In this document: positions 1 through 64,000 of the stretch, in pieces | How positions within the stretch are numbered: the first letter of the stretch is position 1 | How the letters are laid out: every line of letters begins with the position of its first letter | Assembly (NCBI GenBank): GCA_900764695.1 | Contig: CAAFOY010000039.1 | Location: forward strand, 1-64,000 | DNA: 64,000 bases | Direction of reading: 5' to 3' | From: Lachnospiraceae bacterium | GTDB taxonomy: Bacteria > Bacillota_A > Clostridia > Lachnospirales > Lachnospiraceae | Notes under the pieces: generated by a model | The model's database searches: none | What the model was told of the DNA's origin: nothing | Seen by the model: the letters and a program-made list of their open reading frames with translations, nothing else | Made by a program: the position numbers and the translations under genes

Positions 1-48
1 AGTTCAAAAGATATGTCTGAGCCGATAGGCGAGTTTATCTTTTGAACT
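1..48. repeat. 13-bp perfect inverted repeat with nested hairpin
   Basis: AGTTCAAAAGATA at 1-13 is the exact reverse complement of 36-48. The 22-nt loop contains a second small hairpin, GCC-GATA-GGC. No T-run follows on the plus strand. It could be the terminator of a gene left of the window or a repetitive extragenic element. The left edge of the window prevents a decision. Confidence 0.5.
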
Positions 49-76
49 TACAATAAGCGGCGCAGCAAAATAAAAA

Positions 77-210
77 AATCAACGTGTTTGCTATGAAAAA
101 ATCTGTCGGCTGGGGAAAGGAAAATCAACGTGTTTGCTATGAAAAAATCTGCCGGCTGGGGAAGAAAAATCAACGTGTTTGCTATGAAAATATCTGCCGG
201 CTGGGGAAGA
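77..210. repeat. three tandem copies of a 45-46 bp unit
   Basis: Units begin at 77, 123 and 168, each opening with AATCAACGTGTTTGCTATGA and ending in GGCTGGGGAA. They differ by only a few substitutions. The stretch 1-301 holds no convincing gene: open frames across the repeats on the minus strand are repetitive and lack a ribosome binding site. Confidence 0.85.
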
Positions 211-245
211 GGATTAAAAATGTAAAAGATAATAAAATTAATATA

Positions 246-254
246 TGATATAAT
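246..254 (+). promoter_or_regulatory. probable extended -10 promoter of the ABC exporter operon
   Basis: TGATATAAT matches an extended -10 (TGn-TATAAT), about 45 nt upstream of the first exporter gene. No good -35 box is visible, as is usual for extended -10 promoters. The ribosome binding site is the GGAGG at about 293-297. Confidence 0.4.
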
Positions 255-301
255 CAAATCTAACATAACCAGAGCAAATTAACAAAAATTATGGAGGCAA
301 T

Positions 302-1063
302 ATGGAAAAAGTAATAGAGGTAAAAAATCTAACTAAAGAATATAAAGAACAAAAGGCAGTTGATAATTTATCATTTGATGTATATGAAGGAGAAATATTA
401 GGATTACTTGGACCTAACGGAAGTGGTAAAAGTACAACTATAAATTCAATTTTAGCATTGCTTAAATATCAGAACGGAAGCATAAAAATATTTGGTAAGG
501 ATATGAAACCCGATTCGTACGATATAAAATCGAAAATTGGAGTCATTTTTCAGGAGGTTGCAGTATTTAATGAATTAAATGTATATGACAATATAAACTA
601 TTTTTGTGGATTATACATAGAAGATAAAAATATCAGAAAGCAATATGTAGAAGATGCCATTGAATTAGTAGGACTTGGTGAATTTAAAAAATATTTGCCA
701 AAACAACTTTCAGGGGGACTTTTAAGAAGATTAAATATTGCCTGTGGAATAGCACATAAACCAAAACTTATTTTTCTTGATGAACCAACAGTAGCAGTCG
801 ACCCACAGAGTAGAAACAATATTTTAGATGGAATTAAGAAATTAAGAGACGATGGTGCCACAATAGTTTACACAACACATTATATGGAAGAGGTAGAGAT
901 ACTTTGCGATAGAATTATAATTCTTGATAAAGGAAAAATAATAGCCCAGGGAACAAGCGAAGAACTGAAACAACAGGCAAATATTGAAGAAAAAATAGAA
1001 CGTGTAGGACCTACATTAAATGATGTATTTTTGAAATTAACAGGAAAGGAATTAAGAGATTAA
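302..1063 (+). CDS. ABC exporter ATP-binding protein, ABC-2/DrrA type
   Basis: This is the cytoplasmic ATPase of a two-permease ABC-2 exporter. Visible motifs are Walker A GPNGSGKST (residues 37-45), the signature LSGG (136-139) followed by LLRR, Walker B LIFLDEP (156-162) and the switch histidine H193. The 253 residues are one nucleotide-binding domain with a short tail, as in daunorubicin-resistance or NatA-type ATPases. The stop overlaps the start of the next gene by one base, and a second permease follows, so the three genes form one operon. The substrate cannot be read from sequence; lipids, drugs, peptides or sodium are all possible. Confidence 0.92.
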   Translation: MEKVIEVKNLTKEYKEQKAVDNLSFDVYEGEILGLLGPNGSGKSTTINSILALLKYQNGSIKIFGKDMKPDSYDIKSKIGVIFQEVAVFNELNVYDNINYFCGLYIEDKNIRKQYVEDAIELVGLGEFKKYLPKQLSGGLLRRLNIACGIAHKPKLIFLDEPTVAVDPQSRNNILDGIKKLRDDGATIVYTTHYMEEVEILCDRIIILDKGKIIAQGTSEELKQQANIEEKIERVGPTLNDVFLKLTGKELRD

Positions 1064-2244
1064 TGTTTATTCATAATTTGAAATATACGATAAAAACATT
1101 GTTTAAAAATAAAATATTAGTCTTTTGGACATTTGCCTTTCCGATTATTCTTGGAATATTTTTCAATATGGCATTTTCCAACATAGAAAAAGATGAAGTA
1201 TTAAAAGTGTTTGATATTGCAGTCGTAGATAATGACGAATTTGAAACGCAGGAAATATACAAAAACGCATTAAAAGAATTATCGGATAATGATAATAAAG
1301 ACAAATTATTTAATATCAAATATGTAAGTAATAAAAAAGCAGATTCACTATTAGATGATTCTAAAATTGAAGGATATGTTGTATTTAAGAACGACGAACC
1401 GCAGGTTGTAGTAAAGGCAAATGGTACATATCAAACATTACTTAAGTTTGTCATAAATGAAATCAGACAGAATGAAACAATAGTAGAAGAATTGACCGAA
1501 AAAAATATAGAAAACGAAATAGCAAACGGGAATTTTACATTTGATACAGACAAAATAGTAAATCAAATATTAGACAAAATTAATAATGAACAAGTTAATT
1601 TGAAAAATATTTCTAATTCAAATTTAAGTTATATGCAAATAGAATATTATACTTTAATTGCGATGATGTGTATGTATGGTGGAATATTCGGGTTGACTGC
1701 AATAAATAACTGTCTGGCGAATATGAGTAGCAAGGGAAAAAGAATTTCCGTGTCACCAAATAAAAAAAGCACAATTATTTTGAGTTCGACTATAGGAAGT
1801 TATGCGGTAAGTCTGGTAGGACTTGCGGTACTTATGGCATTTTTGACATTTGTAATAAAAGTTGATTTTGGAGAAAATCTTTTGTTAATTATTTTACTTT
1901 CCATGGTAGGAAATCTGGCAGGAATTGCACTAGGGGTAGTAATTGCTTCAATATTCAGAGTGTCAGAAGGTGCTAAGACAGGAATAACTATTGCTGTTAC
2001 AATGTTCTTTTCTGTTTTTTCAGGAATGATGGGAGTTACATTAAAATATGTAATTGATAAAAATGTGCCTATAATTAATCTGATAAATCCAAATAACTTA
2101 ATAACTGATGGCTTTTATTCATTATACTATTACGATACTTTAGACAGATATTTTAGAGATATCATTTATTTGATTATATTTATCATAATTTGTCTATTAA
2201 TTTCGTTTGTTAGCTTAAGGAGGGAAAAGTATGACAGTATTTAA
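1063..2244 (+). CDS. ABC-2 type permease
   Basis: This is a 393-residue membrane protein with the usual ABC-2 plan. One N-terminal transmembrane helix (about residues 18-37) is followed by a large hydrophilic extracellular domain (about 40-190) and then five to six helices to the C-terminus. It pairs with the ATPase immediately upstream (one-base overlap) and with the permease downstream (14-base overlap). Translational coupling suggests a fixed 1:1 assembly with its neighbour. The cargo is unknown. Confidence 0.88.
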   Translation: MFIHNLKYTIKTLFKNKILVFWTFAFPIILGIFFNMAFSNIEKDEVLKVFDIAVVDNDEFETQEIYKNALKELSDNDNKDKLFNIKYVSNKKADSLLDDSKIEGYVVFKNDEPQVVVKANGTYQTLLKFVINEIRQNETIVEELTEKNIENEIANGNFTFDTDKIVNQILDKINNEQVNLKNISNSNLSYMQIEYYTLIAMMCMYGGIFGLTAINNCLANMSSKGKRISVSPNKKSTIILSSTIGSYAVSLVGLAVLMAFLTFVIKVDFGENLLLIILLSMVGNLAGIALGVVIASIFRVSEGAKTGITIAVTMFFSVFSGMMGVTLKYVIDKNVPIINLINPNNLITDGFYSLYYYDTLDRYFRDIIYLIIFIIICLLISFVSLRREKYDSI

Positions 2245-3379
2245 GACTATTTTAAAGATATTAAATAAATTAAAGGGAATGGTTATTTTATATACTGCCA
2301 TACTTGTTGCAATAACAGCACTTAATCAGACATCAGGTAATAATATGACAAATTTTGAAGATTCAAAACCAAGTGTGTTAATTGTAAATAAAGACAGTGA
2401 AGATAATATTGCTAAAGGCTTTGAGGATTATATAAGTAAACATTCAGAAATAAAAGATATAGATACAAAAGACGAAGAAAAAATAAATGATGCAATTTTT
2501 TACAGAGACGTAAATTATGTAATTTATATACCAAAAGATTTTGGAAAAAATTTATTAGATGGAAAGAATCCTTCGTTGGAATATAAATCATGTGGTGATG
2601 AATATTCTTCATATGCCCAAATGATGGTGGAAAAATACATAAAAACCGTGCTTATTTACAAGGATTATTATAGTGGAGTTGAGTTAATTTCAAAAGTAAA
2701 TAAAGTTGTGGACAAAGATACAAAGGTTTATATGAAAACGACTTTAGATACATCAAAGTTAAGCAGCATGACACAGTATTTTAATATCCTAAATTACGCC
2801 TTGCTTGCAGGATGTGTGTATTGCATCAGTATGATTTTAGCAAGTTTAAATGATGAGACTGTAAGAAAGAGAACAATTATAAGCAGTTTCAATTACAAAA
2901 AATATAATAGAATCGTACTATTATCAAATTCCATAGTAATATTTGCAATGTGGATTTTATATATGATTTTGGCATTGATTTTGTTTAAAGACTTAATGTT
3001 TAGTTCAAATGGTTTAGGCTATGTTATAAATTCATTTGTATTTACGATATGCAGTCTGACCATAGGATTTTTAATTGGAAATATTACGCAGAATAAGAAT
3101 GCTATTGGTGGAATAGTAAATGTAATAGCACTCGGCACATCATTTCTTTGTGGATGCTTTGTGCCATTTGAATACATGCCTGATTATGTATTGAAAATAG
3201 CACATATATTGCCAACATATTATTATGTAGCAAATAACCAACTGATAAAAACTATGGAAGCTTTTAATTTTGAAAGCATTAAACCATTGTTAATAAATGG
3301 GGCAGTTATAGTAATTTCCAGTTTTATATTTGTCGCAGTAACAAATTATGTAAGTAAAAGAAAACAGATAATAAATTAA
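2231..3379 (+). CDS. ABC-2 type permease, second subunit
   Basis: This 382-residue protein has the same plan as the preceding permease: an N-terminal helix (about 15-33), an extracellular domain to about residue 180, then about five helices. The two are probably ancient duplicates forming a heterodimeric channel. Its start lies inside the end of the upstream gene and is preceded by an AGGAGG-like ribosome binding site. A strong terminator follows the stop, which closes the operon. Confidence 0.88.
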   Translation: MTVFKTILKILNKLKGMVILYTAILVAITALNQTSGNNMTNFEDSKPSVLIVNKDSEDNIAKGFEDYISKHSEIKDIDTKDEEKINDAIFYRDVNYVIYIPKDFGKNLLDGKNPSLEYKSCGDEYSSYAQMMVEKYIKTVLIYKDYYSGVELISKVNKVVDKDTKVYMKTTLDTSKLSSMTQYFNILNYALLAGCVYCISMILASLNDETVRKRTIISSFNYKKYNRIVLLSNSIVIFAMWILYMILALILFKDLMFSSNGLGYVINSFVFTICSLTIGFLIGNITQNKNAIGGIVNVIALGTSFLCGCFVPFEYMPDYVLKIAHILPTYYYVANNQLIKTMEAFNFESIKPLLINGAVIVISSFIFVAVTNYVSKRKQIIN

Positions 3380-3415
3380 GAATTTTAAAAATGCTATTTT
3401 ATAGTTTTTTATCAA

Positions 3416-3461
3416 AAATACCCGGTTGTGAAAATGGTTCACAACCGGGTATTTGTTTTTA
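3416..3461. terminator. strong terminator, probably bidirectional
   Basis: A perfect 15-bp stem (3416-3430 with 3440-3454) has a 9-nt loop and is followed by GTTTTTA. A-rich sequence on the left lets it also serve transcripts arriving from the minus-strand sensor kinase. Confidence 0.9.
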
Positions 3462-3545
3462 TTATTTGCTACATTCTAAAACAAAGGCTTTAGCAGCAGC
3501 TTCGGAATTTTCATAGACACCTGCTCCTAAATAATTAGCCTCCAT
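3462..3545 (-). pseudogene. possible remnant of a sugar-kinase C-terminus (27 residues)
   Basis: A short minus-strand frame starts with ATG at 3545 and stops at 3464-3462. It encodes a peptide containing GAGVYENSEAAAKAF, which resembles the last helix region of FGGY-type sugar kinases. There is no ribosome binding site. It sits between the stop of the sensor kinase and the terminator. I read it as a leftover gene end; the family assignment is a guess. Confidence 0.25.
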
Positions 3546-3557
3546 TATTAAAGTTTT

Positions 3558-5813
3558 TTAAAATTTATAGTCCTTCTTTAATACAGTTATTAAAACTGAT
3601 AATATCTGTTTCATATTAATAGGCTTTGGTATATGAGCATTCATTCCGGCTTCTTTACATGCCTTTATGTCTTCAGCAAATGCATCAGCAGTCATTGCTA
3701 CAATAGGAATATTTCGTATATACGCATCTTCGTTTTCCCTGATTTTACGTGTAGCTTCTTTTCCGTTCAGTACAGGCATTTGGATATCCATTAAAATTAA
3801 GTCATAAAAGCCTTTGGAAGAGGAAGTCAAAGTGTTTATGCATTCAAGACCATTTACGGCACGGTCACATGAAACTTTATATTCGGAAAGCATTGTTTTA
3901 ATAATTTCCCAATTTAAATCATTGTCTTCTGCAACAAGTACATGTAATGAAGAAAAATCATAATTTTTTTCATATAATGAATCCGGATTTACTGTATCTA
4001 AATGCTTGTGTTCGTTAAGTACTGCTAAATCAAGGTAAACAGTAAATGTAGTTCCTTTCCTTAATTCACTTTTACAATCAATTGAGCCGTTCATTAAATC
4101 TACAAGCTGTTTAATAATGGCAAGGCCTAAACCGGTTCCCTGAATTTTATTAGTTCGACTGTCAAGAGCTCTGGTAAATGAATTATACATTGTTTCCTGA
4201 AATTCTTTAGTCATACCGATTCCGTTATCAGAGACAACAATTTTTAGTCGTATTTTTTCGTCATCATCCGGTAATCGTGACTGACTTATATCAAATAAAA
4301 CTTTTCCACCATTGTCAGTATATTTTACGGCATTAGTTAAAAGATTAGTTATTATCTGATTAAGTCGTAAAGGATCAGCTGACAAAGTTTCGTAAATAAT
4401 GTCATGCATATTAACCTCAAGCGAAATGCCTTTATATTCAGCCTGAGGGCGAATAATACTAACAACTTCATTTACACAGTCCTTAAGTGAAAAAGGTTCT
4501 ATAGAAATAGCCATTTTCCCACTCTCAATTTTTGAAATATCTAAAATATCATTTATTAATGTTAAAAGATGATTTCCGGCAAGAGAAACTTTATCCAGAC
4601 ATTCGCCCATATATTCAGGATCATTTAAATGTTTTTTCGCAATTTGAGTCATTCCCAAAACGCCATTCATTGGAGTACGGATATCGTGGGATATAGTGGA
4701 CAAAAATTGTGTTTTTGCCTGACTTGCATGTTCAGCTTCACTTGCAGCTTTTCTTAAACGATGATTAATTGATAATATGTAAAATGTATCAAGAATTGTT
4801 AAAAACAATACTGTTCCACATATAATTGCAACAATACTCCAGTTCATATTAACTGAATCAATATCCTTTACAGGAATATATCCTATGATGTATAAATCTA
4901 AATTTTTTCCAAAACTTGAATAGTACCAATAGCAATTTTCGTTACGATAGTCTTTGTATTGAAGCAAGCCACTATCGGACGATTTAATTTTGTTAGCAAG
5001 CTCGTCGACTTTATTGTAATCATTTTGAAAATTGTATCCGCGAATATAGTCATAAAAAGTTCTTGATTTCATCGAAGGAGACTGAATAACATATTCACCG
5101 TTAGAGTTAATAAGACTGATTTCTGCTGATTTATATTCAGTTGGAAATGCCCATGCATTTTTTAGGTAATCAACAGGGAGCAATCTTAAAAGCAGGTAAG
5201 GCTTTGTCTTATTGTTACCAATATTTAAATAAACTCTAGTACCAACACTGATGACAGTCTGTTGTAGTCCGTCAACGCGATATTTACCAAGAACATAAAC
5301 CTGACCGGATTGTGATTTAAATATATTCTGCATTTTTTTAATCATTGCATGACATGCATTGGTATCTGTATCATAAAATGTTTTGTAACAGTTAACAGAG
5401 TAATTTCCATTTTTATCTGCAATAGTAGAAATAGCTGAGAAGTCATCCATATCAACGAAGTGTGCATAGCGGTTGCCCTGTGTGTTAATATTCTGTACAA
5501 ATTTTATTGCTTCATCTATAGTCATATTATTGCTGGAAATGTAGTGAGCCCAGTTATCGACATATCCTTTTTCTGCATATAAATAGCTTTCAGTAAGCTG
5601 TTTCATAGAGTCAGTAGAGTTGCAGAAATTATCTAAACGTAAGGCGATGCTTTTGTTTTCCGTAGTAATAGAATAGGAGTAGGAAGATAAAATTGCCACT
5701 ACAATTATAATAATATTGTATAAGAGTAAAAGAAATTTTTTGATACTAGTTTTTTTAGTATACTTATTTGTATATTTATTAGCTGAGTTATCTTTTGAAT
5801 TATCTTGTGTCAC
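3558..5813 (-). CDS. hybrid sensor histidine kinase with receiver domain
   Basis: This is a 751-residue membrane signalling protein. A first helix (about 27-49) and a second (about 325-347) bracket an extracytoplasmic sensor region of about 275 residues, probably Cache-like. The kinase core has its phosphorylatable H376 in SHDIRTPMNG, then an ATPase domain with GTGLGLAI. A C-terminal receiver has D676 in LILMDIQMP. No HPt domain is present, so a separate phosphotransfer protein would be needed for a full relay. It is transcribed away from the neighbouring sodium symporter with no regulator next door. The ligand is unknown. Confidence 0.9.
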   Translation of the reverse strand: MTQDNSKDNSANKYTNKYTKKTSIKKFLLLLYNIIIIVVAILSSYSYSITTENKSIALRLDNFCNSTDSMKQLTESYLYAEKGYVDNWAHYISSNNMTIDEAIKFVQNINTQGNRYAHFVDMDDFSAISTIADKNGNYSVNCYKTFYDTDTNACHAMIKKMQNIFKSQSGQVYVLGKYRVDGLQQTVISVGTRVYLNIGNNKTKPYLLLRLLPVDYLKNAWAFPTEYKSAEISLINSNGEYVIQSPSMKSRTFYDYIRGYNFQNDYNKVDELANKIKSSDSGLLQYKDYRNENCYWYYSSFGKNLDLYIIGYIPVKDIDSVNMNWSIVAIICGTVLFLTILDTFYILSINHRLRKAASEAEHASQAKTQFLSTISHDIRTPMNGVLGMTQIAKKHLNDPEYMGECLDKVSLAGNHLLTLINDILDISKIESGKMAISIEPFSLKDCVNEVVSIIRPQAEYKGISLEVNMHDIIYETLSADPLRLNQIITNLLTNAVKYTDNGGKVLFDISQSRLPDDDEKIRLKIVVSDNGIGMTKEFQETMYNSFTRALDSRTNKIQGTGLGLAIIKQLVDLMNGSIDCKSELRKGTTFTVYLDLAVLNEHKHLDTVNPDSLYEKNYDFSSLHVLVAEDNDLNWEIIKTMLSEYKVSCDRAVNGLECINTLTSSSKGFYDLILMDIQMPVLNGKEATRKIRENEDAYIRNIPIVAMTADAFAEDIKACKEAGMNAHIPKPINMKQILSVLITVLKKDYKF

Positions 5814-5996
5814 AATAATCTCTCCTTTCGCAAAATTTAGTAATAATTTGCTTGCAAAGAAGCAATAAAAGTATTAATTTTCCGAACCAAATTATATTAT
5901 CTAATTATAACATATTTAGTAAAATTTAACTATAATAATCCCTATAATGTGATACAATATTTAAGGTATGACTGAAAAAGGAAAGGATAAAAATTA

Positions 5997-7328
5997 ATGG
6001 AAAAAAAGAGGGACGGGTTTAAGAGTAGAACAGGCTTTGTAATTGCATGCATAGGGTCAGCAGTAGGAATGGGAAATATTTGGAGATTTCCTTATATGGT
6101 GTCAGACTGGGGAGGTATGACATTTTTAATCCCATACGTTTTATTTGTTATTTTAATTGGGGCAACAGGGCTTATCGAAGAAATGGCGCTTGGAAGAGCT
6201 GCTAAAGGTGGACCTATTAAAGCATTTGGCAAATGTACTGAAGTTAGGACAGGTAATAAAAGAATCGGAGAAGTGATTGGTGCACTTCCGGTTATCGGTT
6301 CATTAGCATTAGCAATAGGATATACGGTAGTTGTAGGATGGATATTTAAATATACATATTTAGCAATTACAGGTCAGCTTTCAGATATGGGACATGATAT
6401 GGATGCTATTGGCGGAATGTTTGGAAGTACAGCTACAAGCTATGGAAATAACTTATGGCTTGTAATCGCAGTAATTGTTACAGCCGTAATAATGGCATTT
6501 GGAATTGCCGGTGGTATCGAAAGGGCAAACAAATTTATGATGCCACTTCTTTTTGTATTGTTTTTGGGATTAGGAATTTATGTATTTACGCTTCCGGGTG
6601 CAAGTGATGGATATAAATACATATTTACAATAAATCCTAAAGGATTGCTTGACCCGAGATTGTGGATTTATGCATTTGGACAGGCATTTTTCTCATTATC
6701 AATAGCAGGAAATGGAACAGTAATTTATGGTTCATATTTAAGTGAATCAGAAAATGTAGTAAGTTCTGCAAGAAACGTAGCAGTATTTGATACAGTAGCA
6801 GCATTACTTGCAGCATTTGTAATAATTCCGGGAATGGCTGTTGGTGGAGCAGAATTGTCTTCAGGCGGACCGGGACTTATGTTTATCTATCTTGTAAATG
6901 TATTTAATGGAATGCAGGGTGGAAAGATTGTAGGAATAATTTTCTATATTTGCGTTTTATTTGCGGGAATGAGTTCTCTTGTAAATTTATATGAGGCACC
7001 GATAGCAACATTAGAAGAAAGATTAAAATTTAAAAGACCGGTAGCTGTTTTGAGTATAGCGGTAGTTGGCTGCGCAGTTGCGCTTGTTATTCAGGGGATT
7101 GTTTCAGGATGGATGGATGCAGTATCAATTTATATTTGTCCATTAGGTGCAATGCTTGCAGCAATTATGTTCTTCTGGGTTGCAGGGAAGGATTTTGCAA
7201 TTAGTGCAGTAAATAAAGGCAATAATAAGCCGATTGGCAAATGGTTTATGCCACTTGGAAAATATGTGCTTGTACCATTAGCGTTTATAGCACTTGTGGC
7301 CGGAGCAATGCTTGGAGGAATAGGCTGA
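5997..7328 (+). CDS. sodium:neurotransmitter symporter (NSS) family transporter
   Basis: This 443-residue integral membrane protein has the NSS signature in the first helix (GSAVGMGNIWRFPY, about residues 19-32) and about 11 hydrophobic segments, the usual bacterial length. Bacterial members such as LeuT and MhsT take up hydrophobic or aromatic amino acids with sodium, so amino-acid import is the likely role; the specific substrate is not visible. The next gene starts 3 nt after its stop, with its ribosome binding site inside this gene, so the two are co-transcribed. Confidence 0.92.
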   Translation: MEKKRDGFKSRTGFVIACIGSAVGMGNIWRFPYMVSDWGGMTFLIPYVLFVILIGATGLIEEMALGRAAKGGPIKAFGKCTEVRTGNKRIGEVIGALPVIGSLALAIGYTVVVGWIFKYTYLAITGQLSDMGHDMDAIGGMFGSTATSYGNNLWLVIAVIVTAVIMAFGIAGGIERANKFMMPLLFVLFLGLGIYVFTLPGASDGYKYIFTINPKGLLDPRLWIYAFGQAFFSLSIAGNGTVIYGSYLSESENVVSSARNVAVFDTVAALLAAFVIIPGMAVGGAELSSGGPGLMFIYLVNVFNGMQGGKIVGIIFYICVLFAGMSSLVNLYEAPIATLEERLKFKRPVAVLSIAVVGCAVALVIQGIVSGWMDAVSIYICPLGAMLAAIMFFWVAGKDFAISAVNKGNNKPIGKWFMPLGKYVLVPLAFIALVAGAMLGGIG

Positions 7329-7330
7329 TA

Positions 7331-8236
7331 ATGTTAAAAAAAGAAACAGCATATTATCATCTTCCCGGATTATTTGAATTTTACGGGTTGTACCGTGAGT
7401 TTTTGCCATTGTTTCGTGAACATAGAGAATATTTTTACGACTGGTGCGATATAGGTTCTATATATGGAGCTCCGGCAGATTGTGTTTGGGGCGGAGGCCG
7501 TGTCGGATTTGGAGAAAATAATCCAAAAGAAGTTTTAGCATTAATGAAGGAATATGGCATTTCAGCAAGACTGACATTTAGTAATTCATTGTTAAGAACT
7601 GAACATCTTTCAGATAAAAAATGTAACTACCTATGCTCTATGTTTGGAGAAAAGAATGAAATACAAAATGGTGTAATAATTCATTCAGATTTGCTATTAG
7701 AGTATTTAAAAAATAAATATCCGGAATTCTATTTTGTCTCATCAACAACTAAGGTGTTAATTGATTTTGAGCAATTAAAAAATGAGATAAATAGAAATGA
7801 TTTTCTATATGTTGTTCCGGATTTTCGGTTAAATAAAGAATTAGATAAATTGAATAGGTTATCAGAAAAGCAGAAGGATAAAGTTGAATTTTTATGCAAT
7901 GAATGCTGTTGGTTTGGTTGTGCTGACAGAAAAAAATGTTATGAAACTGTAAGTCGCAAAAATCTAGGAGAAAAATTTACAGAGCATCGTTGCGTGGCTC
8001 CTGATGCAGAGAGTGGCTATAAATTTTCTAAAGCAATGACAAATCCCGGTTTCATTGGTATAGATGATATAAAAAATATTTATATGCCTATGGGCTTTTC
8101 AAATTTTAAAATTGAAGGACGAAGCTTAGGAAGTGCTTTGATTCTGGAATTTTTACTTTATTATATGACTAAGCCTGAGTATCAGATTCATGTCAGAGAA
8201 AGAATTTACTTGGACAACATGTTGGAGTTATTTTAA
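7331..8236 (+). CDS. atypical U32-peptidase-like protein, probable Fe-S binding
   Basis: It has 301 residues from ATG 7331, which is chosen because a GGAGG lies just upstream (7315-7319). A longer upstream frame would run out of frame through the end of the transporter gene and is unlikely. The C-terminal FKIEGR motif and the central cysteines (ECC, then GCADRKKC, then HRC) resemble the U32/UbiU-UbiV family. In that family cysteines hold a 4Fe-4S cluster and many members act in tRNA or ubiquinone hydroxylation rather than proteolysis. It is shorter than typical U32 proteins. Tight coupling to an amino-acid transporter is unusual. The function is not established; only the family resemblance is offered. 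Confidence 0.6.
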   Translation: MLKKETAYYHLPGLFEFYGLYREFLPLFREHREYFYDWCDIGSIYGAPADCVWGGGRVGFGENNPKEVLALMKEYGISARLTFSNSLLRTEHLSDKKCNYLCSMFGEKNEIQNGVIIHSDLLLEYLKNKYPEFYFVSSTTKVLIDFEQLKNEINRNDFLYVVPDFRLNKELDKLNRLSEKQKDKVEFLCNECCWFGCADRKKCYETVSRKNLGEKFTEHRCVAPDAESGYKFSKAMTNPGFIGIDDIKNIYMPMGFSNFKIEGRSLGSALILEFLLYYMTKPEYQIHVRERIYLDNMLELF

Positions 8237-8250
8237 AAGTAGCATAGTAG

Positions 8251-8448
8251 CCTGGCATTTGGTTTGTGACTTGGATTTTATCCCAAAAAGATGTTATGTA
8301 TTTAAGCAAATTTTATTTATATAAATCTGAGCGAGAAAATGGATATGCACATTAAATGTTGGAATTTGTCATTAAAAATGCAAAAGAACTTAAATTAAAT
8401 GGCATAGTTAATAACTATATGTTATTAGGAATAAGGAGAAGGACATGA
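8251..8448 (+). pseudogene. decayed GNAT acetyltransferase fragment
   Basis: One frame reads from 8251 to 8448 with a single internal TAA at 8353-8355. It encodes MYLSKFYLYKSERENGYAH, a stop, then MLEFVIKNAKELKLN. This resembles the GNAT acetyl-CoA loop and following helix (typically SKFYV...RGKGYGKKLLEFV...AKEL). The N-terminal and C-terminal thirds of the fold are missing. The tail overlaps the start codon of the response regulator. No new function is implied. Confidence 0.45.
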
Positions 8449-9182
8449 AAATAGCTATCGTTGATGATAATGAGGATGACAGAAAGAGACTGCAAGAGGA
8501 AATTACAAAAATTTGCGATAACAAATCAAGAAAAGATTTTGAAATCACAGAATTTTTTAGTGGAGAAGATTTTATAAATTTAATAGAGAAAAATGAAAAC
8601 AAAAAATATTTTGACATTGTATTCTTAGACATTTATATGAATGGAATTACAGGAATTGAAACGGCAAAGAAACTAAGAGAAACAGACAATCAGTCAAAGA
8701 TAATATTTATCACAACAAGTAATGAATTTGCCAGTGAAAGCTATGAAGTTAAAGCATATGACTATCTGATAAAACCATTTAGTAAAGAACGTATACTTAA
8801 AACTATGGAAAGAATATCTGAGGATGAAAAGAATAATAAAAAAATATTAGATTTACCGGATGGACAGATTATACCAATTGATTCTTTATTATATACAACT
8901 TTTTCAGGGCATTATGTAACAATTTATCTGATTGATGGAAACAAAATCCAATTAAGATGCACACAGAAAAATTTTGAAGCATGTATACAAGAACATAAGG
9001 AACTTGTTCAATGCTTTAAAGGAATAGTAGTTAATATTACAAAAGTAGACGGGCTTGAGGAAGACAGATTTAAACTGATAAATAAAGAATATGTTCCAAT
9101 TAGCAGGAGAAAATATGCAGAAGTAAAGAAATCTTACACAGATTATCTGATAGAGAGATTAAGACAAGGGGAGGATATATAA
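8445..9182 (+). CDS. LytTR-family response regulator (AgrA-like)
   Basis: This 245-residue cytoplasmic regulator has an N-terminal receiver with phosphoacceptor D62 in VFLDIYMNG. A C-terminal LytTR DNA-binding domain (about 135-240) contains the VNITKV and FVPISRR-like segments typical of AgrA and ComE. Its stop abuts the kinase gene (9183), so the pair is an operon. The ribosome binding site is AAGGAGAAGG. Likely targets include the large surface-protein gene just downstream, but I see no clear duplicated LytTR box. Confidence 0.9.
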   Translation: MKIAIVDDNEDDRKRLQEEITKICDNKSRKDFEITEFFSGEDFINLIEKNENKKYFDIVFLDIYMNGITGIETAKKLRETDNQSKIIFITTSNEFASESYEVKAYDYLIKPFSKERILKTMERISEDEKNNKKILDLPDGQIIPIDSLLYTTFSGHYVTIYLIDGNKIQLRCTQKNFEACIQEHKELVQCFKGIVVNITKVDGLEEDRFKLINKEYVPISRRKYAEVKKSYTDYLIERLRQGEDI

Positions 9183-10514
9183 ATGTCTAATTTAAGAATA
9201 TTTGAGATAATATTATATTCATGTCTTAATTTAATTCCATACTTAGGACTTGCAATTTATCCCTTTATTGATAAACTACGTTTTTCAAAGAAAACAACAA
9301 TGTTTTTTGCAATTATTCTTACAATATTTCAAAATGCGATGGGGATATATGCAACAACCTGTTCGCAAAGTCAGAAAGGACTTATTTCCCTAATAAGTAC
9401 GGTAAGTTATGCAGCGTTCTATTTTATTGCCATAAAAGATTATTTTGGAAAACTTGTATTTGTGCTTCTTATAGTATCAAATTTTGCTAATTTTATTGTA
9501 ATGGCAGGAAAATGCATGGAAGGTCACATATTCCCACAAATGGCCATACAGAATAACCGTTGGACATTTTCATTATGCACAATAATTATGCAGATAATAT
9601 TTGTACCAATTATATTTATGTATTTTAAAAAATATATAAAAGGTCTTGCAGACATTAAAATTAATGGAAAAATGTGGAGATACCTATGGATGATACCTGC
9701 CACATTTTATTTATTCTGGTATCACGGTCTGTATTTTAATACTAAATCTTCATTGGAACTTGCTTTAAATTATGTCAGTCTAATATTTACATTTTTAGTA
9801 AATGTAGGTGCGCTTCTGGTATATGGAGTATTAATCAGTGCAATGTTTGAATTTGAACATAATTTAAAATTACGTGATGAAAATAAACAATTGGCACTTC
9901 AGAATCTCAGGTATGACGAAATGAAAAAACAGATGGATGCAACAAGAAGGGCAAGACATGACTTGAGACATCACATAAGTGTTGTACATGCAATGGCACA
10001 GAATAATGAATGCAAAAAAATAGAAGAGTATCTGGGAAAATATCTTAAGCATTCATATTTGAAAAATCCAATTGTATATTGTGGAAATTTTGCATTAAAT
10101 ACGGTGCTTGTATATTATGTGCAGGAGGCTGAAAAATCAGATATAAGTATAAATGTAGATGTTTCTATTCCAAATGAAGTAAATATCAGCGATTCAGATT
10201 TGACAGTGTTATTTGGAAATTTGCTCGAAAATGCTATTGATGCATGCAAAAATATAGAAATAGAAAAAAGAAAAATTGATTTAAAAATACATAAACCAAA
10301 TGCAGAAGCAATAGTATTTTCAATAGATAATACATTTGACGGAAATATAAAAATGAAAGGAAACAGATTTTTGTCAACAAAAGAAAATGGTAGTGGAATA
10401 GGAATTGAATCCGTAAAATATGTTGTAAATAAATATGAAGGGGACATTAAAATAGAAATTAACGAAAATAAATTCTGTGTTAGTGGAGTATTATTGCAAC
10501 CACCTGAAATATAA
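9183..10514 (+). CDS. AgrC/ComD-type sensor histidine kinase (GHKL)
   Basis: This 443-residue kinase has a polytopic N-terminal half (about six to seven helices to residue 215), a coiled linker, H259 in RRARHDLRHH, the N box LLENAIDAC and a glycine box NGSGIGIESV of the GHKL ATPase. This plan is the peptide-pheromone kinase class (HPK10). No AgrB or AgrD gene, nor any obvious pre-peptide, is next to it, so the signal may be made elsewhere or may not be a cyclic peptide. A terminator follows the stop. Confidence 0.9.
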   Translation: MSNLRIFEIILYSCLNLIPYLGLAIYPFIDKLRFSKKTTMFFAIILTIFQNAMGIYATTCSQSQKGLISLISTVSYAAFYFIAIKDYFGKLVFVLLIVSNFANFIVMAGKCMEGHIFPQMAIQNNRWTFSLCTIIMQIIFVPIIFMYFKKYIKGLADIKINGKMWRYLWMIPATFYLFWYHGLYFNTKSSLELALNYVSLIFTFLVNVGALLVYGVLISAMFEFEHNLKLRDENKQLALQNLRYDEMKKQMDATRRARHDLRHHISVVHAMAQNNECKKIEEYLGKYLKHSYLKNPIVYCGNFALNTVLVYYVQEAEKSDISINVDVSIPNEVNISDSDLTVLFGNLLENAIDACKNIEIEKRKIDLKIHKPNAEAIVFSIDNTFDGNIKMKGNRFLSTKENGSGIGIESVKYVVNKYEGDIKIEINENKFCVSGVLLQPPEI

Positions 10515-10530
10515 AGAAAATATAGAAATA

Positions 10531-10570
10531 AAAAGGATACCGGCTTTATATGAGTCAGGTATCTTTTTTA
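10531..10570 (+). terminator. Rho-independent terminator after the LytTR system
   Basis: AAAAGGATACC pairs with GGTATCTTTTTT across a 15-nt loop, ending in a T-run. It separates the two-component operon from the surface-protein gene. Confidence 0.75.
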
Positions 10571-10593
10571 TTACAACCACTTGATGCCTAAAA

Positions 10594-10645
10594 TTAACCG
10601 TTTGACGCCAGAACATAGAATTGAAATATAGTCTTATTCTATAAT
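10594..10645 (+). promoter_or_regulatory. candidate activator-dependent promoter for the surface protein
   Basis: TATAAT at 10640-10645 lies 51 nt before the start codon but has no good -35 box. ACCGTTTG at about 10597 resembles half of a LytTR-type site. The upstream regulator could therefore drive this promoter. This is inference from position and weak motifs. Confidence 0.3.
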
Positions 10646-10696
10646 AAAACATGAAGTAAATTGGAAAAATATACATATCTAAATGGGAGGGCAAAT

Positions 10697-13600
10697 ATGA
10701 GAAAAAAAGTGACACGATTTTTAAGTATGTCATTATCGTTGGCAATGATTTTTACTAATAATTTCATGCCTGTCAGTACATATGCAGCTACTGATAATAG
10801 TGAAGAAAACGTAATGTATGCAGACAATATGGCATATGACAAGACTACAGGACACTTGTATAAATTGACAAGTGAGGAAGGAAATTATGAGCGGGTTTTG
10901 GCTTTGGCAAAAGAAAGCGGAGGCTATCTTGCATATATTTCCAATGCAAGGGAAAATGACATTGTTGCGAATGTTATTTCAGAGCAAGGTGCTAATACAT
11001 CATCTTATATTGGACTTATAAGAAATGAAGAAAATCTAGATGAATGGCTGTGGGCAGATGGAAGTGAAGTAAGTTATACTAATTGGAATGATGGCGAACC
11101 AAACAACAAGAATGAAAAAGCAGGAGAGGTTTACGATAATAAAAGATCAAATGGTGCAGGAAAGTGGAATGACTGCAATACGACTTCACTTCGCACAGGT
11201 GTTATAGAATATGATTCATGTATTCATCCTAAATCACAGAACGTTATAAAGGATAGAACTTTAGCTGACTGTGAACAGGGAGGGTATACCGGAGATGTTT
11301 ACTGTGGATTTTGTAATGAAAAAATAAGTGACGGCGAAGAGATTGAAGCTAGAGGACATTCTGATGCAGTATTAGATGAAAGCACAGTTAAAGAAGCTAC
11401 ATGTACTGAAACCGGTTATTCGGGTGATAAGATTTGTCCTGTTTGCGACAAGGTATTAGAGCAGGGCGAAGTGCTTAAGGCAAATGGACACAAAGAGGCT
11501 GAACAGGTTAGAAATGCCAAAAAAAGCAGTTGCTATCAGAAAGGCTATACAGGAGATAAATACTGTGAAGTATGTGATGAAACTTTGCAGGAAGGAGAGG
11601 CAATTCCTAAGCTTGAGCATGAATACGAAAATGATGTATGTAAAAACTGCGGAAGAGTAAATAACGCTCAGGTAGACGTAACATATAGCTTAACGAAAAC
11701 AATAGATTATCCATATACAGTATTTCAATTTACGGCACCTGAAAGTGGGGGATACACATTTACAGGAGATTCAGAATGGGATAGCTATGGATATCTTTAC
11801 AAGGCAGATAAATTTAATGATTCCGTAATCAGTGCAGGAATGGAAATGTATTATGCCAAATTAAAGGACAATAATGCATCAACACCACGATTAAAAGATT
11901 ATTGGAAAAGTGATGATGATAGCGGAATTGGTCCAGCGCCTAAGATAACTGCAGAACTAACAAAGGGAGAGACATATTACTTTGTTTTTGGACCTTATAT
12001 AACAGAATATGGAGATTTTAAGCTGACAATAACGTGTGCGCATACAAAAACGCATGTTGAAGGAAGAACACTTGAAAGCTGTGAGCAGGGAGGCTATACC
12101 GGAGATGTTGTGTGCGATATATGTGGAAAAGTAATAGAAAATGGCACTACAGTTGAACCTTCAGAGCATACGCCGGGTGATTTAGAGAATGCCAGAGAGA
12201 ACAGTTGTTATTTAGACGGCTATACAGGAGATAAATACTGTACGGTATGTAATACGCAACTTCAGCAAGGAGAAGTAATTCCTAAACTTGAACATGAATA
12301 CGAAGATGATGTATGTAAAAATTGTGGAAGAGTAAATAATGCTCAGTTAGATATAACATACACTTCAAAGACAACAAAAGATTATCCGTATACAGTATTT
12401 CAATTCACGGCACCGGAAAGTGGAAGATACACATTTACAGGAGATTCAGACTGGGACAGCTATGGATATCTTTACAGGGCAGATAAATTTAATGATTCCG
12501 TAATAAGTGCAGGAATGGAAATGTATTATGCCAGATTAAAGGATAATAATGCATCAAGACCACAATTAAAAAACTATTGGATAGGTAATGATGGTGGTAA
12601 TAACCTGGCACCGAAGATAAATGTAGAACTAACAAAGGGAGAGACATATTACTTTGTTTTTGGACCTTATTCAACAGAATATGGAGATTTTAAGCTGACA
12701 ATAACGTGTGTGCATACAAAAACGCATGTTGAAGGAAGAACGCTTGAAAACTGTGAGCAGGGAGGCTATACCGGAGATGTTGTATGCGATACATGTGGAA
12801 AAGTAATAGAAAATGGCACTACAGTTGAACCTTCAGAGCATACGCCGGGTGATTTAGAGAATGCCAGAGTGAACAGTTGTTATTTAGATGGCTATACAGG
12901 AGATAAACACTGTACGGTATGTAATATGCAACTTCAGCAAGGAGAAGTAATTCCTAAATTCGAACACGAATATGAAAATGATGTATGTAAAAACTGTGGA
13001 AGAATAAAAAATGTACAGAAGAATAAAGTATATGATACTCAAATAACTAAAGACTTACCAATTCAGGTAATAGAATATACTGCAGATAAGGATGAATATG
13101 TTAGTTTTTATTGTAGTAATAAAACCGGTTGGGACAGTTATGGATTCTTATTTGATTCAGAGAATTATAGTGATGAAATGATAAGAAATGAGCTTGATAA
13201 ATTCTTTGATGAAGACGAATACAAAATACGATTTAATAATGCTCTTGACTCTGATGATGATGGTGGAAACAATGGAGCTCCACAGGTTGAATACGAGCTT
13301 ACTAAGGGTGAAAAATATTATTTTGTAGTTGTACCTTATGGCTATAATGATGAGTATGAATATGGCGAATTTACCATAACTGTTGGTTGTGCACATTATA
13401 ATATTCATGTAGAAAATAAAACAATTAATAGTTGTGAAGAAGGAGGTTATACCGGAGATATTATCTGTGATGATTGTGGAGAAACAGTAGAAGAAGGAGT
13501 AACCATAGAACCTCACAGTGAACATTCTTATTATGAATATAACAGAAAAGATGCAACGTGTAATGAATATGCAAAGACTTATTACAGATGTAGGTATTGC

Positions 13601-16099
13601 AATGCTAAGAAAACTGAAATAGATACTAATGCAGGATATGGTTCACATAAATATGAATTTGTAGGTAGCATAGAAGCAACATGTACAACAGACGGATATC
13701 TTGGAGATTACAAGTGTATATATTGTGGAGAAGAAAGTGAAAATCAGCCTACAAATAAAATTATAAAAGCATATCATGATTATCCGGAAGGAAGCAGAAA
13801 TCAATATTTTATATATGATTATAATATGGTCAAGGCAACATGTGAAAAGGATGGTTATACCGGCGATGTATACTGCCCAATTTGTAAAGAAACAATAGAA
13901 AAAGGCAAAGTAATAAACAAATTAGGTCATTCATTTAAAGATGGTGTTTGCGAGGAATGTGGTGCAGAAGAAGAATTCGTAAAACAACAAAAAGACGGAT
14001 ATTTTGAAATTACTACATTTGAAGACCTGATATTATATTTGAAAAATATTTACAGTGGTATTAATGGAAAACTTATGAGTGACATTACATTCCCTGAAAA
14101 CTATGAGGATGAAGATGATCTTATAGGAAATGTGAATGCAGTAAATATTATTTTTGATGGTAATGGCCATTCGATATCAGGAATCAACCAAAGAGGAGAA
14201 AACAGACCATTATTTAATTTTGTTTATTCTAGTGAAATAAAGAACATTAATATTAAATATGTAAATGAAAACTTTACAAGTGGAATGGCTGCAGACATAG
14301 CAATTGGAGCAAAAAATTCAGTTTTTAGAAACTGTAGTGTTAGTGGTAACAAAAATCTTAATAACCTTAATGACTGTTTATCAGCAATGGTTTGTTTTGC
14401 GGATAATTGTAAATTTATCGGTTGCACAAATAATGCTAATGTTACAGGTACGGGATCAGGTGGAACAGCAGCAGGAATTGCATATATAATAACTGAAAAT
14501 ACTATTGTAGAAGATTGTGTGAACAATGGAAAATTATCTATGCAAAATGGCATGGCAGCAGGAATTGCAGTCAATGTATATTCAAGCACAATTAAGAACT
14601 GTATAAATAATGGTAGTATTAATGGCTATAATATAGCAAGCGGAATAGTAATTGATGTTCAGGGAGAACTTATTCCGGGGACAACTGAGATATCAGGTTG
14701 CATAAATAAGGGAAGAATAGAAGCAAATAGTTACTATGATCATTATGCATCCGGAATCTGTTCTAAATATAAAGGTAATTTTGATTCACCGGGGAAACTA
14801 ATAATAAGTAATTGTGTAAATGAAGGATATGTCAAAGGTGGTACAGTAGCCGGAATTATTTGTGAAGCCAATGGAAAGTTAGAAATAACAAGTTGTGAAA
14901 ACAATGGAAATATTGATGGAGATGATAGCGCAGCAGGAATCTGTGAATATATAAATAATACAAAGAATCACAACAAAATAAAAATTAGTAATTGTAAAAA
15001 TAACGGAGATATATCAGCAGAAAGTGCAGCCGGAATAGTTGATTATGGATATTACTTTGATATTAACAATTGTATAAATAATGGAAATATTTTATCTGAC
15101 AGATGTGGCGGAGGAATATTAGCATATGTATATGGTGTAAATGGTTCTGAATTAATTAATAATGGCGATATAAATGCATACGAATATGCTGGAGGAATTT
15201 GTGCATATGATGAAGGAAAATCAACGTATGATAAATTATACAATTCAGGAAAAATTGATACTAGAAATATTGCAGCAGATAAGAATAGTCTTGTAAATTC
15301 TGATGAAGAAATAAACGTAACTAACTCAGAAGAAAAACATGTACATAACTATGATAGCGAAGCAAATATTATTAAAGCAACATTAGAAGCTGACGGTTAC
15401 AGGGAATTTAAGTGTTATTGTGGTGACAGTAAAAAAATTGCAATAAGCAGAATTGATAGTGTTAATATTTCAAATGAAAAATATGAATACACTGGAAATT
15501 CAATTGCATTACCAACAGTAACAGTTACTGATGCAGCCGGTGAAATTGTATCAGACCAGTATTATACAGTTACATTTAAAAATAAAACTACAGGTGCTGC
15601 GGTTACTGAAATTAAGGACGCAGGAACATATGAGGTTATAGTAACATTTAATACATTATATGAAGGTGAAGTTGCAAAAGAAATTACAGTTGTAAATAAT
15701 TCCGGAACAACTCCGGCAGATACAACACCGGGAGGTACAAATAATTCCGGAACAACAAATGTAAGCAATTCTGATACAACAAACAAAACAGACAATGATA
15801 ACTCTGTTACAAAACCGGGCAAAGTTAAGAAGGTGACAACAAAGGTTAATAAGAAAAAGAGTGTTATCATTAAATGGAGAAAACAGAAAGCTGTTACAGG
15901 ATATCAGATTAGATATTCAGTTAACAAAAAGATGAAAAAAGCAAAAATTAAAACTATTACAAAGAATAATGCAAAAACTGTTCTTAAAAAATTGAAACCT
16001 GGAAAATACTTTGTTCAGATTCGTGCATACAAAGTGGTGAACGGAAAGAAAGTAGCAGGAAAATGGAGTAGCAAAAAGGTTGTAAAAGTAAGTAAATAA
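10697..16099 (+). CDS. giant secreted protein: C-type lectin, Cys-pair repeats, GLUG-like helix, FN3-like tail
   Basis: It has 1800 residues from ATG 10697, chosen for the GGGAGGG at 10685-10691 and the signal peptide that follows (residues 1-31, ending in TYAA). In order come a C-type-lectin-like domain (about 45-175, with WNDGEPNN and GKWNDC), then alternating short Cys-pair ribbons (CDICGK, CTVCN, CKNCGR) and three copies of a roughly 120-residue beta-sandwich module (YTVFQFTAPESG...YYFVFGPY). A run of GLUG-like helix repeats (NCINNG, AAGI; about 1160-1550) follows, and then a basic fibronectin-III-like C-terminal domain also seen in the glucan-locus proteins. No LPxTG motif is present, so attachment is probably non-covalent. 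An adhesin role is inferred. Confidence 0.85.
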   Translation: MRKKVTRFLSMSLSLAMIFTNNFMPVSTYAATDNSEENVMYADNMAYDKTTGHLYKLTSEEGNYERVLALAKESGGYLAYISNARENDIVANVISEQGANTSSYIGLIRNEENLDEWLWADGSEVSYTNWNDGEPNNKNEKAGEVYDNKRSNGAGKWNDCNTTSLRTGVIEYDSCIHPKSQNVIKDRTLADCEQGGYTGDVYCGFCNEKISDGEEIEARGHSDAVLDESTVKEATCTETGYSGDKICPVCDKVLEQGEVLKANGHKEAEQVRNAKKSSCYQKGYTGDKYCEVCDETLQEGEAIPKLEHEYENDVCKNCGRVNNAQVDVTYSLTKTIDYPYTVFQFTAPESGGYTFTGDSEWDSYGYLYKADKFNDSVISAGMEMYYAKLKDNNASTPRLKDYWKSDDDSGIGPAPKITAELTKGETYYFVFGPYITEYGDFKLTITCAHTKTHVEGRTLESCEQGGYTGDVVCDICGKVIENGTTVEPSEHTPGDLENARENSCYLDGYTGDKYCTVCNTQLQQGEVIPKLEHEYEDDVCKNCGRVNNAQLDITYTSKTTKDYPYTVFQFTAPESGRYTFTGDSDWDSYGYLYRADKFNDSVISAGMEMYYARLKDNNASRPQLKNYWIGNDGGNNLAPKINVELTKGETYYFVFGPYSTEYGDFKLTITCVHTKTHVEGRTLENCEQGGYTGDVVCDTCGKVIENGTTVEPSEHTPGDLENARVNSCYLDGYTGDKHCTVCNMQLQQGEVIPKFEHEYENDVCKNCGRIKNVQKNKVYDTQITKDLPIQVIEYTADKDEYVSFYCSNKTGWDSYGFLFDSENYSDEMIRNELDKFFDEDEYKIRFNNALDSDDDGGNNGAPQVEYELTKGEKYYFVVVPYGYNDEYEYGEFTITVGCAHYNIHVENKTINSCEEGGYTGDIICDDCGETVEEGVTIEPHSEHSYYEYNRKDATCNEYAKTYYRCRYCNAKKTEIDTNAGYGSHKYEFVGSIEATCTTDGYLGDYKCIYCGEESENQPTNKIIKAYHDYPEGSRNQYFIYDYNMVKATCEKDGYTGDVYCPICKETIEKGKVINKLGHSFKDGVCEECGAEEEFVKQQKDGYFEITTFEDLILYLKNIYSGINGKLMSDITFPENYEDEDDLIGNVNAVNIIFDGNGHSISGINQRGENRPLFNFVYSSEIKNINIKYVNENFTSGMAADIAIGAKNSVFRNCSVSGNKNLNNLNDCLSAMVCFADNCKFIGCTNNANVTGTGSGGTAAGIAYIITENTIVEDCVNNGKLSMQNGMAAGIAVNVYSSTIKNCINNGSINGYNIASGIVIDVQGELIPGTTEISGCINKGRIEANSYYDHYASGICSKYKGNFDSPGKLIISNCVNEGYVKGGTVAGIICEANGKLEITSCENNGNIDGDDSAAGICEYINNTKNHNKIKISNCKNNGDISAESAAGIVDYGYYFDINNCINNGNILSDRCGGGILAYVYGVNGSELINNGDINAYEYAGGICAYDEGKSTYDKLYNSGKIDTRNIAADKNSLVNSDEEINVTNSEEKHVHNYDSEANIIKATLEADGYREFKCYCGDSKKIAISRIDSVNISNEKYEYTGNSIALPTVTVTDAAGEIVSDQYYTVTFKNKTTGAAVTEIKDAGTYEVIVTFNTLYEGEVAKEITVVNNSGTTPADTTPGGTNNSGTTNVSNSDTTNKTDNDNSVTKPGKVKKVTTKVNKKKSVIIKWRKQKAVTGYQIRYSVNKKMKKAKIKTITKNNAKTVLKKLKPGKYFVQIRAYKVVNGKKVAGKWSSKKVVKVSK

Positions 16100-16111
16100 T
16101 GTATAATCTAG

Positions 16112-16143
16112 AAAGAGGGTCAGATTTATCTGGCTCTCTTTTA
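16112..16143 (+). terminator. terminator of the surface-protein gene
   Basis: AAAGAGGGTCAGA pairs, with G-U pairs, to TCTGGCTCTCTTT around a short loop, followed by TTAAAG. It lies about 15 nt after the stop codon. Confidence 0.7.
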
Positions 16144-16276
16144 AAGTAAAATTTGCAACGAATAGCCGTCGATTAAAGAGAGGGCAAATATCATATTATT
16201 AAGGGAAAAAGCAAATTAGATTATAATTACATAAAAATTAGAACAGCGTAAATAACATAATATTAGGAGAGAAAGC

Positions 16277-16507
16277 ATGTCAGGATATTTAATAAAAGAT
16301 ACAACAAGAGAAGAAAGAAAAAAGATAGTTGAGGAGTCGCTTGGAAACATAGAGGCTAACTGTGACGGATGTATGGCCGGACTTGCTGAAATGTATAATG
16401 ATTACATTGATGGAAAGAGAGAAATAAGAGATATCAATATGGAATTTAATGCAAGATATGTTAAAGGCGATATGGAAAAAGATAATGGAAGAAGTTGCCC
16501 AATGTAG
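16277..16507 (+). CDS. small conserved-looking hypothetical protein (76 residues)
   Basis: This small soluble protein starts with MSGYLIKDTTREERKKI and contains a Cys pair, NCDGC, and a C-terminal Cys (SCPM). It has no signal peptide or membrane helix. The ribosome binding site AGGAGAG lies 5-6 nt upstream, and the codon pattern and charge distribution look genuine. I recognise the general type as a short protein common in Lachnospiraceae, but I know of no function. It stands alone between a terminator and a convergent methyltransferase. Confidence 0.7.
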   Translation: MSGYLIKDTTREERKKIVEESLGNIEANCDGCMAGLAEMYNDYIDGKREIRDINMEFNARYVKGDMEKDNGRSCPM

Positions 16508-16549
16508 ATGGGCAAACTACTCCGTTATTTAAAATAATTATTACAATAT

Positions 16550-17302
16550 TTACAATTTTTTCTGAAGTAAAAACAAGCGGTTCATACCATCCTGCCACGG
16601 ATAAGGAAATTCAAGATAGCGAATAATTTCATAATGTTTTTCAAAACTTTGCTTCCATGAAGCAGTATCCAACTCACGATATCTAAGAACGCCATTCTCC
16701 TCGAAAAGATTATCCTTTATCTGAGTGAATCCCCATGCCTTCATATCAGATTTATCATAGTATGGATTGAGTTTAACGAACATAAGTCCTGAAGGAACAA
16801 GCAAATCCGTAAGCCGTCTAAAAGTCTTTAAAGCAACATCCTTAGGCATAACATCTAAAACGTTAGACAAAATAATACCATCAAAACTATTACTATTATA
16901 ATTATCAAAAAAAGAAATATCGCCAATTTGGAAATCAAGATTGTGATAATTGTTTACGGAAGCAAATTTTTTGGCAAATTCAATTCCTGTTTCAGATAAA
17001 TCCACTCCTAGTCCTGAATCTGTATTTCCAAATTCATAGCACTGAAAAAGAATATCTCCTGTTCCACAACCAAAATCTAATATGTTTTTGCATTTGCTTG
17101 CAAATATATCAAGGCAAATATCAAACATAGGCTCAACAGATAATGATTTTCCCTTTAAATCTACAATTTTACAATTAGAATAAACATCATTCCACATGTT
17201 TATTGAACGGTCGTAATCACGCTTGATAAAGTCTCCATTATTAGCGGTATTGTCAGAAGAATCGGATAATTTGTTGATATTTTTTTGAAATTTTGATTCC
17301 AT
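16550..17302 (-). CDS. class I SAM-dependent methyltransferase
   Basis: This 250-residue cytoplasmic enzyme has the SAM-binding motif I ILDFGCGTGD (about residues 96-105), an acidic residue ending strand 2 (GVDLSE) and a motif-IV region ISFFDNY...ILSNVLD, all typical of the Rossmann methyltransferase fold. The acceptor substrate cannot be told from sequence. It converges on the small gene at 16277 and diverges from the helicase at 17480, sharing a roughly 180-nt AT-rich promoter region with it. Confidence 0.85.
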   Translation of the reverse strand: MESKFQKNINKLSDSSDNTANNGDFIKRDYDRSINMWNDVYSNCKIVDLKGKSLSVEPMFDICLDIFASKCKNILDFGCGTGDILFQCYEFGNTDSGLGVDLSETGIEFAKKFASVNNYHNLDFQIGDISFFDNYNSNSFDGIILSNVLDVMPKDVALKTFRRLTDLLVPSGLMFVKLNPYYDKSDMKAWGFTQIKDNLFEENGVLRYRELDTASWKQSFEKHYEIIRYLEFPYPWQDGMNRLFLLQKKL

Positions 17303-17479
17303 TTTAATTCACCCCACTTCTAAGAAAAAAATTGATTGATAATAGAATAATTATAACTTATTAAAAAATATTTTGTTATTTTTATTTTTACAAGTATACA
17401 ATTTTATCTTTATTTTTGATATAGTGAATAGTGAGATTGTAGAGGAACTAATGATGAAAATGGGGAGAGGAAAAAAATT

Positions 17480-19669
17480 ATGACATTACAGGAATTTATT
17501 ACCAAATTCAATGTAAAATTAAATAAACAACAGTTAGAAGCAGTGCAGAGCGTTGAAAAACCTACACTGCTTTTAGCTGTGCCGGGAAGCGGAAAAACAA
17601 CAGTTTTGGTTACAAGATTAGGTTATATGATTTACTGCATGGGAATTAGACCGGAAGAAATTCTTACGGTTACATATACAGTGGCTGCGACAAATGACAT
17701 GAGAAAAAGATTTGCGGCTATATTTGGAGTTGAACTTGCTAAAAGACTCGAATTTAGAACTATAAATGGAATATGTGCAAAAATAATAGGATATTATGGA
17801 AGATGTGTTGGGAAAAAGGCTTTTGATTTAGTGACTGATGAGAGTTATAAAACTAAACTTTTGTCTGCCATTTACACAGAACTTATTCATCAATATCCAA
17901 CAGAAAGTGATTTAAAAAATATAAGCACATTAATTACTTACATAAAAAATATGCAACTTTCAGAAAACGAAATTAATAAAATCGAAAACGAACAGGATAT
18001 TCCGCTTTTAAATATTTATAACGCATATTGTGAGCAAATGAGAAAGCAGTCATTGATGGATTATGATGATCAAATGGTTTATGCCCTTACTATGCTAAAA
18101 GTATCGCCACAGATTTTAGAATATTTTCAGGAAATGTATAAATATATTTGTGTAGATGAGGCACAGGATACCTCTAAAATTCAGCATCAGATTATCGCCT
18201 TACTTGCAAGTAAATATAAAAAAGTATTTATGGTAGGAGACGAAGACCAAAGTATTTATGGGTTTAGGGCAGCCTACCCTGAGGCACTTCTTTCATTTGA
18301 AAAAAATTATAAAGACGCAAATGTATTGCTAATGGAAGAAAATTTCAGGTCAAATGCAAAAATAGTTTATGCTGCGGATAAATTTATACAGAAAAATAAA
18401 TTCAGACATGAAAAACATATGAAAGCATTTAGAGAATCAGGGACTGAAATACAGAAAATTCATTTGAAAAACCGACGTGCACAATATAGTTATCTGGCAA
18501 AAGTAGCTGAAAATACAGATGTAGAGACAGCGGTGCTTTACAGGGATAATGAGAGCATTATTCCTGTGGTTGATTTGTTAGAAAGAAAAGGAATTGCATA
18601 TAGAATTAAAAATGCTGATCTGACTTTTTTCTCGCATAGGGTTGTGATGGACATAAAAAATATTATCAGATTTGCAATGGAGCCAACGAATACAGAAATT
18701 TTTATGCAAATGTTTTACAAGATAAATACTTATATGAGTAAAGCCGTGGCAACACAAGTATGTAAAATAAGTCAGGAAAGAGAAATTACAATTTTGGATG
18801 CAGCCATTGATTATGGAGATGTTCCCGCGGGTACACGTAAAAGTGTAAAATCGATGCAGACACATTTGAAAAGAATGCTTGAAGAAAGTGGAGGTAAGGC
18901 AATTTATAGAATTATACATTCTATGGGATATAAGGAATATTTAGACAGGTCAAATATAAAGGATAGCAAATTAAGTATAATTCAGGCAATCGCATATAAT
19001 GAGCCGTCTGCATTAGCTTTAATAAACAGATTAGATGAACTTGCGATGCTTATAAAAGAAAAGCCTTACGATAATGGATGCAAATTTATTTTATCAACAA
19101 TTCATTCAAGCAAAGGTTTAGAGTATGACAAAGTATACATAATGGATGCAGTTGATGGAATTTTTCCTGAAAATGTTATAGCAAATTATGAAACATGCAA
19201 AGCAAAAGGCGAAGAGGCAAAAGAGTATGAAGAAGAAAGAAGACTTTATTACGTAGGTGTAACCAGGGCAAAAAATGAACTTTGCATATTTGAATTTGAC
19301 GACGGTTCTACATTTACAAATGAGTTGCTTGGAATCGAAAATAAAAATAGTGCAAATTCTAGTGATATATATGGAATACCAGGTAGATTGTCAACCCGAA
19401 GTATGTCAAAATCATCGTCTTATAAAAACAGCATAGATTTAACTAAACCAACTTCTTATCAGAAAACGGAAACGAAACGCAAAAAAATTACGGAGTCTGA
19501 ATATGCCGATAAAATAGAAGAAATTTATTTGACAGGAACAGTTATGCATAAGAAGTATGGTTTAGGTAAAGTACTTAAAATATCCGGTGATTTGCTTGAA
19601 ATCGAGTTCGATGGAAGAGTAACAAAATGCAAATTAAAGTTTATGATGGAACATTCGCTGATTGAGTAA
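17480..19669 (+). CDS. UvrD/PcrA-like superfamily 1 DNA helicase
   Basis: It has 729 residues with the SF1A motif set: Q-motif LNKQQLEAV, Walker A VPGSGKT (about 34-40), VDEAQD (motif II), GDEDQSIYGFRAA (motif III), TIHSSKGLEYD (motif V) and YVGVTRAKNEL (motif VI). The C-terminal 45 residues (GTVMHKKYGLGKVLKI...) form a Tudor-like tail of the kind that binds RNA polymerase in PcrA/UvrD. It probably unwinds DNA in repair or at transcription conflicts. It is somewhat divergent from housekeeping PcrA, so a second chromosomal paralogue is likely. Confidence 0.9.
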   Translation: MTLQEFITKFNVKLNKQQLEAVQSVEKPTLLLAVPGSGKTTVLVTRLGYMIYCMGIRPEEILTVTYTVAATNDMRKRFAAIFGVELAKRLEFRTINGICAKIIGYYGRCVGKKAFDLVTDESYKTKLLSAIYTELIHQYPTESDLKNISTLITYIKNMQLSENEINKIENEQDIPLLNIYNAYCEQMRKQSLMDYDDQMVYALTMLKVSPQILEYFQEMYKYICVDEAQDTSKIQHQIIALLASKYKKVFMVGDEDQSIYGFRAAYPEALLSFEKNYKDANVLLMEENFRSNAKIVYAADKFIQKNKFRHEKHMKAFRESGTEIQKIHLKNRRAQYSYLAKVAENTDVETAVLYRDNESIIPVVDLLERKGIAYRIKNADLTFFSHRVVMDIKNIIRFAMEPTNTEIFMQMFYKINTYMSKAVATQVCKISQEREITILDAAIDYGDVPAGTRKSVKSMQTHLKRMLEESGGKAIYRIIHSMGYKEYLDRSNIKDSKLSIIQAIAYNEPSALALINRLDELAMLIKEKPYDNGCKFILSTIHSSKGLEYDKVYIMDAVDGIFPENVIANYETCKAKGEEAKEYEEERRLYYVGVTRAKNELCIFEFDDGSTFTNELLGIENKNSANSSDIYGIPGRLSTRSMSKSSSYKNSIDLTKPTSYQKTETKRKKITESEYADKIEEIYLTGTVMHKKYGLGKVLKISGDLLEIEFDGRVTKCKLKFMMEHSLIE

Positions 19670-19710
19670 ATTACGCAGGTTGTCTTGTGGAAAAGAAAAT
19701 AATTGTATAT

Positions 19711-19799
19711 AATTGTGAGAGTGCTTGGCACGGAACAATCCGTAGGCATCAAAGTCGGGGAAGTTTGCCACGACAACATATAATGATGTCGGCACAATT
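19711..19799 (+). ncRNA. possible structured RNA in the prfC 5' region
   Basis: By hand folding, AATTGTG (19711-19717) pairs with CACAATT (19793-19799) to close a junction with three hairpins. These are ACGGA/TCCGT with an ACAA loop (19730-19743), GTCGGG/CC-A-CGAC (19754-19774) and ACAT/ATGT (19776-19789). It lies 28 nt upstream of the prfC start. It matches no riboswitch class I know. It could be a leader regulator or a processed 3' end of the helicase transcript. Confidence 0.4.
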
Positions 19800-19827
19800 T
19801 AGTTAAAATAAACATTTGGAGAATAAA

Positions 19828-21423
19828 ATGGACGAAAATTTGAAAAAAGAAATAGAAAACAGAAGAACATTTGCAATCATTTCCCACCCGGATGCAGGTA
19901 AGACAACGTTAACAGAAAAATTTCTGTTATACGGAGGTGCAATTAACACAGCCGGTTCAGTAAAGGGAAAGGCAAATTCAAAATATGCGGTTTCTGACTG
20001 GATGGGAATTGAAAAGGAAAGAGGAATTTCAGTTACTTCATCAGCATTGCAGTTTAATTATGAAGGATATTGCATTAACATTTTGGATACTCCGGGACAT
20101 CAGGATTTCTCGGAAGACACATACAGAACTTTAATGGCAGCAGACTCAGCAGTAATGGTAATTGATGCTTCAAAGGGTGTTGAAGCACAGACAATTAAGC
20201 TTTTCAAAGTTTGTGTAATGAGACATATTCCAATTTTCACGTTTATCAATAAGATGGATTTGGAAGCAAGGGACCCATATGAACTTTTAGAAGAAATTGA
20301 AAATGTTTTAGGAATAAAGACTTGTCCCATAAACTGGCCAATAGGTTCAGGTAAAAGATTTAAAGGTGTTTACGATAGAGATACAAAGAAAATATCAATG
20401 TTTCAGGCAGTATCTGTCGGTGGTGCAAAAAGTGCAGCAGAAACAACTTATGATTTAGAAGACGAAGCGTTCAAAGGTGAAGTTGGGGATGAATTATATG
20501 ACCAGCTTATGGATGATGTAGAATTGTTGGACGGAGCAAGTGAACCATTTGATCAGGATTTGGTTGATAAAGGTGAATTATCTCCGGTATTCTTCGGTTC
20601 AGCTTTAACTACATTTGGTATAGAAACATTTTTGGAGCATTTCTTAAAAATGACAGAATCACCACTTCCAAGAATGTCAGATATAGGACTAATAGATCCT
20701 ATAACAGAACCTTTTTCAGGATTTGTATTTAAAATTCAGGCAAATATGAATAAGGCACATCATGACAGAATTGCATTTATGAGAGTATGTTCGGGCAAAT
20801 TTGATGCCACAAAAGATGTGTTCCATGTACAAAGTGGAAAGAAAATGAAATTATCAAGACCGCAGCAGATTATGGCACAGGATAGAAAAGTAATTGATGA
20901 GGCTTATGCAGGAGATGTAATCGGTGTATTTGATCCCGGAATTTTCTCTATTGGCGATACAATTTGCACTCCGGGCAAAAAATTCACTTACGAAGGAATA
21001 CCTACATTTGCACCAGAACATTTCTGTCGACTTGTAGCACTTGATTCTATGAAGCGTAAGCAATTTATGAAAGGTGTAACGCAGATTGCTCAGGAAGGTG
21101 CGATACAGATTTTCCAGGACTACAATCTTGAAATGTCTGAAATTATCGTGGGTGTTGTAGGAACACTTCAGTTTGATGTGTTAAAATACAGAATGGAAAA
21201 TGAATATAGCTGTGATGTAAGACTTGAACCATTGCCATATGGTCATATAAGATGGGTCAAAGACCCGGCTACAGATTTAAACAGCATAAAATGCCCAAGC
21301 GATACAAAGCGAGTTAAGGACATGAAAGGAAATCCTTTGATTTTATTTACAAATGAATGGTCAATAAGACTTTTATTGGAAAGAAATGAAGGAATTGAAC
21401 TTACTGAATTTAAGAAGAATTAG
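19828..21423 (+). CDS. prfC: peptide chain release factor 3
   Basis: This is RF3, the GTPase that removes RF1/RF2 from the ribosome after termination. It has 531 residues, close to the E. coli length. G motifs are visible: G1 HPDAGKTT, the effector region GIEKERGISVTSS, G3 DTPGHQDFS and G4 NKMD. An in-frame TTG at 19816 would add four residues, but the GGAG at 19818-19821 is correctly spaced for ATG 19828, so that start is preferred. The gene stands alone, with a terminator 110 nt downstream. Confidence 0.96.
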   Translation: MDENLKKEIENRRTFAIISHPDAGKTTLTEKFLLYGGAINTAGSVKGKANSKYAVSDWMGIEKERGISVTSSALQFNYEGYCINILDTPGHQDFSEDTYRTLMAADSAVMVIDASKGVEAQTIKLFKVCVMRHIPIFTFINKMDLEARDPYELLEEIENVLGIKTCPINWPIGSGKRFKGVYDRDTKKISMFQAVSVGGAKSAAETTYDLEDEAFKGEVGDELYDQLMDDVELLDGASEPFDQDLVDKGELSPVFFGSALTTFGIETFLEHFLKMTESPLPRMSDIGLIDPITEPFSGFVFKIQANMNKAHHDRIAFMRVCSGKFDATKDVFHVQSGKKMKLSRPQQIMAQDRKVIDEAYAGDVIGVFDPGIFSIGDTICTPGKKFTYEGIPTFAPEHFCRLVALDSMKRKQFMKGVTQIAQEGAIQIFQDYNLEMSEIIVGVVGTLQFDVLKYRMENEYSCDVRLEPLPYGHIRWVKDPATDLNSIKCPSDTKRVKDMKGNPLILFTNEWSIRLLLERNEGIELTEFKKN

Positions 21424-21430
21424 ATTGATT

Positions 21431-21523
21431 GGAAAACCGGTTCTGGAAACTTGTAATTTAATTTATAAATGAGTTAAGGAAACTGTTTCTGGAAAACTTG
21501 TAATTTAATAAAATCGAATTAAA
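21431..21523. repeat. two diverged tandem copies of a ~47-bp unit after prfC
   Basis: GGAAAACCGGTTCTGGAAAC at 21431 and GGAAACTGTTTCTGGAAAAC at 21478 each continue into TTGTAATTTAAT. The copies differ at several positions. The 424-nt stretch 21424-21847 otherwise holds a terminator and a hairpin region, and no gene that I can support. Confidence 0.7.
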
Positions 21524-21530
21524 GAAAATA

Positions 21531-21574
21531 TAAAAAGGATGGAATCTTTGTTATGGGATTTCGTCCTTTTTATA
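21531..21574 (+). terminator. terminator following prfC
   Basis: TAAAAAGGA (21531-21539) pairs with TCCTTTTTA (21564-21572). An inner stem GAATC/GGATT extends it, and the 3' arm supplies the T-run. Confidence 0.75.
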
Positions 21575-21732
21575 TGTTAAAGTCTGGTCGCGGATTATGT
21601 AGATTAGAAATAAAGGGGGAATTTGTTGCTTTAACGGTATGTAAAATAAAAGCAGGCTTGAAAATTTCTCTTTTGAAAATTCCCAAATGAGTAATAAAAA
21701 AATGACATAATACAAGTTAGAGAATAAAACAA

Positions 21733-21764
21733 GCCTGTGCAACAGGATAAACAGGCAGGCACAG
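21733..21764 (+). promoter_or_regulatory. overlapping alternative hairpins upstream of the sigma factor
   Basis: GCCTGT (21733-21738) can pair with ACAGGC (21751-21756), or CTGTGC (21735-21740) can pair with GCACAG (21759-21764). The two cannot form together. The region ends in an A8 run about 75 nt before the sigma-factor start. A switching role is conjecture. Confidence 0.3.
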
Positions 21765-21847
21765 CCCGGCAAAAAAAATGTGATATTATTCTTTCCTGAA
21801 TTGTTATATTATTAGAAAGATCTTTCAAAGCAACAAGGAGGAAAGCA

Positions 21848-22336
21848 GTGGAAACGCAAAAGTACAAAGAATTTGTATCGGAATATGCAAATATGGTATT
21901 TAAAATTGCTTATAATTATTGCCGAAACAAATATGATGCCGAAGACATAGTCCAGAATACATTTTTAAAACTTTTACAATATAAAGGCGAATTTGCTGAT
22001 GGTGAACATGCAAAAAGATGGCTTATAAGAGTGACTGTAAATGAATCAAAAAACATGTGTACATCATTTTGGCACAAAAGAATAGTTTCGCTGGAAGAAT
22101 CCAAATCAGATGCCGAATTTTCTTTTGAAAATGATGAAGAATCAGAACTATATGATGCAGTAATGAAGCTTGGCGAAAAATACAGAATAGTGGTTCATTT
22201 GTATTATTACGAAGAATATTCAGTAAAAGAAATCGCAGAAATATTAAATATAAAAGAGACTACAATTCAAACAAGACTTATGAGAGCTAGAGCAAAAATT
22301 AAAAGTATGGTCAAAGGAGATTGGTTAGATGAATAA
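21848..22336 (+). CDS. ECF-type RNA polymerase sigma factor
   Basis: This 162-residue sigma factor starts at GTG 21848, 7 nt after the AAGGAGG-like site. It has region 2 (about 10-75, with DAEDIVQNTFLKLL for -10 recognition) and region 4 (about 105-155, with YSVKEIAEILNIKETTIQTR as the helix-turn-helix), and lacks regions 1 and 3. It overlaps the downstream gene by 8 nt, the usual arrangement with a cognate anti-sigma factor. The stimulus is unknown; envelope stress is common for such pairs. Confidence 0.93.
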   Translation: METQKYKEFVSEYANMVFKIAYNYCRNKYDAEDIVQNTFLKLLQYKGEFADGEHAKRWLIRVTVNESKNMCTSFWHKRIVSLEESKSDAEFSFENDEESELYDAVMKLGEKYRIVVHLYYYEEYSVKEIAEILNIKETTIQTRLMRARAKIKSMVKGDWLDE

Positions 22337-22727
22337 ATATAAAGAAATGTTTGACAAAATAAATATTTCAGACGAGTGTTTAAGAAAGGTGGAACATATG
22401 GAAAAGAATAATCACAAAATAAAGAAATTCAGAATACGTTATGTGGCGGTTGCAGCAGTTATGCTTGCTATATTCGCAATGACAGATGTTGTGTCTTATG
22501 CGGCAACCGGAAATGGAATAACAAAGCATGTCCATGTATTTTTGGATAACAATAGTGAAAAAAAAGAACTTAAAGAAAATGGCAAAGGAAAATACATTTA
22601 CGAGGGCGAAGACAAGAAGTATGAGCTCGAAATGAATGAAGATGAAATGGAAAAAGAGGGCATAAATGCTGAGGTAAGTGTTGATGAAAGTAGCGGAGAG
22701 GTAAATATAGAACTAAAGGCAAAATAA
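22329..22727 (+). CDS. putative anti-sigma factor, single-pass membrane protein
   Basis: It has 132 residues. A short cytoplasmic N-terminal part (1-36) would bind the sigma factor. One transmembrane helix (about 38-58, VAVAAVMLAIFAMTDVVSYA) is followed by a charged extracytoplasmic tail. The N-terminal part is too short for a zinc-binding anti-sigma domain and has a single cysteine (SDECLRKVE), so it belongs to the small Clostridia type. The assignment rests mainly on its overlap with the sigma gene and its topology. Confidence 0.7.
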   Translation: MNKYKEMFDKINISDECLRKVEHMEKNNHKIKKFRIRYVAVAAVMLAIFAMTDVVSYAATGNGITKHVHVFLDNNSEKKELKENGKGKYIYEGEDKKYELEMNEDEMEKEGINAEVSVDESSGEVNIELKAK

Positions 22728-22781
22728 TCAAAAAAATAAATCTAAAAAAAATATATGTCGACAAACAAAAACAAACAAAAG

Positions 22782-22833
22782 AAGTCCACAGGCGAATTAA
22801 AATTATGAAATTCTCTTGTGGGCTGTTTTTATG
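22782..22833 (+). terminator. terminator of the sigma/anti-sigma operon
   Basis: GTCCACAGGCGAATT pairs with AATTCTCTTGTGGGC, with one G-U pair and a few mismatches, followed by TGTTTTTA. Confidence 0.75.
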
Positions 22834-22878
22834 CTTTAAAATAAGTGAAAACAGAACAGAGTTTCGAAAAAATAGCAA

Positions 22879-22960
22879 AATCGAGTCCTGAAAAAGGGAC
22901 AGTGAATGTGAGAAAATGGAGTCATAAAAGGAAAAAGAAAAATAGCAGCTATAAAGGAGG
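22879..22960 (+). promoter_or_regulatory. duplicated 5' leader, copy 1 (before the HIRAN gene)
   Basis: This 82-nt segment is nearly identical to 31543-31626. It begins AATCGAGTCCTGAAAAAGGG, contains the small hairpin GTCC/GGAC and ends in AGCTATAAAGGAGG, which includes the ribosome binding site of the gene at 22969. Conservation of untranslated sequence before two unrelated coding regions points to a common control element or to a duplication. Confidence 0.7.
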
Positions 22961-22968
22961 AAAAAAAG

Positions 22969-23286
22969 ATGGCAGATAAGATTTATTTTACAATTACAGG
23001 AACAGGATTTTTTGAAGGTGACGAATTTTTTGAAAAGGATATGGAAGTGTTTCTTGAGAAAGAACCGGACAACAAATATGACCACGAAGCAATTCTTGTA
23101 AAAATGCCGGGAATTGGAAAAGTAGGGCATGTGGCAAATAGTTGTAGTACAGTCATTGGCGAGTCATATAGCGCCGGACGTATTTATGACAAAATTGGCG
23201 ACACAGCAGTTGGAAAAGTGCTTTACAAAATGCCAAGAGGAATTTTGTGTGAATTAGTAAAACCAGTAGATGAAATTAAATTTTAA
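22969..23286 (+). CDS. HIRAN-domain protein
   Basis: This 105-residue protein is essentially one HIRAN domain (about residues 5-100). The pattern includes an opening strand ITGTGFFEG, the central EPDNKYDHEAILV and the later GKVGHVANS. HIRAN domains are found in SNF2-type helicases and bind DNA 3' ends; stand-alone bacterial copies are common and poorly understood. It precedes the type I restriction-modification operon by about 200 nt and carries the duplicated leader, so it may belong to a DNA-processing island. Confidence 0.85.
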   Translation: MADKIYFTITGTGFFEGDEFFEKDMEVFLEKEPDNKYDHEAILVKMPGIGKVGHVANSCSTVIGESYSAGRIYDKIGDTAVGKVLYKMPRGILCELVKPVDEIKF

Positions 23287-23380
23287 AGAAGTTATTGGAA
23301 TTAGAATTATGGTGTAGCTGAAATGGAAAATGATAGTACAAATAATGAAATAATGTATAAATAAGGAGGCAAATATAACA

Positions 23381-23452
23381 ATGCAAAAGTTGTATAAAAT
23401 AGCCACTTATAATATAATTAATAAATATTTACAATGTGATAAAAATGAATAA
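23381..23452 (+). CDS. possible 23-residue leader peptide
   Basis: A short frame encodes MQKLYKIATYNIINKYLQCD plus three residues. AAGGAGG lies at about 23363-23369, spaced slightly far (about 11 nt) from the ATG. It sits between the HIRAN gene and hsdM. The strong ribosome binding site is the only support; it may simply be chance. Confidence 0.25.
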   Translation: MQKLYKIATYNIINKYLQCDKNE

Positions 23453-23490
23453 ATAATTATTTGATTTACTAAAAATATAGGAGGACTAAA

Positions 23491-25086
23491 ATGGCAGAAG
23501 GAAAAGATTTGTTGCAGGTTTTGTGGAGCGGAGCAGATGTATTAAGAGGTAAGATGGATGCAAATGAATACAAAACTTATTTATTAGGATTGGTATTTTA
23601 TAAGTATTTATCAGATTCATATTTATCAAAAGTATATGATTTATTAAACGATGAAACACCAGATGATTTAGAAGAAGCACAGGAAGTTTATGATGATGTA
23701 ATGAATAGTGAAGATGCCGAAGAACTATTGGCAGAATTGAAAGAATCATTACGTTATACATTGGACCCTGATATGACATATGTAAGCATATTGAAAGATG
23801 CTAAAAACAATTCTTTCAACAGAGAAAAATTACAGTCAGCATTTAATAGAATTCAGGAATCAGACGAATTATTTAATGGATTATTTGCAGATGTTGATTT
23901 GTATTCAAACAGGCTTGGAACCGGAGACCAAAAACAGAGTGCAACAATAGCAGAAGTGATAAAAGTGTTAGATGGTGCAGATTTAATACATACAGAAGGC
24001 GATGTGCTAGGAAATGCATATGAATACTTAATAGGACAGTTTGCTTCTGAAACAGGAAAAAAGGCAGGGGAATTCTATACTCCACATGGTCCGGCACAGA
24101 TACTATGTCGAATTGCAATGACAGGACAGGAAGATAAAAAAGGATTACAGGTATATGACCCTTGTATGGGTTCAGGATCATTAATGCTGAGCTGCAAAAA
24201 TTATGCAAAAGAACCAGATTATATAAAATACTATGGACAGGAACTTATGCCATCAACTTATAATTTGGCAAGAATGAATATGTTTTTGCATGGAGTTTTG
24301 CCGGAAAATCAGCACTTAAGAAATGCTGATACATTAGATGCAGACTGGCCAACTGATGAAGAAACAGAATTTGATGTAGTTACAATGAATCCACCATATT
24401 CTGCAAAATGGTCTGCAGCAGAAGGATTTAAACAAGATGAAAGATTTATGGATTATGGTGGAAAGCTTGCACCAAAATCAAAAGCAGATTATGCATTCTT
24501 ATTACACGGATTTTATCATTTAAAACAGACAGGAACAATGGCGATTGTTTTACCACATGGAGTTTTATTTAGAGGAGCAGCAGAAGGAACAATAAGAGAA
24601 ACACTTTTGAAAAATGGTTCTATATATGCGGTAATTGGCTTGCCATCAAATATGTTTTATAATACTTCAATTCCAACATGTATTGTAGTATTGAAAAAGC
24701 ATCGTGATGGACGAGATGTGTTGTTTATAGATGCATCAAATTTGTATGAAAAAGAGAAAAAGCAGAATGTTATGAAAGAAGAACATATTGATCGTGTTCT
24801 TGAATTATATAATAACAGAGAAAGTGTAGAGAAAGAAGCATACCTTGCATCTTATGAAGACATTGTGAAAAATGATTACAACTTGAATATACCACGATAT
24901 GTAGATACTTCAGAAGAAGAACCAGAGATTGATTTAAAAGCACTTACGCTGAGAATGAGAGATACAGATAAAGAAATAAAAGAGGGTAATAATATGCTGT
25001 TAAGTATGTTAAAAGGCCTAAATTTTGACAGTGATGAAACTAGAGAATCAGTAGAAGAATTCATAAAAGTCTTAGAGGAGGTGTAA
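23491..25086 (+). CDS. hsdM: type I restriction-modification methyltransferase subunit
   Basis: This 531-residue subunit methylates adenine in the target sequence as part of the HsdM2S complex. It has an N-terminal HsdM bundle (about 1-140), then the SAM-binding motif VYDPCMGSGSLML (about 225-237) and the catalytic NPPY (about 305-308). A ribosome binding site ATAGGAGG lies 7 nt before the ATG. hsdS begins 3 nt after its stop, so subunit synthesis is coupled. Full length, with no disruption seen. Confidence 0.96.
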   Translation: MAEGKDLLQVLWSGADVLRGKMDANEYKTYLLGLVFYKYLSDSYLSKVYDLLNDETPDDLEEAQEVYDDVMNSEDAEELLAELKESLRYTLDPDMTYVSILKDAKNNSFNREKLQSAFNRIQESDELFNGLFADVDLYSNRLGTGDQKQSATIAEVIKVLDGADLIHTEGDVLGNAYEYLIGQFASETGKKAGEFYTPHGPAQILCRIAMTGQEDKKGLQVYDPCMGSGSLMLSCKNYAKEPDYIKYYGQELMPSTYNLARMNMFLHGVLPENQHLRNADTLDADWPTDEETEFDVVTMNPPYSAKWSAAEGFKQDERFMDYGGKLAPKSKADYAFLLHGFYHLKQTGTMAIVLPHGVLFRGAAEGTIRETLLKNGSIYAVIGLPSNMFYNTSIPTCIVVLKKHRDGRDVLFIDASNLYEKEKKQNVMKEEHIDRVLELYNNRESVEKEAYLASYEDIVKNDYNLNIPRYVDTSEEEPEIDLKALTLRMRDTDKEIKEGNNMLLSMLKGLNFDSDETRESVEEFIKVLEEV

Positions 25087-25089
25087 AAT

Positions 25090-26370
25090 ATGGCAGATAT
25101 ACCAAAAATAAGATTTAAAGGATTTACTGAACCTTGGGAACAGCGTAAGTTGGGGGAGATTTGTGATTCGTTTGAATATGGATTGAATGCTGCGGCTACT
25201 GATTATGATGGTGAGAACAAATATATTCGCATTACTGACATAGATGACAATTCTCATGAGTTTTTGCAGAATAATGTTACATCTCCTGACATTGATTTTA
25301 GTGGTGCAGAAAATTATAAACTTAAGCAGGGGGATATTTTGTTTGCTCGAACTGGAGCGAGTGTTGGAAAAACCTATATTTACGAGGAATCCGACGGGTT
25401 AGTGTACTATGCTGGTTTCTTGATTCGAGGACGAGTTAAGAATGAATATTCTCCTGAATTTGTCTTTCAAAATACACTCACGGCGGATTATGAAAGGTTT
25501 ATTAGAATTACATCGCAACGTTCCGGACAGCCGGGTGTTAATGCTCAGGAATATGCAAGTTATCAAATTGCTACTCCTGTATTAGAAGAACAGCAGCAAA
25601 TCGGAGCCTATTTTTCCACCCTCGACCACCTCATCACTCTTCATCAACGTAAGTGTGATGACACAAAAGAATTAAAAAAATATATGCTTCAAAAAATGTT
25701 TCCGAAAAATGGAGAAAAATTTCCAGAAATCCGTTTTAAAGGATTCACTGAAGCTTGGGAACAGTGTAAGTTTGCTGCAGTCTTTGATGGATTACCGAAT
25801 AATACATTTTCAAGGGCAGAATTGAACTATGAAAGCGGTACAGTAAAGAATGTTCATTACGGCGATGTGCTGATAAAGTTTGGAGATTATATTAATGCTT
25901 CCGAAACAGAGTTGCCGTATATATCCGATGATGCAAAAGCCGATAAGTTTAAGAACTCTTTTTTGCAAGATGGGGACATTATAATTGCAGATACCGCAGA
26001 GGATGAGGCTGTTGGCAAATGTACAGAAATACAGGGCTCTGAAGGATTAAAACTTCTGTCAGGACTTCATACGATAGCTTGTCGCCCGAAGGAAAAATAT
26101 GGTCCGATGTTCTTGGGATACTATATCAATTCTCCTGCATATCACAACCAGTTAAAACCATTAATGCAGGGAATAAAAGTTACTTCAATTTCAAAGTCAG
26201 CTCTTCAAGATACGGATATGATTATGCCACAAGATATAGAAGAACAAGAAAAAATCGGAGAATATTTTTCTAACCTCGACCACCTCATCACTCTTCATCA
26301 ACGTAAGTGTGATACACTAAAAGAGTTAAAAAAATATATGCTACAAAATATGTTTCCAAAGAAAGGATAA
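25090..26370 (+). CDS. hsdS: type I restriction-modification specificity subunit, expressed copy
   Basis: It has 426 residues with the two-TRD plan: target recognition domain 1 (about 15-170), a helical spacer (about 175-215), domain 2 (about 220-385) and a C-terminal helix. Each half opens with a WEQ(R/C)K(L/F) segment and closes with LDHLITLHQRKCD, and these segments are encoded by the repeats used for inversion. The gene therefore sits at the expression site of a shuffling system. The silent cassette 4 kb away carries two different TRDs. The DNA sequence recognised is not predictable from what I see. Confidence 0.95.
   Translation: MADIPKIRFKGFTEPWEQRKLGEICDSFEYGLNAAATDYDGENKYIRITDIDDNSHEFLQNNVTSPDIDFSGAENYKLKQGDILFARTGASVGKTYIYEESDGLVYYAGFLIRGRVKNEYSPEFVFQNTLTADYERFIRITSQRSGQPGVNAQEYASYQIATPVLEEQQQIGAYFSTLDHLITLHQRKCDDTKELKKYMLQKMFPKNGEKFPEIRFKGFTEAWEQCKFAAVFDGLPNNTFSRAELNYESGTVKNVHYGDVLIKFGDYINASETELPYISDDAKADKFKNSFLQDGDIIIADTAEDEAVGKCTEIQGSEGLKLLSGLHTIACRPKEKYGPMFLGYYINSPAYHNQLKPLMQGIKVTSISKSALQDTDMIMPQDIEEQEKIGEYFSNLDHLITLHQRKCDTLKELKKYMLQNMFPKKG
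25133..25155 (+). repeat. hsdS recombination repeat A, copy at the start of TRD1
   Basis: This 23-bp sequence begins CTTGGGAACAGCGTAAGTT. It is exactly inverted at 30874-30896, and its first 19 bp are inverted at 31427-31445. A variant with one internal change lies at 25754-25773 before TRD2. These positions let each recognition domain be exchanged by inversion. Confidence 0.9.
25620..25659 (+). repeat. hsdS recombination repeat B, copy after TRD1
   Basis: This 40-bp segment, starting CCTCGACCACCTCATCACTC, is identical in direct orientation to 26274-26313. It encodes the LDHLITLHQRKCD helix that ends each half of HsdS. Confidence 0.9.
26272..26313 (+). repeat. hsdS recombination repeat B, copy after TRD2
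   Basis: Its first 28 bp, starting AACCTCGACCACCTCATCAC, are exactly inverted at 30378-30405 in the silent cassette. This is the longest hsdS inverted match in the 3' part of the gene. Recombination here against repeat A or B copies would swap whole domains. Confidence 0.9.
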
Positions 26371-26376
26371 GGGATT

Positions 26377-29328
26377 ATGGCAGAATTAGAAGCAATAATT
26401 GAGAGAAGACTAATAGACCAACTATGTAGTGGTGAATCACAATGGACGTATAGACCGGATATCAGAAATGAAGAGCAATTATGGAAGAACTTTAAGTATA
26501 TTTTAGAGCAGAACAATAAAGCAAAACTAAATGATACACCATTAAGTGAAAGTGAGTTTGCAAAGGTAAAGAATGATTTATCACATGCTTCATTTTATGA
26601 TGCAGGGAAATGGCTAGTTGGCGAAAATGGAAAAGTTTATGTTCATGTACAAAGAGGCAATGAAACATTACATTTAGTCGTTATGAATAATGAGCACATT
26701 GCAGGCGGGACAAGTGTATATGAAGTTATAAATCAATATCAGGCGTTCAAAACAGAAGAAAATGACGAAAGGGACAGAAGATTTGACGTCACATTGCTTA
26801 TTAATGGAATTCCTATGATTCATATTGAACTGAAAAATAAAGAACATTCATATATGGACGGATATAGGCAAATAAAGAAATATATAGCAGAAGGTAAATT
26901 TAGAGGTCTCTTTTCAAATATTCAAATGTTTGTTGTAAGTAATGCGGTAGATACAAAATATTTTTCGGCAGCAAGAGATACGGAATTAAATAAAAAATTT
27001 ATTACAGGATGGATAGATGAAAAGAACTATCCTGTATGTGATTATATGGATTTTGCAAAGGCAGTATTAAAAATACCGGAAGCGCATGAAATGGTTACAA
27101 AATATACAGTTTTGGATAATGACAAAAAGAAATTGTTAATTCTGAGACCATATCAGATTCATGCAATTAAGGCAATGCGAAATGCATCAAAACAAGGAAA
27201 ATCAGGATTTATTTGGCATACAACAGGTTCAGGAAAGACAATGACATCATATAAGGCTACAAGAAACCTGCTAATGGATATACCATCTATAGAAAAAACA
27301 GTTTTTTTGATTGATAGAAAAGATTTAGATATGCAGACAAAGATGGCATTTCAGTCTTATGCAGATAACGATACAATTGATGTAGATGATACAGATTATG
27401 TCGATACTTTAATTAAAAGAATGACTGATGGTAATAGGCAAATGATTGTTACAACAAGACAAAAAATGCAGACAATGATTAGCAATCGTTTGAAAGAAGG
27501 AACGAAAGAATATCAGATTATAAAGAATTTAAGAGTTGCTTTTGTAGTAGATGAATGTCATAGAGCAGTAACTCCTGAAACAAAAAGAAAATTGGAACAG
27601 TTCTTTAATAATTCTTTGTGGTATGGATTTACCGGAACACCTATTTTTGAGCAGAATAAATATGAACAAAAGGGAGACTTACCACAAACTACAGAACAGC
27701 TGTATGGAAAGTGTTTGCATAGTTATACGATAAAGGAAGCTATCCATGATGAGGCAGTCTTAGGCTTTATGGTAGAAAATCTTGGACCAAAGAATAAGGA
27801 TGTAGATGAATCTGCCTATTTATCCGAAAAGCATATGAGAAATGTTTTAGACGTTATATTGAATCAATCTGCCACAAAATTGGGAATGCAGAATGGTAAA
27901 GGAAGAACATATGAGGGAATATTAACAGTTAAATCCATTTCAATTGCACAAAAATATTATGAATTGTTAAAGAAAATAAAAAATGGACAAGATGAGTTAA
28001 AGATAAGTGAAGATATTCAGAAAGCGTTACCGGATTTTCCTAAGTTTGCAATTACATACTCAATTTCAGAAAATGAAGAAGCATCTACTGTTAATCAGGA
28101 TAAGATGAAAGAATCTTTAGAAGATTACAATGAAATGTTTGGAACAAATTACAAGCTTGAAGCGATAAATGCCTACAATAGTAACTTAAATGACAGATTA
28201 GCAAGAAAGGAAAAGAAATATCTTGAAAGAAGTCAGCAACTTGATTTGGTAATTGTTGTTGATAGATTGTTGACGGGATTTGATGCACCTTGTTTATCTA
28301 CATTGTTTATGGATAGACCACCAATGACTCCACAGAATATAATTCAGGCGTTTTCACGAACTAATCGATTGTTTGATAGTAATAAGCAGTATGGGCAAAT
28401 TGTAACATTCCAATCGCCTAAAGAGTTTAAAGATGCTATAAACAATGCATTGACATTATATTCTAGAGGTGGTGATGGAAAACCAGTGGCTGAGGATTGG
28501 GAAACTGTACTTGATAATTTCAATATATCTGTTAAGGCTATTCATGCTTTAGCAGAAACACCCGAAGAGATATCAGCATTGTCAAGACAACAAAAGAAAT
28601 CGTTTGTTCATCTGTTTAGAGCATTAGACCATGATTTTGCACATCTTAAGGCGTTTTCAAATTACAATGAAGATATATTGAAAGAGTTAGAATTTTCACA
28701 GGAAGAATATGAAAACTATGCAGCAATGTATAACAATGTAATGGAGGAACTTAAGAAACCTTCAGATGACCCGGATGGAGATGGACCTGAATTAGATGAA
28801 TATGATTTGATGGCTTATAGCAAGTTGCGTATAGATTTTGAATATATTATTGAATTGCTTCAAGGGGTTGTTGAATCTTTAGACCAGACAAAAGATGATT
28901 TTAAAGAATCTGATTTTGAATATAATATTAATGTATTAAGAGGTATTATCGATGATTATTATAAGGTTAATCCACAAATAAGTGAGCTACTAAAGATAAT
29001 TATCGAAGATATCGAAAATGATAAGGAAAAGTATATAGGTCAGGACATATCCGTTATATTTAATCAGATGAAGTATAAAATTATCGATGATGCTATAAGG
29101 AAATTTGCTCAAAAATGGTATTTAGAAGATGAGGATGTTAAGTTTGAAGCATATAATTATAGAGATGGAATGCTTGCAAACGAAAACGTCCTAAAAGAAA
29201 AAACGGATTATAAAACTTATAAAGAAGAATCAGAAGAACCTATGCCAAAATACAAGTTTAGAAAAACTATGGTAGAAGAGTTTAAAAATGATTTAATGGA
29301 AGAAATAAGCCCATTGATTAATGAATAA
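26377..29328 (+). CDS. hsdR: type I restriction enzyme motor/endonuclease subunit
   Basis: This 983-residue subunit has an N-terminal PD-(D/E)xK nuclease part (RFDVTLLINGIPMIHIELKN, about 133-160) and two helicase domains with Walker A TTGSGKT, DECHR (motif II), GFTGTP (motif III) and FSRTNRLF (motif VI). A helical C-terminal region docks to HsdM. It translocates and cuts unmodified DNA in complex with HsdM and HsdS. It starts 6 nt after hsdS and ends before a strong terminator. Length and motifs are intact, so restriction should be active. Confidence 0.96.
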   Translation: MAELEAIIERRLIDQLCSGESQWTYRPDIRNEEQLWKNFKYILEQNNKAKLNDTPLSESEFAKVKNDLSHASFYDAGKWLVGENGKVYVHVQRGNETLHLVVMNNEHIAGGTSVYEVINQYQAFKTEENDERDRRFDVTLLINGIPMIHIELKNKEHSYMDGYRQIKKYIAEGKFRGLFSNIQMFVVSNAVDTKYFSAARDTELNKKFITGWIDEKNYPVCDYMDFAKAVLKIPEAHEMVTKYTVLDNDKKKLLILRPYQIHAIKAMRNASKQGKSGFIWHTTGSGKTMTSYKATRNLLMDIPSIEKTVFLIDRKDLDMQTKMAFQSYADNDTIDVDDTDYVDTLIKRMTDGNRQMIVTTRQKMQTMISNRLKEGTKEYQIIKNLRVAFVVDECHRAVTPETKRKLEQFFNNSLWYGFTGTPIFEQNKYEQKGDLPQTTEQLYGKCLHSYTIKEAIHDEAVLGFMVENLGPKNKDVDESAYLSEKHMRNVLDVILNQSATKLGMQNGKGRTYEGILTVKSISIAQKYYELLKKIKNGQDELKISEDIQKALPDFPKFAITYSISENEEASTVNQDKMKESLEDYNEMFGTNYKLEAINAYNSNLNDRLARKEKKYLERSQQLDLVIVVDRLLTGFDAPCLSTLFMDRPPMTPQNIIQAFSRTNRLFDSNKQYGQIVTFQSPKEFKDAINNALTLYSRGGDGKPVAEDWETVLDNFNISVKAIHALAETPEEISALSRQQKKSFVHLFRALDHDFAHLKAFSNYNEDILKELEFSQEEYENYAAMYNNVMEELKKPSDDPDGDGPELDEYDLMAYSKLRIDFEYIIELLQGVVESLDQTKDDFKESDFEYNINVLRGIIDDYYKVNPQISELLKIIIEDIENDKEKYIGQDISVIFNQMKYKIIDDAIRKFAQKWYLEDEDVKFEAYNYRDGMLANENVLKEKTDYKTYKEESEEPMPKYKFRKTMVEEFKNDLMEEISPLINE

Positions 29329-29346
29329 TATAATTATCAAGAAAGT

Positions 29347-29384
29347 AAAAGCTTGGAATTTTTTGAGTTTCCAAGCTTTTATTT
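29347..29384. terminator. terminator between hsdR and the recombinase
   Basis: AAAAGCTTGGAA (29347-29358) pairs with TTCCAAGCTTTT (29369-29380). The flanking A and T runs let it act in both directions, for hsdR and for the convergent recombinase. Confidence 0.85.
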
Positions 29385-29390
29385 ATTAAA

Positions 29391-29402
29391 ATCGGCGTGC
29401 AT
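29391..29402. repeat. 12-bp inverted repeat flanking the recombinase, left arm
   Basis: ATCGGCGTGCAT is the exact reverse complement of 30369-30380. The two arms bracket the recombinase gene. The right arm runs into hsdS repeat B in the silent cassette. Confidence 0.7.
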
Positions 29403-29409
29403 ATTTTAT

Positions 29410-30339
29410 TTAAGAAAGGTTAGATAATGACCTCATAATAATATCAATATCCTTACTTTCAAGTTCCTGTATAATATGGAGATATGTTTTTTGAGTTGTA
29501 GTCATACTAGCGTGCCCCAATCTCCTTGCAACACTGGCAATTGAAACTCCGGCAAATAGCAAAAGTGATGCATGCGTATGTCGTAATCCGTGAATTGAAA
29601 TTACTGGAATACCAGTACTAATACAATGTCTTGCTAAAATATCATTTAGCGTAGAGTTGTATACTTTTTCTTTAACGAAAATTGGTTCGTTTTCAGGTAA
29701 ATCTTTTATAAGTGAAGAAAACTGCATTACTGTCTGCCAATCAAGTTGGATTTTTCTCATAGAAGAAAGATTTTTTGTAGGAAGAAAACCACCGTTACCT
29801 TTGTAATTCCATGTCTTAGAAACAGTTAACATTTGATGAGACAAGTCAAAATCTTTAGGGGTTAATGCTAATGCTTCTGAAAATCTCATTCCTGTCTTAG
29901 CTACTAAAAGTATAAACCAATCCCAATTTATATTCTGTGATAAATCTAAAGACTCAATTAACTTATGTAGTTCAAATTGGTTAAGATACTTTTGCTTTTT
30001 TGCTCTAGGTTCTTTGCCTTTAATGATAGCTTTCCTTGTAGGGTCGCGGGAAATTAACCCCTCATCAACAGCATCTAATATTGCACATTTAATATGATGA
30101 TGAAAATCCATAGTTGTTTGTCGTTCATGGTTTTGTGCATAATCGTTTAGAAGTTGCTGATAAGATATTCTGTCAATATCCCCAACAGTAAGAGTCGGAA
30201 TTAATTTTACTAACCATTGATGTGCCATCTTATATTTGTTCATTGTTATAGGTCTTATAGCACCTTCCTTGTAAACAGTAATCCATTTTTTGTAGTAATC
30301 ACAGAATAAAGTGTCACTACTGACTGTCGTTGTGTTCAT
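29410..30339 (-). CDS. tyrosine recombinase, probable HsdS invertase
   Basis: This 309-residue site-specific recombinase has an N-terminal SAM-like core-binding domain (about 8-105) and a catalytic domain with R152 (TGMRFSEAL), H250 and R253 (HGLRH), H276 (RLGHAS) and nucleophile Y286 (KTYLHI). All key residues are present, so it should be active. It lies between hsdR and the silent hsdS cassette, the standard place for the enzyme that inverts hsdS segments. The arm-binding N-terminal domain of phage integrases is absent or short, which fits an invertase rather than a prophage integrase. Confidence 0.93.
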   Translation of the reverse strand: MNTTTVSSDTLFCDYYKKWITVYKEGAIRPITMNKYKMAHQWLVKLIPTLTVGDIDRISYQQLLNDYAQNHERQTTMDFHHHIKCAILDAVDEGLISRDPTRKAIIKGKEPRAKKQKYLNQFELHKLIESLDLSQNINWDWFILLVAKTGMRFSEALALTPKDFDLSHQMLTVSKTWNYKGNGGFLPTKNLSSMRKIQLDWQTVMQFSSLIKDLPENEPIFVKEKVYNSTLNDILARHCISTGIPVISIHGLRHTHASLLLFAGVSIASVARRLGHASMTTTQKTYLHIIQELESKDIDIIMRSLSNLS

Positions 30340-30368
30340 TTGTAAGTCCTCCTTTTCATTAGTCTATA

Positions 30369-30380
30369 ATGCACGCCGAT
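30369..30380. repeat. 12-bp inverted repeat flanking the recombinase, right arm
   Basis: ATGCACGCCGAT is the reverse complement of 29391-29402. It lies at the boundary of the silent cassette and changes two bases of the hsdS repeat (CC in place of TT). Confidence 0.7.
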
Positions 30381-30405
30381 GAAGAGTGATGAGGTGGTCG
30401 AGGTT
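30378..30405 (-). repeat. hsdS recombination repeat B, inverted copy
   Basis: These 28 bp are identical, inverted, to 26272-26299. Together with the repeat A copies they define the invertible segments between about 25.1 and 31.4 kb. Confidence 0.9.
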
Positions 30406-30873
30406 GTTTAAATATGCAGAAATAATACGCTGTTCTTTCTTTGATGAAGGCATTGATATTGTAACCTCATCAAAAAATGCTTTTGTATCAACATTCAATA
30501 ATCCATGATTTCTGGCACCTTCTGCGCATATCATTGTAATATCGGAATACCATTTAAGAGTATCAAAAAAGCATTCCAAATAATCTGATTCCACATCGTC
30601 TGATGTTATCCCGAAACATATATATAATGTCGATAAACATCCCTGTTCATAGGCATTTAGTCGTTTTATTGAACCATAATCAAATCCTTTAGAATAACTT
30701 TTGTTATACGCAAATTCCCCTTTTTTCAAAAGGTAATAATTTGACATGTCTTTTGCTGCGACAACCTTATTAAAAAAATCTCTTTGATCAATCAAGCCAT
30801 ATTGAGATGCTATTGTCAGTGGCAAATCGGATTCGTTATTTTTATTTTTTCTGGTGACTCTTTCACATAGGTG

Positions 30874-30896
30874 CCCCAACTTACGCTGTTCCCAAG
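30874..30896 (-). repeat. hsdS recombination repeat A, inverted copy at the second silent TRD
   Basis: These 23 bp are identical, inverted, to 25133-25155. A degenerate repeat B lies next to it at about 30928-30962. Confidence 0.9.
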
Positions 30897-31426
30897 TTAT
30901 TAATTTATTATATATTATAAAATACTTACGCTGATGAAGAGTGATAAGGTTATCAAGGTTATCTAATACTGATGATATTTTCTTCTGTTCTTCCATTCTT
31001 GGAATCAAAAATGCGAACGCGCCAACCTCTGTTGTGGATATACTTGCTTGATTCACCGCAGGTTTTGCTATGATTCTAAACCAATCTCTGGTTGATTCCT
31101 TTTTGAGCAAATGAAGTAAAAAATGGGAATCTATTTCTTCATGTCTTGAACGTATATTTAGCAGGTTCATTCCATGATAAATTTCACCTAAATCCGCCGT
31201 ATAGAGGGCTGTATTAGCAATATAAGGTAGACTATTTATATGGCTAAAAAGTATATCCCCATCCACAAGTCTATAATTCTCATTTATCTCATCTGAGGAA
31301 CCGAGTTTTTCAGTGTTTATGACACCGGAAGATATGCTTTCTATTCTTGTAATCTTATATCTATGGTCTCGACTTCCATCAGCTTTGTATGTATAACCAT
31401 TCTTAATACATGCTGTTACATCCGAT

Positions 31427-31445
31427 AACTTACGCTGTTCCCAAG
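31427..31445 (-). repeat. hsdS recombination repeat A, inverted copy at the head of the silent cassette
   Basis: These 19 bp are identical, inverted, to 25133-25151. They mark the outer limit of the invertible region. Confidence 0.88.
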
Positions 31446-31542
31446 TATTACATATAAAAAAAGAGAATATAATGGTGTAATTTAATAAAAAACAAATTGA
31501 AAAAGATTATATTTTATAGGTCGATAAAGTAAAAAATAACGG

Positions 31543-31626
31543 AATCGAGTCCTGAAAAAGGGACAGTGAATATGAGAAAATAGAAGCATAAAAGGAAAAA
31601 GAAAAAAATTGCAGCTATAAAGGAGG
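31543..31626 (+). promoter_or_regulatory. duplicated 5' leader, copy 2 (before the acidic EF-hand gene)
   Basis: This 84-nt segment matches 22879-22960 with only a handful of changes and a two-base insertion, including the GTCC/GGAC hairpin and the terminal GCAGCTATAAAGGAGG. The two copies are in the same orientation and 8.66 kb apart, just outside the restriction-modification locus. Confidence 0.7.
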
Positions 31627-31632
31627 CAAATT

Positions 31633-31872
31633 ATGGGATTTTGGAACGGAAAAGCGGATGGACCTTTAGATAAGATGTTTGACTTTAACAGAGACGGAAA
31701 ATTAAATGCTTGGGAAAGAGCAATGGAACTGGGGTTATTAATGGATGATGAAGATGACTACCAGGATGAGGATGATGAATTTGATGATGACGACGATGAA
31801 GAAGATGAAGAAAGTGAAGAGCTGATGGAAGAAGATTGGGATTCGGATTACGATGAAAGTGATGAGTGGTAG
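31633..31872 (+). CDS. small acidic protein with a single EF-hand-like loop
   Basis: This 79-residue protein lacks a signal peptide. Residues 1-34 (MGFWNGKADGPLDKMFDFNR, then DGKLNAWERAME) carry a Ca2+-loop pattern D-x-N-x-D-G-x-L-x-x-x-E. The remaining 45 residues are almost entirely Asp and Glu. The same N-terminal segment opens the protein at 32254. The acidic tail might bind cations or basic proteins, but no function is known to me. A ribosome binding site AAGGAGG belongs to the duplicated leader. Confidence 0.75.
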   Translation: MGFWNGKADGPLDKMFDFNRDGKLNAWERAMELGLLMDDEDDYQDEDDEFDDDDDEEDEESEELMEEDWDSDYDESDEW

Positions 31873-31891
31873 AAGTAATTATAAAAATAAA

Positions 31892-31917
31892 TTGACATAA
31901 CGTTATATATATATAAT
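31892..31917 (+). promoter_or_regulatory. promoter directly upstream of the Cas12a-like mini-array
   Basis: TTGACA lies at 31892-31897 and TATAAT at 31912-31917 (14-nt spacing), or TAATAA at 31914-31919 (16-nt spacing). Transcription would start at about the first base of the repeat region. This suggests the array is expressed as a short RNA. Confidence 0.55.
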
Positions 31918-31918
31918 A

Positions 31919-32019
31919 AGATTGAGTTAATAATTTCTACTAATATGTAGATTGAATGTAAATACCATAAGAGATTAACTGTTTGAATAACTTATAATTT
32001 CTACTAAAATATGGTAGAT
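31919..32019 (+). CRISPR. orphan degenerate type V-A (Cas12a-like) repeat-spacer-repeat
   Basis: Repeat 1 ends AATTTCTAC-TAATAT-GTAGAT (31932-31952). Repeat 2 runs 31981-32019, starts GTTTGAATAACTTATAATTT and ends in the same TCTAC/GTAGA stem with a longer loop. The 28-nt spacer (31953-31980) has the usual Cas12a spacer length. Known Cas12a repeats end AATTTCTACT-n-GTAGAT with a 5-bp stem and a 4-5 nt loop; here the loops are 6 and 9 nt, so the repeats are degenerate. No cas gene is visible in 64 kb. Sequence after repeat 2 shows no third full repeat. It may be a relic, or a crRNA-like guide that uses a Cas12a encoded elsewhere. Confidence 0.72.
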
Positions 32020-32064
32020 AGAACCTTGTAGTTTCGAATAAATATAAAAATTGGTTGCAAAAGT

Positions 32065-32108
32065 AACTGCTAGTTTGCAAAAGTAGTAGCATAGAAAAAC
32101 TAGCAGTT
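32065..32108. repeat. 12-bp perfect inverted repeat downstream of the mini-array
   Basis: AACTGCTAGTTT (32065-32076) is the exact reverse complement of 32097-32108, with a 20-nt loop. The element TTGCAAAAGTA is directly repeated at 32055 and 32075. There is no T-run after the stem, so it may be part of the small RNA or a protein-binding site rather than a classic terminator. The rest of the gene-free stretch 31873-32253 is AT-rich with nothing else I can support. Confidence 0.55.
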
Positions 32109-32253
32109 TAAATTGCAATTAAATACTTTAAATATTCCCCTACAAGTCCCATCTATTGGACACCAAATATGAGATAATTACCTCAATAAAACAAAAACAT
32201 TCTTTTACCACACAATTTGTAAAATATTTATAACACATGATTGGAGGTTAATT

Positions 32254-33111
32254 ATGGGAATTTGGAATGGAAAGGCAGATGGACCGTTAGACAAGTTTTT
32301 TGATTTTAATAAAGATGGTAAATTAAATACATTTGAAAGAGGTATGGAATACCGCTTTATGAACGAAACAAGAAATCAGAATAGCCAGAGAAAACAGTAT
32401 GGAGATTATGAAGATAGTAGTTCCAGATATCATAACAATGAGGAAAACAATGGCAGGACCTACAGCAAGAATAATGATAAGAGTAATAGCAACAACAATA
32501 AAGCTGACAACAATAATGACAAGAGTAATAGCAACAACAATAAAACTGACAACAATGATGATAACCATGGCAAATACAATCGTGGAGGTGATTCAACCAT
32601 GAAAAACAACAAATCAACTTCAGTTATAAAATTTATCATATTAATAGTAGCCATATTTGGATTAATATACGGCTTTAAATCAATTTACACTAACATAAAA
32701 ACATGCGCAGAGCCCGGTTGTAATTTTAATAAAGAAAAAGGATTTGATTATTGCTATCGTCATATGAAAGAGCATGGGCTTGATTATGATTTTTCTGATT
32801 TGGAAAATGATACAACAGAAAATGATGAAACCTACGAAGAAGAGACAACCCGTTATGACATCATAAATAATACTCAGAAACCAACTAGCAACAGCGACAC
32901 ATATGAAAGAGAGACAACAAGAAAAACTTATAATTATTCAAATAGCTCTAAAAAACATTATTATTATGATGACTCATACGACGATGGATATGATGATGTA
33001 ATATCAGATGACGACTATGATTATGACCGCTATGATGAAGATGATGATTATGCAGATGGTGTTGATGATGCAATAGATGAAATGATGGAAGAGGGAGAAG
33101 GCGATTGGTAG
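32254..33111 (+). CDS. EF-hand-headed, low-complexity single-pass membrane protein
   Basis: This 285-residue protein begins with the same segment as the gene at 31633, including DFNKDGKLNTFE. An Asn/Asp/Lys-rich repeat (DKSNSNNNKTDNN, about 70-100) follows, then one transmembrane helix (about 124-143). Next is a short Cys-His cluster (CAEPGCNFNKEKGFDYCYRH, about 151-170) that could bind zinc, and a Tyr/Asp-rich acidic tail. I do not know this family. The ribosome binding site is TTGGAGG. The low-complexity coding DNA is itself repetitive (AACAACAATAA). Confidence 0.75.
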   Translation: MGIWNGKADGPLDKFFDFNKDGKLNTFERGMEYRFMNETRNQNSQRKQYGDYEDSSSRYHNNEENNGRTYSKNNDKSNSNNNKADNNNDKSNSNNNKTDNNDDNHGKYNRGGDSTMKNNKSTSVIKFIILIVAIFGLIYGFKSIYTNIKTCAEPGCNFNKEKGFDYCYRHMKEHGLDYDFSDLENDTTENDETYEEETTRYDIINNTQKPTSNSDTYERETTRKTYNYSNSSKKHYYYDDSYDDGYDDVISDDDYDYDRYDEDDDYADGVDDAIDEMMEEGEGDW

Positions 33112-33283
33112 ATTTGAAGAAAGTGCTTAAGTTTTATTGAATTAAATCCCAAGTTTACCCGCTTAATATAGAAACACAAAGTGCTACAACAACACAAAAA
33201 ATGTCATAAAATTTTGCCATAAAAATTCCATAAAATCTTTGCAAATAAATTTCAAATCTATTCCCTCAACACCCATTTTATGC

Positions 33284-33385
33284 TATAATACTAGTAAGAA
33301 ATCGAGACAGGCTAGGACGGTGGCTTGCTCATATGGAAACTCAGGATTGCATTGACGAAGGTATGTAATTCTGGGTTTCTTTTTT
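33284..33385 (+). promoter_or_regulatory. MATE leader: promoter, short structured RNA and intrinsic terminator
   Basis: TATAAT at 33284-33289 would start a transcript near 33296. The transcript carries a candidate hairpin (GGCTAGGACGGTGGCT) and a 17-bp stem (33336-33352 with 33363-33379, three G-U pairs) followed by T6. The terminator lies about 80 nt before the MATE start codon, an arrangement typical of riboswitch or attenuator control. The aptamer is not one I recognise. The rest of 33112-33467 is AT-rich, apart from a GGTCGCAA/TTGTGACC hairpin just before the start codon. Confidence 0.5.
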
Positions 33386-33467
33386 GACAAAATTTATTAA
33401 AAAATTACGGAAAATGGAGTAAGGTCGCAACTTAAATAGTAAATAATTGTGACCGTAAGTTTTGCAT

Positions 33468-34820
33468 ATGGATTTGACGCAGGGAAATATAACAGGAAAA
33501 TTAATTAAATTTGCATTGCCACTTATGTTAGGAAATATACTCCAGCAATGCTATAATATCGCAGACACATTGATTGTAGGAAGATTTGTAGGAAAAGATG
33601 CTCTTGCCGCGGTAGGGGCATCTTATACATTGATGATTTTCTTAACATCAATAATATTAGGGTTAAGTATGGGAGCCGGTGCTTTTATATCTATGGAATT
33701 TGGAAAGAAAGATTATGACCGGATGAAAAATGGAATCGTGATTGCATTTGCGTTAATAGGTGGCATCACTTTATTAATAACTTTTGCTTTTTTTGCAGGA
33801 ATTAATAATATAATTAGATTTTTACAGATTCCTAGCGAAATAACAAGACTTACAAAACAATATCTGATTATTATTGGAATTGGAATAATTGCAACATTTT
33901 TTTACAATTTTTTTGGAAATGGGCTTAGAGCAATCGGAAATTCAGTAATGCCACTGGTATTCCTTGGAGTTTCAGCGGTTCTTAATATTGTGCTGGACCT
34001 TATTTTTATAGTTAAATTCAATCTTGGAGTTGCCGGAACAGCTGAAGCTACCGTGATTTCACAGTATGTTTCAGGAATGGGAATAACCATCTATGCACTT
34101 TTAAAATCTACACATTTTAGAATTAAGCTCAAGCACTTAAAATTTGATATGAATATTGTTAAGGAACTGGCAAATCTTTCTATATTAACAGCTTTGCAAC
34201 AGTCGGTTATGAATTTTGGAATCTTACTTGTGCAGGGATTGGTAAATAGTTTCGGAACGGTAGTTATGGCGGCATTTGCGGCAGCAGTAAAAATAGATAC
34301 TTTAGCATATTCACCGGTACAGGATTTTGGAAATGCAGTGTCGACTTTTGTTGCACAAAATTATGGGGCAGGTAAACAAAGCAGAATAAAGGAAGGCTGG
34401 AGACAGTCTATGATTGCAGCTTCAATTTTTTGCATTTCAGTAAGTGCAGTTGTATTTATATTTGCAGAAAAATTTATGGGACTTTTTGTGACTAATGGTG
34501 ACGAAATCATAAAAGTGGGAGCAGGTTATCTTAGAATAGAAGGAACATTTTATATAGGAATTGGGATTTTATTTTTGCTGTATGGATTTTACAGAGCAGT
34601 TGGAAAGCCGGAAATGTCATTGGTTCTTACAATCATTTCGTTAGGTACAAGAGTTGTGCTGGCGTATGCATTATCTTCAATTCCTCAGATTGGAGTTATT
34701 GGAATTTGGGCTTCGGTTCCTATCGGATGGGCTTTGGCTGATATGACAGGGCTTTTATATATGAAAAAATTACCACTGTTAAAAAGTAGATTTAGAAAGA
34801 AATATGACTTGCATATATGA
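33468..34820 (+). CDS. MATE-family multidrug/cation exporter
   Basis: It has 450 residues from ATG 33468; a TTG two codons earlier is possible, and neither has a strong ribosome binding site. Twelve hydrophobic segments in two six-helix halves are visible, opening with GNITGKLIKFALPLMLGNIL and including the conserved GNGLRAIGNSVMP region in the first half. MATE proteins export drugs or metabolites in exchange for sodium or protons. The upstream terminator leader suggests ligand-controlled expression. It is similar in plan to, but not the same as, the gene at 38393. Confidence 0.9.
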   Translation: MDLTQGNITGKLIKFALPLMLGNILQQCYNIADTLIVGRFVGKDALAAVGASYTLMIFLTSIILGLSMGAGAFISMEFGKKDYDRMKNGIVIAFALIGGITLLITFAFFAGINNIIRFLQIPSEITRLTKQYLIIIGIGIIATFFYNFFGNGLRAIGNSVMPLVFLGVSAVLNIVLDLIFIVKFNLGVAGTAEATVISQYVSGMGITIYALLKSTHFRIKLKHLKFDMNIVKELANLSILTALQQSVMNFGILLVQGLVNSFGTVVMAAFAAAVKIDTLAYSPVQDFGNAVSTFVAQNYGAGKQSRIKEGWRQSMIAASIFCISVSAVVFIFAEKFMGLFVTNGDEIIKVGAGYLRIEGTFYIGIGILFLLYGFYRAVGKPEMSLVLTIISLGTRVVLAYALSSIPQIGVIGIWASVPIGWALADMTGLLYMKKLPLLKSRFRKKYDLHI

Positions 34821-34859
34821 AATATTATCGAAATATATGAAAAATAACCAAAAACTCAA

Positions 34860-34887
34860 TTGACAATTTGGCTATTTATACTATACT
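34860..34887 (+). promoter_or_regulatory. sigma-A promoter for the small gene at 34959
   Basis: TTGACA (34860-34865) and TATACT (34882-34887) have 16-nt spacing. It lies 70 nt before the start codon and after the MATE gene. Confidence 0.65.
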
Positions 34888-34958
34888 TAGATTGTTGTAA
34901 GGGATTTAAGGGATAGATTCTAATGCAATTATTGGTTGAGGTGAGAAAGGATGGGAGT

Positions 34959-35120
34959 ATGGCTAAAACACTTACGGAAAAATTTGAAAGCGAAAGAAAA
35001 GAATGCGTAACATCTGAAGATTTTTTAAGATTAATTAACAGATGGAGAAACATTCAGGGAGAGAATGTAGTAGGAGTTGAGTACTCAAGAAAAGCAATGC
35101 AATGTCTGAAGAAATGTTAG
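34959..35120 (+). CDS. small hypothetical protein (53 residues)
   Basis: This short charged, mostly helical protein is MAKTLTEKFESERKECVTSE followed by DFLRLINRWRNIQGENVV and a basic tail with cysteines. It has its own promoter and a terminator downstream, which supports it as a real gene. ATG 34959 has GAAAGG 8 nt upstream. An alternative in-frame ATG at 34923 would add 12 residues and has AAGGGA upstream. I do not know its function. Confidence 0.6.
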   Translation: MAKTLTEKFESERKECVTSEDFLRLINRWRNIQGENVVGVEYSRKAMQCLKKC

Positions 35121-35204
35121 TTTACATTTTTTGAGGCATTTAAACTACTAGTTGATATCGCGGAGAATATTAATATGTCGCTTAACATTACATAAAATGT
35201 TTAA

Positions 35205-35242
35205 AGTCATCTTATTATTGATAAATAAGAGGGCTTTTTTTA
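35205..35242 (+). terminator. terminator before the Dabb gene
   Basis: GTCATCTTATT pairs with AATAAGAGGGC, with a few mismatches or G-U pairs, and is followed by a T7 run. Confidence 0.7.
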
Positions 35243-35298
35243 TTGATATAATTTGATAAAATAAAAGCATAGATTATAGCAGAGAAGGAGACGGGATA

Positions 35299-35592
35299 AT
35301 GATTAAACATTTTGTTATATTTACATTTGAAAAAGATTTTTTTAAAGAAGAACATTACAAAGAATATTGTGAGGCATTTGACAAAATAAAGAATGCATTT
35401 GATGGAATAAAGGATGTAAAGATTCATAAAAATTGCGTGGACCGTCCGGCAAATATGGACCTTATGATTGAGATGGATTTGGAAGACGAAAGCGTTCTTG
35501 GACAATATTTAAGTTATCCTGAGCATGTGAGAATGGGTGAAAAATATAATCCACATGTAACAAATAGGGTTTCATTTGATTATAAAATGTAA
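35299..35592 (+). CDS. Dabb (stress-responsive alpha/beta barrel) domain protein
   Basis: This 97-residue single-domain protein opens with MIKHFVIFTFEKDF and has the ferredoxin-like Dabb pattern, with a C-terminal YLSYPEHVRMGEKYNPHVTN segment typical of the family. Dabb proteins are small dimeric barrels; some act as cyclases or in stress responses, but most bacterial ones have no assigned role. The ribosome binding site AGAAGGAGACGG is good. It stands alone. Confidence 0.85.
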   Translation: MIKHFVIFTFEKDFFKEEHYKEYCEAFDKIKNAFDGIKDVKIHKNCVDRPANMDLMIEMDLEDESVLGQYLSYPEHVRMGEKYNPHVTNRVSFDYKM

Positions 35593-35600
35593 TTTGATAT

Positions 35601-35759
35601 GTATCAGGCGGATATTTATTAAGAGCGAAAGAACGATGGAATATCAGCCATGAGTTTTTTAGCTGTATCAGGCGGATATTTATTAAGAGCGAAAGAACGA
35701 TGGAATATCAGCTATGAGTTTTTTAGCTGTATCAGGCGGATATTTATTAAGAGCGAAAG
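35601..35759. repeat. 64-bp tandem repeat, about 2.5 copies, upstream of dgt
   Basis: Copies begin at 35601, 35665 and 35729, each with GTATCAGGCGGATATTTATT and AAGAGCGAAAG. The first two are complete and almost identical, and the third stops after 31 bp. An open frame from 35650 runs through the repeats into dgt, but the ribosome binding site at 35814 marks a later start. Confidence 0.88.
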
Positions 35760-35823
35760 TTATATTTATATCATGTGGGCAAAAATAATTGCCGGAAAAT
35801 TATGGATTTTGATGGGAGGTAAA

Positions 35824-37059
35824 ATGGAGTTAAAGAAGGAACAGTCAAACGAAAATTTAAAATATGACCAGTTAAGTATAGAATTGCAGGAACGAATTAA
35901 AGACGACAGAAAGCAGGGGAAAATTAATCCTTACAGATGTAATGACGATATGGTAATTAGAAGAAATATGAATCACGACAAGCCTAATTTATGGCGACCG
36001 GCATTTGTGCGTGATATTGAGAAAATTATTCATTTGCCATATTACAATCGTTATGCGGATAAAACGCAGGTGTTTTCATTTTACAGTAATGATGATATTA
36101 CAAGAAGAGCTTTGCATGTTCAGCTTGTGTCAAGAATTGCGAGAAATATAGGCGCGGTGCTTGGACTTAATCTTGATTTAATTGAAGCCATTTCTTTGGG
36201 ACACGATATTGGGCATACACCATTTGGCCACGCAGGCGAAAGATTTTTAAGCGAATTGCTTCAGAATGAAACCGGACGTTTTTTCAATCATAACGTACAG
36301 AGTGTAAGGGTTCTTGAAAATATGTTTGCAAGAAATGTCTCACTTCAGACTTTAGATGGAATTCTATGCCATAACGGTGAATTTGAGCAACAGGAATATC
36401 GTCCGCACTTTGGAAAAACATTTGCCAAATATGACAGGGAAGTAGAGGACAGTTATGTAATCGGTCACGATGCAATTTCACGTCTTGTACCGCTTACACT
36501 TGAGGCATGTGTGGTAAGAATATGTGATATTGTTGCATATCTTGGAAAGGACAGACAGGATGCAAGAATTGCAAAAATAATCGACAAAAATTATCAGTTT
36601 AAGACTAATAAAATAGGTGCGGAAAATGCCGCAATAATTAATAATATGACTGTTGATATTTTGGAAAACAGCTACGGAAAAGATTACATATTGTTAAGCA
36701 AATCTGTATATAATGATTTGAAAACTGCAAAAAGAGAAAATTACGAAGTTATATATAACAACAAGAAACTTGAAGAGCAGTACAATGAAATTATTAAACC
36801 AATGTTTAAGGAAATGTATTATAAATTATTAGATGATGTTCACAACAAGCGCACAGATTCAATAATTTACAAGCACCATATTAAGTTCATAAATGAAAAT
36901 TTGCAGTACTACGAGCATAAAAATTATCTTGATGAAGAAGAAAATCAGATTGTTGTAGATTTCATTGCCAGCATGACTGACGATTATTTTATAGAGCTGC
37001 ATAAATATTTGTTCCCTGACAGTAAATATAAAATAGAATACAAAAGCTATTTCCAGTAA
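35824..37059 (+). CDS. dgt: deoxyguanosinetriphosphate triphosphohydrolase family protein
   Basis: It has 411 residues from ATG 35824, chosen for the GGGAGGT at 35814-35820 and because the longer frame reads through tandem repeats. The HD motif GHDIGHTPFGH (H127, D128) and a preceding histidine give the metal site of dNTPases, which hydrolyse dNTPs to nucleoside and triphosphate. Such enzymes balance dNTP pools and can act in phage defence. Here it lies in a housekeeping setting beside uppP. Substrate preference cannot be read. Confidence 0.9.
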   Translation: MELKKEQSNENLKYDQLSIELQERIKDDRKQGKINPYRCNDDMVIRRNMNHDKPNLWRPAFVRDIEKIIHLPYYNRYADKTQVFSFYSNDDITRRALHVQLVSRIARNIGAVLGLNLDLIEAISLGHDIGHTPFGHAGERFLSELLQNETGRFFNHNVQSVRVLENMFARNVSLQTLDGILCHNGEFEQQEYRPHFGKTFAKYDREVEDSYVIGHDAISRLVPLTLEACVVRICDIVAYLGKDRQDARIAKIIDKNYQFKTNKIGAENAAIINNMTVDILENSYGKDYILLSKSVYNDLKTAKRENYEVIYNNKKLEEQYNEIIKPMFKEMYYKLLDDVHNKRTDSIIYKHHIKFINENLQYYEHKNYLDEEENQIVVDFIASMTDDYFIELHKYLFPDSKYKIEYKSYFQ

Positions 37060-37271
37060 ACAAAAATTATTAAGAAAAAATTTACTTTTATTAGAAACAC
37101 TGCTGTACTATAATGAAGAAGTTGTATGAAAAGATAATTAAAAAATATCTACAGATTTATTTAGACTGATTTAAATAGAGAAAAAATTTTATTTAAGAAA
37201 AATACTTTCGTAAACTGTAGATATAAAATATTTTTTCGAATTAACAAGTAAATAAAATTGGAGGACTTTAT

Positions 37272-38096
37272 ATGTTGGAGTTTATTGAATGGCTTAAAGT
37301 TGTTTTCCTTGGAATTGTTGAAGGAATTACGGAATGGCTTCCTATCAGCAGTACAGGTCATATGCTTTTGGTAGATGAGTTTATCAAGTTAAATGTAAGT
37401 GATGCATTTAAGGAAATGTTTTTTGTAGTTATTCAGTTGGGAGCAATTTTAGCGGTTGTAGTAATTTTTTGGAATAAAATGTGGCCTTTCCAAATGCCAA
37501 AAGAATCTCAATCTATAATTAAAAAAGACAGATTCTCATTATGGTTTAAGGTAGTTGTTTCATGCATTCCGGGTGCAGTGGTTACACTGTTGTTTGATGA
37601 TTATGTTGAAGCACATTTTCATACACCTGTAGTAATTGCAATTGCATTAATTTTCTATGGTATAGCATTTATCATTATTGAAAATAAAAACAAAAATAAA
37701 GTTGCAAGAATTAATACATTAGAAGAAATTAGTTATAAGGATGCATTTTTAATTGGTGTATTTCAGGTGCTTTCAATTGTTCCCGGAACATCCCGTTCAG
37801 GCTCAACAATCATCGGTGGTTTGTTGATGGGAATATCAAGAGTTGCTATAGCGGAATTTACATTTTTTATGGCAGTGCCTGTAATGTTTGGCTTAAGTGC
37901 AATCAAAATAATAAAATTTGGATTTAACTTTACACATACTGAGCTTGCAATTCTCATATGGGGAATGGTAATAGCGTTCGCAGTATCAATCATTGTAATC
38001 AAATTTTTAATGAGCTACATAAAGAAACATGACTTTAAGGTATTTGGCTGGTATAGAATCATATTGGGTATAATAGTGCTTGCATATTTTTTATAA
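37272..38096 (+). CDS. uppP: undecaprenyl-diphosphatase (BacA/UppP)
   Basis: This 274-residue polytopic membrane enzyme recycles the peptidoglycan lipid carrier by dephosphorylating undecaprenyl diphosphate. Both signature loops are present: [14 protein letters not shown] (about 17-30) and [10 protein letters not shown] (about 175-184). Length and number of helices (7-8) fit the family. High activity gives bacitracin tolerance. The ribosome binding site TTGGAGG lies upstream. It is a single-gene unit. Confidence 0.95.
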
Positions 38097-38234
38097 AATA
38101 TCTACATAGAAATATTTGTTTTATGATAAATTTTGCACTTTTGTCCTGAGATTGAAAATGATTAGAAGTTAATGACTATAGATTTAAAGCATATTTAATG
38201 CCGGAGTCATAAATGGTTTATGGATAAAAGAATC

Positions 38235-38263
38235 TTGACATAACAAATAAACAATATTAATAT
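38235..38263 (+). promoter_or_regulatory. sigma-A promoter of the second MATE gene
   Basis: TTGACA (38235-38240), a 17-nt spacer and TAATAT (38258-38263) form a near-consensus promoter. Transcription would start near 38270, giving a leader of about 120 nt. Confidence 0.7.
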
Positions 38264-38269
38264 ATCAAA

Positions 38270-38352
38270 GGATTAAAACCTTTAAGGGGTGGATTTTTAG
38301 AGAGAAATCTTTTTTCGCCACACAATTACAGAAGTAGTTGTGTGGCTTTATT
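38270..38352 (+). promoter_or_regulatory. MATE leader with tandem terminator hairpins
   Basis: After AAAGG/CCTTT (38267-38283), GATTT/AAATC with a T run (38292-38315) is followed by a 13-bp stem (38317-38329 with 38334-38346) with an AGAA loop and a T-rich tail, 40 nt before the start codon. GGGTGG at 38286-38292 could pair with CGCCAC at 38316-38321 and open the last hairpin. This is a good attenuator layout; the signal is unknown. Confidence 0.5.
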
Positions 38353-38392
38353 ATTGTTATAAACAATTAGCAAAAAAGAAAGGTAGGATAAA

Positions 38393-39730
38393 ATGGATCA
38401 GAGTTTTATGAAAGAAAAGAAAATTTTGCCTTTAGTATTGTCGATGTCACTGCCTATGGTTATTTCAATGGCAGTAAATGCAATGTATAACATAGTAGAC
38501 AGTTTCTTTGTGGCAAAATTAAGCGAGAACGCAATGACATCTTTGGCACTTGTGTACCCTGTCCAGAACATAATAACGTCAATTGGTGTTGGTATAGGAA
38601 TTGGAATAAATTCGACAGTTGCATATTATCTTGGAGCGCAGGATAAGAAAATGGCAAATAAAGCAACTACTCAGGGTGTTGTAATGAATTTCATACATGG
38701 TTTGTTGTTAACAATTCTTTGTACAGCTTTTATGCCGGCATTTTTAAAAATGTTTACAAATAACCAAAACATAATTGACATGTCCTTAGAATATGCAAAT
38801 ATAGTATTTATGTTCAGCGTGGCAAGCACTGTGGGAATTACATTGGAAAAGATTTTTCAGGCTGTAGGGCAAATGAAAGTTTCCATGTTTAGTATGATTT
38901 GTGGATTTGCAACAAATATAATTCTGGATCCTTTAATGATATTTGGAATAGGTCCGTTTCCTAAAATGGGAATTTCAGGTGCAGCTTATGCAACAGGAAT
39001 AGGACAGGTGATTTCGTTATTAGTTTACATAATTGTGTATTTTGCGAGACCAATTCCTGTAAAAATAGAAAGAAAATCATTAAAGCCTGATTTTAAATTG
39101 TTAAAGAGATTATATGGAATAGGAATTCCGGCAACATTAAATATGGCATTACCGTCATTTTTAATATCTGCGTTAAACGGAATCCTCGCAGAATTTTCAG
39201 ACAAATATGTACTTGTACTTGGGGTTTATTATAAACTTCAGACATTTATCTATCTTAGTGCAAATGGAATTATACAGGGAATCAGACCACTTGTTGGATA
39301 CAACTATGGAGCAGGTGAGCATAAGCGTGTAGAGAAGATTTATCGCACGACATTAAAATTAACAGCTTTAATAATGGCGCTCGGAATGTTGCTCTCATGG
39401 ATTATTCCATCTCAGCTTATAGGTTTGTTTACCACAAATCCTGAAACAATCCGAATTGGTGTCTTGGCACTTCATATAATTAGTTTTGGATTTATAATTT
39501 CTGCAGTATCAGTTACTTCCAGTGGAGCATTAGAAGGCTTAGGAATGGGAAATCCTTCATTGATGATATCATTACTTCGTTATGTGATAGTGATTATACC
39601 GACAGCTTTTATTTTAAGCCGGTTTATGGGAGCAAACGGAGTGTGGATGTCATTTGTCATAGCAGAATTTGCAACAGGAATTATTTCGTATTTTATTTAT
39701 CAGAAATATGCTAAGAAAACTATTGAATAG
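38393..39730 (+). CDS. MATE-family exporter
   Basis: This 445-residue protein with 12 hydrophobic segments opens with MKEKKILPLVLSMSLPMVIS and has the MATE duplication of two six-helix halves. A Gly- and Asn-rich segment VGYNYGAGEHKRV is typical of the second half. It probably exports cationic drugs or metabolites. The ribosome binding site is AAAGGTAGG. The leader with terminators suggests conditional expression. It belongs to a different MATE branch from the 33468 gene. Confidence 0.9.
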   Translation: MDQSFMKEKKILPLVLSMSLPMVISMAVNAMYNIVDSFFVAKLSENAMTSLALVYPVQNIITSIGVGIGIGINSTVAYYLGAQDKKMANKATTQGVVMNFIHGLLLTILCTAFMPAFLKMFTNNQNIIDMSLEYANIVFMFSVASTVGITLEKIFQAVGQMKVSMFSMICGFATNIILDPLMIFGIGPFPKMGISGAAYATGIGQVISLLVYIIVYFARPIPVKIERKSLKPDFKLLKRLYGIGIPATLNMALPSFLISALNGILAEFSDKYVLVLGVYYKLQTFIYLSANGIIQGIRPLVGYNYGAGEHKRVEKIYRTTLKLTALIMALGMLLSWIIPSQLIGLFTTNPETIRIGVLALHIISFGFIISAVSVTSSGALEGLGMGNPSLMISLLRYVIVIIPTAFILSRFMGANGVWMSFVIAEFATGIISYFIYQKYAKKTIE

Positions 39731-39921
39731 ATATACAATGATAGAATATGCGGTTATGAAATTAGATATTTAGATGCAAATCGAATTTGATAATTTGAGA
39801 TTAGAAAAATTAGAAGGTGCAAAATCTAACAAGTATAGACAATAATTAGCCAAAAAAATTCAATTATTTTGCAAAGCATTATAGTATAATGTGTTCATAT
39901 ATTTTATAAAGGGGGTTAAAA

Positions 39922-40371
39922 ATGAATAGAAAAAGAATAATTGCTTCAACAATTACTATTTTAATAATTTCAGGATTGCTTGTTGGATGCAATGAACCAA
40001 AGAATAAAATGAAGATGAGTAACGTAAGATATATGGAAGACGATGAAAGTCAGAATGAAATAAGGACATTAAAGAAATGGCCGGATAATAGCTTTACAGA
40101 AGGTTTTCCGGAACTCAATAATGCAGACTCATATTCTTATACGGAAGATAAAGAGAATAAAATGTATTCACTGTTTATAGATGGTATAAGCAAGAAAGAG
40201 ATTGAAGAGTACATAGAAAAATTACAAAGTTCCGGAGTCGAAACTGTAGGATATATTCATGATGATAAAAATAAATATGAAATGATAGAATACACGGGAA
40301 CAAAGGATAATGTTTCAATATCAATCTCATTTTCTGATAATGGATGTGTAATTGGTTTTATGGAACAGTAA
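39922..40371 (+). CDS. small lipoprotein with unknown extracytoplasmic domain
   Basis: This 149-residue protein has a lipoprotein signal peptide with a lipobox ending LLVGC (Cys about 23). A compact domain follows (KKWPDNSFTEGFPELNNADS ... YIEKLQSSGVE) with an alpha/beta look similar to small DUF6591-type lipoproteins of Clostridia. It would be anchored to the outer face of the membrane. A ribosome binding site AAAGGGGG lies upstream. There is no operon partner. The function is unknown. Confidence 0.7.
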   Translation: MNRKRIIASTITILIISGLLVGCNEPKNKMKMSNVRYMEDDESQNEIRTLKKWPDNSFTEGFPELNNADSYSYTEDKENKMYSLFIDGISKKEIEEYIEKLQSSGVETVGYIHDDKNKYEMIEYTGTKDNVSISISFSDNGCVIGFMEQ

Positions 40372-40395
40372 TGCAACATAATGATGCCAGGATAA

Positions 40396-40536
40396 AAAGA
40401 CCTAAGAACACATGAACTTGCTCATAAATGGGTGAAAGACTTTGTAACTCGTTACGATATGAAAATCAAAGTTGTGGCTTTTGACCACAACATCATAAAA
40501 TATAAAATTTATAAAGAGTTAAAAAAATTACCTTAA
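40396..40536 (+). pseudogene. startless 46-codon gene remnant
   Basis: A frame without a start codon encodes RTHELAHKWVKDFVTRYDMK, then IKVVAFDHNIIKYKIYKEL and a stop at 40534-40536. A good terminator begins at the stop codon, as expected for a true gene end. HELAH fits an HExxH zinc motif, but the fragment is too short to name. Confidence 0.35.
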
Positions 40537-40574
40537 GAAAAAGTATTTGAGCTTAGTCTTAAGGTAAATTTTTT
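40528..40574 (+). terminator. terminator after the gene remnant
   Basis: TTACCTTAAG (40528-40537) pairs perfectly with CTTAAGGTAA (40558-40567) and is followed by ATTTTTTG. Confidence 0.85.
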
Positions 40575-40851
40575 GTTATGGAATTATAAAAGTAAAATAA
40601 CATTGAAATATAAATATAATATTTGAAACCAGACCAAGATTAATCTCAAGGTTTAAATATCAGGAGCCAAAAAGTTTATCAAAGGTAATACTTAAGTATA
40701 ATATTTAAAATAAAATCTCAACCCTTAAAATCCATAATTGTTAATTAATAAACAAAGATAATATGCTAATTGTGCAAAATCACTAAAACAAGAAACGTTT
40801 TTATAAAAAAATAGGGCATAAATATTAGTAAATATGCTTTGAATGTAAATA
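40575..40851. other. AT-rich intergenic stretch, nothing identified except one 12-mer
   Basis: I see no open frame with a ribosome binding site, no tRNA and no clear hairpin here. The end of the stretch, TGAATGTAAATA at 40840-40851, is identical to the first 12 nt of the mini-array spacer at 31953. Confidence 0.5.
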
Positions 40852-40880
40852 TTGACAAATAAAATAAACAATGTTATTAT
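40852..40880 (+). promoter_or_regulatory. promoter of the glucan import operon
   Basis: TTGACA (40852-40857), a 17-nt spacer and TATTAT (40875-40880) are followed directly by operator 1, so repressor binding would block the start site. Confidence 0.8.
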
Positions 40881-40882
40881 TA

Positions 40883-40896
40883 GTTTAACGTTAAAC
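40883..40896. promoter_or_regulatory. LacI-family operator 1
   Basis: GTTTAACGTTAAAC is a perfect 14-bp palindrome with the central CG of LacI/GalR operators. It lies immediately downstream of the -10 box. Confidence 0.85.
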
Positions 40897-40982
40897 GGTA
40901 TAACAAACTTACAAATTAGTTTATAGTTCTTTTGATTGGGGAGTTTGTAGAAGGCACGTTGGTATATTATATTCTTAATTGA

Positions 40983-40996
40983 GTTTAACGTTAAAC
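40983..40996. promoter_or_regulatory. LacI-family operator 2
   Basis: This is a second exact copy of GTTTAACGTTAAAC, 100 bp after operator 1 and 42 bp before the binding-protein start codon. The pair could support a DNA loop. Confidence 0.85.
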
Positions 40997-41038
40997 TTGG
41001 TTAATATATTATTATATAATGTAGAAGGGAGTATTTAT

Positions 41039-42463
41039 ATGAGAAAGAAACAGTTACTTAGTTTGGCATTAATTGCCGCGTTGACAACAACAATGTTTGC
41101 AGGATGTGGAAGTTCAGGAGACAAGGATTCAGCCAAGAAAAAGGCAGAGAAAGAGGGAAAGACAGTTCTCTCATTAGGAATCTGGCCATCAGCGGATTTG
41201 GTTGATGATGTTAAGAACTTTGAAAAGTATGCTAAGACAATGAATGAACAGCATAGCGATGTATATGTTGAACCGGCAAGTTATACATATGCAACAGATA
41301 CATTCGTATCATTAGCAGAATCAGGAAACTGTCCTACAATTTTTCAAACATGGTTTACAGAACCAAAGAAGTTAATTAAACAGGGGTTGGTAGCAGATGT
41401 TACTGATATTCTTAAAGAAAGAGGATGGATTGATGATATGAGTCCATCAGTATTATCTCTTATGTCAGATGAAAATGGTCACGTATATGGTGTTCCAAGA
41501 GATGCTTATGCATTAGGACTTATGTGTAATGTAGAATTATTTGAAGAAGCAGGACTTGTCGATGACAATGGTATTCCAAAGTTCCCACAGACATGGGATG
41601 AACTTGCTAAGGATGCTAAAATTATTAAAGATAAGACAGGAGCTGCAGGCCTTTGCTTATTGGCAAAAGATAATTCAGGCGGATGGCATTTTTCTAATAT
41701 TGCATGGTGCTTTGGCGCTACATTGTGTACAGATAATGGCGACGGAACATACACTTCACACTTAGATTCAACAGAAGCTGTTGCAGCTATGGAATATGTA
41801 TATGATTTGAAATGGAAATATGATGTTTTAACAGCTGATCCAACAGCAGAAGATTGGGCATCAGGATTCCAGCAGTTAGGAACAGGTGCAGCAGCAATGT
41901 ACATCGCAGCTAATGATGCAGTTGCACAACCAACACAGGTTAACGGATTGCCAACAGATAAGTTGGCAATGGGAGCAATTCCAGCCGGACCTAATGGTGA
42001 TCAGTATTCATTAACAGGTGGTACACCTTATATGTTCTCTAAGGATGCAACAAAAGAAGAAATTAATGCAGCTTTAGATTTCCTTGAAATTATGGGTAAA
42101 TCTCCTGTAGTTAATGATACAAGTATTGAAGGTAAACAGGCAGATGCAGCTAACCGTGTATCAAACGGAGTTCCTGTAATTAAATCATTCCCATGCTGGA
42201 TTAATCAGGATTATGTAGATGCTGAACAGAAGGTTATTGATGAATACAAGAACGTTGACTCAGCGCTTTATGATTCATATTTCGAAAAGACTGGAGCTGA
42301 AGGTAACTTAAGAGCGGAAGAACCGGGAGATACACAGTCAATGTACAAGGAACTCACAAAAGTTCTTCAGGAAGTTGTTACAAAGAAAGATTGTAATGTA
42401 GAAGAACTTATGAAGACAGCAAATGAAAATTATCAGAAAGTTTTAGACAAATTAAACAAATAG
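41039..42463 (+). CDS. ABC sugar importer, extracellular binding lipoprotein (CUT1)
   Basis: It has 474 residues from ATG 41039; an upstream extension would run through operator 2 and lacks a ribosome binding site, whereas GAAGGGAG sits before this ATG. The lipobox ends MFAGC. The mature part has the MalE-like solute-binding fold, with typical segments such as YGVPRDAYALGLMCN and PQTWDELAKDAK. It would deliver oligosaccharides, presumably nigero- or malto-oligosaccharides given the GH65 and GH87 neighbours, to the two permeases downstream. A terminator after the gene allows excess binding protein over permease. Confidence 0.93.
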   Translation: MRKKQLLSLALIAALTTTMFAGCGSSGDKDSAKKKAEKEGKTVLSLGIWPSADLVDDVKNFEKYAKTMNEQHSDVYVEPASYTYATDTFVSLAESGNCPTIFQTWFTEPKKLIKQGLVADVTDILKERGWIDDMSPSVLSLMSDENGHVYGVPRDAYALGLMCNVELFEEAGLVDDNGIPKFPQTWDELAKDAKIIKDKTGAAGLCLLAKDNSGGWHFSNIAWCFGATLCTDNGDGTYTSHLDSTEAVAAMEYVYDLKWKYDVLTADPTAEDWASGFQQLGTGAAAMYIAANDAVAQPTQVNGLPTDKLAMGAIPAGPNGDQYSLTGGTPYMFSKDATKEEINAALDFLEIMGKSPVVNDTSIEGKQADAANRVSNGVPVIKSFPCWINQDYVDAEQKVIDEYKNVDSALYDSYFEKTGAEGNLRAEEPGDTQSMYKELTKVLQEVVTKKDCNVEELMKTANENYQKVLDKLNK

Positions 42464-42476
42464 AATATTACCAAGG

Positions 42477-42513
42477 AAGGGTGGGCGACTAGTCCGGTTG
42501 CCTGCCCTTTTTC
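42477..42513 (+). terminator. partial terminator between binding protein and permeases
   Basis: AAGGGTGGGCGAC pairs with GTTGCCTGCCCTT using G-U pairs, followed by TTTTC. Readthrough would give less permease than binding protein. Confidence 0.8.
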
Positions 42514-42635
42514 TAAAAACAGGAGAAGGTTTTACTATAAAATTAAGGAAACAGAATTGTTTTCTACAAATGTTTCAGAAAATTAGCTACTGACTAAAGG
42601 TGAGGGCAATACATATTATGTGAGGAGGTTTCCAG

Positions 42636-43559
42636 GTGAAAAGTAAACAACAAGTTCAAACAAAACAAACAAATTATAAACCTAAAAAACATAAATTTTC
42701 TAAGAGAGATTTACTGGGATGGTGCGTAATGCTCCCATCAATATTGTTATTCACATTCTTTGTTTGGGAACCGCTACTTGAAAGCGTGAGATTATCGCTA
42801 TTTTCAGCAAAGGGAGTTCAGCTCCAGGAGTTTGTTGGGTTAGACAATTATATAACAGTAATTAATAACGTTAGTTTTAAAGCAGCGTTTCTAAACACAT
42901 TTAAGTACATAGGATGGTCCTTGATTATAGGATTTTTTGTACCGATTATTTTGGCAATATTCATCAGTGAGACCGTTAGAGGAAAGAGCTTTTTCAGATT
43001 TGCAGTTTATTTTCCAAATATGATTCCGGGAATGGCTGTTTCACTTCTTTGGGTTTATTTCTTCAAACCGGGTCCTACAGGTGTTTTAAATATTTTACTA
43101 TCTAAATGTGGTATAGAGCCACAGGTATGGTTAAACAATGCAGCGTTGGTTATCCCGTTGATTATTATAGCAATGACATGGAAAAGTGCAGGCTCCACAT
43201 CCCTTATTTATATGGCGGGAATAAGTGGAATTAATCCGGAATATTACGAGGCTGCTGCAATTGATGGAGCGGGTGTATTCCAAAGAATTTTCCATGTAAC
43301 TCTTCCTTGCATCTTAAGCTTAGGAAAGACAATGCTTATTCTTCAGGTTATTTCCGTATTCCAGATTTTATATGAACCATTAGTTTTGACAAATGGTGGA
43401 CCAAATAATGCAAGTTTATCAATAATGCTTTTGGTTTACCAGTATGCGTTTACTGAATTTAATTATCCATGTGCGGCAGCGTTATCGGTAATGATTTGTA
43501 TAGTATTAATTTTGTTGAGTGGATTGTATATGTTCTTAACAAGAAAGAAAGATGATTAG
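42636..43559 (+). CDS. ABC sugar importer permease (MalF/MsmF type)
   Basis: This 307-residue inner-membrane protein starts at GTG 42636, with GAGGAGG 7 nt upstream. It has a basic N-terminus and six helices. The cytoplasmic EAA loop, YYEAAAIDGAGVFQRIFHVTLP (quoted in part), is the contact for the ATPase. It is paired with the next gene, whose ribosome binding site overlaps this stop codon. No ATPase is encoded in the window, so a shared MsmK/MsiK-like ATPase from elsewhere is expected. Confidence 0.94.
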   Translation: MKSKQQVQTKQTNYKPKKHKFSKRDLLGWCVMLPSILLFTFFVWEPLLESVRLSLFSAKGVQLQEFVGLDNYITVINNVSFKAAFLNTFKYIGWSLIIGFFVPIILAIFISETVRGKSFFRFAVYFPNMIPGMAVSLLWVYFFKPGPTGVLNILLSKCGIEPQVWLNNAALVIPLIIIAMTWKSAGSTSLIYMAGISGINPEYYEAAAIDGAGVFQRIFHVTLPCILSLGKTMLILQVISVFQILYEPLVLTNGGPNNASLSIMLLVYQYAFTEFNYPCAAALSVMICIVLILLSGLYMFLTRKKDD

Positions 43560-43572
43560 GAGGAAAAGGCTG

Positions 43573-44451
43573 ATGTATTTTAATAAGTATGCAGACAAAA
43601 CAGACGGTGCCATCAGAGGCTTTGACGTTAAGTCGACAAAAGTAAAAATAATCTGCCTATTCTTCGTGGCAGTATGTATTATATTTGCAATAGTTGCAAT
43701 GTTCCCTGCAATATGGGTATTTTTATCAGGATTTAAAGATTTAAAAGAGTTGACAAGAGAAGCAACATTGTTCCCTAAATCATTTAATTTCTCAGGGTTT
43801 AAGGAAACATGGGATAAATTAAATTTCGGATTGTATTACAAGAACTCATTCATCATGGTTATTGGTTCAGTTATATGTGCAATTATTTTTAATGGAATTT
43901 TAGCATATGGACTTGCCATATTAAAACCAAAAGGATATCAGATTATAAATGGTCTTGTAATGTGGAGTCTTTTGATTCCTGCTACAACCAGTGTAGTTGC
44001 TTTATTTGTAAATATTAATAGAATTGGTTTAAATAAGTCATTCATTCCATTGTGGCTTGCATATGGAGCAAATGCCTTTTGGGTAGTTTTATTCAAAGAA
44101 TTCTTTGAAGGACTTCCACCTGAACTTATTGAGGCTGCAAGATTAGATGGATGTAATGTAGTACAGGTATTCTACAAAATTGTATTACCTTTATCAAAGC
44201 CAATCATCATGGTAATCGTAATTTTTGCGGTTACGGCAGCGTGGTCAGATTTCCTTCTTCCATATTTGATTTTAAATGGATCAGGAAAAGAAACAGTTAT
44301 GGTTAAGTTGTATACATATTCAACTTCAAGAACAACAGCGATAGATATGATTAGAGCAATCTTCTTCTCGCTGATACCACCTACAATTCTGTTTTCTATA
44401 TTCCAGAAACAGATTACAGATGGTGCAGCCGGTGGGGCTGTAAAGGGTTAA
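43573..44451 (+). CDS. ABC sugar importer permease (MalG/MsmG type)
   Basis: It has 292 residues from ATG 43573, preferred over an in-frame ATG at 43552 because AGGAGG at 43558-43563 is spaced for it. There are six helices, and the EAA loop is ELIEAARLDGCNVVQVFYKI. The C-terminus ends in the usual FQKQITDGAAGGAVKG of this family. Together with the two genes upstream it forms a CUT1 importer. Confidence 0.94.
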   Translation: MYFNKYADKTDGAIRGFDVKSTKVKIICLFFVAVCIIFAIVAMFPAIWVFLSGFKDLKELTREATLFPKSFNFSGFKETWDKLNFGLYYKNSFIMVIGSVICAIIFNGILAYGLAILKPKGYQIINGLVMWSLLIPATTSVVALFVNINRIGLNKSFIPLWLAYGANAFWVVLFKEFFEGLPPELIEAARLDGCNVVQVFYKIVLPLSKPIIMVIVIFAVTAAWSDFLLPYLILNGSGKETVMVKLYTYSTSRTTAIDMIRAIFFSLIPPTILFSIFQKQITDGAAGGAVKG

Positions 44452-44549
44452 GATATTTGGATACTAACATCCCCTTACGTTAGTAAAAAATATATTTGAT
44501 AAAGATTATTTCTGTATAAAACTGACAGTAATAATCTGAAATGATGTGA

Positions 44550-44607
44550 GCTGTCGGCAATTTCCTCCGTGGTTTAGAAAGACCATGTTTCTCATATTGT
44601 CGACAGC
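44550..44607 (+). promoter_or_regulatory. 12-bp intergenic stem-loop before the first GH65 gene
   Basis: GCTGTCGGCAAT (44550-44561) pairs with ATTGTCGACAGC (44596-44607), with one G-U pair. An inner TGGT/ACCA hairpin lies in the loop. There is no T-run. It may protect or process the mRNA between importer and phosphorylase genes. Confidence 0.55.
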
Positions 44608-44628
44608 AGGAAAAGATGGAGAAGAATT

Positions 44629-46944
44629 ATGGCGAAAATAGCAGATAAATATTTTAAAGTGGATTCTTGGAAAATAATTGAAGAGGGTTTTAATCCGGAT
44701 TACGGAGAAGTATCAGAATCTATATTTTCATTAGGAAATGAATATATGGGAGTTAGAGGATATTTTGAAGAAGGATATAATGGACCAAAGTTAATCGGAA
44801 GTTATTTTAATGGAATATATGAAAGAACAAAACCGGATTACGGACATTATAAAGGTATTGTAGATTTTACTGAATATATGGTTAATTCCGTTGACTGGTT
44901 ATATACAAGAATATGTGTTGATGGGGAAGAATTAGAAATTTCCAAAGCAGATATCTCAGAATTTGTTCGTGAATTAGATATGCGAAACGGAGTATTAACC
45001 CGTTCATTTATATGGAACTTATCAAATGGAAAAAAGTTAAAAATTTCTTTTGAAAGAATCCTTTCAATGACTGATGTACAGGTTGGTGCACAAAGAGTTA
45101 AGCTTACGGCATTAAATTTTGATGGAGATGTGGAAATAAAATCAGGACTTGATTTTTCCAATCCACATTGTATGCAGAGAATGAACATGTGGGAAATAAA
45201 AGATACATTACATAAGTCAGGAAAGAACGCATTTGTCGGAATAGAAGGTGAAACACTTCATACACAGCAAAGAGTATTTAGCGCATGTGCAATAAAAGCG
45301 GATGTGAATGAGTTTGACAATGTTAAGGAACAAAAAAAGGCAGTTGTTAAATTTAATCTTTCATTAAAACAGAATGAAGAAAAAATATTTGAAAAGATAG
45401 TTAAGAATTTTACATTAAAGGAAGAAAAAGAAGAAAATAAATTCCGTGAAGATGTAAAGGCAGTATATGAAGAATTTGAAACAGAAAAGGAAAATGACAT
45501 AAGTGCTATGTCATTTGAACAGATAAAAGAAGATAGCACTAAGTGGTGGAAAGAAATCTGGGAAACATCTGATGTCACAATAGACGGAGATGAAGAAAAC
45601 CAGCAGGGAATCAGATTCTGTATTTTCCAGTTATTCCAGACTTATCACGGTGCAGTAAAAGGCACAAATATTGGTGCAAAAGGATTAACAGGCGAAGCAT
45701 ACAATGGAAATGCTTTTTGGGATACGGAAACATATTGCTTACCGTTCTTCCTTTTTAATAACAAAGAAGCAGCTCAGAATCTTCTTTATTTCAGATATAA
45801 GACATTAGATGAAGCGAGAGAAAGAGCAAAGGCATTAGATTGTGAAGGCGCATTTTATCCAATAGCGACAATAAGCGGTAAGGAATGTTGTAATTTATGG
45901 CAACATGCAAGCTTACAGCTTCAGGCATCTACAGCAGTTGCGTATGGTATTTGGTTCTATGAAAAACTGTATCAGGATGAAGAGTTTATGACACAGTATG
46001 GATTAGAAATGTTAATTGAAATATCGAGAATGTTAGTTACCCGTGGTGATTTCTCGCAGGATGGCAAATATGGTTATTACTGCGTAATGGGACCTGATGA
46101 ATTTCAGATGATGGTTCATAACAATTGCTACACGAATTTTATGGGTAAATTTACATTAGATTTTACACTTAAAGTAATTGAAGATATTAAGAAAAATGAT
46201 AAGAAGGCTTATGACGAAATAGTTGGAAAAATTAACTTCGATGAGTCAGAAATGGACAAATGGAAAAAAGTTAGTGAATGTATGTACATTCCTTACCATG
46301 AAGATAGTCTTTTGTACGAACAGCATGAAGGATTCTTTAAACTTCCTCATTTGAATATTGATTCAATTCCAATTGAAGATTTCCCACTATATAATCATTG
46401 GTCCTATGACAGAATATATAGAAATGACATGATTAAACAACCGGATGTTTTAATGTTTATGTTGTTATTTAATTCTCATTTTACAGAGGAACAGTTAAAG
46501 GTAAATTATGAATATTACGAACCTAGATGTATACATGAAAGTTCATTGTCACCTTCAGTACATTCAATTTTAGCATCACAACTTCATAAAAAAGATGAAG
46601 CATATGATTTCTTTGGATTTGCTACAAGAATGGACTTGGATAACTATAACAGAAATACAAGAGAAGGTATACATACAACAAGTATTGCAGCAGCATGGAT
46701 GAATATTATTTATGGATTTGGCGGACTTAGAACAGATGGAGATATTATTCATATTACACCTTCAATCCCACAAAACTGGAATAAGTACACTTTCAAAATC
46801 CATTATATGGGAGAAGTTATTGAAGTGATGGTTACTAAGGATAAAGTGGAAATCAGTACTAAATATGGCAAAAATATTTTAGTTCAGGTTTATGATGAAA
46901 AAATTGAACTTGGAGAAGAAGCATATATTTGTGACGTCAAATAA
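44629..46944 (+). CDS. GH65 disaccharide phosphorylase (nigerose/kojibiose type)
   Basis: This 771-residue cytoplasmic enzyme phosphorolyses an alpha-glucoside with inversion to beta-glucose 1-phosphate. It has an N-terminal beta-sandwich (about 1-270), a helical linker, the (alpha/alpha)6 barrel (about 320-690) and a C-terminal sheet. The general acid is E491 in MGPDEFQMM. The phosphate loop is HESSLSPSVHS. GPDEF in place of the common GPDEY, and its distance from the second GH65 here, suggest a different linkage. Given the GH87 enzymes, nigerose is the best guess, but known members also act on kojibiose, maltose or glucosyl-rhamnose. Confidence 0.9.
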   Translation: MAKIADKYFKVDSWKIIEEGFNPDYGEVSESIFSLGNEYMGVRGYFEEGYNGPKLIGSYFNGIYERTKPDYGHYKGIVDFTEYMVNSVDWLYTRICVDGEELEISKADISEFVRELDMRNGVLTRSFIWNLSNGKKLKISFERILSMTDVQVGAQRVKLTALNFDGDVEIKSGLDFSNPHCMQRMNMWEIKDTLHKSGKNAFVGIEGETLHTQQRVFSACAIKADVNEFDNVKEQKKAVVKFNLSLKQNEEKIFEKIVKNFTLKEEKEENKFREDVKAVYEEFETEKENDISAMSFEQIKEDSTKWWKEIWETSDVTIDGDEENQQGIRFCIFQLFQTYHGAVKGTNIGAKGLTGEAYNGNAFWDTETYCLPFFLFNNKEAAQNLLYFRYKTLDEARERAKALDCEGAFYPIATISGKECCNLWQHASLQLQASTAVAYGIWFYEKLYQDEEFMTQYGLEMLIEISRMLVTRGDFSQDGKYGYYCVMGPDEFQMMVHNNCYTNFMGKFTLDFTLKVIEDIKKNDKKAYDEIVGKINFDESEMDKWKKVSECMYIPYHEDSLLYEQHEGFFKLPHLNIDSIPIEDFPLYNHWSYDRIYRNDMIKQPDVLMFMLLFNSHFTEEQLKVNYEYYEPRCIHESSLSPSVHSILASQLHKKDEAYDFFGFATRMDLDNYNRNTREGIHTTSIAAAWMNIIYGFGGLRTDGDIIHITPSIPQNWNKYTFKIHYMGEVIEVMVTKDKVEISTKYGKNILVQVYDEKIELGEEAYICDVK

Positions 46945-46958
46945 AAATAAATTTAATG

Positions 46959-46990
46959 CCGGGGCAGAATACAAAGTGTTTTGTCCCCGG
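46959..46990 (+). promoter_or_regulatory. GC-rich hairpin between the two GH65 genes
   Basis: CCGGGGCA pairs with TGTCCCCGG (one base bulged) around a 15-nt loop. There is no T-run, and the next gene's ribosome binding site starts 10 nt later. It is probably an mRNA-stabilising or weakly attenuating structure. Confidence 0.5.
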
Positions 46991-47011
46991 ACAAAAATGG
47001 GAGGTAAATAA

Positions 47012-49198
47012 ATGAATTGGGAGTTGACAGAAAACGGGTTTAATTCAGAAAAAATTGCTCATTTAGGAAATAAATTTCTGACAGGTAATGGATATATGGG
47101 AATTAGAGGCACTCTCGATGAATTTGATTCCCGGGATTTAGTAGCTGTTAACTTGGCAGGAATTTATGATCAGGTAGGTAATAGCTGGAGAGAACCGTTG
47201 AATGCTCCAAATGGTTTTTACAGTTATCTGATTGTTGATGGAAATGTTTTAAAGGTTCAGGATAATGCGCCTAAAGAACATTTTATAAAATTAGATTACA
47301 GACATGGAATATTTAAAAGACATACAGAGTGGACAACGAAGAGAGGAAACATTGTACTTGAATCAGAGCGCTTTGTAAGTATGGATGATGTTCATATTGG
47401 AGTAGAGAAATACAAAATTACGGCGGATTTTCATGCAGACATTAATTTTTTAACAGGAATTGATGGCGATGTATGGGACATTAACGGACCGCATTATGAT
47501 GAAATTATTATGGATGAAGATGACTGTATAAGCATAGTTGGAATATCTCATGAAAAGAAATATCATGTGGCGGTAAGTGTAAGTGAAGATGAAAATTTCC
47601 CATGTGAAAAGAAGATAATATTAAAAAAAGAGGACAAAAAGATAATAAAATCATTAAATTTTGTCTCAGATATTAATAAGTGTTACGAAATTCACAGATT
47701 TATGGCAATTTATACATCAAAAGATTGTGAGAATCCTTTAGATAATGCAAAAGAAACGGCTATAAATATTAGAAATAAAGGATATTACGAATTGCGCGAT
47801 GAACATTGTAAATGCTGGGAAAGCATTTGGAGCAATTCAGAGGTAGAAATTGAAGGCGATGATGATGCGATGGAAGCATTGAATTATTCCTGCTATCATT
47901 TGAACAGCATTTCGCCAAGACATACAGACAGCCTTTCTATTGCAGCCAGAGGTTTATCGGGACAGACGTATAAAGGTGCTGTTTTCTGGGATACGGAAAT
48001 GTTTATTTTAGACTTTTTACTTATGACAAACCCAAAAGTAGCAAGAAATGTAATGAAATATAGAATTGATACTTTAGATGGTGCAAAGGAAAAAGCAAAA
48101 AGTTATGGATATGATGGTGCATTTTATGCATGGGAAAGTCAGGAAGGCGGATTTGACGCCTGCTCAGATTATAATGTTACAGACGTTTTTACAAAAAGAC
48201 CGATGCGAACATATTTTAAAGATAAACAGATTCATATTTCAGCAGCTATTGTATATGGAATTGGCAGATACATAGACCTTACAGGTGATATGACAATTTT
48301 ATCTGAAGGTGGAGCCGAAACAATAATAGAATGTGCAAAATTTTATTATGATTTACTGCTAAAGAAAGTGTCAGGCGGATATTATGAACTTCATGATGTT
48401 ATAGGACCTGATGAATACCATGAAAGAGTTAATAATAACGGTTATACAAACCGAATGGCAAAATATACATTTGAACAGGCTGTTAAAGTAATTGATTCAA
48501 TTGATGAATTAAACGAACAGTATGCAATAAAGTTGTGTAAAGAATATAACTTAAAACAATTAAAAGAAAAATTTGAAATGGCTGAGCGTAATATTTATAT
48601 TCCACAGCCAAATGAAAATGGAATCATTCCACAGTTTGACGGTTATTTTGATTTAGAAGATGTAAGCGTAAATACTGTAAGAAGCAGACTCTTAGACCCT
48701 AAGGAATATTGGGGAGGAGCAAATGGAGTGGCAGCACATACACAGGTTATAAAACAGGCAGACGTAGTAACATGGCTTACAATGTTTCCGGATGATGTAA
48801 GTGATGAAATAAAACTCAAAAACTGGCAGTATTATGAACCGAGAACAGAACATGGTTCATCATTGAGCGCATGTATGTACGCTTTATTAGCCTGCAAATG
48901 TGGAATGAAAGAAAAGGCTTATCCGTTGTTTATGAAATCAGCTTCAGCAGATTTGAATGAGGGTGGAAAAGAATGGGCAGGACTTGTTTATATCGGAGGA
49001 ACACACCCTGCAGCAGAAGGCGGAGCTTATATGGTGGCAATAAAAGGATTTGCGGGAATTTATTTTGAAGATGGAAAAATTAAAGCAAAACCTGATTTGC
49101 CAAAAGCATGGAAAAAAATGAGATTTCATATTTGTTATAGAAACAAAAAATACAAAATTGAAATAGAAGACAATAACGCAAATATTGTGGAAATATAG
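47012..49198 (+). CDS. GH65 disaccharide phosphorylase (second type)
   Basis: This 728-residue enzyme has the same domain plan as the preceding gene but clearly different sequence. The general acid is E468 in GPDEYHERVNNNGYTN, the common GH65 motif. The phosphate loop is EHGSSLSACMYALL and the substrate loop FWDTEMF. Two non-identical phosphorylases in one operon fit a substrate with two linkage types, such as nigeran (alternating alpha-1,3 and alpha-1,4), or two product lengths. The ribosome binding site is GGGAGG. It ends at a convergent terminator shared with the repressor gene. Confidence 0.9.
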   Translation: MNWELTENGFNSEKIAHLGNKFLTGNGYMGIRGTLDEFDSRDLVAVNLAGIYDQVGNSWREPLNAPNGFYSYLIVDGNVLKVQDNAPKEHFIKLDYRHGIFKRHTEWTTKRGNIVLESERFVSMDDVHIGVEKYKITADFHADINFLTGIDGDVWDINGPHYDEIIMDEDDCISIVGISHEKKYHVAVSVSEDENFPCEKKIILKKEDKKIIKSLNFVSDINKCYEIHRFMAIYTSKDCENPLDNAKETAINIRNKGYYELRDEHCKCWESIWSNSEVEIEGDDDAMEALNYSCYHLNSISPRHTDSLSIAARGLSGQTYKGAVFWDTEMFILDFLLMTNPKVARNVMKYRIDTLDGAKEKAKSYGYDGAFYAWESQEGGFDACSDYNVTDVFTKRPMRTYFKDKQIHISAAIVYGIGRYIDLTGDMTILSEGGAETIIECAKFYYDLLLKKVSGGYYELHDVIGPDEYHERVNNNGYTNRMAKYTFEQAVKVIDSIDELNEQYAIKLCKEYNLKQLKEKFEMAERNIYIPQPNENGIIPQFDGYFDLEDVSVNTVRSRLLDPKEYWGGANGVAAHTQVIKQADVVTWLTMFPDDVSDEIKLKNWQYYEPRTEHGSSLSACMYALLACKCGMKEKAYPLFMKSASADLNEGGKEWAGLVYIGGTHPAAEGGAYMVAIKGFAGIYFEDGKIKAKPDLPKAWKKMRFHICYRNKKYKIEIEDNNANIVEI

Positions 49199-49312
49199 GA
49201 AATGAATACAAAGCAAAACAGTGCAAGTGTAGAATTTAAAATTTATATGACAATATAAGTAGCATTTATAAGATTGTTAGGATTCATTTGAAATCTCCTT
49301 AAATAAGAAAGA

Positions 49313-49343
49313 AGCGTTAGAAAATACTTCTAACGCTTTCTCT
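49313..49343. terminator. bidirectional terminator between GH65 and the repressor
   Basis: AGCGTTAGAA (49313-49322) pairs perfectly with TTCTAACGCT (49328-49337), followed by TTCTCTTTCT. It overlaps the last codons of the minus-strand repressor gene. Confidence 0.75.
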
Positions 49344-50336
49344 TTCTACAATAGAAGTTGGAAGTGATACTTCGCATGGATTAGGCATTCTGTGTTCTAA
49401 CAATTCCAACATAAATTTAACGGCTGTACGACCTTTAAGGTCCATATCCTGATGAACAGTGGTAAGAGCCGGAGTTGTAATGTTACATATATTTAAATCG
49501 TCGAATCCTACTATTGATATATCTTCAGGAATACGAACACCTTCTTTATGAAGGTTAGCCATAATATTTCCTGCAAGAAAATCGGCAGTAGTAACGAGTC
49601 CTGTTATTTCAGGATGAGAAGATAAATATTTAGCGATATGTTTTGTATTTTCAAGGTCCATACCACATTCAAAAACAAGGGAATCATCAAATGGAATACC
49701 GGCTTCTGTAAGGGCAGCCTTATATCCGAGGAAACGCTCCATTAAAACGCCACCTTCTTTTATGTGAAGAGAGGCAAATGCAATTTTACGATGACCTTTG
49801 CTGATTAAATACTTGGTTGACTGGTTGCTTCCACCAAAATCTTCTAATCCGACATTACAAATGTTCTTTTCATGAACGTAACTGTCAACGAGAACGATAG
49901 GAAGCTTTTTAGCACAACTTGCAATGGCTTCAAAAAAGTCATCGCGGAAGATACCTGCTAAAAACAAACCGTCAAGATCCCATGTTTTTAAGAAAGCTTT
50001 AAACTGTTCAGGCGTCTCAACAGTACGCAACATTAAAAAATAACCATTTTCACGAAGAACCTGTTCGAGAATTCCGATAAATCGGGAAAGAAAAGGGTCT
50101 TCCATGAAATTTGAGTCTTTATTAGTAACAATATGGTTTACGAAACCAATAACTTTTGATGAACGTGAAACCAATGATCTGGCAGACATATTAGGTACAT
50201 AACCTAAATCATCAATTGCTTTATTAATTTTAGCGACGGTTTCAGCAGAAACGCGACCGGTTTTTCCATTGATAACATTGGAAACGGTTGTTGCACTTAC
50301 GCCTGTAGCCGAAGCAATATCTTTAATAGTAACCAT
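49317..50336 (-). CDS. LacI-family transcriptional repressor of the glucan locus
   Basis: It has 339 residues from ATG 50336, which has AAAGGA upstream and gives the canonical start MVTIKDIASATGVSATTVSN. A longer frame adds an unlikely hydrophobic leader. The helix-turn-helix (residues 1-22) with VSATTVSNVING and the hinge helix near 50-58 precede a periplasmic-binding-type effector domain. It probably binds GTTTAACGTTAAAC sites at 40883, 40983 and 55536. Its own upstream region has a weak variant. The inducer is likely an imported oligosaccharide or its phosphorylated product. Confidence 0.92.
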   Translation of the reverse strand: MVTIKDIASATGVSATTVSNVINGKTGRVSAETVAKINKAIDDLGYVPNMSARSLVSRSSKVIGFVNHIVTNKDSNFMEDPFLSRFIGILEQVLRENGYFLMLRTVETPEQFKAFLKTWDLDGLFLAGIFRDDFFEAIASCAKKLPIVLVDSYVHEKNICNVGLEDFGGSNQSTKYLISKGHRKIAFASLHIKEGGVLMERFLGYKAALTEAGIPFDDSLVFECGMDLENTKHIAKYLSSHPEITGLVTTADFLAGNIMANLHKEGVRIPEDISIVGFDDLNICNITTPALTTVHQDMDLKGRTAVKFMLELLEHRMPNPCEVSLPTSIVERESVRSIF

Positions 50337-50365
50337 ATAATAAATCCTTTCTGTTTTTAGAATAG

Positions 50366-50379
50366 GTAAAACGTAAAAC
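50366..50379. promoter_or_regulatory. weak operator-like site between the repressor and pgmB
   Basis: GTAAAACGTAAAAC differs from GTTTAACGTTAAAC at three positions but keeps AACGT and AAAC. It lies 30 nt upstream of the repressor start, where autoregulation would act. Confidence 0.35.
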
Positions 50380-50446
50380 CTATATAGAAATAGTAACACT
50401 AAAATATGATTTTGAAAACAAAAAAATGTAAAGGAGAAGAGAAAAA

Positions 50447-51091
50447 ATGAAGGGTGTAATTTTTGATTTAGATGGAGTTTTAGTTTCTACAGATGAACTT
50501 CATTATCAGGCTTGGAAAAAATTAGCTGATGAACTGGGAATTACTGAATTTAACAGAGAGGACAATATAAGACAGCGAGGAGTAAGCCGTATGGCTTCTT
50601 TGGAAATTGTTCTTGAAAAAGGTGATAAAACATATACACAGGAAGAAAAGATGGAGCTTGCAGACAGAAAAAACGGATACTATGTTGAAATGCTCCAAAA
50701 ACTGGATTCAGGTGCTGTACTTCCGGGAGCAGTAGAAACTTTGAAAATGCTAAAGGAAATGGGAATTATGTCAGCAGTTGGTTCGGCAAGTAAAAACGCA
50801 CCAATAATACTTGAAAGGACAGGTCTTGCACCTTATATCGACAAAATAAGCTGTGGATTAGATGTAACTAAATCTAAACCTGACCCTGAAGTATTTTTAG
50901 TGGCTGCAAAGAAATTAGGACTTAATCCGGCGGATTGTCTTGTAGTTGAAGATGCAGCAGCAGGAATAGAAGCAGCAAAGAGAGGCGGAATGAAATCCCT
51001 CGGTGTAGGACCGTTTCATGAAGAACTGGGAGCAGATTTTCATTCCGAAACACTTGCAACAGTAGAAAACTGGAGGGAAATTTTATGTTAA
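50447..51091 (+). CDS. pgmB: beta-phosphoglucomutase
   Basis: This 214-residue HAD-superfamily enzyme converts beta-glucose 1-phosphate, the product of the GH65 enzymes, to glucose 6-phosphate. It has the nucleophile D7 and acid/base D9 in FDLDGVL, the cap-domain signature REDNIRQRGVSRM, the phosphate Ser in VGSASKN and the metal motif VVEDAAAGIEAA. Length matches known beta-PGMs. It is divergent from the repressor and overlaps the next gene by 7 nt, which places it firmly in the glucan operon. Confidence 0.95.
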   Translation: MKGVIFDLDGVLVSTDELHYQAWKKLADELGITEFNREDNIRQRGVSRMASLEIVLEKGDKTYTQEEKMELADRKNGYYVEMLQKLDSGAVLPGAVETLKMLKEMGIMSAVGSASKNAPIILERTGLAPYIDKISCGLDVTKSKPDPEVFLVAAKKLGLNPADCLVVEDAAAGIEAAKRGGMKSLGVGPFHEELGADFHSETLATVENWREILC

Positions 51092-52689
51092 AAGGAAAGA
51101 AACAAAAAACAGGGGAAAACAATAATTCAAAGCCAATGGGCAAAGGATTTTTTGTAGTTGGATGTGTAATAATTTATTTCCTTATTGTAGGAATAGTAAG
51201 CGCGGCAATTCATTTGCCTGTAGCAATAACAAAAATTTCAGACAATAGTGAGATAAAAAACGCCAAGGTTGTATTGTATGATGGACCTAAATCACTTAAA
51301 GATGCTACAGATGCTGATTTGGAAAAAGCATCAGAAGAAAAAAGAGATATTTCATTAATGCATTGTGTTGATACTAAAGTTGCGGTAAACGGCAAAGACT
51401 GTTATGTATACGATACAAATGTAAATAACACACATACATGGATGGGTGATTATATGCCGGCAGAAGACAGAACACCTATTACATATTTTGATTTTGAAGG
51501 AAAAGTTAAAATAACAGTTACAGTTCCTAATACAGATATTGAATATGTAAATATCAGACCATTAAAATATAACATTAAGCCGGAAATTAATACTAAAAAG
51601 CATACGGTGACATTTACAATTGACACACCTGATGCCTACACAGTTGAATTTAATAAAAAAGTAGAACGTGCAGTACATATTTTTGCAAATGAAATAGAAA
51701 AAGATGTTCCTGACAAAGATGCAGAGGGTGTTAAATACATTGGACCTGGTGAATGGAATATCGAAGACATGGTATTAGAAGATGGAGATACAATTTATAT
51801 CTCAGGTGGAGCAGTTGTACATGGAGCAGTTACAGCATCATTTGCTAAAGATGTAACAGTTAGAGGAAGAGGCATTATTGATAATTCTAATTTAGAAGGT
51901 TGGAAAGGTACAAGTGCTACAGTTCCACTTAGATTTGATAACTGCCAGTACGTAACTGTTGAAGGAATTATTTCATTAAATGCAAATGCATGGTGCTTCC
52001 AGGGTTACAATTCAGTAGCTGGAGATATCAGTAATTTAAAGATTATTACAGCAAGACCAAATGGTGACGGAATTTCATTACAGTCATGTAAGAGTTTTGA
52101 TGTAGAAAATTGTTTTGTACGTACATGGGATGATTCATTAGTAGTTAAGAATTATGATGTAAATTCAAACAATATCAAGTTCAAAAATGTTCAGGTTTGG
52201 ACAGATTTGGCACAGTCAATGGAAATAGGTTATGAAACAAATAAAGGTGACAAAGAAAACTCGACAATTGAAAATGTTACATTTGAAGATATAACAGTAC
52301 TTCATAACTTCCATAAGCCGGTATTATCAATTCACAATGCAGATAATGCAGCAATTTCTAACGTGACTTATAAAAATATTGTAGTTGAAGATGCATGCAT
52401 GGGACTTGGAGATGGAACAAAAGAATTAATTGATTTACAGGTATTAACAAATTCAGGATGGTCAACAACTTCTGACAGAGGAACTATTTCAAATGTTACA
52501 ATTGACGGCTTTAAGGTACTTTATGGAAATGAATCACTTCCTTCACAGATTAAAGGATTTGACGAAGAACATGGTATTGATGGAGTTTCAATTTCAGGAT
52601 TAAATATTAAGGGTAAAGATATTAAATCATTTGAAGATGGTGAATTTGAAGTAGATGAAGACACAGTAAAGAATGCGGAAATAAAGTAG
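51085..52689 (+). CDS. membrane-anchored beta-helix glycosidase, GH28/GH49-like
   Basis: It has 534 residues. An N-terminal helix (about 22-44) without a clear cleavage site anchors it outside the membrane. A beta-sandwich (about 60-215, ending HIFANEIEKDVPD) leads to a right-handed parallel beta-helix (about 225-510). The IYISGGAVVHGAV and VRGRGIIDNS turns are typical of GH28/GH49-type hydrolases. Candidate catalytic aspartates are D328 (NGDGISLQ) and D349/D350 (TWDDSLVVKNYD). GH49 enzymes are dextranases and isopullulanases, so an alpha-glucan substrate fits the locus, but the exact family cannot be fixed by eye. Confidence 0.75.
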   Translation: MLKGKKQKTGENNNSKPMGKGFFVVGCVIIYFLIVGIVSAAIHLPVAITKISDNSEIKNAKVVLYDGPKSLKDATDADLEKASEEKRDISLMHCVDTKVAVNGKDCYVYDTNVNNTHTWMGDYMPAEDRTPITYFDFEGKVKITVTVPNTDIEYVNIRPLKYNIKPEINTKKHTVTFTIDTPDAYTVEFNKKVERAVHIFANEIEKDVPDKDAEGVKYIGPGEWNIEDMVLEDGDTIYISGGAVVHGAVTASFAKDVTVRGRGIIDNSNLEGWKGTSATVPLRFDNCQYVTVEGIISLNANAWCFQGYNSVAGDISNLKIITARPNGDGISLQSCKSFDVENCFVRTWDDSLVVKNYDVNSNNIKFKNVQVWTDLAQSMEIGYETNKGDKENSTIENVTFEDITVLHNFHKPVLSIHNADNAAISNVTYKNIVVEDACMGLGDGTKELIDLQVLTNSGWSTTSDRGTISNVTIDGFKVLYGNESLPSQIKGFDEEHGIDGVSISGLNIKGKDIKSFEDGEFEVDEDTVKNAEIK

Positions 52690-52699
52690 GAGGAGCATT

Positions 52700-53320
52700 A
52701 TGAAGAAAAAGTTTATAATTATAATGGGATGTCTTGCCGTAGTATGTGCAGTAATGTCAGCTGTTGTAGCTGTAGGCAATTCATCAGTAAAAATGTCAAA
52801 TAAAAATTTGACAGTTGTAACAGCTCCTGACCAGAAAGAAGCGATGGAGAATGATGCTTTTAAGGAAGAAGAATATGTTGCACCTGAAATTGATGGTACA
52901 AACGTAGCGTTAGACGGAAGAGCAGATGCAAATGGATTTAACGATGTTTACAGAGCACCGAATATAATTGATGGCAGCAGGTTAACATACTGGGAAGGTT
53001 CTCCAAATGAAGATAGCCAGATTATTTCTGTAGATCTAAAGGATGCTTATACTATTCATACAGTTGTAGTTGGACTAAATCCGGCTCAGATTTGGGGAAA
53101 GAGAACTCAGACATTTACAATTGAAGCAAGTGATGACGGACAGAATTATACAGAAGTAATACCATCTACAGATTATGATTTTGATCCAAAGACAGGCAAT
53201 CAGGTCGTTATTGACATTGATAATGTTAAAATGCAGTACATAAGACTGACGTTTACAAAGAACACAGGTGCAGTAGCAGGTCAGATTGCTGAACTTGAAG
53301 TTTATACAAACGACAAATAA
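52700..53320 (+). CDS. secreted/membrane-tethered discoidin (F5/8 type C) domain protein
   Basis: This 206-residue protein has an N-terminal hydrophobic segment (about 4-27) that is either a signal peptide or an anchor. A short linker precedes one discoidin domain (about 68-205), recognisable from NVALDGRADANGF, NIIDGSRLTYWEG and the closing YIRLTFTKNTG...IAELEVY. Such domains (CBM32-like) bind sugars. It starts 10 nt after the beta-helix enzyme, so both are made together; it may be a separate binding subunit for that enzyme. Confidence 0.85.
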   Translation: MKKKFIIIMGCLAVVCAVMSAVVAVGNSSVKMSNKNLTVVTAPDQKEAMENDAFKEEEYVAPEIDGTNVALDGRADANGFNDVYRAPNIIDGSRLTYWEGSPNEDSQIISVDLKDAYTIHTVVVGLNPAQIWGKRTQTFTIEASDDGQNYTEVIPSTDYDFDPKTGNQVVIDIDNVKMQYIRLTFTKNTGAVAGQIAELEVYTNDK

Positions 53321-53421
53321 AATTGTGTGTAGTCTGGAGAGTTTAATTAAATATAATGTGTTTAAAAGATATTTTGCGTAGAACCAATATGTGTTGAAAT
53401 ATAATTTGAAACACAACAAAT

Positions 53422-53485
53422 AAAAAGAATCATACTTGTTATCGGTTTATATGAAATAAATCTGATAAAAGGATGATTCTTTTTT
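53422..53485. terminator. terminator of the pgmB operon
   Basis: AAAAAGAATCAT (53422-53433) pairs with ATGATTCTTTTTT (53473-53485). An inner TTATC...GATAA stem extends it. It can serve both strands. Confidence 0.8.
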
Positions 53486-53508
53486 GTTTAAATAGTACAG
53501 GTTCATGT

Positions 53509-53553
53509 TTAAGGATCTGTAGAATGTTCTTTATGTTTGAATACATTGTCAGA
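53509..53553 (-). pseudogene. duplicated 3' end of the sortase gene
   Basis: On the minus strand these bases encode SDNVFKHKEHSTDP and a stop, matching the sortase C-terminus SADNTFKFKEYSVDS. The copy lies just beyond the sortase stop codon. It is a remnant of a tandem duplication. Confidence 0.6.
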
Positions 53554-53559
53554 CTAAAT

Positions 53560-55098
53560 TTAAGAATCAACAGAATATTCTTTAAATTTAAACGTATTGT
53601 CAGCAGAACACTTGTTAATTAACTTTGTATATGCTTTAGACATACTCTTAGGTACTTTAAATTTGGCTCTAACATATATTTTTGCGAAAGCTTTTTCTCC
53701 TATAGAATCTAAAGTATTGCTCCTTATTTTAACATATTTTAAATTTGGAAGCTTATAGAAAACTTTTTCTTCGATTGTATTTACGCTATCGCCAATAATG
53801 ACTTCTTCAAGTTTAGTACAGTTTACAAAAGCCTTTTTAGGTATAATCTCAACTTTGTTTCCAATTTTTAAGCGCTTTAATTTGTTCAAATTATCAAAAG
53901 CCTTTTTTGAAATGGAAACTACATCAAAAACTCTTCCCTGAAATTCAATGGTTGATGGAATATCCAAAGACTTAATACTTGTGTCTTTAACTCCTTCAAA
54001 AGAAACAGTTGAATTTGATAAAATTTTGAAATTATAACCATCAACTTCACAAGTTTTATTAACAGAGGATTCAACCTCAAGTGAACCGTCGTACCAGTCA
54101 ATTTCATTAAATGACATTGCATTTTCAAATGAAGTTACAGTTGGTTTCTCGCCACCATATTTTTTATACCAGCTTGATGGATATAAAACATTTTTATTAT
54201 AGTGAGCTAAACTTGTGTCTACATCCGAGGATTCATTTTTTCTGACTTTTCTGCAAATGACTACCGTTCTGTAATCATGTACTTCATACGAGCATGTTGA
54301 TAACATTAAAAGTGAATCTTTTTCATTTACATCGACAGGACATTTGTAGGATGAACGAACCTCTATCTGATATAAAAAGTTTAAAAACTGCTCTTTCGTC
54401 TGAAATGTGCTTTGCAGATAATTGAATCCATCACTGCTTTCAAAATCTCCTGAAACTCTCATGTATCCTATTATTTTCCATTTGCTTTCTTTATATAAGG
54501 TGTCAAATGTAATTACAGGATGTTGTTTGTAAAATTCAATATCTTTATATTTTAACAACTGATGAAACATCATTCCTGTCGAATCCATATTATGTCCATG
54601 TATGACAAGATTCTTTGAACGAGGTTTGATTTTTGAATTGCTTTGTATGTAAAGGCAACCATTTTTATCACGACCACCTTCAAAATCATGCTTTAAATAA
54701 AATTCTGAGTTGCCGGTTGACTGCATTACCGGATAATCGATATTAGTTCCGGGAACTTTTAACCAACCTCGTATGTCCGAGTTTATCTCTATAAGTTTTG
54801 AGAACTTTAATAATATTCCATCAGAGCCTTTAGCCCCTTCTTCATATGATTTGTCCAAATTAATGTCAACAGGGGTATTCTCGGACGAATCGTCATCTAT
54901 AACTTCATTGTTGCCGTCAGATTCAGGAGAATCTGAAACTGAATAATATAATGATTTATATTTATTGTTAAGCTGTTTGGAATGATAAGGCTGTATGCCT
55001 AAGTAATAAATCAAAAAAATAACGCATCCAATTAACAATAAAACAGAACAAATCATTACCGTAAGTCTGATTTTTTTCTTGCTTTTAATACTAATCAT
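53560..55098 (-). CDS. class B-like sortase fused to BspA-type leucine-rich repeats
   Basis: This 512-residue protein has an N-terminal membrane helix (about 10-32), a linker and a sortase domain (about 95-285). The catalytic triad is H169 in HGHNM, C269 in LSTCSYE and R277 in YRTVVICRK. GWLKVPGTNIDYPVMQ and the long helix insertion mark class B. After about residue 300 comes a domain with BspA-like LRR_5 repeats (FDVVSISKKAFDNL, IPKKAFVNCTKLEEVIIGDS; about 345-490). Sortases usually end after the catalytic domain, so the fusion is unusual. It is divergent from a gene with an APTTG sorting signal, its likely substrate. Confidence 0.88.
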   Translation of the reverse strand: MISIKSKKKIRLTVMICSVLLLIGCVIFLIYYLGIQPYHSKQLNNKYKSLYYSVSDSPESDGNNEVIDDDSSENTPVDINLDKSYEEGAKGSDGILLKFSKLIEINSDIRGWLKVPGTNIDYPVMQSTGNSEFYLKHDFEGGRDKNGCLYIQSNSKIKPRSKNLVIHGHNMDSTGMMFHQLLKYKDIEFYKQHPVITFDTLYKESKWKIIGYMRVSGDFESSDGFNYLQSTFQTKEQFLNFLYQIEVRSSYKCPVDVNEKDSLLMLSTCSYEVHDYRTVVICRKVRKNESSDVDTSLAHYNKNVLYPSSWYKKYGGEKPTVTSFENAMSFNEIDWYDGSLEVESSVNKTCEVDGYNFKILSNSTVSFEGVKDTSIKSLDIPSTIEFQGRVFDVVSISKKAFDNLNKLKRLKIGNKVEIIPKKAFVNCTKLEEVIIGDSVNTIEEKVFYKLPNLKYVKIRSNTLDSIGEKAFAKIYVRAKFKVPKSMSKAYTKLINKCSADNTFKFKEYSVDS

Positions 55099-55504
55099 AA
55101 ATATCTCCTATTGGATTTGGAAAAGTAAAATAAAGATAATAATGACAAAATATATTTATTTAATTTTCATTATAAAGAGTGTTTAGGGGGGATTTTAAAA
55201 TAGTGTTGAAATATAAAAATGCTTTCGGATTGTTCTGTATTATGTAACAGGAAAATCCACATTTAACTTTAAAATAATTATAATTGTAATAATAAAAAAA
55301 AGCAATAAAACATAAAATTAATAGTAGGAAATAAAGTCAGGTTATATATTGGTAAAACCGTTCCCAAAACAAAGCAGAAGACACAAGCGTAAACATAAAA
55401 AATATAGACATAAAATACAAAATAATTGACAATTGAAAGGTTTTTTTGTGCAATAATAATAAAAAAATGGGTGGTTTTTGGTTAAAACGCACCCACCAAA
55501 CAGA
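55099..55504. other. AT-rich divergent intergenic stretch, no gene seen
   Basis: Short minus-strand frames here are hydrophobic and low in complexity and have no ribosome binding site, so I do not call them. The sortase promoter must lie in the first 150 nt, but no clear -35/-10 pair stands out. Confidence 0.5.
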
Positions 55505-55533
55505 TTGACAAAGGCATGGTGCCATGTTAATAT
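55505..55533 (+). promoter_or_regulatory. promoter of the secreted glucan-binding operon
   Basis: TTGACA (55505-55510), a 17-nt spacer and TAATAT (55528-55533) form a near-consensus promoter, followed directly by an operator exactly as at 40852. The leader to the first gene is about 170 nt. Confidence 0.8.
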
Positions 55534-55535
55534 TA

Positions 55536-55549
55536 GTTTAACGTTAAAC
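55536..55549. promoter_or_regulatory. LacI-family operator 3
   Basis: An exact copy of GTTTAACGTTAAAC lies 2 nt after the -10 box, the same geometry as operator 1. This ties the secreted enzymes and the importer to one repressor. Confidence 0.85.
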
Positions 55550-55578
55550 GGATGTGGGAAAAGTGATTTATTGGGGTG

Positions 55579-55592
55579 TGTCCGGGGGGACA
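55579..55592 (+). promoter_or_regulatory. TGTCC-GGGG-GGACA hairpin in the leader
   Basis: This is a perfect 5-bp stem with a GGGG loop, followed by ATTTTC and an A-rich stretch. The surrounding GGGGTGTGTCCGGGGGG is strikingly G-rich for this genome. It could be a weak terminator or a protein-binding RNA element. Confidence 0.45.
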
Positions 55593-55668
55593 ATTTTCAA
55601 AAAAATCTTTTATTTTACCCAGGAAACAAGAAACAATTAAATAAGTGAAAATCTTTAAACCGTTACAA

Positions 55669-55682
55669 GTTTAACGTTTAAC
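55669..55682. promoter_or_regulatory. LacI-family operator 4 (one mismatch)
   Basis: GTTTAACGTTTAAC differs from the palindrome at one position. It lies 133 bp after operator 3 and 29 bp before the start codon, repeating the two-operator arrangement of the import operon. Confidence 0.75.
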
Positions 55683-55710
55683 TTATTCGAAGAAAGGAAG
55701 AGGTAGAGAA

Positions 55711-56529
55711 ATGAAAAAAACATTTAAAAAGTTATTAGTTATGGTAAGCGCTGTAGTTCTCATATTTAGCATGAACGTAGCAGCGGCAGAGGACATTGTA
55801 TTGAATGATAGTGGAAGTCCATTTATTAAATCATTTGATCCGGGAACAAGTGGAGAATACAAATATTTAGGATATGCTTACTGTTTTGAAGTAGGACCTG
55901 AATATAAATATTTACAGATTACATATACAGGTGATCCTACAGCATTTGATGAATTAAGATTAGAATTTGTAGTTAACTCAGACCCATCAGAGGAAAAGAA
56001 ATTAACTCCTGTATGGTTCAGAGAAAATGACGAAGGTACAGTTAGAACAACAGACGGCGGATTAGTTCCTAATCCTTCAGATAAAGAACAGACAGCAGTA
56101 ATCGATTTAGAAAAATCAGGAATTGACTTATCAACAGGTATCAGAGCGTTCCATATACATGATACACCTGGTAAAGGTAAGTTTACAATTACAGATGCAA
56201 GATTAATGACTAGTGCACCAAAGGGTGGAGCATCAGCAAGTGCAAGCGACGTTAAATCATCTTCAGATGATAAGAAAGCAAGCAGTGATTCAAAATCAAA
56301 ATCAAGCTCAAGCACAGACAGTAAGAGTTCGGATTCATCTTCAAGCAAAGACAGCTCAGCATCATCAGCTTCAGCATCTTCATCAAGCGATAGCTCAGAA
56401 TCAGTAGGAGGTGGCGCAACAGCAGCACCTACAACAGGTTCAGCAACATATCCAATTGCTATAGCTATAGGAGGTATTGTAGTAGCAGGCGCAGCATTAG
56501 TTGCATCAAAGAAAATGAAAATCCAGTAG
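55711..56529 (+). CDS. wall-anchored protein with one novel module and APTTG sorting signal
   Basis: This 272-residue protein has a signal peptide (1-26), one copy of a beta-rich module (about 30-168) and a Ser/Lys-rich linker (about 170-235). It ends with APTTG at 239-243, a hydrophobic stretch (IAIAIGGIVVAGAALVA) and a KKMK tail. This is the standard layout of a sortase substrate with an xPxTG motif. The module starts around KSFDPGTSGEYKYLGYAYCF and ends in KGKFTITDARL. It recurs three times in the next gene and once after the second GH87. It probably displays a glucan-binding module on the wall. Function is inferred from context. Confidence 0.8.
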   Translation: MKKTFKKLLVMVSAVVLIFSMNVAAAEDIVLNDSGSPFIKSFDPGTSGEYKYLGYAYCFEVGPEYKYLQITYTGDPTAFDELRLEFVVNSDPSEEKKLTPVWFRENDEGTVRTTDGGLVPNPSDKEQTAVIDLEKSGIDLSTGIRAFHIHDTPGKGKFTITDARLMTSAPKGGASASASDVKSSSDDKKASSDSKSKSSSSTDSKSSDSSSSKDSSASSASASSSSDSSESVGGGATAAPTTGSATYPIAIAIGGIVVAGAALVASKKMKIQ

Positions 56530-56553
56530 TTTTAAGAAAGGAAGAAGGTTCAT

Positions 56554-58452
56554 ATGAGATTAAAGAAAATTAGTAACAAAGCAATTGCTTACGCATGCGT
56601 CGGAACATTGGCGGTAAGCAGCTTGGCAGGGGTGAACTTTGCATCAGTAAAAGCGGATGAAGAGAGCGGAACAGAAGCAGAAGTTAATTCGTATAAGGAA
56701 GTTAGTATTCCATGGATGGTTAAGGAATATGATCCGGGCACAGATGGTGATTACAAATATCTTGCAGGAATTGATCTTGCAGCACTAGAATTGACTAGTG
56801 ATTATAAATATTTACAACTCACATATACAGGCGATGCTACGGCATTTGATGCTTTAAGATTTGAAATGGCAGGAGCAGATGGCTCTTTAGGAACATATTG
56901 GTTTAAGGAAAACCCACAGGGAACAATTAAGACATCTGATGATACATTAGTTGCAGATCCTTCAGAAGAGGAACAGACAGCAGTAATTGATCTTGAAAAA
57001 TTAGGAATTAGTGGTGCAGACTTAATTACTACGATTCATATGCATGATTCACCGGGAAATGGTAAGTTTACAATTAAGGAAGCTAAGTTTACAAACAGTC
57101 CAAAAGAAGTTAAGTCGATTAGCATTCCATGGATGGCTAAAGAATATAATCCTGGAGAGGGAGAAGGATATCAGTATCTTGCAGGAATTGATCTTGCTGA
57201 CCTAAATGTAACAAAAGATTACCAGTATTTACAGTTATCATATACAGGTGAATCTACATCATTTGATGAACTTAGATTTGAAGTAGTTGGAACAGATAAA
57301 GGATTAGGAACATTCTGGTTTAAAGAAAATCCACAGGGAACAATTAAGACAGTAGATGACACATTAGTTGCTAATCCAACAGAAACAGAGCAGACAGTTG
57401 TAATTGACCTTGCAAAATCAGGAATTACAAATGCTGAAGGAATTGCTACAATCCATATGCATGACACAAAGGGCAAAGGCGCATTTACAATAACAGATGC
57501 TCAGTTTACAAACACACCATTTCAGGTAACTAAGACACCGGTAGAACCTGAAGAAACAACTCCAGAGGAAACAACACCTGACAATAATGGGGAAACAACA
57601 CCGGAAACAACAACAGAAAAAGTAATTGCAGATGGAACAAATGACATCATTTTAAATGGTGATGACCAGGGCAAGAGTGCTATGATTGGAACTTACTCAA
57701 TTAAGAAAGGCTCTGTAGAAAAACCAAATTACAAATATCTTGGATGGGCAACATTTAAAGACTTTGCAAACGAATCATACAAATACTTAAAGATTACATA
57801 TACAGGTAATATTAAATTACTTAGATTTGAATTTGAAGGCAAAGGTGGAGAAAAACAGGGACCATTCTGGTTTGATCCTGAACAGGCAACTCATTTTGTA
57901 ACAGAAGATGGTAGTGCAATTCCACTTGTTGGAAACAACACAACAGTAGTAATTAATCTTGCTAAATCAGGCGTTGATATGAGCAAATATAATTCAGGTG
58001 TACATATGCACTGCTCAGCAGAAGACGAAGATGTAAATATTTCAATTACAGACGCAGTGTTATATGGTGGAAAGAAGAGTGAACCACAGCCAACAACAAC
58101 TGCAGCACCAACAACAAAACCAACAACTGTAGCACCAACAACAACTCAGGCAGCAAAAGTTTCAGTTGGAAAGACAGCTGTTAAGAGTGCAACAAAGAAG
58201 AAATCAGCAAAGAAAGCTTCTGTAGTACTTAAGAAAGTTAAAGGGGCAAAAGGATATCAGGTTAAAATTTCTACATCTAAGAAATTTAAGAGTAAAGCAA
58301 CAAAGACAATCACAACTGCAAAAGTTAAATTTGTTGTTAAGAAATTAAAAGCAAACAAGAAATACTATGTTAAGGCTAGAGCATACAAAGTGGTAAACAA
58401 GGCTAAAGTTTATGGTAAATGGTCAGCAGTTAAACAGGTAAAAAATAAATAA
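56554..58452 (+). CDS. secreted protein with three copies of the novel module and FN3-like tail
   Basis: This 632-residue protein has a signal peptide (about 1-34). Modules 1 and 2 (about 47-186 and 187-325) are close to each other, and both begin SIPWM(V/A)KEY(D/N)PG. After a Thr/Pro/Glu linker (PEETTPEETTPD) module 3 (about 365-508) is more diverged. A second Thr/Pro linker follows, then a basic FN3-like domain (about 540-632, GYQVKISTSKKFKS...YYVKARAYKVV). There is no enzyme domain. Multivalent modules suggest a polysaccharide-capturing scaffold. A ribosome binding site AAGGAAGAAGG lies upstream. A terminator follows. Confidence 0.8.
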   Translation: MRLKKISNKAIAYACVGTLAVSSLAGVNFASVKADEESGTEAEVNSYKEVSIPWMVKEYDPGTDGDYKYLAGIDLAALELTSDYKYLQLTYTGDATAFDALRFEMAGADGSLGTYWFKENPQGTIKTSDDTLVADPSEEEQTAVIDLEKLGISGADLITTIHMHDSPGNGKFTIKEAKFTNSPKEVKSISIPWMAKEYNPGEGEGYQYLAGIDLADLNVTKDYQYLQLSYTGESTSFDELRFEVVGTDKGLGTFWFKENPQGTIKTVDDTLVANPTETEQTVVIDLAKSGITNAEGIATIHMHDTKGKGAFTITDAQFTNTPFQVTKTPVEPEETTPEETTPDNNGETTPETTTEKVIADGTNDIILNGDDQGKSAMIGTYSIKKGSVEKPNYKYLGWATFKDFANESYKYLKITYTGNIKLLRFEFEGKGGEKQGPFWFDPEQATHFVTEDGSAIPLVGNNTTVVINLAKSGVDMSKYNSGVHMHCSAEDEDVNISITDAVLYGGKKSEPQPTTTAAPTTKPTTVAPTTTQAAKVSVGKTAVKSATKKKSAKKASVVLKKVKGAKGYQVKISTSKKFKSKATKTITTAKVKFVVKKLKANKKYYVKARAYKVVNKAKVYGKWSAVKQVKNK

Positions 58453-58471
58453 TAATAACAGTTAATTACTA

Positions 58472-58511
58472 GAAAGCCCTCACGTAATAAACATGTGAGG
58501 GCTTTCGTTTT
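58472..58511 (+). terminator. strong terminator just before the first GH87 gene
   Basis: GAAAGCCCTCAC (58472-58483) pairs perfectly with GTGAGGGCTTTC (58495-58506), followed by GTTTT. Only 14 nt separate its tail from the next start codon, so GH87 expression depends on readthrough of this hairpin. Confidence 0.88.
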
Positions 58512-58525
58512 AAAAGAAAGGGCAA

Positions 58526-60838
58526 ATGAAAGTGAAGAAGGGAAAAGTTTTTACAGCTATATTGATGGGAATAGTAATGACAACAGGGGGAAATATGACA
58601 GAATTTAATACAGAAGTAAAGGCGGATATAAGTTCAGAATTTGAAATTCCTCAAGCAGATGAGGCAGGAAGAATTGGTGCAAGCATGCCCTATCTTAGAT
58701 ATGATTCAAAAGATGCAGAGATTGGAAATGGCGCAAAAATAGAAGAATCAGTAAAATCTGAACGAACAAAGATTGCAAGTCAGGCGTCACAACAGTCGTA
58801 TGTAAGTCTGCCGGTTAAAAATTCATATGCAGAATGGACTGCAGTTAAAAGTGGTTCAGGTGTAACAATGAGATTTACAATGCCGGATTCAACAGACGGT
58901 AAAGGATTAACAGGTAGTCTTGATGTATATGTAAATGGAGAATTTTGTCAGAAAGTTGATTTGACATCTTATTACATGTGGCAATATTTTGCAGGTGGAA
59001 ATCCAAGTGATAAAAACAACGGAGGAGTTCCGTGCTTTGCATTTGATGAAGTACATTTTATTTTGAATAAAACTTTAAATCCGGGGGACAAAATAAGAGT
59101 TCAAAACTCAAGAAGAGACAATTTAATTTATGGTGTAGATTTTGTTGAAATCGAAGAAGTTCCACAACCTATTTCACAACCTGCAAATTCTTTGAATGTT
59201 GTAGATTATGGTGCGAAGCCAAATGATGGAAAAGATGATTATAATGCAATAAGAAATTGTATAAGTGCTGCTAATATTCAGGGAAAAGATGTTTATTTTC
59301 CAGAAGGAACTTTTAATATAGGCAGAAAATGGACTTTTTATGGAAAGAACATAAAAGTTACGGGAGCAGGAATGTGGTATACAAACATTCAGTTCACAAA
59401 CAGTAATGCGAATAGCGGAGGAATTGCATTTGCAGGAGAAAATTCATGTTATAATGTAGAATTTTGCAATATGTATATTAATTCAAATTTAAGCTCAAGA
59501 TATAATGAACAGGCATCATATAAATGTTTTAGTGATGTTCCGGGAAATGGAAGTGTAATACATGATATTTGGGAAGACCATTTTGAGTGTGGATTTTGGT
59601 TAGGAGATTATAGTGGAACAGTTGATTATTCAGATGGAATGAAAATAATCAATTGTAGAATTAGAAACAATTTAGCTGACGGAGTAAATTTCTGTCAGGG
59701 TACAAGCAATAGTGTGGTATATAACTGCTCAATAAGAAATAATGGAGATGACGGACTGGCATGTTGGAATAATAATTATTTGTCAGCGAAAGATGAAACA
59801 GGAAATGTGTTTGCATATAATACAATAGACTTTATTTGGAGAGCCGGAGGCATTGCAATATATGGAGGAGATGGATTTAATATTTACAATAATTATATTT
59901 GCGATACATTCATGGCATCTGGAATTCATTTGAATACAACATTTGATGGATATAAATTTAATAATACGAAAAATATAAAATTCGAAAATAATACATTGGT
60001 AAGATGTGGAACATATAAAGATAGTTGGGGTAGTTCTTTAGCAGCTATAGATATTTCGCAAAATGTAAAGAATGTTTCATTTGTTAATACAAAAATATAT
60101 GATGCATGGCACGATGGAATAGCTTTAAAGGACAACATACAAGGGATAAAATTTGAAAATACAATAATTTATGGAAGTGGAACTGCAGGACAGAAAGTGT
60201 CAGGAAATGTAGGAGCAGCAATTAAGACATCGGGAAGTCCGAAAGCTCAAATTGATAATATAAGTATAACTAACAGTGCTTATAATCATAATGACAAACC
60301 GTATCTTTTTACAGGAAGTTATAATGGAATTTCAATTTTGAACGAATTGTTGTATAATAATTTGGCTTATGAAGTACCGGGATATCCTGAAGTTTCAGAT
60401 GTTACAAAGGATGAGGAGACAATAAAACCAGGTGATAACGAGACAACACCTGGAAATGACAACCGTAATGATACGGGAAATTTAATGAATTCGGGAACAT
60501 CTTCGAATTCAGAAACAGTTTCAAATCAGAATGATGAGACTGAGAAAAAAATAACAAAGAATAAACCGGGAAAAGTAAAAATAAAGTCTGTAAAAAAGAC
60601 AAAAGGCAAAATGAAAATTGCATTGAAAAAATTAAGAGGGGTTTACAGGTATCAGATTAAAGTTTCAACTTCAAAGAAGTTTGTAGGCAAAAATACTCTT
60701 ACTAAAAACTTAAAGGGGACAAAAGCGGTTTTCAAAAAAATCAATGTAGCAAAAAAGTATTACGTTAAGGCTAGAGCGTATAAAATTGTGGAAAAGAAAA
60801 GATTATATGGAAGATGGTCGGGGGTCGTATCTAAATAA
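58526..60838 (+). CDS. GH87-family alpha-1,3-glucanase/mycodextranase-like enzyme
   Basis: This 770-residue secreted enzyme has a signal peptide (about 1-33) and a beta-sandwich carbohydrate-binding-like region (about 60-215, with LPVKNSYAEWT and DVYVNGEF). A right-handed beta-helix follows (about 225-620), opening LNVVDYGAKPNDGKDDYNAI. Candidate catalytic aspartates are D385 (LADGVNF) and D408/D409 (NNGDDGLACW), placed as in characterised GH87 enzymes. A Thr/Asn-rich linker and an FN3-like basic tail (about 680-770) end it. GH87 enzymes cut alpha-1,3-glucan or nigeran. The start is preceded by AAAGGG. It is paralogous to the next gene but lacks its CARDB domains and novel module. Confidence 0.85.
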   Translation: MKVKKGKVFTAILMGIVMTTGGNMTEFNTEVKADISSEFEIPQADEAGRIGASMPYLRYDSKDAEIGNGAKIEESVKSERTKIASQASQQSYVSLPVKNSYAEWTAVKSGSGVTMRFTMPDSTDGKGLTGSLDVYVNGEFCQKVDLTSYYMWQYFAGGNPSDKNNGGVPCFAFDEVHFILNKTLNPGDKIRVQNSRRDNLIYGVDFVEIEEVPQPISQPANSLNVVDYGAKPNDGKDDYNAIRNCISAANIQGKDVYFPEGTFNIGRKWTFYGKNIKVTGAGMWYTNIQFTNSNANSGGIAFAGENSCYNVEFCNMYINSNLSSRYNEQASYKCFSDVPGNGSVIHDIWEDHFECGFWLGDYSGTVDYSDGMKIINCRIRNNLADGVNFCQGTSNSVVYNCSIRNNGDDGLACWNNNYLSAKDETGNVFAYNTIDFIWRAGGIAIYGGDGFNIYNNYICDTFMASGIHLNTTFDGYKFNNTKNIKFENNTLVRCGTYKDSWGSSLAAIDISQNVKNVSFVNTKIYDAWHDGIALKDNIQGIKFENTIIYGSGTAGQKVSGNVGAAIKTSGSPKAQIDNISITNSAYNHNDKPYLFTGSYNGISILNELLYNNLAYEVPGYPEVSDVTKDEETIKPGDNETTPGNDNRNDTGNLMNSGTSSNSETVSNQNDETEKKITKNKPGKVKIKSVKKTKGKMKIALKKLRGVYRYQIKVSTSKKFVGKNTLTKNLKGTKAVFKKINVAKKYYVKARAYKIVEKKRLYGRWSGVVSK

Positions 60839-60856
60839 CCAACACAATTGCGAATA

Positions 60857-60870
60857 GTTGAACGTAAAAC
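60857..60870. promoter_or_regulatory. degenerate operator-like site between the GH87 genes
   Basis: GTTGAACGTAAAAC matches GTTTAACGTTAAAC at 12 of 14 positions. It has no promoter next to it and lies 29 bp before the second GH87 start. It is possibly a roadblock or a relic. Confidence 0.35.
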
Positions 60871-60898
60871 TTTAAATAAAATAAGAAGGAGAAGAAAC

Positions 60899-63800
60899 AT
60901 GAGAAAAAGTATTCAAAAGGTTTTATCATTTGCTTTAGCAGGGGCAATGGTATTACAACCTTTACCTTCAGCACAGAGTGTGTTTAAGGTAAACGCAGGG
61001 GTGGCTTCGGAATCAAAGTTTGATATTCCGCAAGCTGATGCAAGTGGACGTGTAGGAGCTAAGGTTCCTTACACAAGATATGATTCATTACAGGCGAATA
61101 TTGGTGGCGGAGCACAGATTGCTTCATCAAAGAATTTCGACAGAATGAATATTGCAAGCCAGGCTTCGGAACAGTCATATGTAAGACTTCCTGGAAAAGG
61201 AGCTTACGCAGAGTGGACAATGAACACTACCGGAGATGGGGTTACAATGAGATTTACAATGCCTGATTCCAGTGATGGAATGGGACTTAAAGGCTCATTA
61301 GATGTGTATGTAAACGGACAGTACAAAAAGACAATTGATTTAACATCTTATTTTATGTGGCAGTATTTTGCCAGTGGAAATCCAAGCGATAATAATGATG
61401 GTGGAGTGCCATGTTTCGCTTTTGATGAAGTACATTTTAAATTAGATAACTCTTTAAAAAAGGGTGATACAATCAGAATTCAGAGCAGTGGAGCCAATGC
61501 TTTAGAATATGGTGTAGACTTCCTTGAAATTGAAAATGTACCTGATGAAATTGCACAGCCGGACAATTCTTTAAATGTTGAAGATTTTGGAGCAGTTCCT
61601 GATGATGGACAGGACGACTATGATGCAATTTATCGTTGTATAGAAGAAGCAGACAGATCAAACATGGATGTTTATATCCCGGCAGGAACATTTGAAATCG
61701 GACAGGTTTGGAGATTATATGGTTCAAACATGAAGATTACAGGTGCAGGTATGTGGTATACAAATATTCAGTTTACAAATCCTGATGCCGGTGGCGGTGG
61801 TATTTCCGCCGGATGGCAGACAAGCGGTTCAAAGGATGGATATTGTAATAATATTGAATTTTGTAATATGTACATTAATTCAAATCTTAGATCACGTTAT
61901 AATCAGCAGGCAGTATATAAATGCTTTATGGATGTATTCACAGATGGATCAGTAATCCATGATATTTGGGAAGAACATTTTGAATGTGGATTCTGGTTTG
62001 GTGATTACAATGGAAAAATGGATTACTCAGACGGAGTTAAAGTAATGGACTGTAGGATTAGAAATAATCTTGCAGACGGAGTAAACTTCTGTCAGGGTAC
62101 AAGCAATGCAACAGTTTACAACTGCTCTATCAGAAACAATGGTGATGATGGTTTAGCATGTTGGAATAACAGTTGGGGCGGAGCTAAAAATGAATCTGGA
62201 AATGTATTCGCATATAATACAATTGATTTCATATGGAGAGCTGGTGGTATTGCAATCTATGGTGGTGATAATTTCAAAGTTTATAACAATTACATTTGCG
62301 ATACATTTATGGCAGCAGGTATTCATTTAAATACAACATTTGACGGTTACAAATTTAGTGAGTGTAAAAATATGACATTTGATAATAACATCATAGTTCG
62401 TGCCGGATGTACAAAGGACAGCTGGGGTGAAGAACTTGGTGCAGTTGATATCAAGCAGGAAGTCAAGAATGTAACATTTAACAATACTCAGATTTATGAT
62501 GCTCAGCATGATGGTATCAGAATCCTTGATAACTCAGCAAGTAATGTAGTGTTTAACAATACTAAGATTTTAGGCTCAGGTATAGATGGTCAGCAGGGAA
62601 ATTATTCATCAGTTCCTCATGCAGGTGCAGCTATCAGACTTGGAAGCTCATCATCAGCTACATTTAATGGAATCGAAATTGCAAATTCTGCATTTAAGAA
62701 CAAAGAAGATGGATCACCATATTTCTATACAGGTGGAACAGATTCATCATGTGTGAAGAATGCAACAATCTATGATGATGATGTTACATATACAGTACCG
62801 GGTTATCCTGAACCATATATTGATGGTGGACAGCAAGGTGGTGTTACAAATCCATTAGAAGGTATTACAGGATATGATATTGCTTTAACAGGTTTAACAT
62901 GGAAAAATGAAAATGGCTCATCAGACCTTAAAAATGGAGATAAGGTTACATTCTCTGTTGCAATTACTAATACAAGTAATGTAGATATTCCTGAAGGAGT
63001 AACAATTGGATTCAAAGTTGTAGTTGATGGAACAACAACTTACAGAAATCAGAAATTTAAAGATGGTTTGAAAGCAGGACAGACAGTTAAACTTTCAACA
63101 ACAGGTGCTTGGATAGCTTCAAGAGGAGGTCATACAATCGTTGCAACAGCAGATGATACAAATAAACTTCCAAATGAAACAGACAAGAACAATAATGCAA
63201 GAACAAAGAAATTTAATGTTTATGGAGATGCAGCTACAAATCCTGTAACAAGAGTTTCAGGTGGATATGACTTAGTTGTATCAAAGATAGTTGCTAATAA
63301 GCAGGACATTGCTGTTGGAGATCAGTTAGTATTTACTGCAACAATTACAAATGCAGGTGATACAGCTATTCCGGCAGGAACAACTATTGGATATCAGTTA
63401 CAGATTGATGGAAATACATCAAATATTTTATGGTGCGATACATATAATAGCGGATTGGCAGCAGGACAGTCAGTTGATTTAACAGTAAATTCTGGTTCAG
63501 CACAGAGAAATTACTGGACAGCTACAAGTGGAAAACATAGCATAATGGCATGGGTTGATGATGTTAATAGAATTCAGAATGAAGTTAATGAAGATAACAA
63601 CAAATATACTATTTCATTAAATATTCCAACAGCATCAATGATTGAAAATCCTGATGCACCTGATGATTTAAACAATCCTGGACAGGTTGAAACAACAAAA
63701 CCAGTTGAAACAACAAAGGCACCTGAAACAACGACAAAACAGGCTGAAACAACAACAAAGGCACCTGAAACAACAGCTAAACCGGCTGAAACAACAACTA

Positions 63801-64000
63801 AGACACCTGAAACTTCAAGAGATACATCAGGAGATATTGTACTTAATGAGTTTATGAAAACATGGACAGTAGGTACAGGAAGCGGATATCAGTATATGGG
63901 TCAGGTAAATTACAAAGCACCTGCAGGATACAGATATCTTCAGTTGACATATACAGGTGATACAAGAGCATTTGAAGAACTTAGATTAGAATTCTTTACA
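60899..64000 (+). CDS. GH87-family glucanase with CARDB repeats and novel module (3' end missing)
   Basis: ATG at 60899 has GGAG about 9 nt upstream. 1034 codons are open to the window edge, so the C-terminus is missing. A signal peptide (about 1-32), beta-sandwich (about 60-220) and GH87-type beta-helix (about 225-640) are very similar to the upstream paralogue, with D393 (LADGVNF) and D416/D417 (NNGDDGLACW). Two CARDB-like domains (about 660-780 and 795-915) and a Thr/Lys/Pro/Glu linker (TTKAPETT repeats, about 925-975) follow. Then comes the novel module from about 979 (DIVLNEFMKTWTVGTGSGYQ). This directly links that module to a predicted glucanase. Confidence 0.85.
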   Translation, partial: MRKSIQKVLSFALAGAMVLQPLPSAQSVFKVNAGVASESKFDIPQADASGRVGAKVPYTRYDSLQANIGGGAQIASSKNFDRMNIASQASEQSYVRLPGKGAYAEWTMNTTGDGVTMRFTMPDSSDGMGLKGSLDVYVNGQYKKTIDLTSYFMWQYFASGNPSDNNDGGVPCFAFDEVHFKLDNSLKKGDTIRIQSSGANALEYGVDFLEIENVPDEIAQPDNSLNVEDFGAVPDDGQDDYDAIYRCIEEADRSNMDVYIPAGTFEIGQVWRLYGSNMKITGAGMWYTNIQFTNPDAGGGGISAGWQTSGSKDGYCNNIEFCNMYINSNLRSRYNQQAVYKCFMDVFTDGSVIHDIWEEHFECGFWFGDYNGKMDYSDGVKVMDCRIRNNLADGVNFCQGTSNATVYNCSIRNNGDDGLACWNNSWGGAKNESGNVFAYNTIDFIWRAGGIAIYGGDNFKVYNNYICDTFMAAGIHLNTTFDGYKFSECKNMTFDNNIIVRAGCTKDSWGEELGAVDIKQEVKNVTFNNTQIYDAQHDGIRILDNSASNVVFNNTKILGSGIDGQQGNYSSVPHAGAAIRLGSSSSATFNGIEIANSAFKNKEDGSPYFYTGGTDSSCVKNATIYDDDVTYTVPGYPEPYIDGGQQGGVTNPLEGITGYDIALTGLTWKNENGSSDLKNGDKVTFSVAITNTSNVDIPEGVTIGFKVVVDGTTTYRNQKFKDGLKAGQTVKLSTTGAWIASRGGHTIVATADDTNKLPNETDKNNNARTKKFNVYGDAATNPVTRVSGGYDLVVSKIVANKQDIAVGDQLVFTATITNAGDTAIPAGTTIGYQLQIDGNTSNILWCDTYNSGLAAGQSVDLTVNSGSAQRNYWTATSGKHSIMAWVDDVNRIQNEVNEDNNKYTISLNIPTASMIENPDAPDDLNNPGQVETTKPVETTKAPETTTKQAETTTKAPETTAKPAETTTKTPETSRDTSGDIVLNEFMKTWTVGTGSGYQYMGQVNYKAPAGYRYLQLTYTGDTRAFEELRLEFFT

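Follow-up and report, generated by a model that had tools for sequence, protein, structure and literature searches.

The described systems that come closest to the locus reported here are CreR, the CreTA modules and the Racrs. CreR are crRNA-like regulators of cas operons of types I and V-A (PMC12737573). The CreTA modules work with Cascade and the promoter of a neighbouring toxin, and the first of their repeats is the more degenerate one (PMC9458426). Racrs (RNA anti-CRISPRs) are solitary repeats on viruses or plasmids, and three type V-A Racr candidates inhibited a system of Moraxella bovoculi (PMC10651486).

We analysed a stretch of 64,000 nt from a Lachnospiraceae bacterium (contig CAAFOY010000039.1; hereafter the window), in which an earlier note had pointed out an orphan Cas12a-type mini-array. 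Judging from its sequence, the unit may be a degenerate mini-array of type V-A that lies at an ectopic site and belongs to the crRNA-like guides, a reading that we put forward tentatively and rate somewhat below an even chance.

Like CreR, the unit places a guide behind a degenerate V-A repeat that is not part of an array; unlike CreR, it has two repeats rather than one and no adjacent cas12a, no terminator was found for it, and no target was found within 64 kb. With CreA it shares an arrangement in which two degenerate repeats enclose a single spacer and the first repeat has diverged further in its 5' half, but no matching seed with a PAM lies beside it and no toxin was recognised. It resembles the Racrs in being a repeat mimic away from cas genes, and type V-A Racrs exist; it differs from them in having two repeats and a spacer and no recognisable virus or plasmid around it. 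The region 31880-32060 gave no match to 50,697 phage records, and among plasmids only five records matched it, with E = 0.04 and covering 23-33%. The handle letters, the repeat starting with GTTT and the 28-nt spacer fit the type V-A arrays of the family genomes G016, G195 and G316, whereas the widened loops, the eroded first repeat, the single complete spacer and the lack of visible cas genes set the unit apart from such arrays.

Structure of the unit

The 381-bp gap between two paralogous genes holds both repeats, here called R1 and R2, with the guide g1 between them and the stretch g2 after the second (Table 1). The two repeats carry identical AATTTCTACT and GTAGAT, which in a Cas12a crRNA make up the arms of the handle, and the V-A arrays read in relatives show the same letters. 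The pattern AATTTCTACT-N(3-9)-GTAGAT matched twice in the 64-kb window, the two matches being 64 nt apart, and not once in 100 dinucleotide shuffles. In R1 the handle AATTTCTACT-AATAT-GTAGAT (31932-31952) is intact and the 5' half (31920-31931) is diverged and shortened; R2 alone keeps a GTTT-type 5' half, and the loop of its handle (31996-32019) is widened. The loops between TCTAC and GTAGA measure 6 nt in R1 and 9 nt in R2. Folding predictions give R2 alone a 7-bp stem and a loop of 5 nt, but for an R1-R2 transcript they pair the R2 5' strand elsewhere.

Table 1. Coordinates of the unit and of its neighbours in the window
Feature	Position	Strand	Remark
Upstream neighbour gene	31633..31872	+	Small acidic protein, tandem paralogue of 32254-33111
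Possible non-consensus promoter	31892..31917	+	TTGACA 31892-31897, TATAAT 31912-31917
R1, degenerate type V-A repeat	31920..31952	+	Pattern match and alignment to V-A repeats
g1, spacer/guide, 28 nt	31953..31980	+	No site in window with a Y-T-Y-N PAM and a seed of 8 nt or more
R2, full-length degenerate type V-A repeat	31981..32019	+	Best window match to the G016 V-A repeat
g2, stretch after R2	32020..32050	+	First 11 nt, AGAACCTTGTA, match the type II-A repeat of 5/23 genus genomes
Solo end of IS30-family element	32055..32124	+	Contains the 12-bp inverted repeat; outside the array
Downstream neighbour gene	32254..33111	+	Paralogue of the 31633-31872 protein

The 5' half of R2, GTTTGAATAACTTAT, aligns with the 5' halves of the V-A repeats of G016 (GTTTAAGTAACCTAAAT) and G195 (GTTTAGTAACCTATAAA); its match to the G016 form was equalled by 0.00045 of random 15-mers from the window, and the score of the R1 5' half by 0.011 of random 12-mers. 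When the G016 V-A repeat was aligned to both strands of the window with a lenient gap cost, R2 (41.5) and R1 (36.5) were the two best places, the next scoring 32.0, and none of 3000 shuffled versions of that repeat scored as well at the locus. With the G195 repeat R2 came first by a small margin (35.0 vs 34.5) and the locus was third under a stiffer gap cost, under which the G316 repeat also found better places elsewhere. From the exact handles and these alignments, the V-A ancestry of R1 and R2 is well supported, and chance is not a serious explanation. A search of Rfam at gathering thresholds returned no match.

A possible origin of R1 and R2 from worn type II repeats, suggested by a look-alike repeat in G410, was rejected: all four type II repeats of the genus that were tested were placed better elsewhere in the window, with the caveat that, against shuffled repeats at the locus, the II-C repeat of G001 (5/3000) and the II-A repeat of G410 (26/3000) also score high.

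Most of what the earlier note had said about the repeats is upheld. The two repeats sharing AATTTCTACT and the TCTAC/GTAGA stem are the only such matches in the 64 kb; their type V-A identity agrees with the ranking obtained with the G016 repeat; and their description as degenerate, with 6- and 9-nt loops, fits the differing 5' halves and loops. The 28 nt assigned to the spacer also stand if R2 starts at the GTTT of 31981, a boundary supported by the comparison with V-A repeats. This length is within about 26-30 nt, and the repeats that enclose the spacer are not identical, differing in the 5' half and in the loop.

Between R1 and R2 all 16 handle letters are identical (32/32 positions kept over both repeats), against 9 of 12 aligned positions and a 3-nt gap in the 5' halves; the loops differ in length. 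The difference between handle and 5' half gave a Fisher p of 0.067 without the gap, which is not significant, and of 0.030 with the gap counted as one event. We regard it as no more than a hint that the handle was kept, and a biased one, because it was by its intact handles that the unit was noticed.

Surroundings of the unit

A promoter of its own had been proposed for the unit. The TTGACA box is present, but no -10 element follows it at 16-18 bp: TATAAT, which the eroded 5' half of R1 adjoins, is 14 bp away, and a promoter scan with 16-18 bp spacing listed no pair at TTGACA. The promoter is thus unproven. The perfect 12-bp inverted repeat reported downstream is likewise real; it belongs, however, to a 70-bp IS30-family end and not to the array. 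As a terminator made for the unit it was rejected, and no terminator-like site was found.

This 70-bp segment starts 35 nt after R2. It shares 97% identity with one end of an IS30-family element of G289, which is the nearest relative among the genomes compared (85% DNA identity in a gene that we take from its sequence to be prfC). Two G289 copies share 1651 identical bases that end at the segment, and the protein of the G289 element passes the NCBIfam IS30 cut-off (119 vs 80 bits). No transposase match was found for the end in the window. Of the six copies of the segment listed for G289, two (L186 and L187) are likewise solo 70-bp ends, and no transposase match lies within about 2 kb to either side of them; they may represent a small non-autonomous element. 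Such solo ends are therefore not unusual. The IS30-family end may have truncated the unit.

The two flanking genes share 107 nt of 80% identical DNA at their 5' ends, and the upstream one contains what we presume to be an EF-hand-like motif. Neither protein matched a Pfam, NCBIfam or PADLOC family. The cluster of the neighbour protein (P0001) represents 34 contigs, and P0002, a 99% relative of P0001, bears the name Eubacterium sp. AF17-7, by which the host is a Eubacterium. A search of genome contigs with the alignment of the neighbour protein produced 157 stretches, none of which was confirmed, and the search of viral contigs with a neighbour protein gave nothing useful. In agreement with the earlier statement that no cas gene is near, no Cas model was among the PADLOC matches listed for 40 window proteins, a set to which neither the incomplete ORF that starts at 60848 and runs off the window nor the short and antisense ORFs belonged, and in which four restriction or helicase proteins were represented by the best 25 of 37-91 matches each.

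The window also holds a type I restriction-modification locus (23491-31266): hsdM, hsdS and hsdR come first and then, in reversed orientation, a tyrosine recombinase and another hsdS piece. Inverted repeats of 34-45 nt, 84-88% complementary, occur between the hsdS copies, and the locus looks like a phase-variable specificity switch.

Cas12a and V-A units in relatives

The cas12a model TIGR04330 matched none of the 23 genomes of the genus, among which the window's own genome is not included, and none of 14 control genomes. In the family 7 of 397 genomes had a match over the cut-off and two more had one below it. Cas12a is thus rare and patchily distributed in the family, and a copy could be present in the unit's own strain. 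Among the outcomes that the earlier note had said would count against it, a lack of cas12a was observed in the 23 genus genomes. A protein search with seven Cas12a sequences was passed by 2797 proteins, and a Cas9 search by 3964; among the 120 listed for each, most of them unnamed, none was named as belonging to this Eubacterium. Cas12a2 shares the handle of Cas12a.

The exact handle pattern was found in 23 of the 397 family genomes, of which 7 have cas12a over the cut-off. In 14 of the 16 others the pattern lies in a stop-free frame of at least 100 codons (exactly 100, near a contig start, in G142). Non-coding matches are hence found in 2 of 390 genomes without cas12a over the cut-off, namely G016 and G294. 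G294, a genome without a cas12a match, has a solitary V-A handle in non-coding DNA (L146, about 1500). G016, also without a cas12a match, has two cas-less V-A places. One is an array with three or more repeats, of which the last is worn (L188), and the other a two-repeat unit in which the first repeat keeps the handle and the second only the 5' half (L189). As the G016 places show, there are orphan V-A pieces in the family, and these can be mere remnants.

None of the genomes searched yielded a relative with a homologous unit. The matches to TTTCTACT-N-GTAGAT in 9 of the 23 genus genomes were set aside, as their flanks, by eye, read like protein-coding sequence. Our literature search, PMC10794557 included, found no account of a V-A unit in E. 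ventriosum. A solitary canonical V-A repeat, followed by what looks by eye like an inverted repeat and a T-run, was seen on an IMG/VR contig (L003, 8425-8445) and is a candidate RNA anti-CRISPR.

Two of the seven cas12a loci of the family have a single degenerate repeat with the exact handle pattern just upstream. The guide of the G195 unit (L131, about 1290-1382) has a 15-nt seed match with a TTTA PAM 92 nt before the cas12a start, and that of the G049 unit (L136, about 1372-1474) a 9-nt seed match with a TTTA PAM 6 nt before the called cas12a start. By their sequence both units fit CreR as described in PMC12737573. The repeat of the G195 unit lacks a full 5' half and stands beside TATAAT, and the same is true of the first repeat in the window.

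Search for targets of the guides

Neither g1 nor g2 has a site in the window with a seed of at least 8 nt and a Y-T-Y-N PAM, and no target of either is therefore recognised there; shuffled versions of g1 gave a mean of 0.81 such matches. In the neighbourhood where the promoter of a toxin might be targeted (31000-33600) the best seeds were only 5 nt for g1 and 4 nt for g2. Within the genus the g1 seed was found at 6 places in 5 of 23 genomes, which is not above the reversed control pattern (8 places). A 9-nt g1 seed inside cas9 of G420 was judged a chance match, only 6 nt being present at the same place in G419 and G422. In viral contigs, searched for exact 18-mers only, g1 had hits in three contigs, which were rejected (none behind TTTV, 19-21 of 28 letters agreeing overall), and g2 had none.

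The g2 seed behind TTTV (TTTVAGAACCTTG) is present in 7 of the 23 genus genomes. Five of them (G414, G416, G419, G420 and G422) have tandem matches with a period of about 66 bp; single matches occur in G411, in G005 and at one further place in G414, and the reversed control pattern gave 18 matches. The tandem matches are CRISPR repeats, GTTTGAGAACCTTGTAAATTATGAAGAGTGTAAAAC and variants, adjoining a Cas9 of about 1350 aa (split over two contigs in G416) and three further ORFs, which were assigned to Cas1, Cas2 and Csn2, and the system hence to type II-A, from ORF size and order only. The 11 nt of AGAACCTTGTA directly follow the handle of R2 in g2 and directly follow TTTG in the 36-nt II-A repeat. 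Among 128,000 pseudo-guide starts in the window g2 is the sole one with an 11-nt seed match behind TTTV in these repeats; 6 starts reach 10 nt and 7 reach 9 nt. Over the remaining 20 nt of g2, 10-11 positions agree with the repeat, as in 1.3-4.0% of random 20-mers.

It is conceivable, but in our estimate unlikely, that the R2 handle and g2 form a Cas12a guide aimed at another CRISPR system. An ancestral spacer would have been taken from a repeat of a Cas9 array, its seed being kept and the rest lost, and Cas12a would bind every repeat of the rival type II-A array without cutting and thereby silence it. The g2 match must be read with the limit that this idea was formed after the tandem matches had been seen. 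In G289, the nearest relative compared, the Cas9 is a different one (about 1107 aa) and the site is missing; G410 and G411 carry a different repeat, which likewise lacks it; and in G421 a one-letter variant of the repeat breaks the seed. Reading the stretch after R2 as a whole worn type II repeat was rejected: the plain alignment score was reached by 326 of 5000 shuffles, and with another gap cost by 88 of 3000, so that only the register of seed and PAM is unusual. For g1 there was no convincing counterpart to this match. With the few search phrases used, no paper appeared to describe a CRISPR effector aimed at the repeats of another CRISPR system.

Regulator, remnant and other explanations

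If the unit is a regulator, a short RNA would be made from just upstream of R1, and a Cas12a encoded at another place in the genome, or at a locus that varies between strains, would cut this RNA at the handles. Because the guide would match its target only through the seed, the complex would bind without cutting and block transcription, the mode of action reported for CreR and CreA. Such a target would sit outside the window. We put this reading first on two grounds: the layout matches that of the G195 unit, and g2 has its 11-nt seed match. The V-A identity of the repeats, the hint of handle identity, the CreR-like units of the family and the degeneracy of the first repeat in CreTA modules also count for it. 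Against it count the absence of cas12a from all 23 genus genomes, the lack of a target in the window, a g1 seed no better than its control, the lack of a relative with the unit, the poor promoter spacing and the pairing of the R2 5' strand elsewhere in the predicted fold. On present evidence regulator and relic are about equally likely. As a relic, the unit would be the last piece of a type V-A locus lost from this lineage, or else an array fragment that was scattered; it would have neither effector nor function and would be wearing down next to an IS30 end. The missing cas12a in 23 of 23 genus genomes, the cas-less V-A pieces of G016 (L188 and L189), the solo IS30 end 35 nt after R2 and the failure to find a target in the window all speak for a dead remnant, which is less easily reconciled with the keeping of AATTTCTACT and GTAGAT in both handles (32/32) though loops and 5' halves changed, and with the fact that the eroded 5' half belongs to the first repeat and not to the trailing one.

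That the unit is a solo immune array engaged in ordinary interference, with a Cas12a encoded elsewhere in the same genome, seems improbable. The 28-nt spacer between two recognisable repeats is of normal length, and the patchiness of cas12a (7/397 over the cut-off) would allow a strain-specific enzyme; the repeats are degenerate, however, no cas12a was found among the 23 genus genomes, and exact 18-mers of g1 occur in three viral contigs, none behind TTTV, and those of g2 in none. Still less probable is an RNA anti-CRISPR, that is, a solitary repeat unit on a mobile element that would occupy Cas12a. An end of a mobile element does adjoin the unit, and type V-A candidates of this kind inhibited a Moraxella bovoculi system (PMC10651486), but there are two repeats here, the sole mobile piece recognised nearby is the 70-bp IS end, and the database searches gave no phage match and only the five weak plasmid records. 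The least credible explanation is that two AT-rich hairpins resemble V-A handles by chance. The pattern does arise randomly, as seen from the stop-free frames of at least 100 codons that contain it in 14 of 16 genomes with a match and without cas12a over the cut-off. The shuffle test, in which none of 100 shuffles gave a match where the window has two at a distance of 64 nt, and the ranking of the G016 repeat largely refute this explanation, and it also agrees poorly with the rarity of non-coding matches without cas12a (2/390 genomes, those of G016 lying in V-A repeat pieces) and with the likeness of the R2 5' half to V-A repeats, equalled by 0.00045 of random 15-mers.

Conclusions

The two CreR-like units upstream of cas12a in relatives are useful in themselves as bacterial type V-A examples. 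An active unit in the window would represent a regulator resembling CreR and CreA that is remote from cas loci and acts in trans, in a genus in which no Cas12a was found; if the unit is a relic, it would show how V-A units linger after the loss of the effector. Should the g2 match be meaningful, a CRISPR effector would here be directed at the repeats of a second CRISPR system, which would link the two directly and in a testable way.
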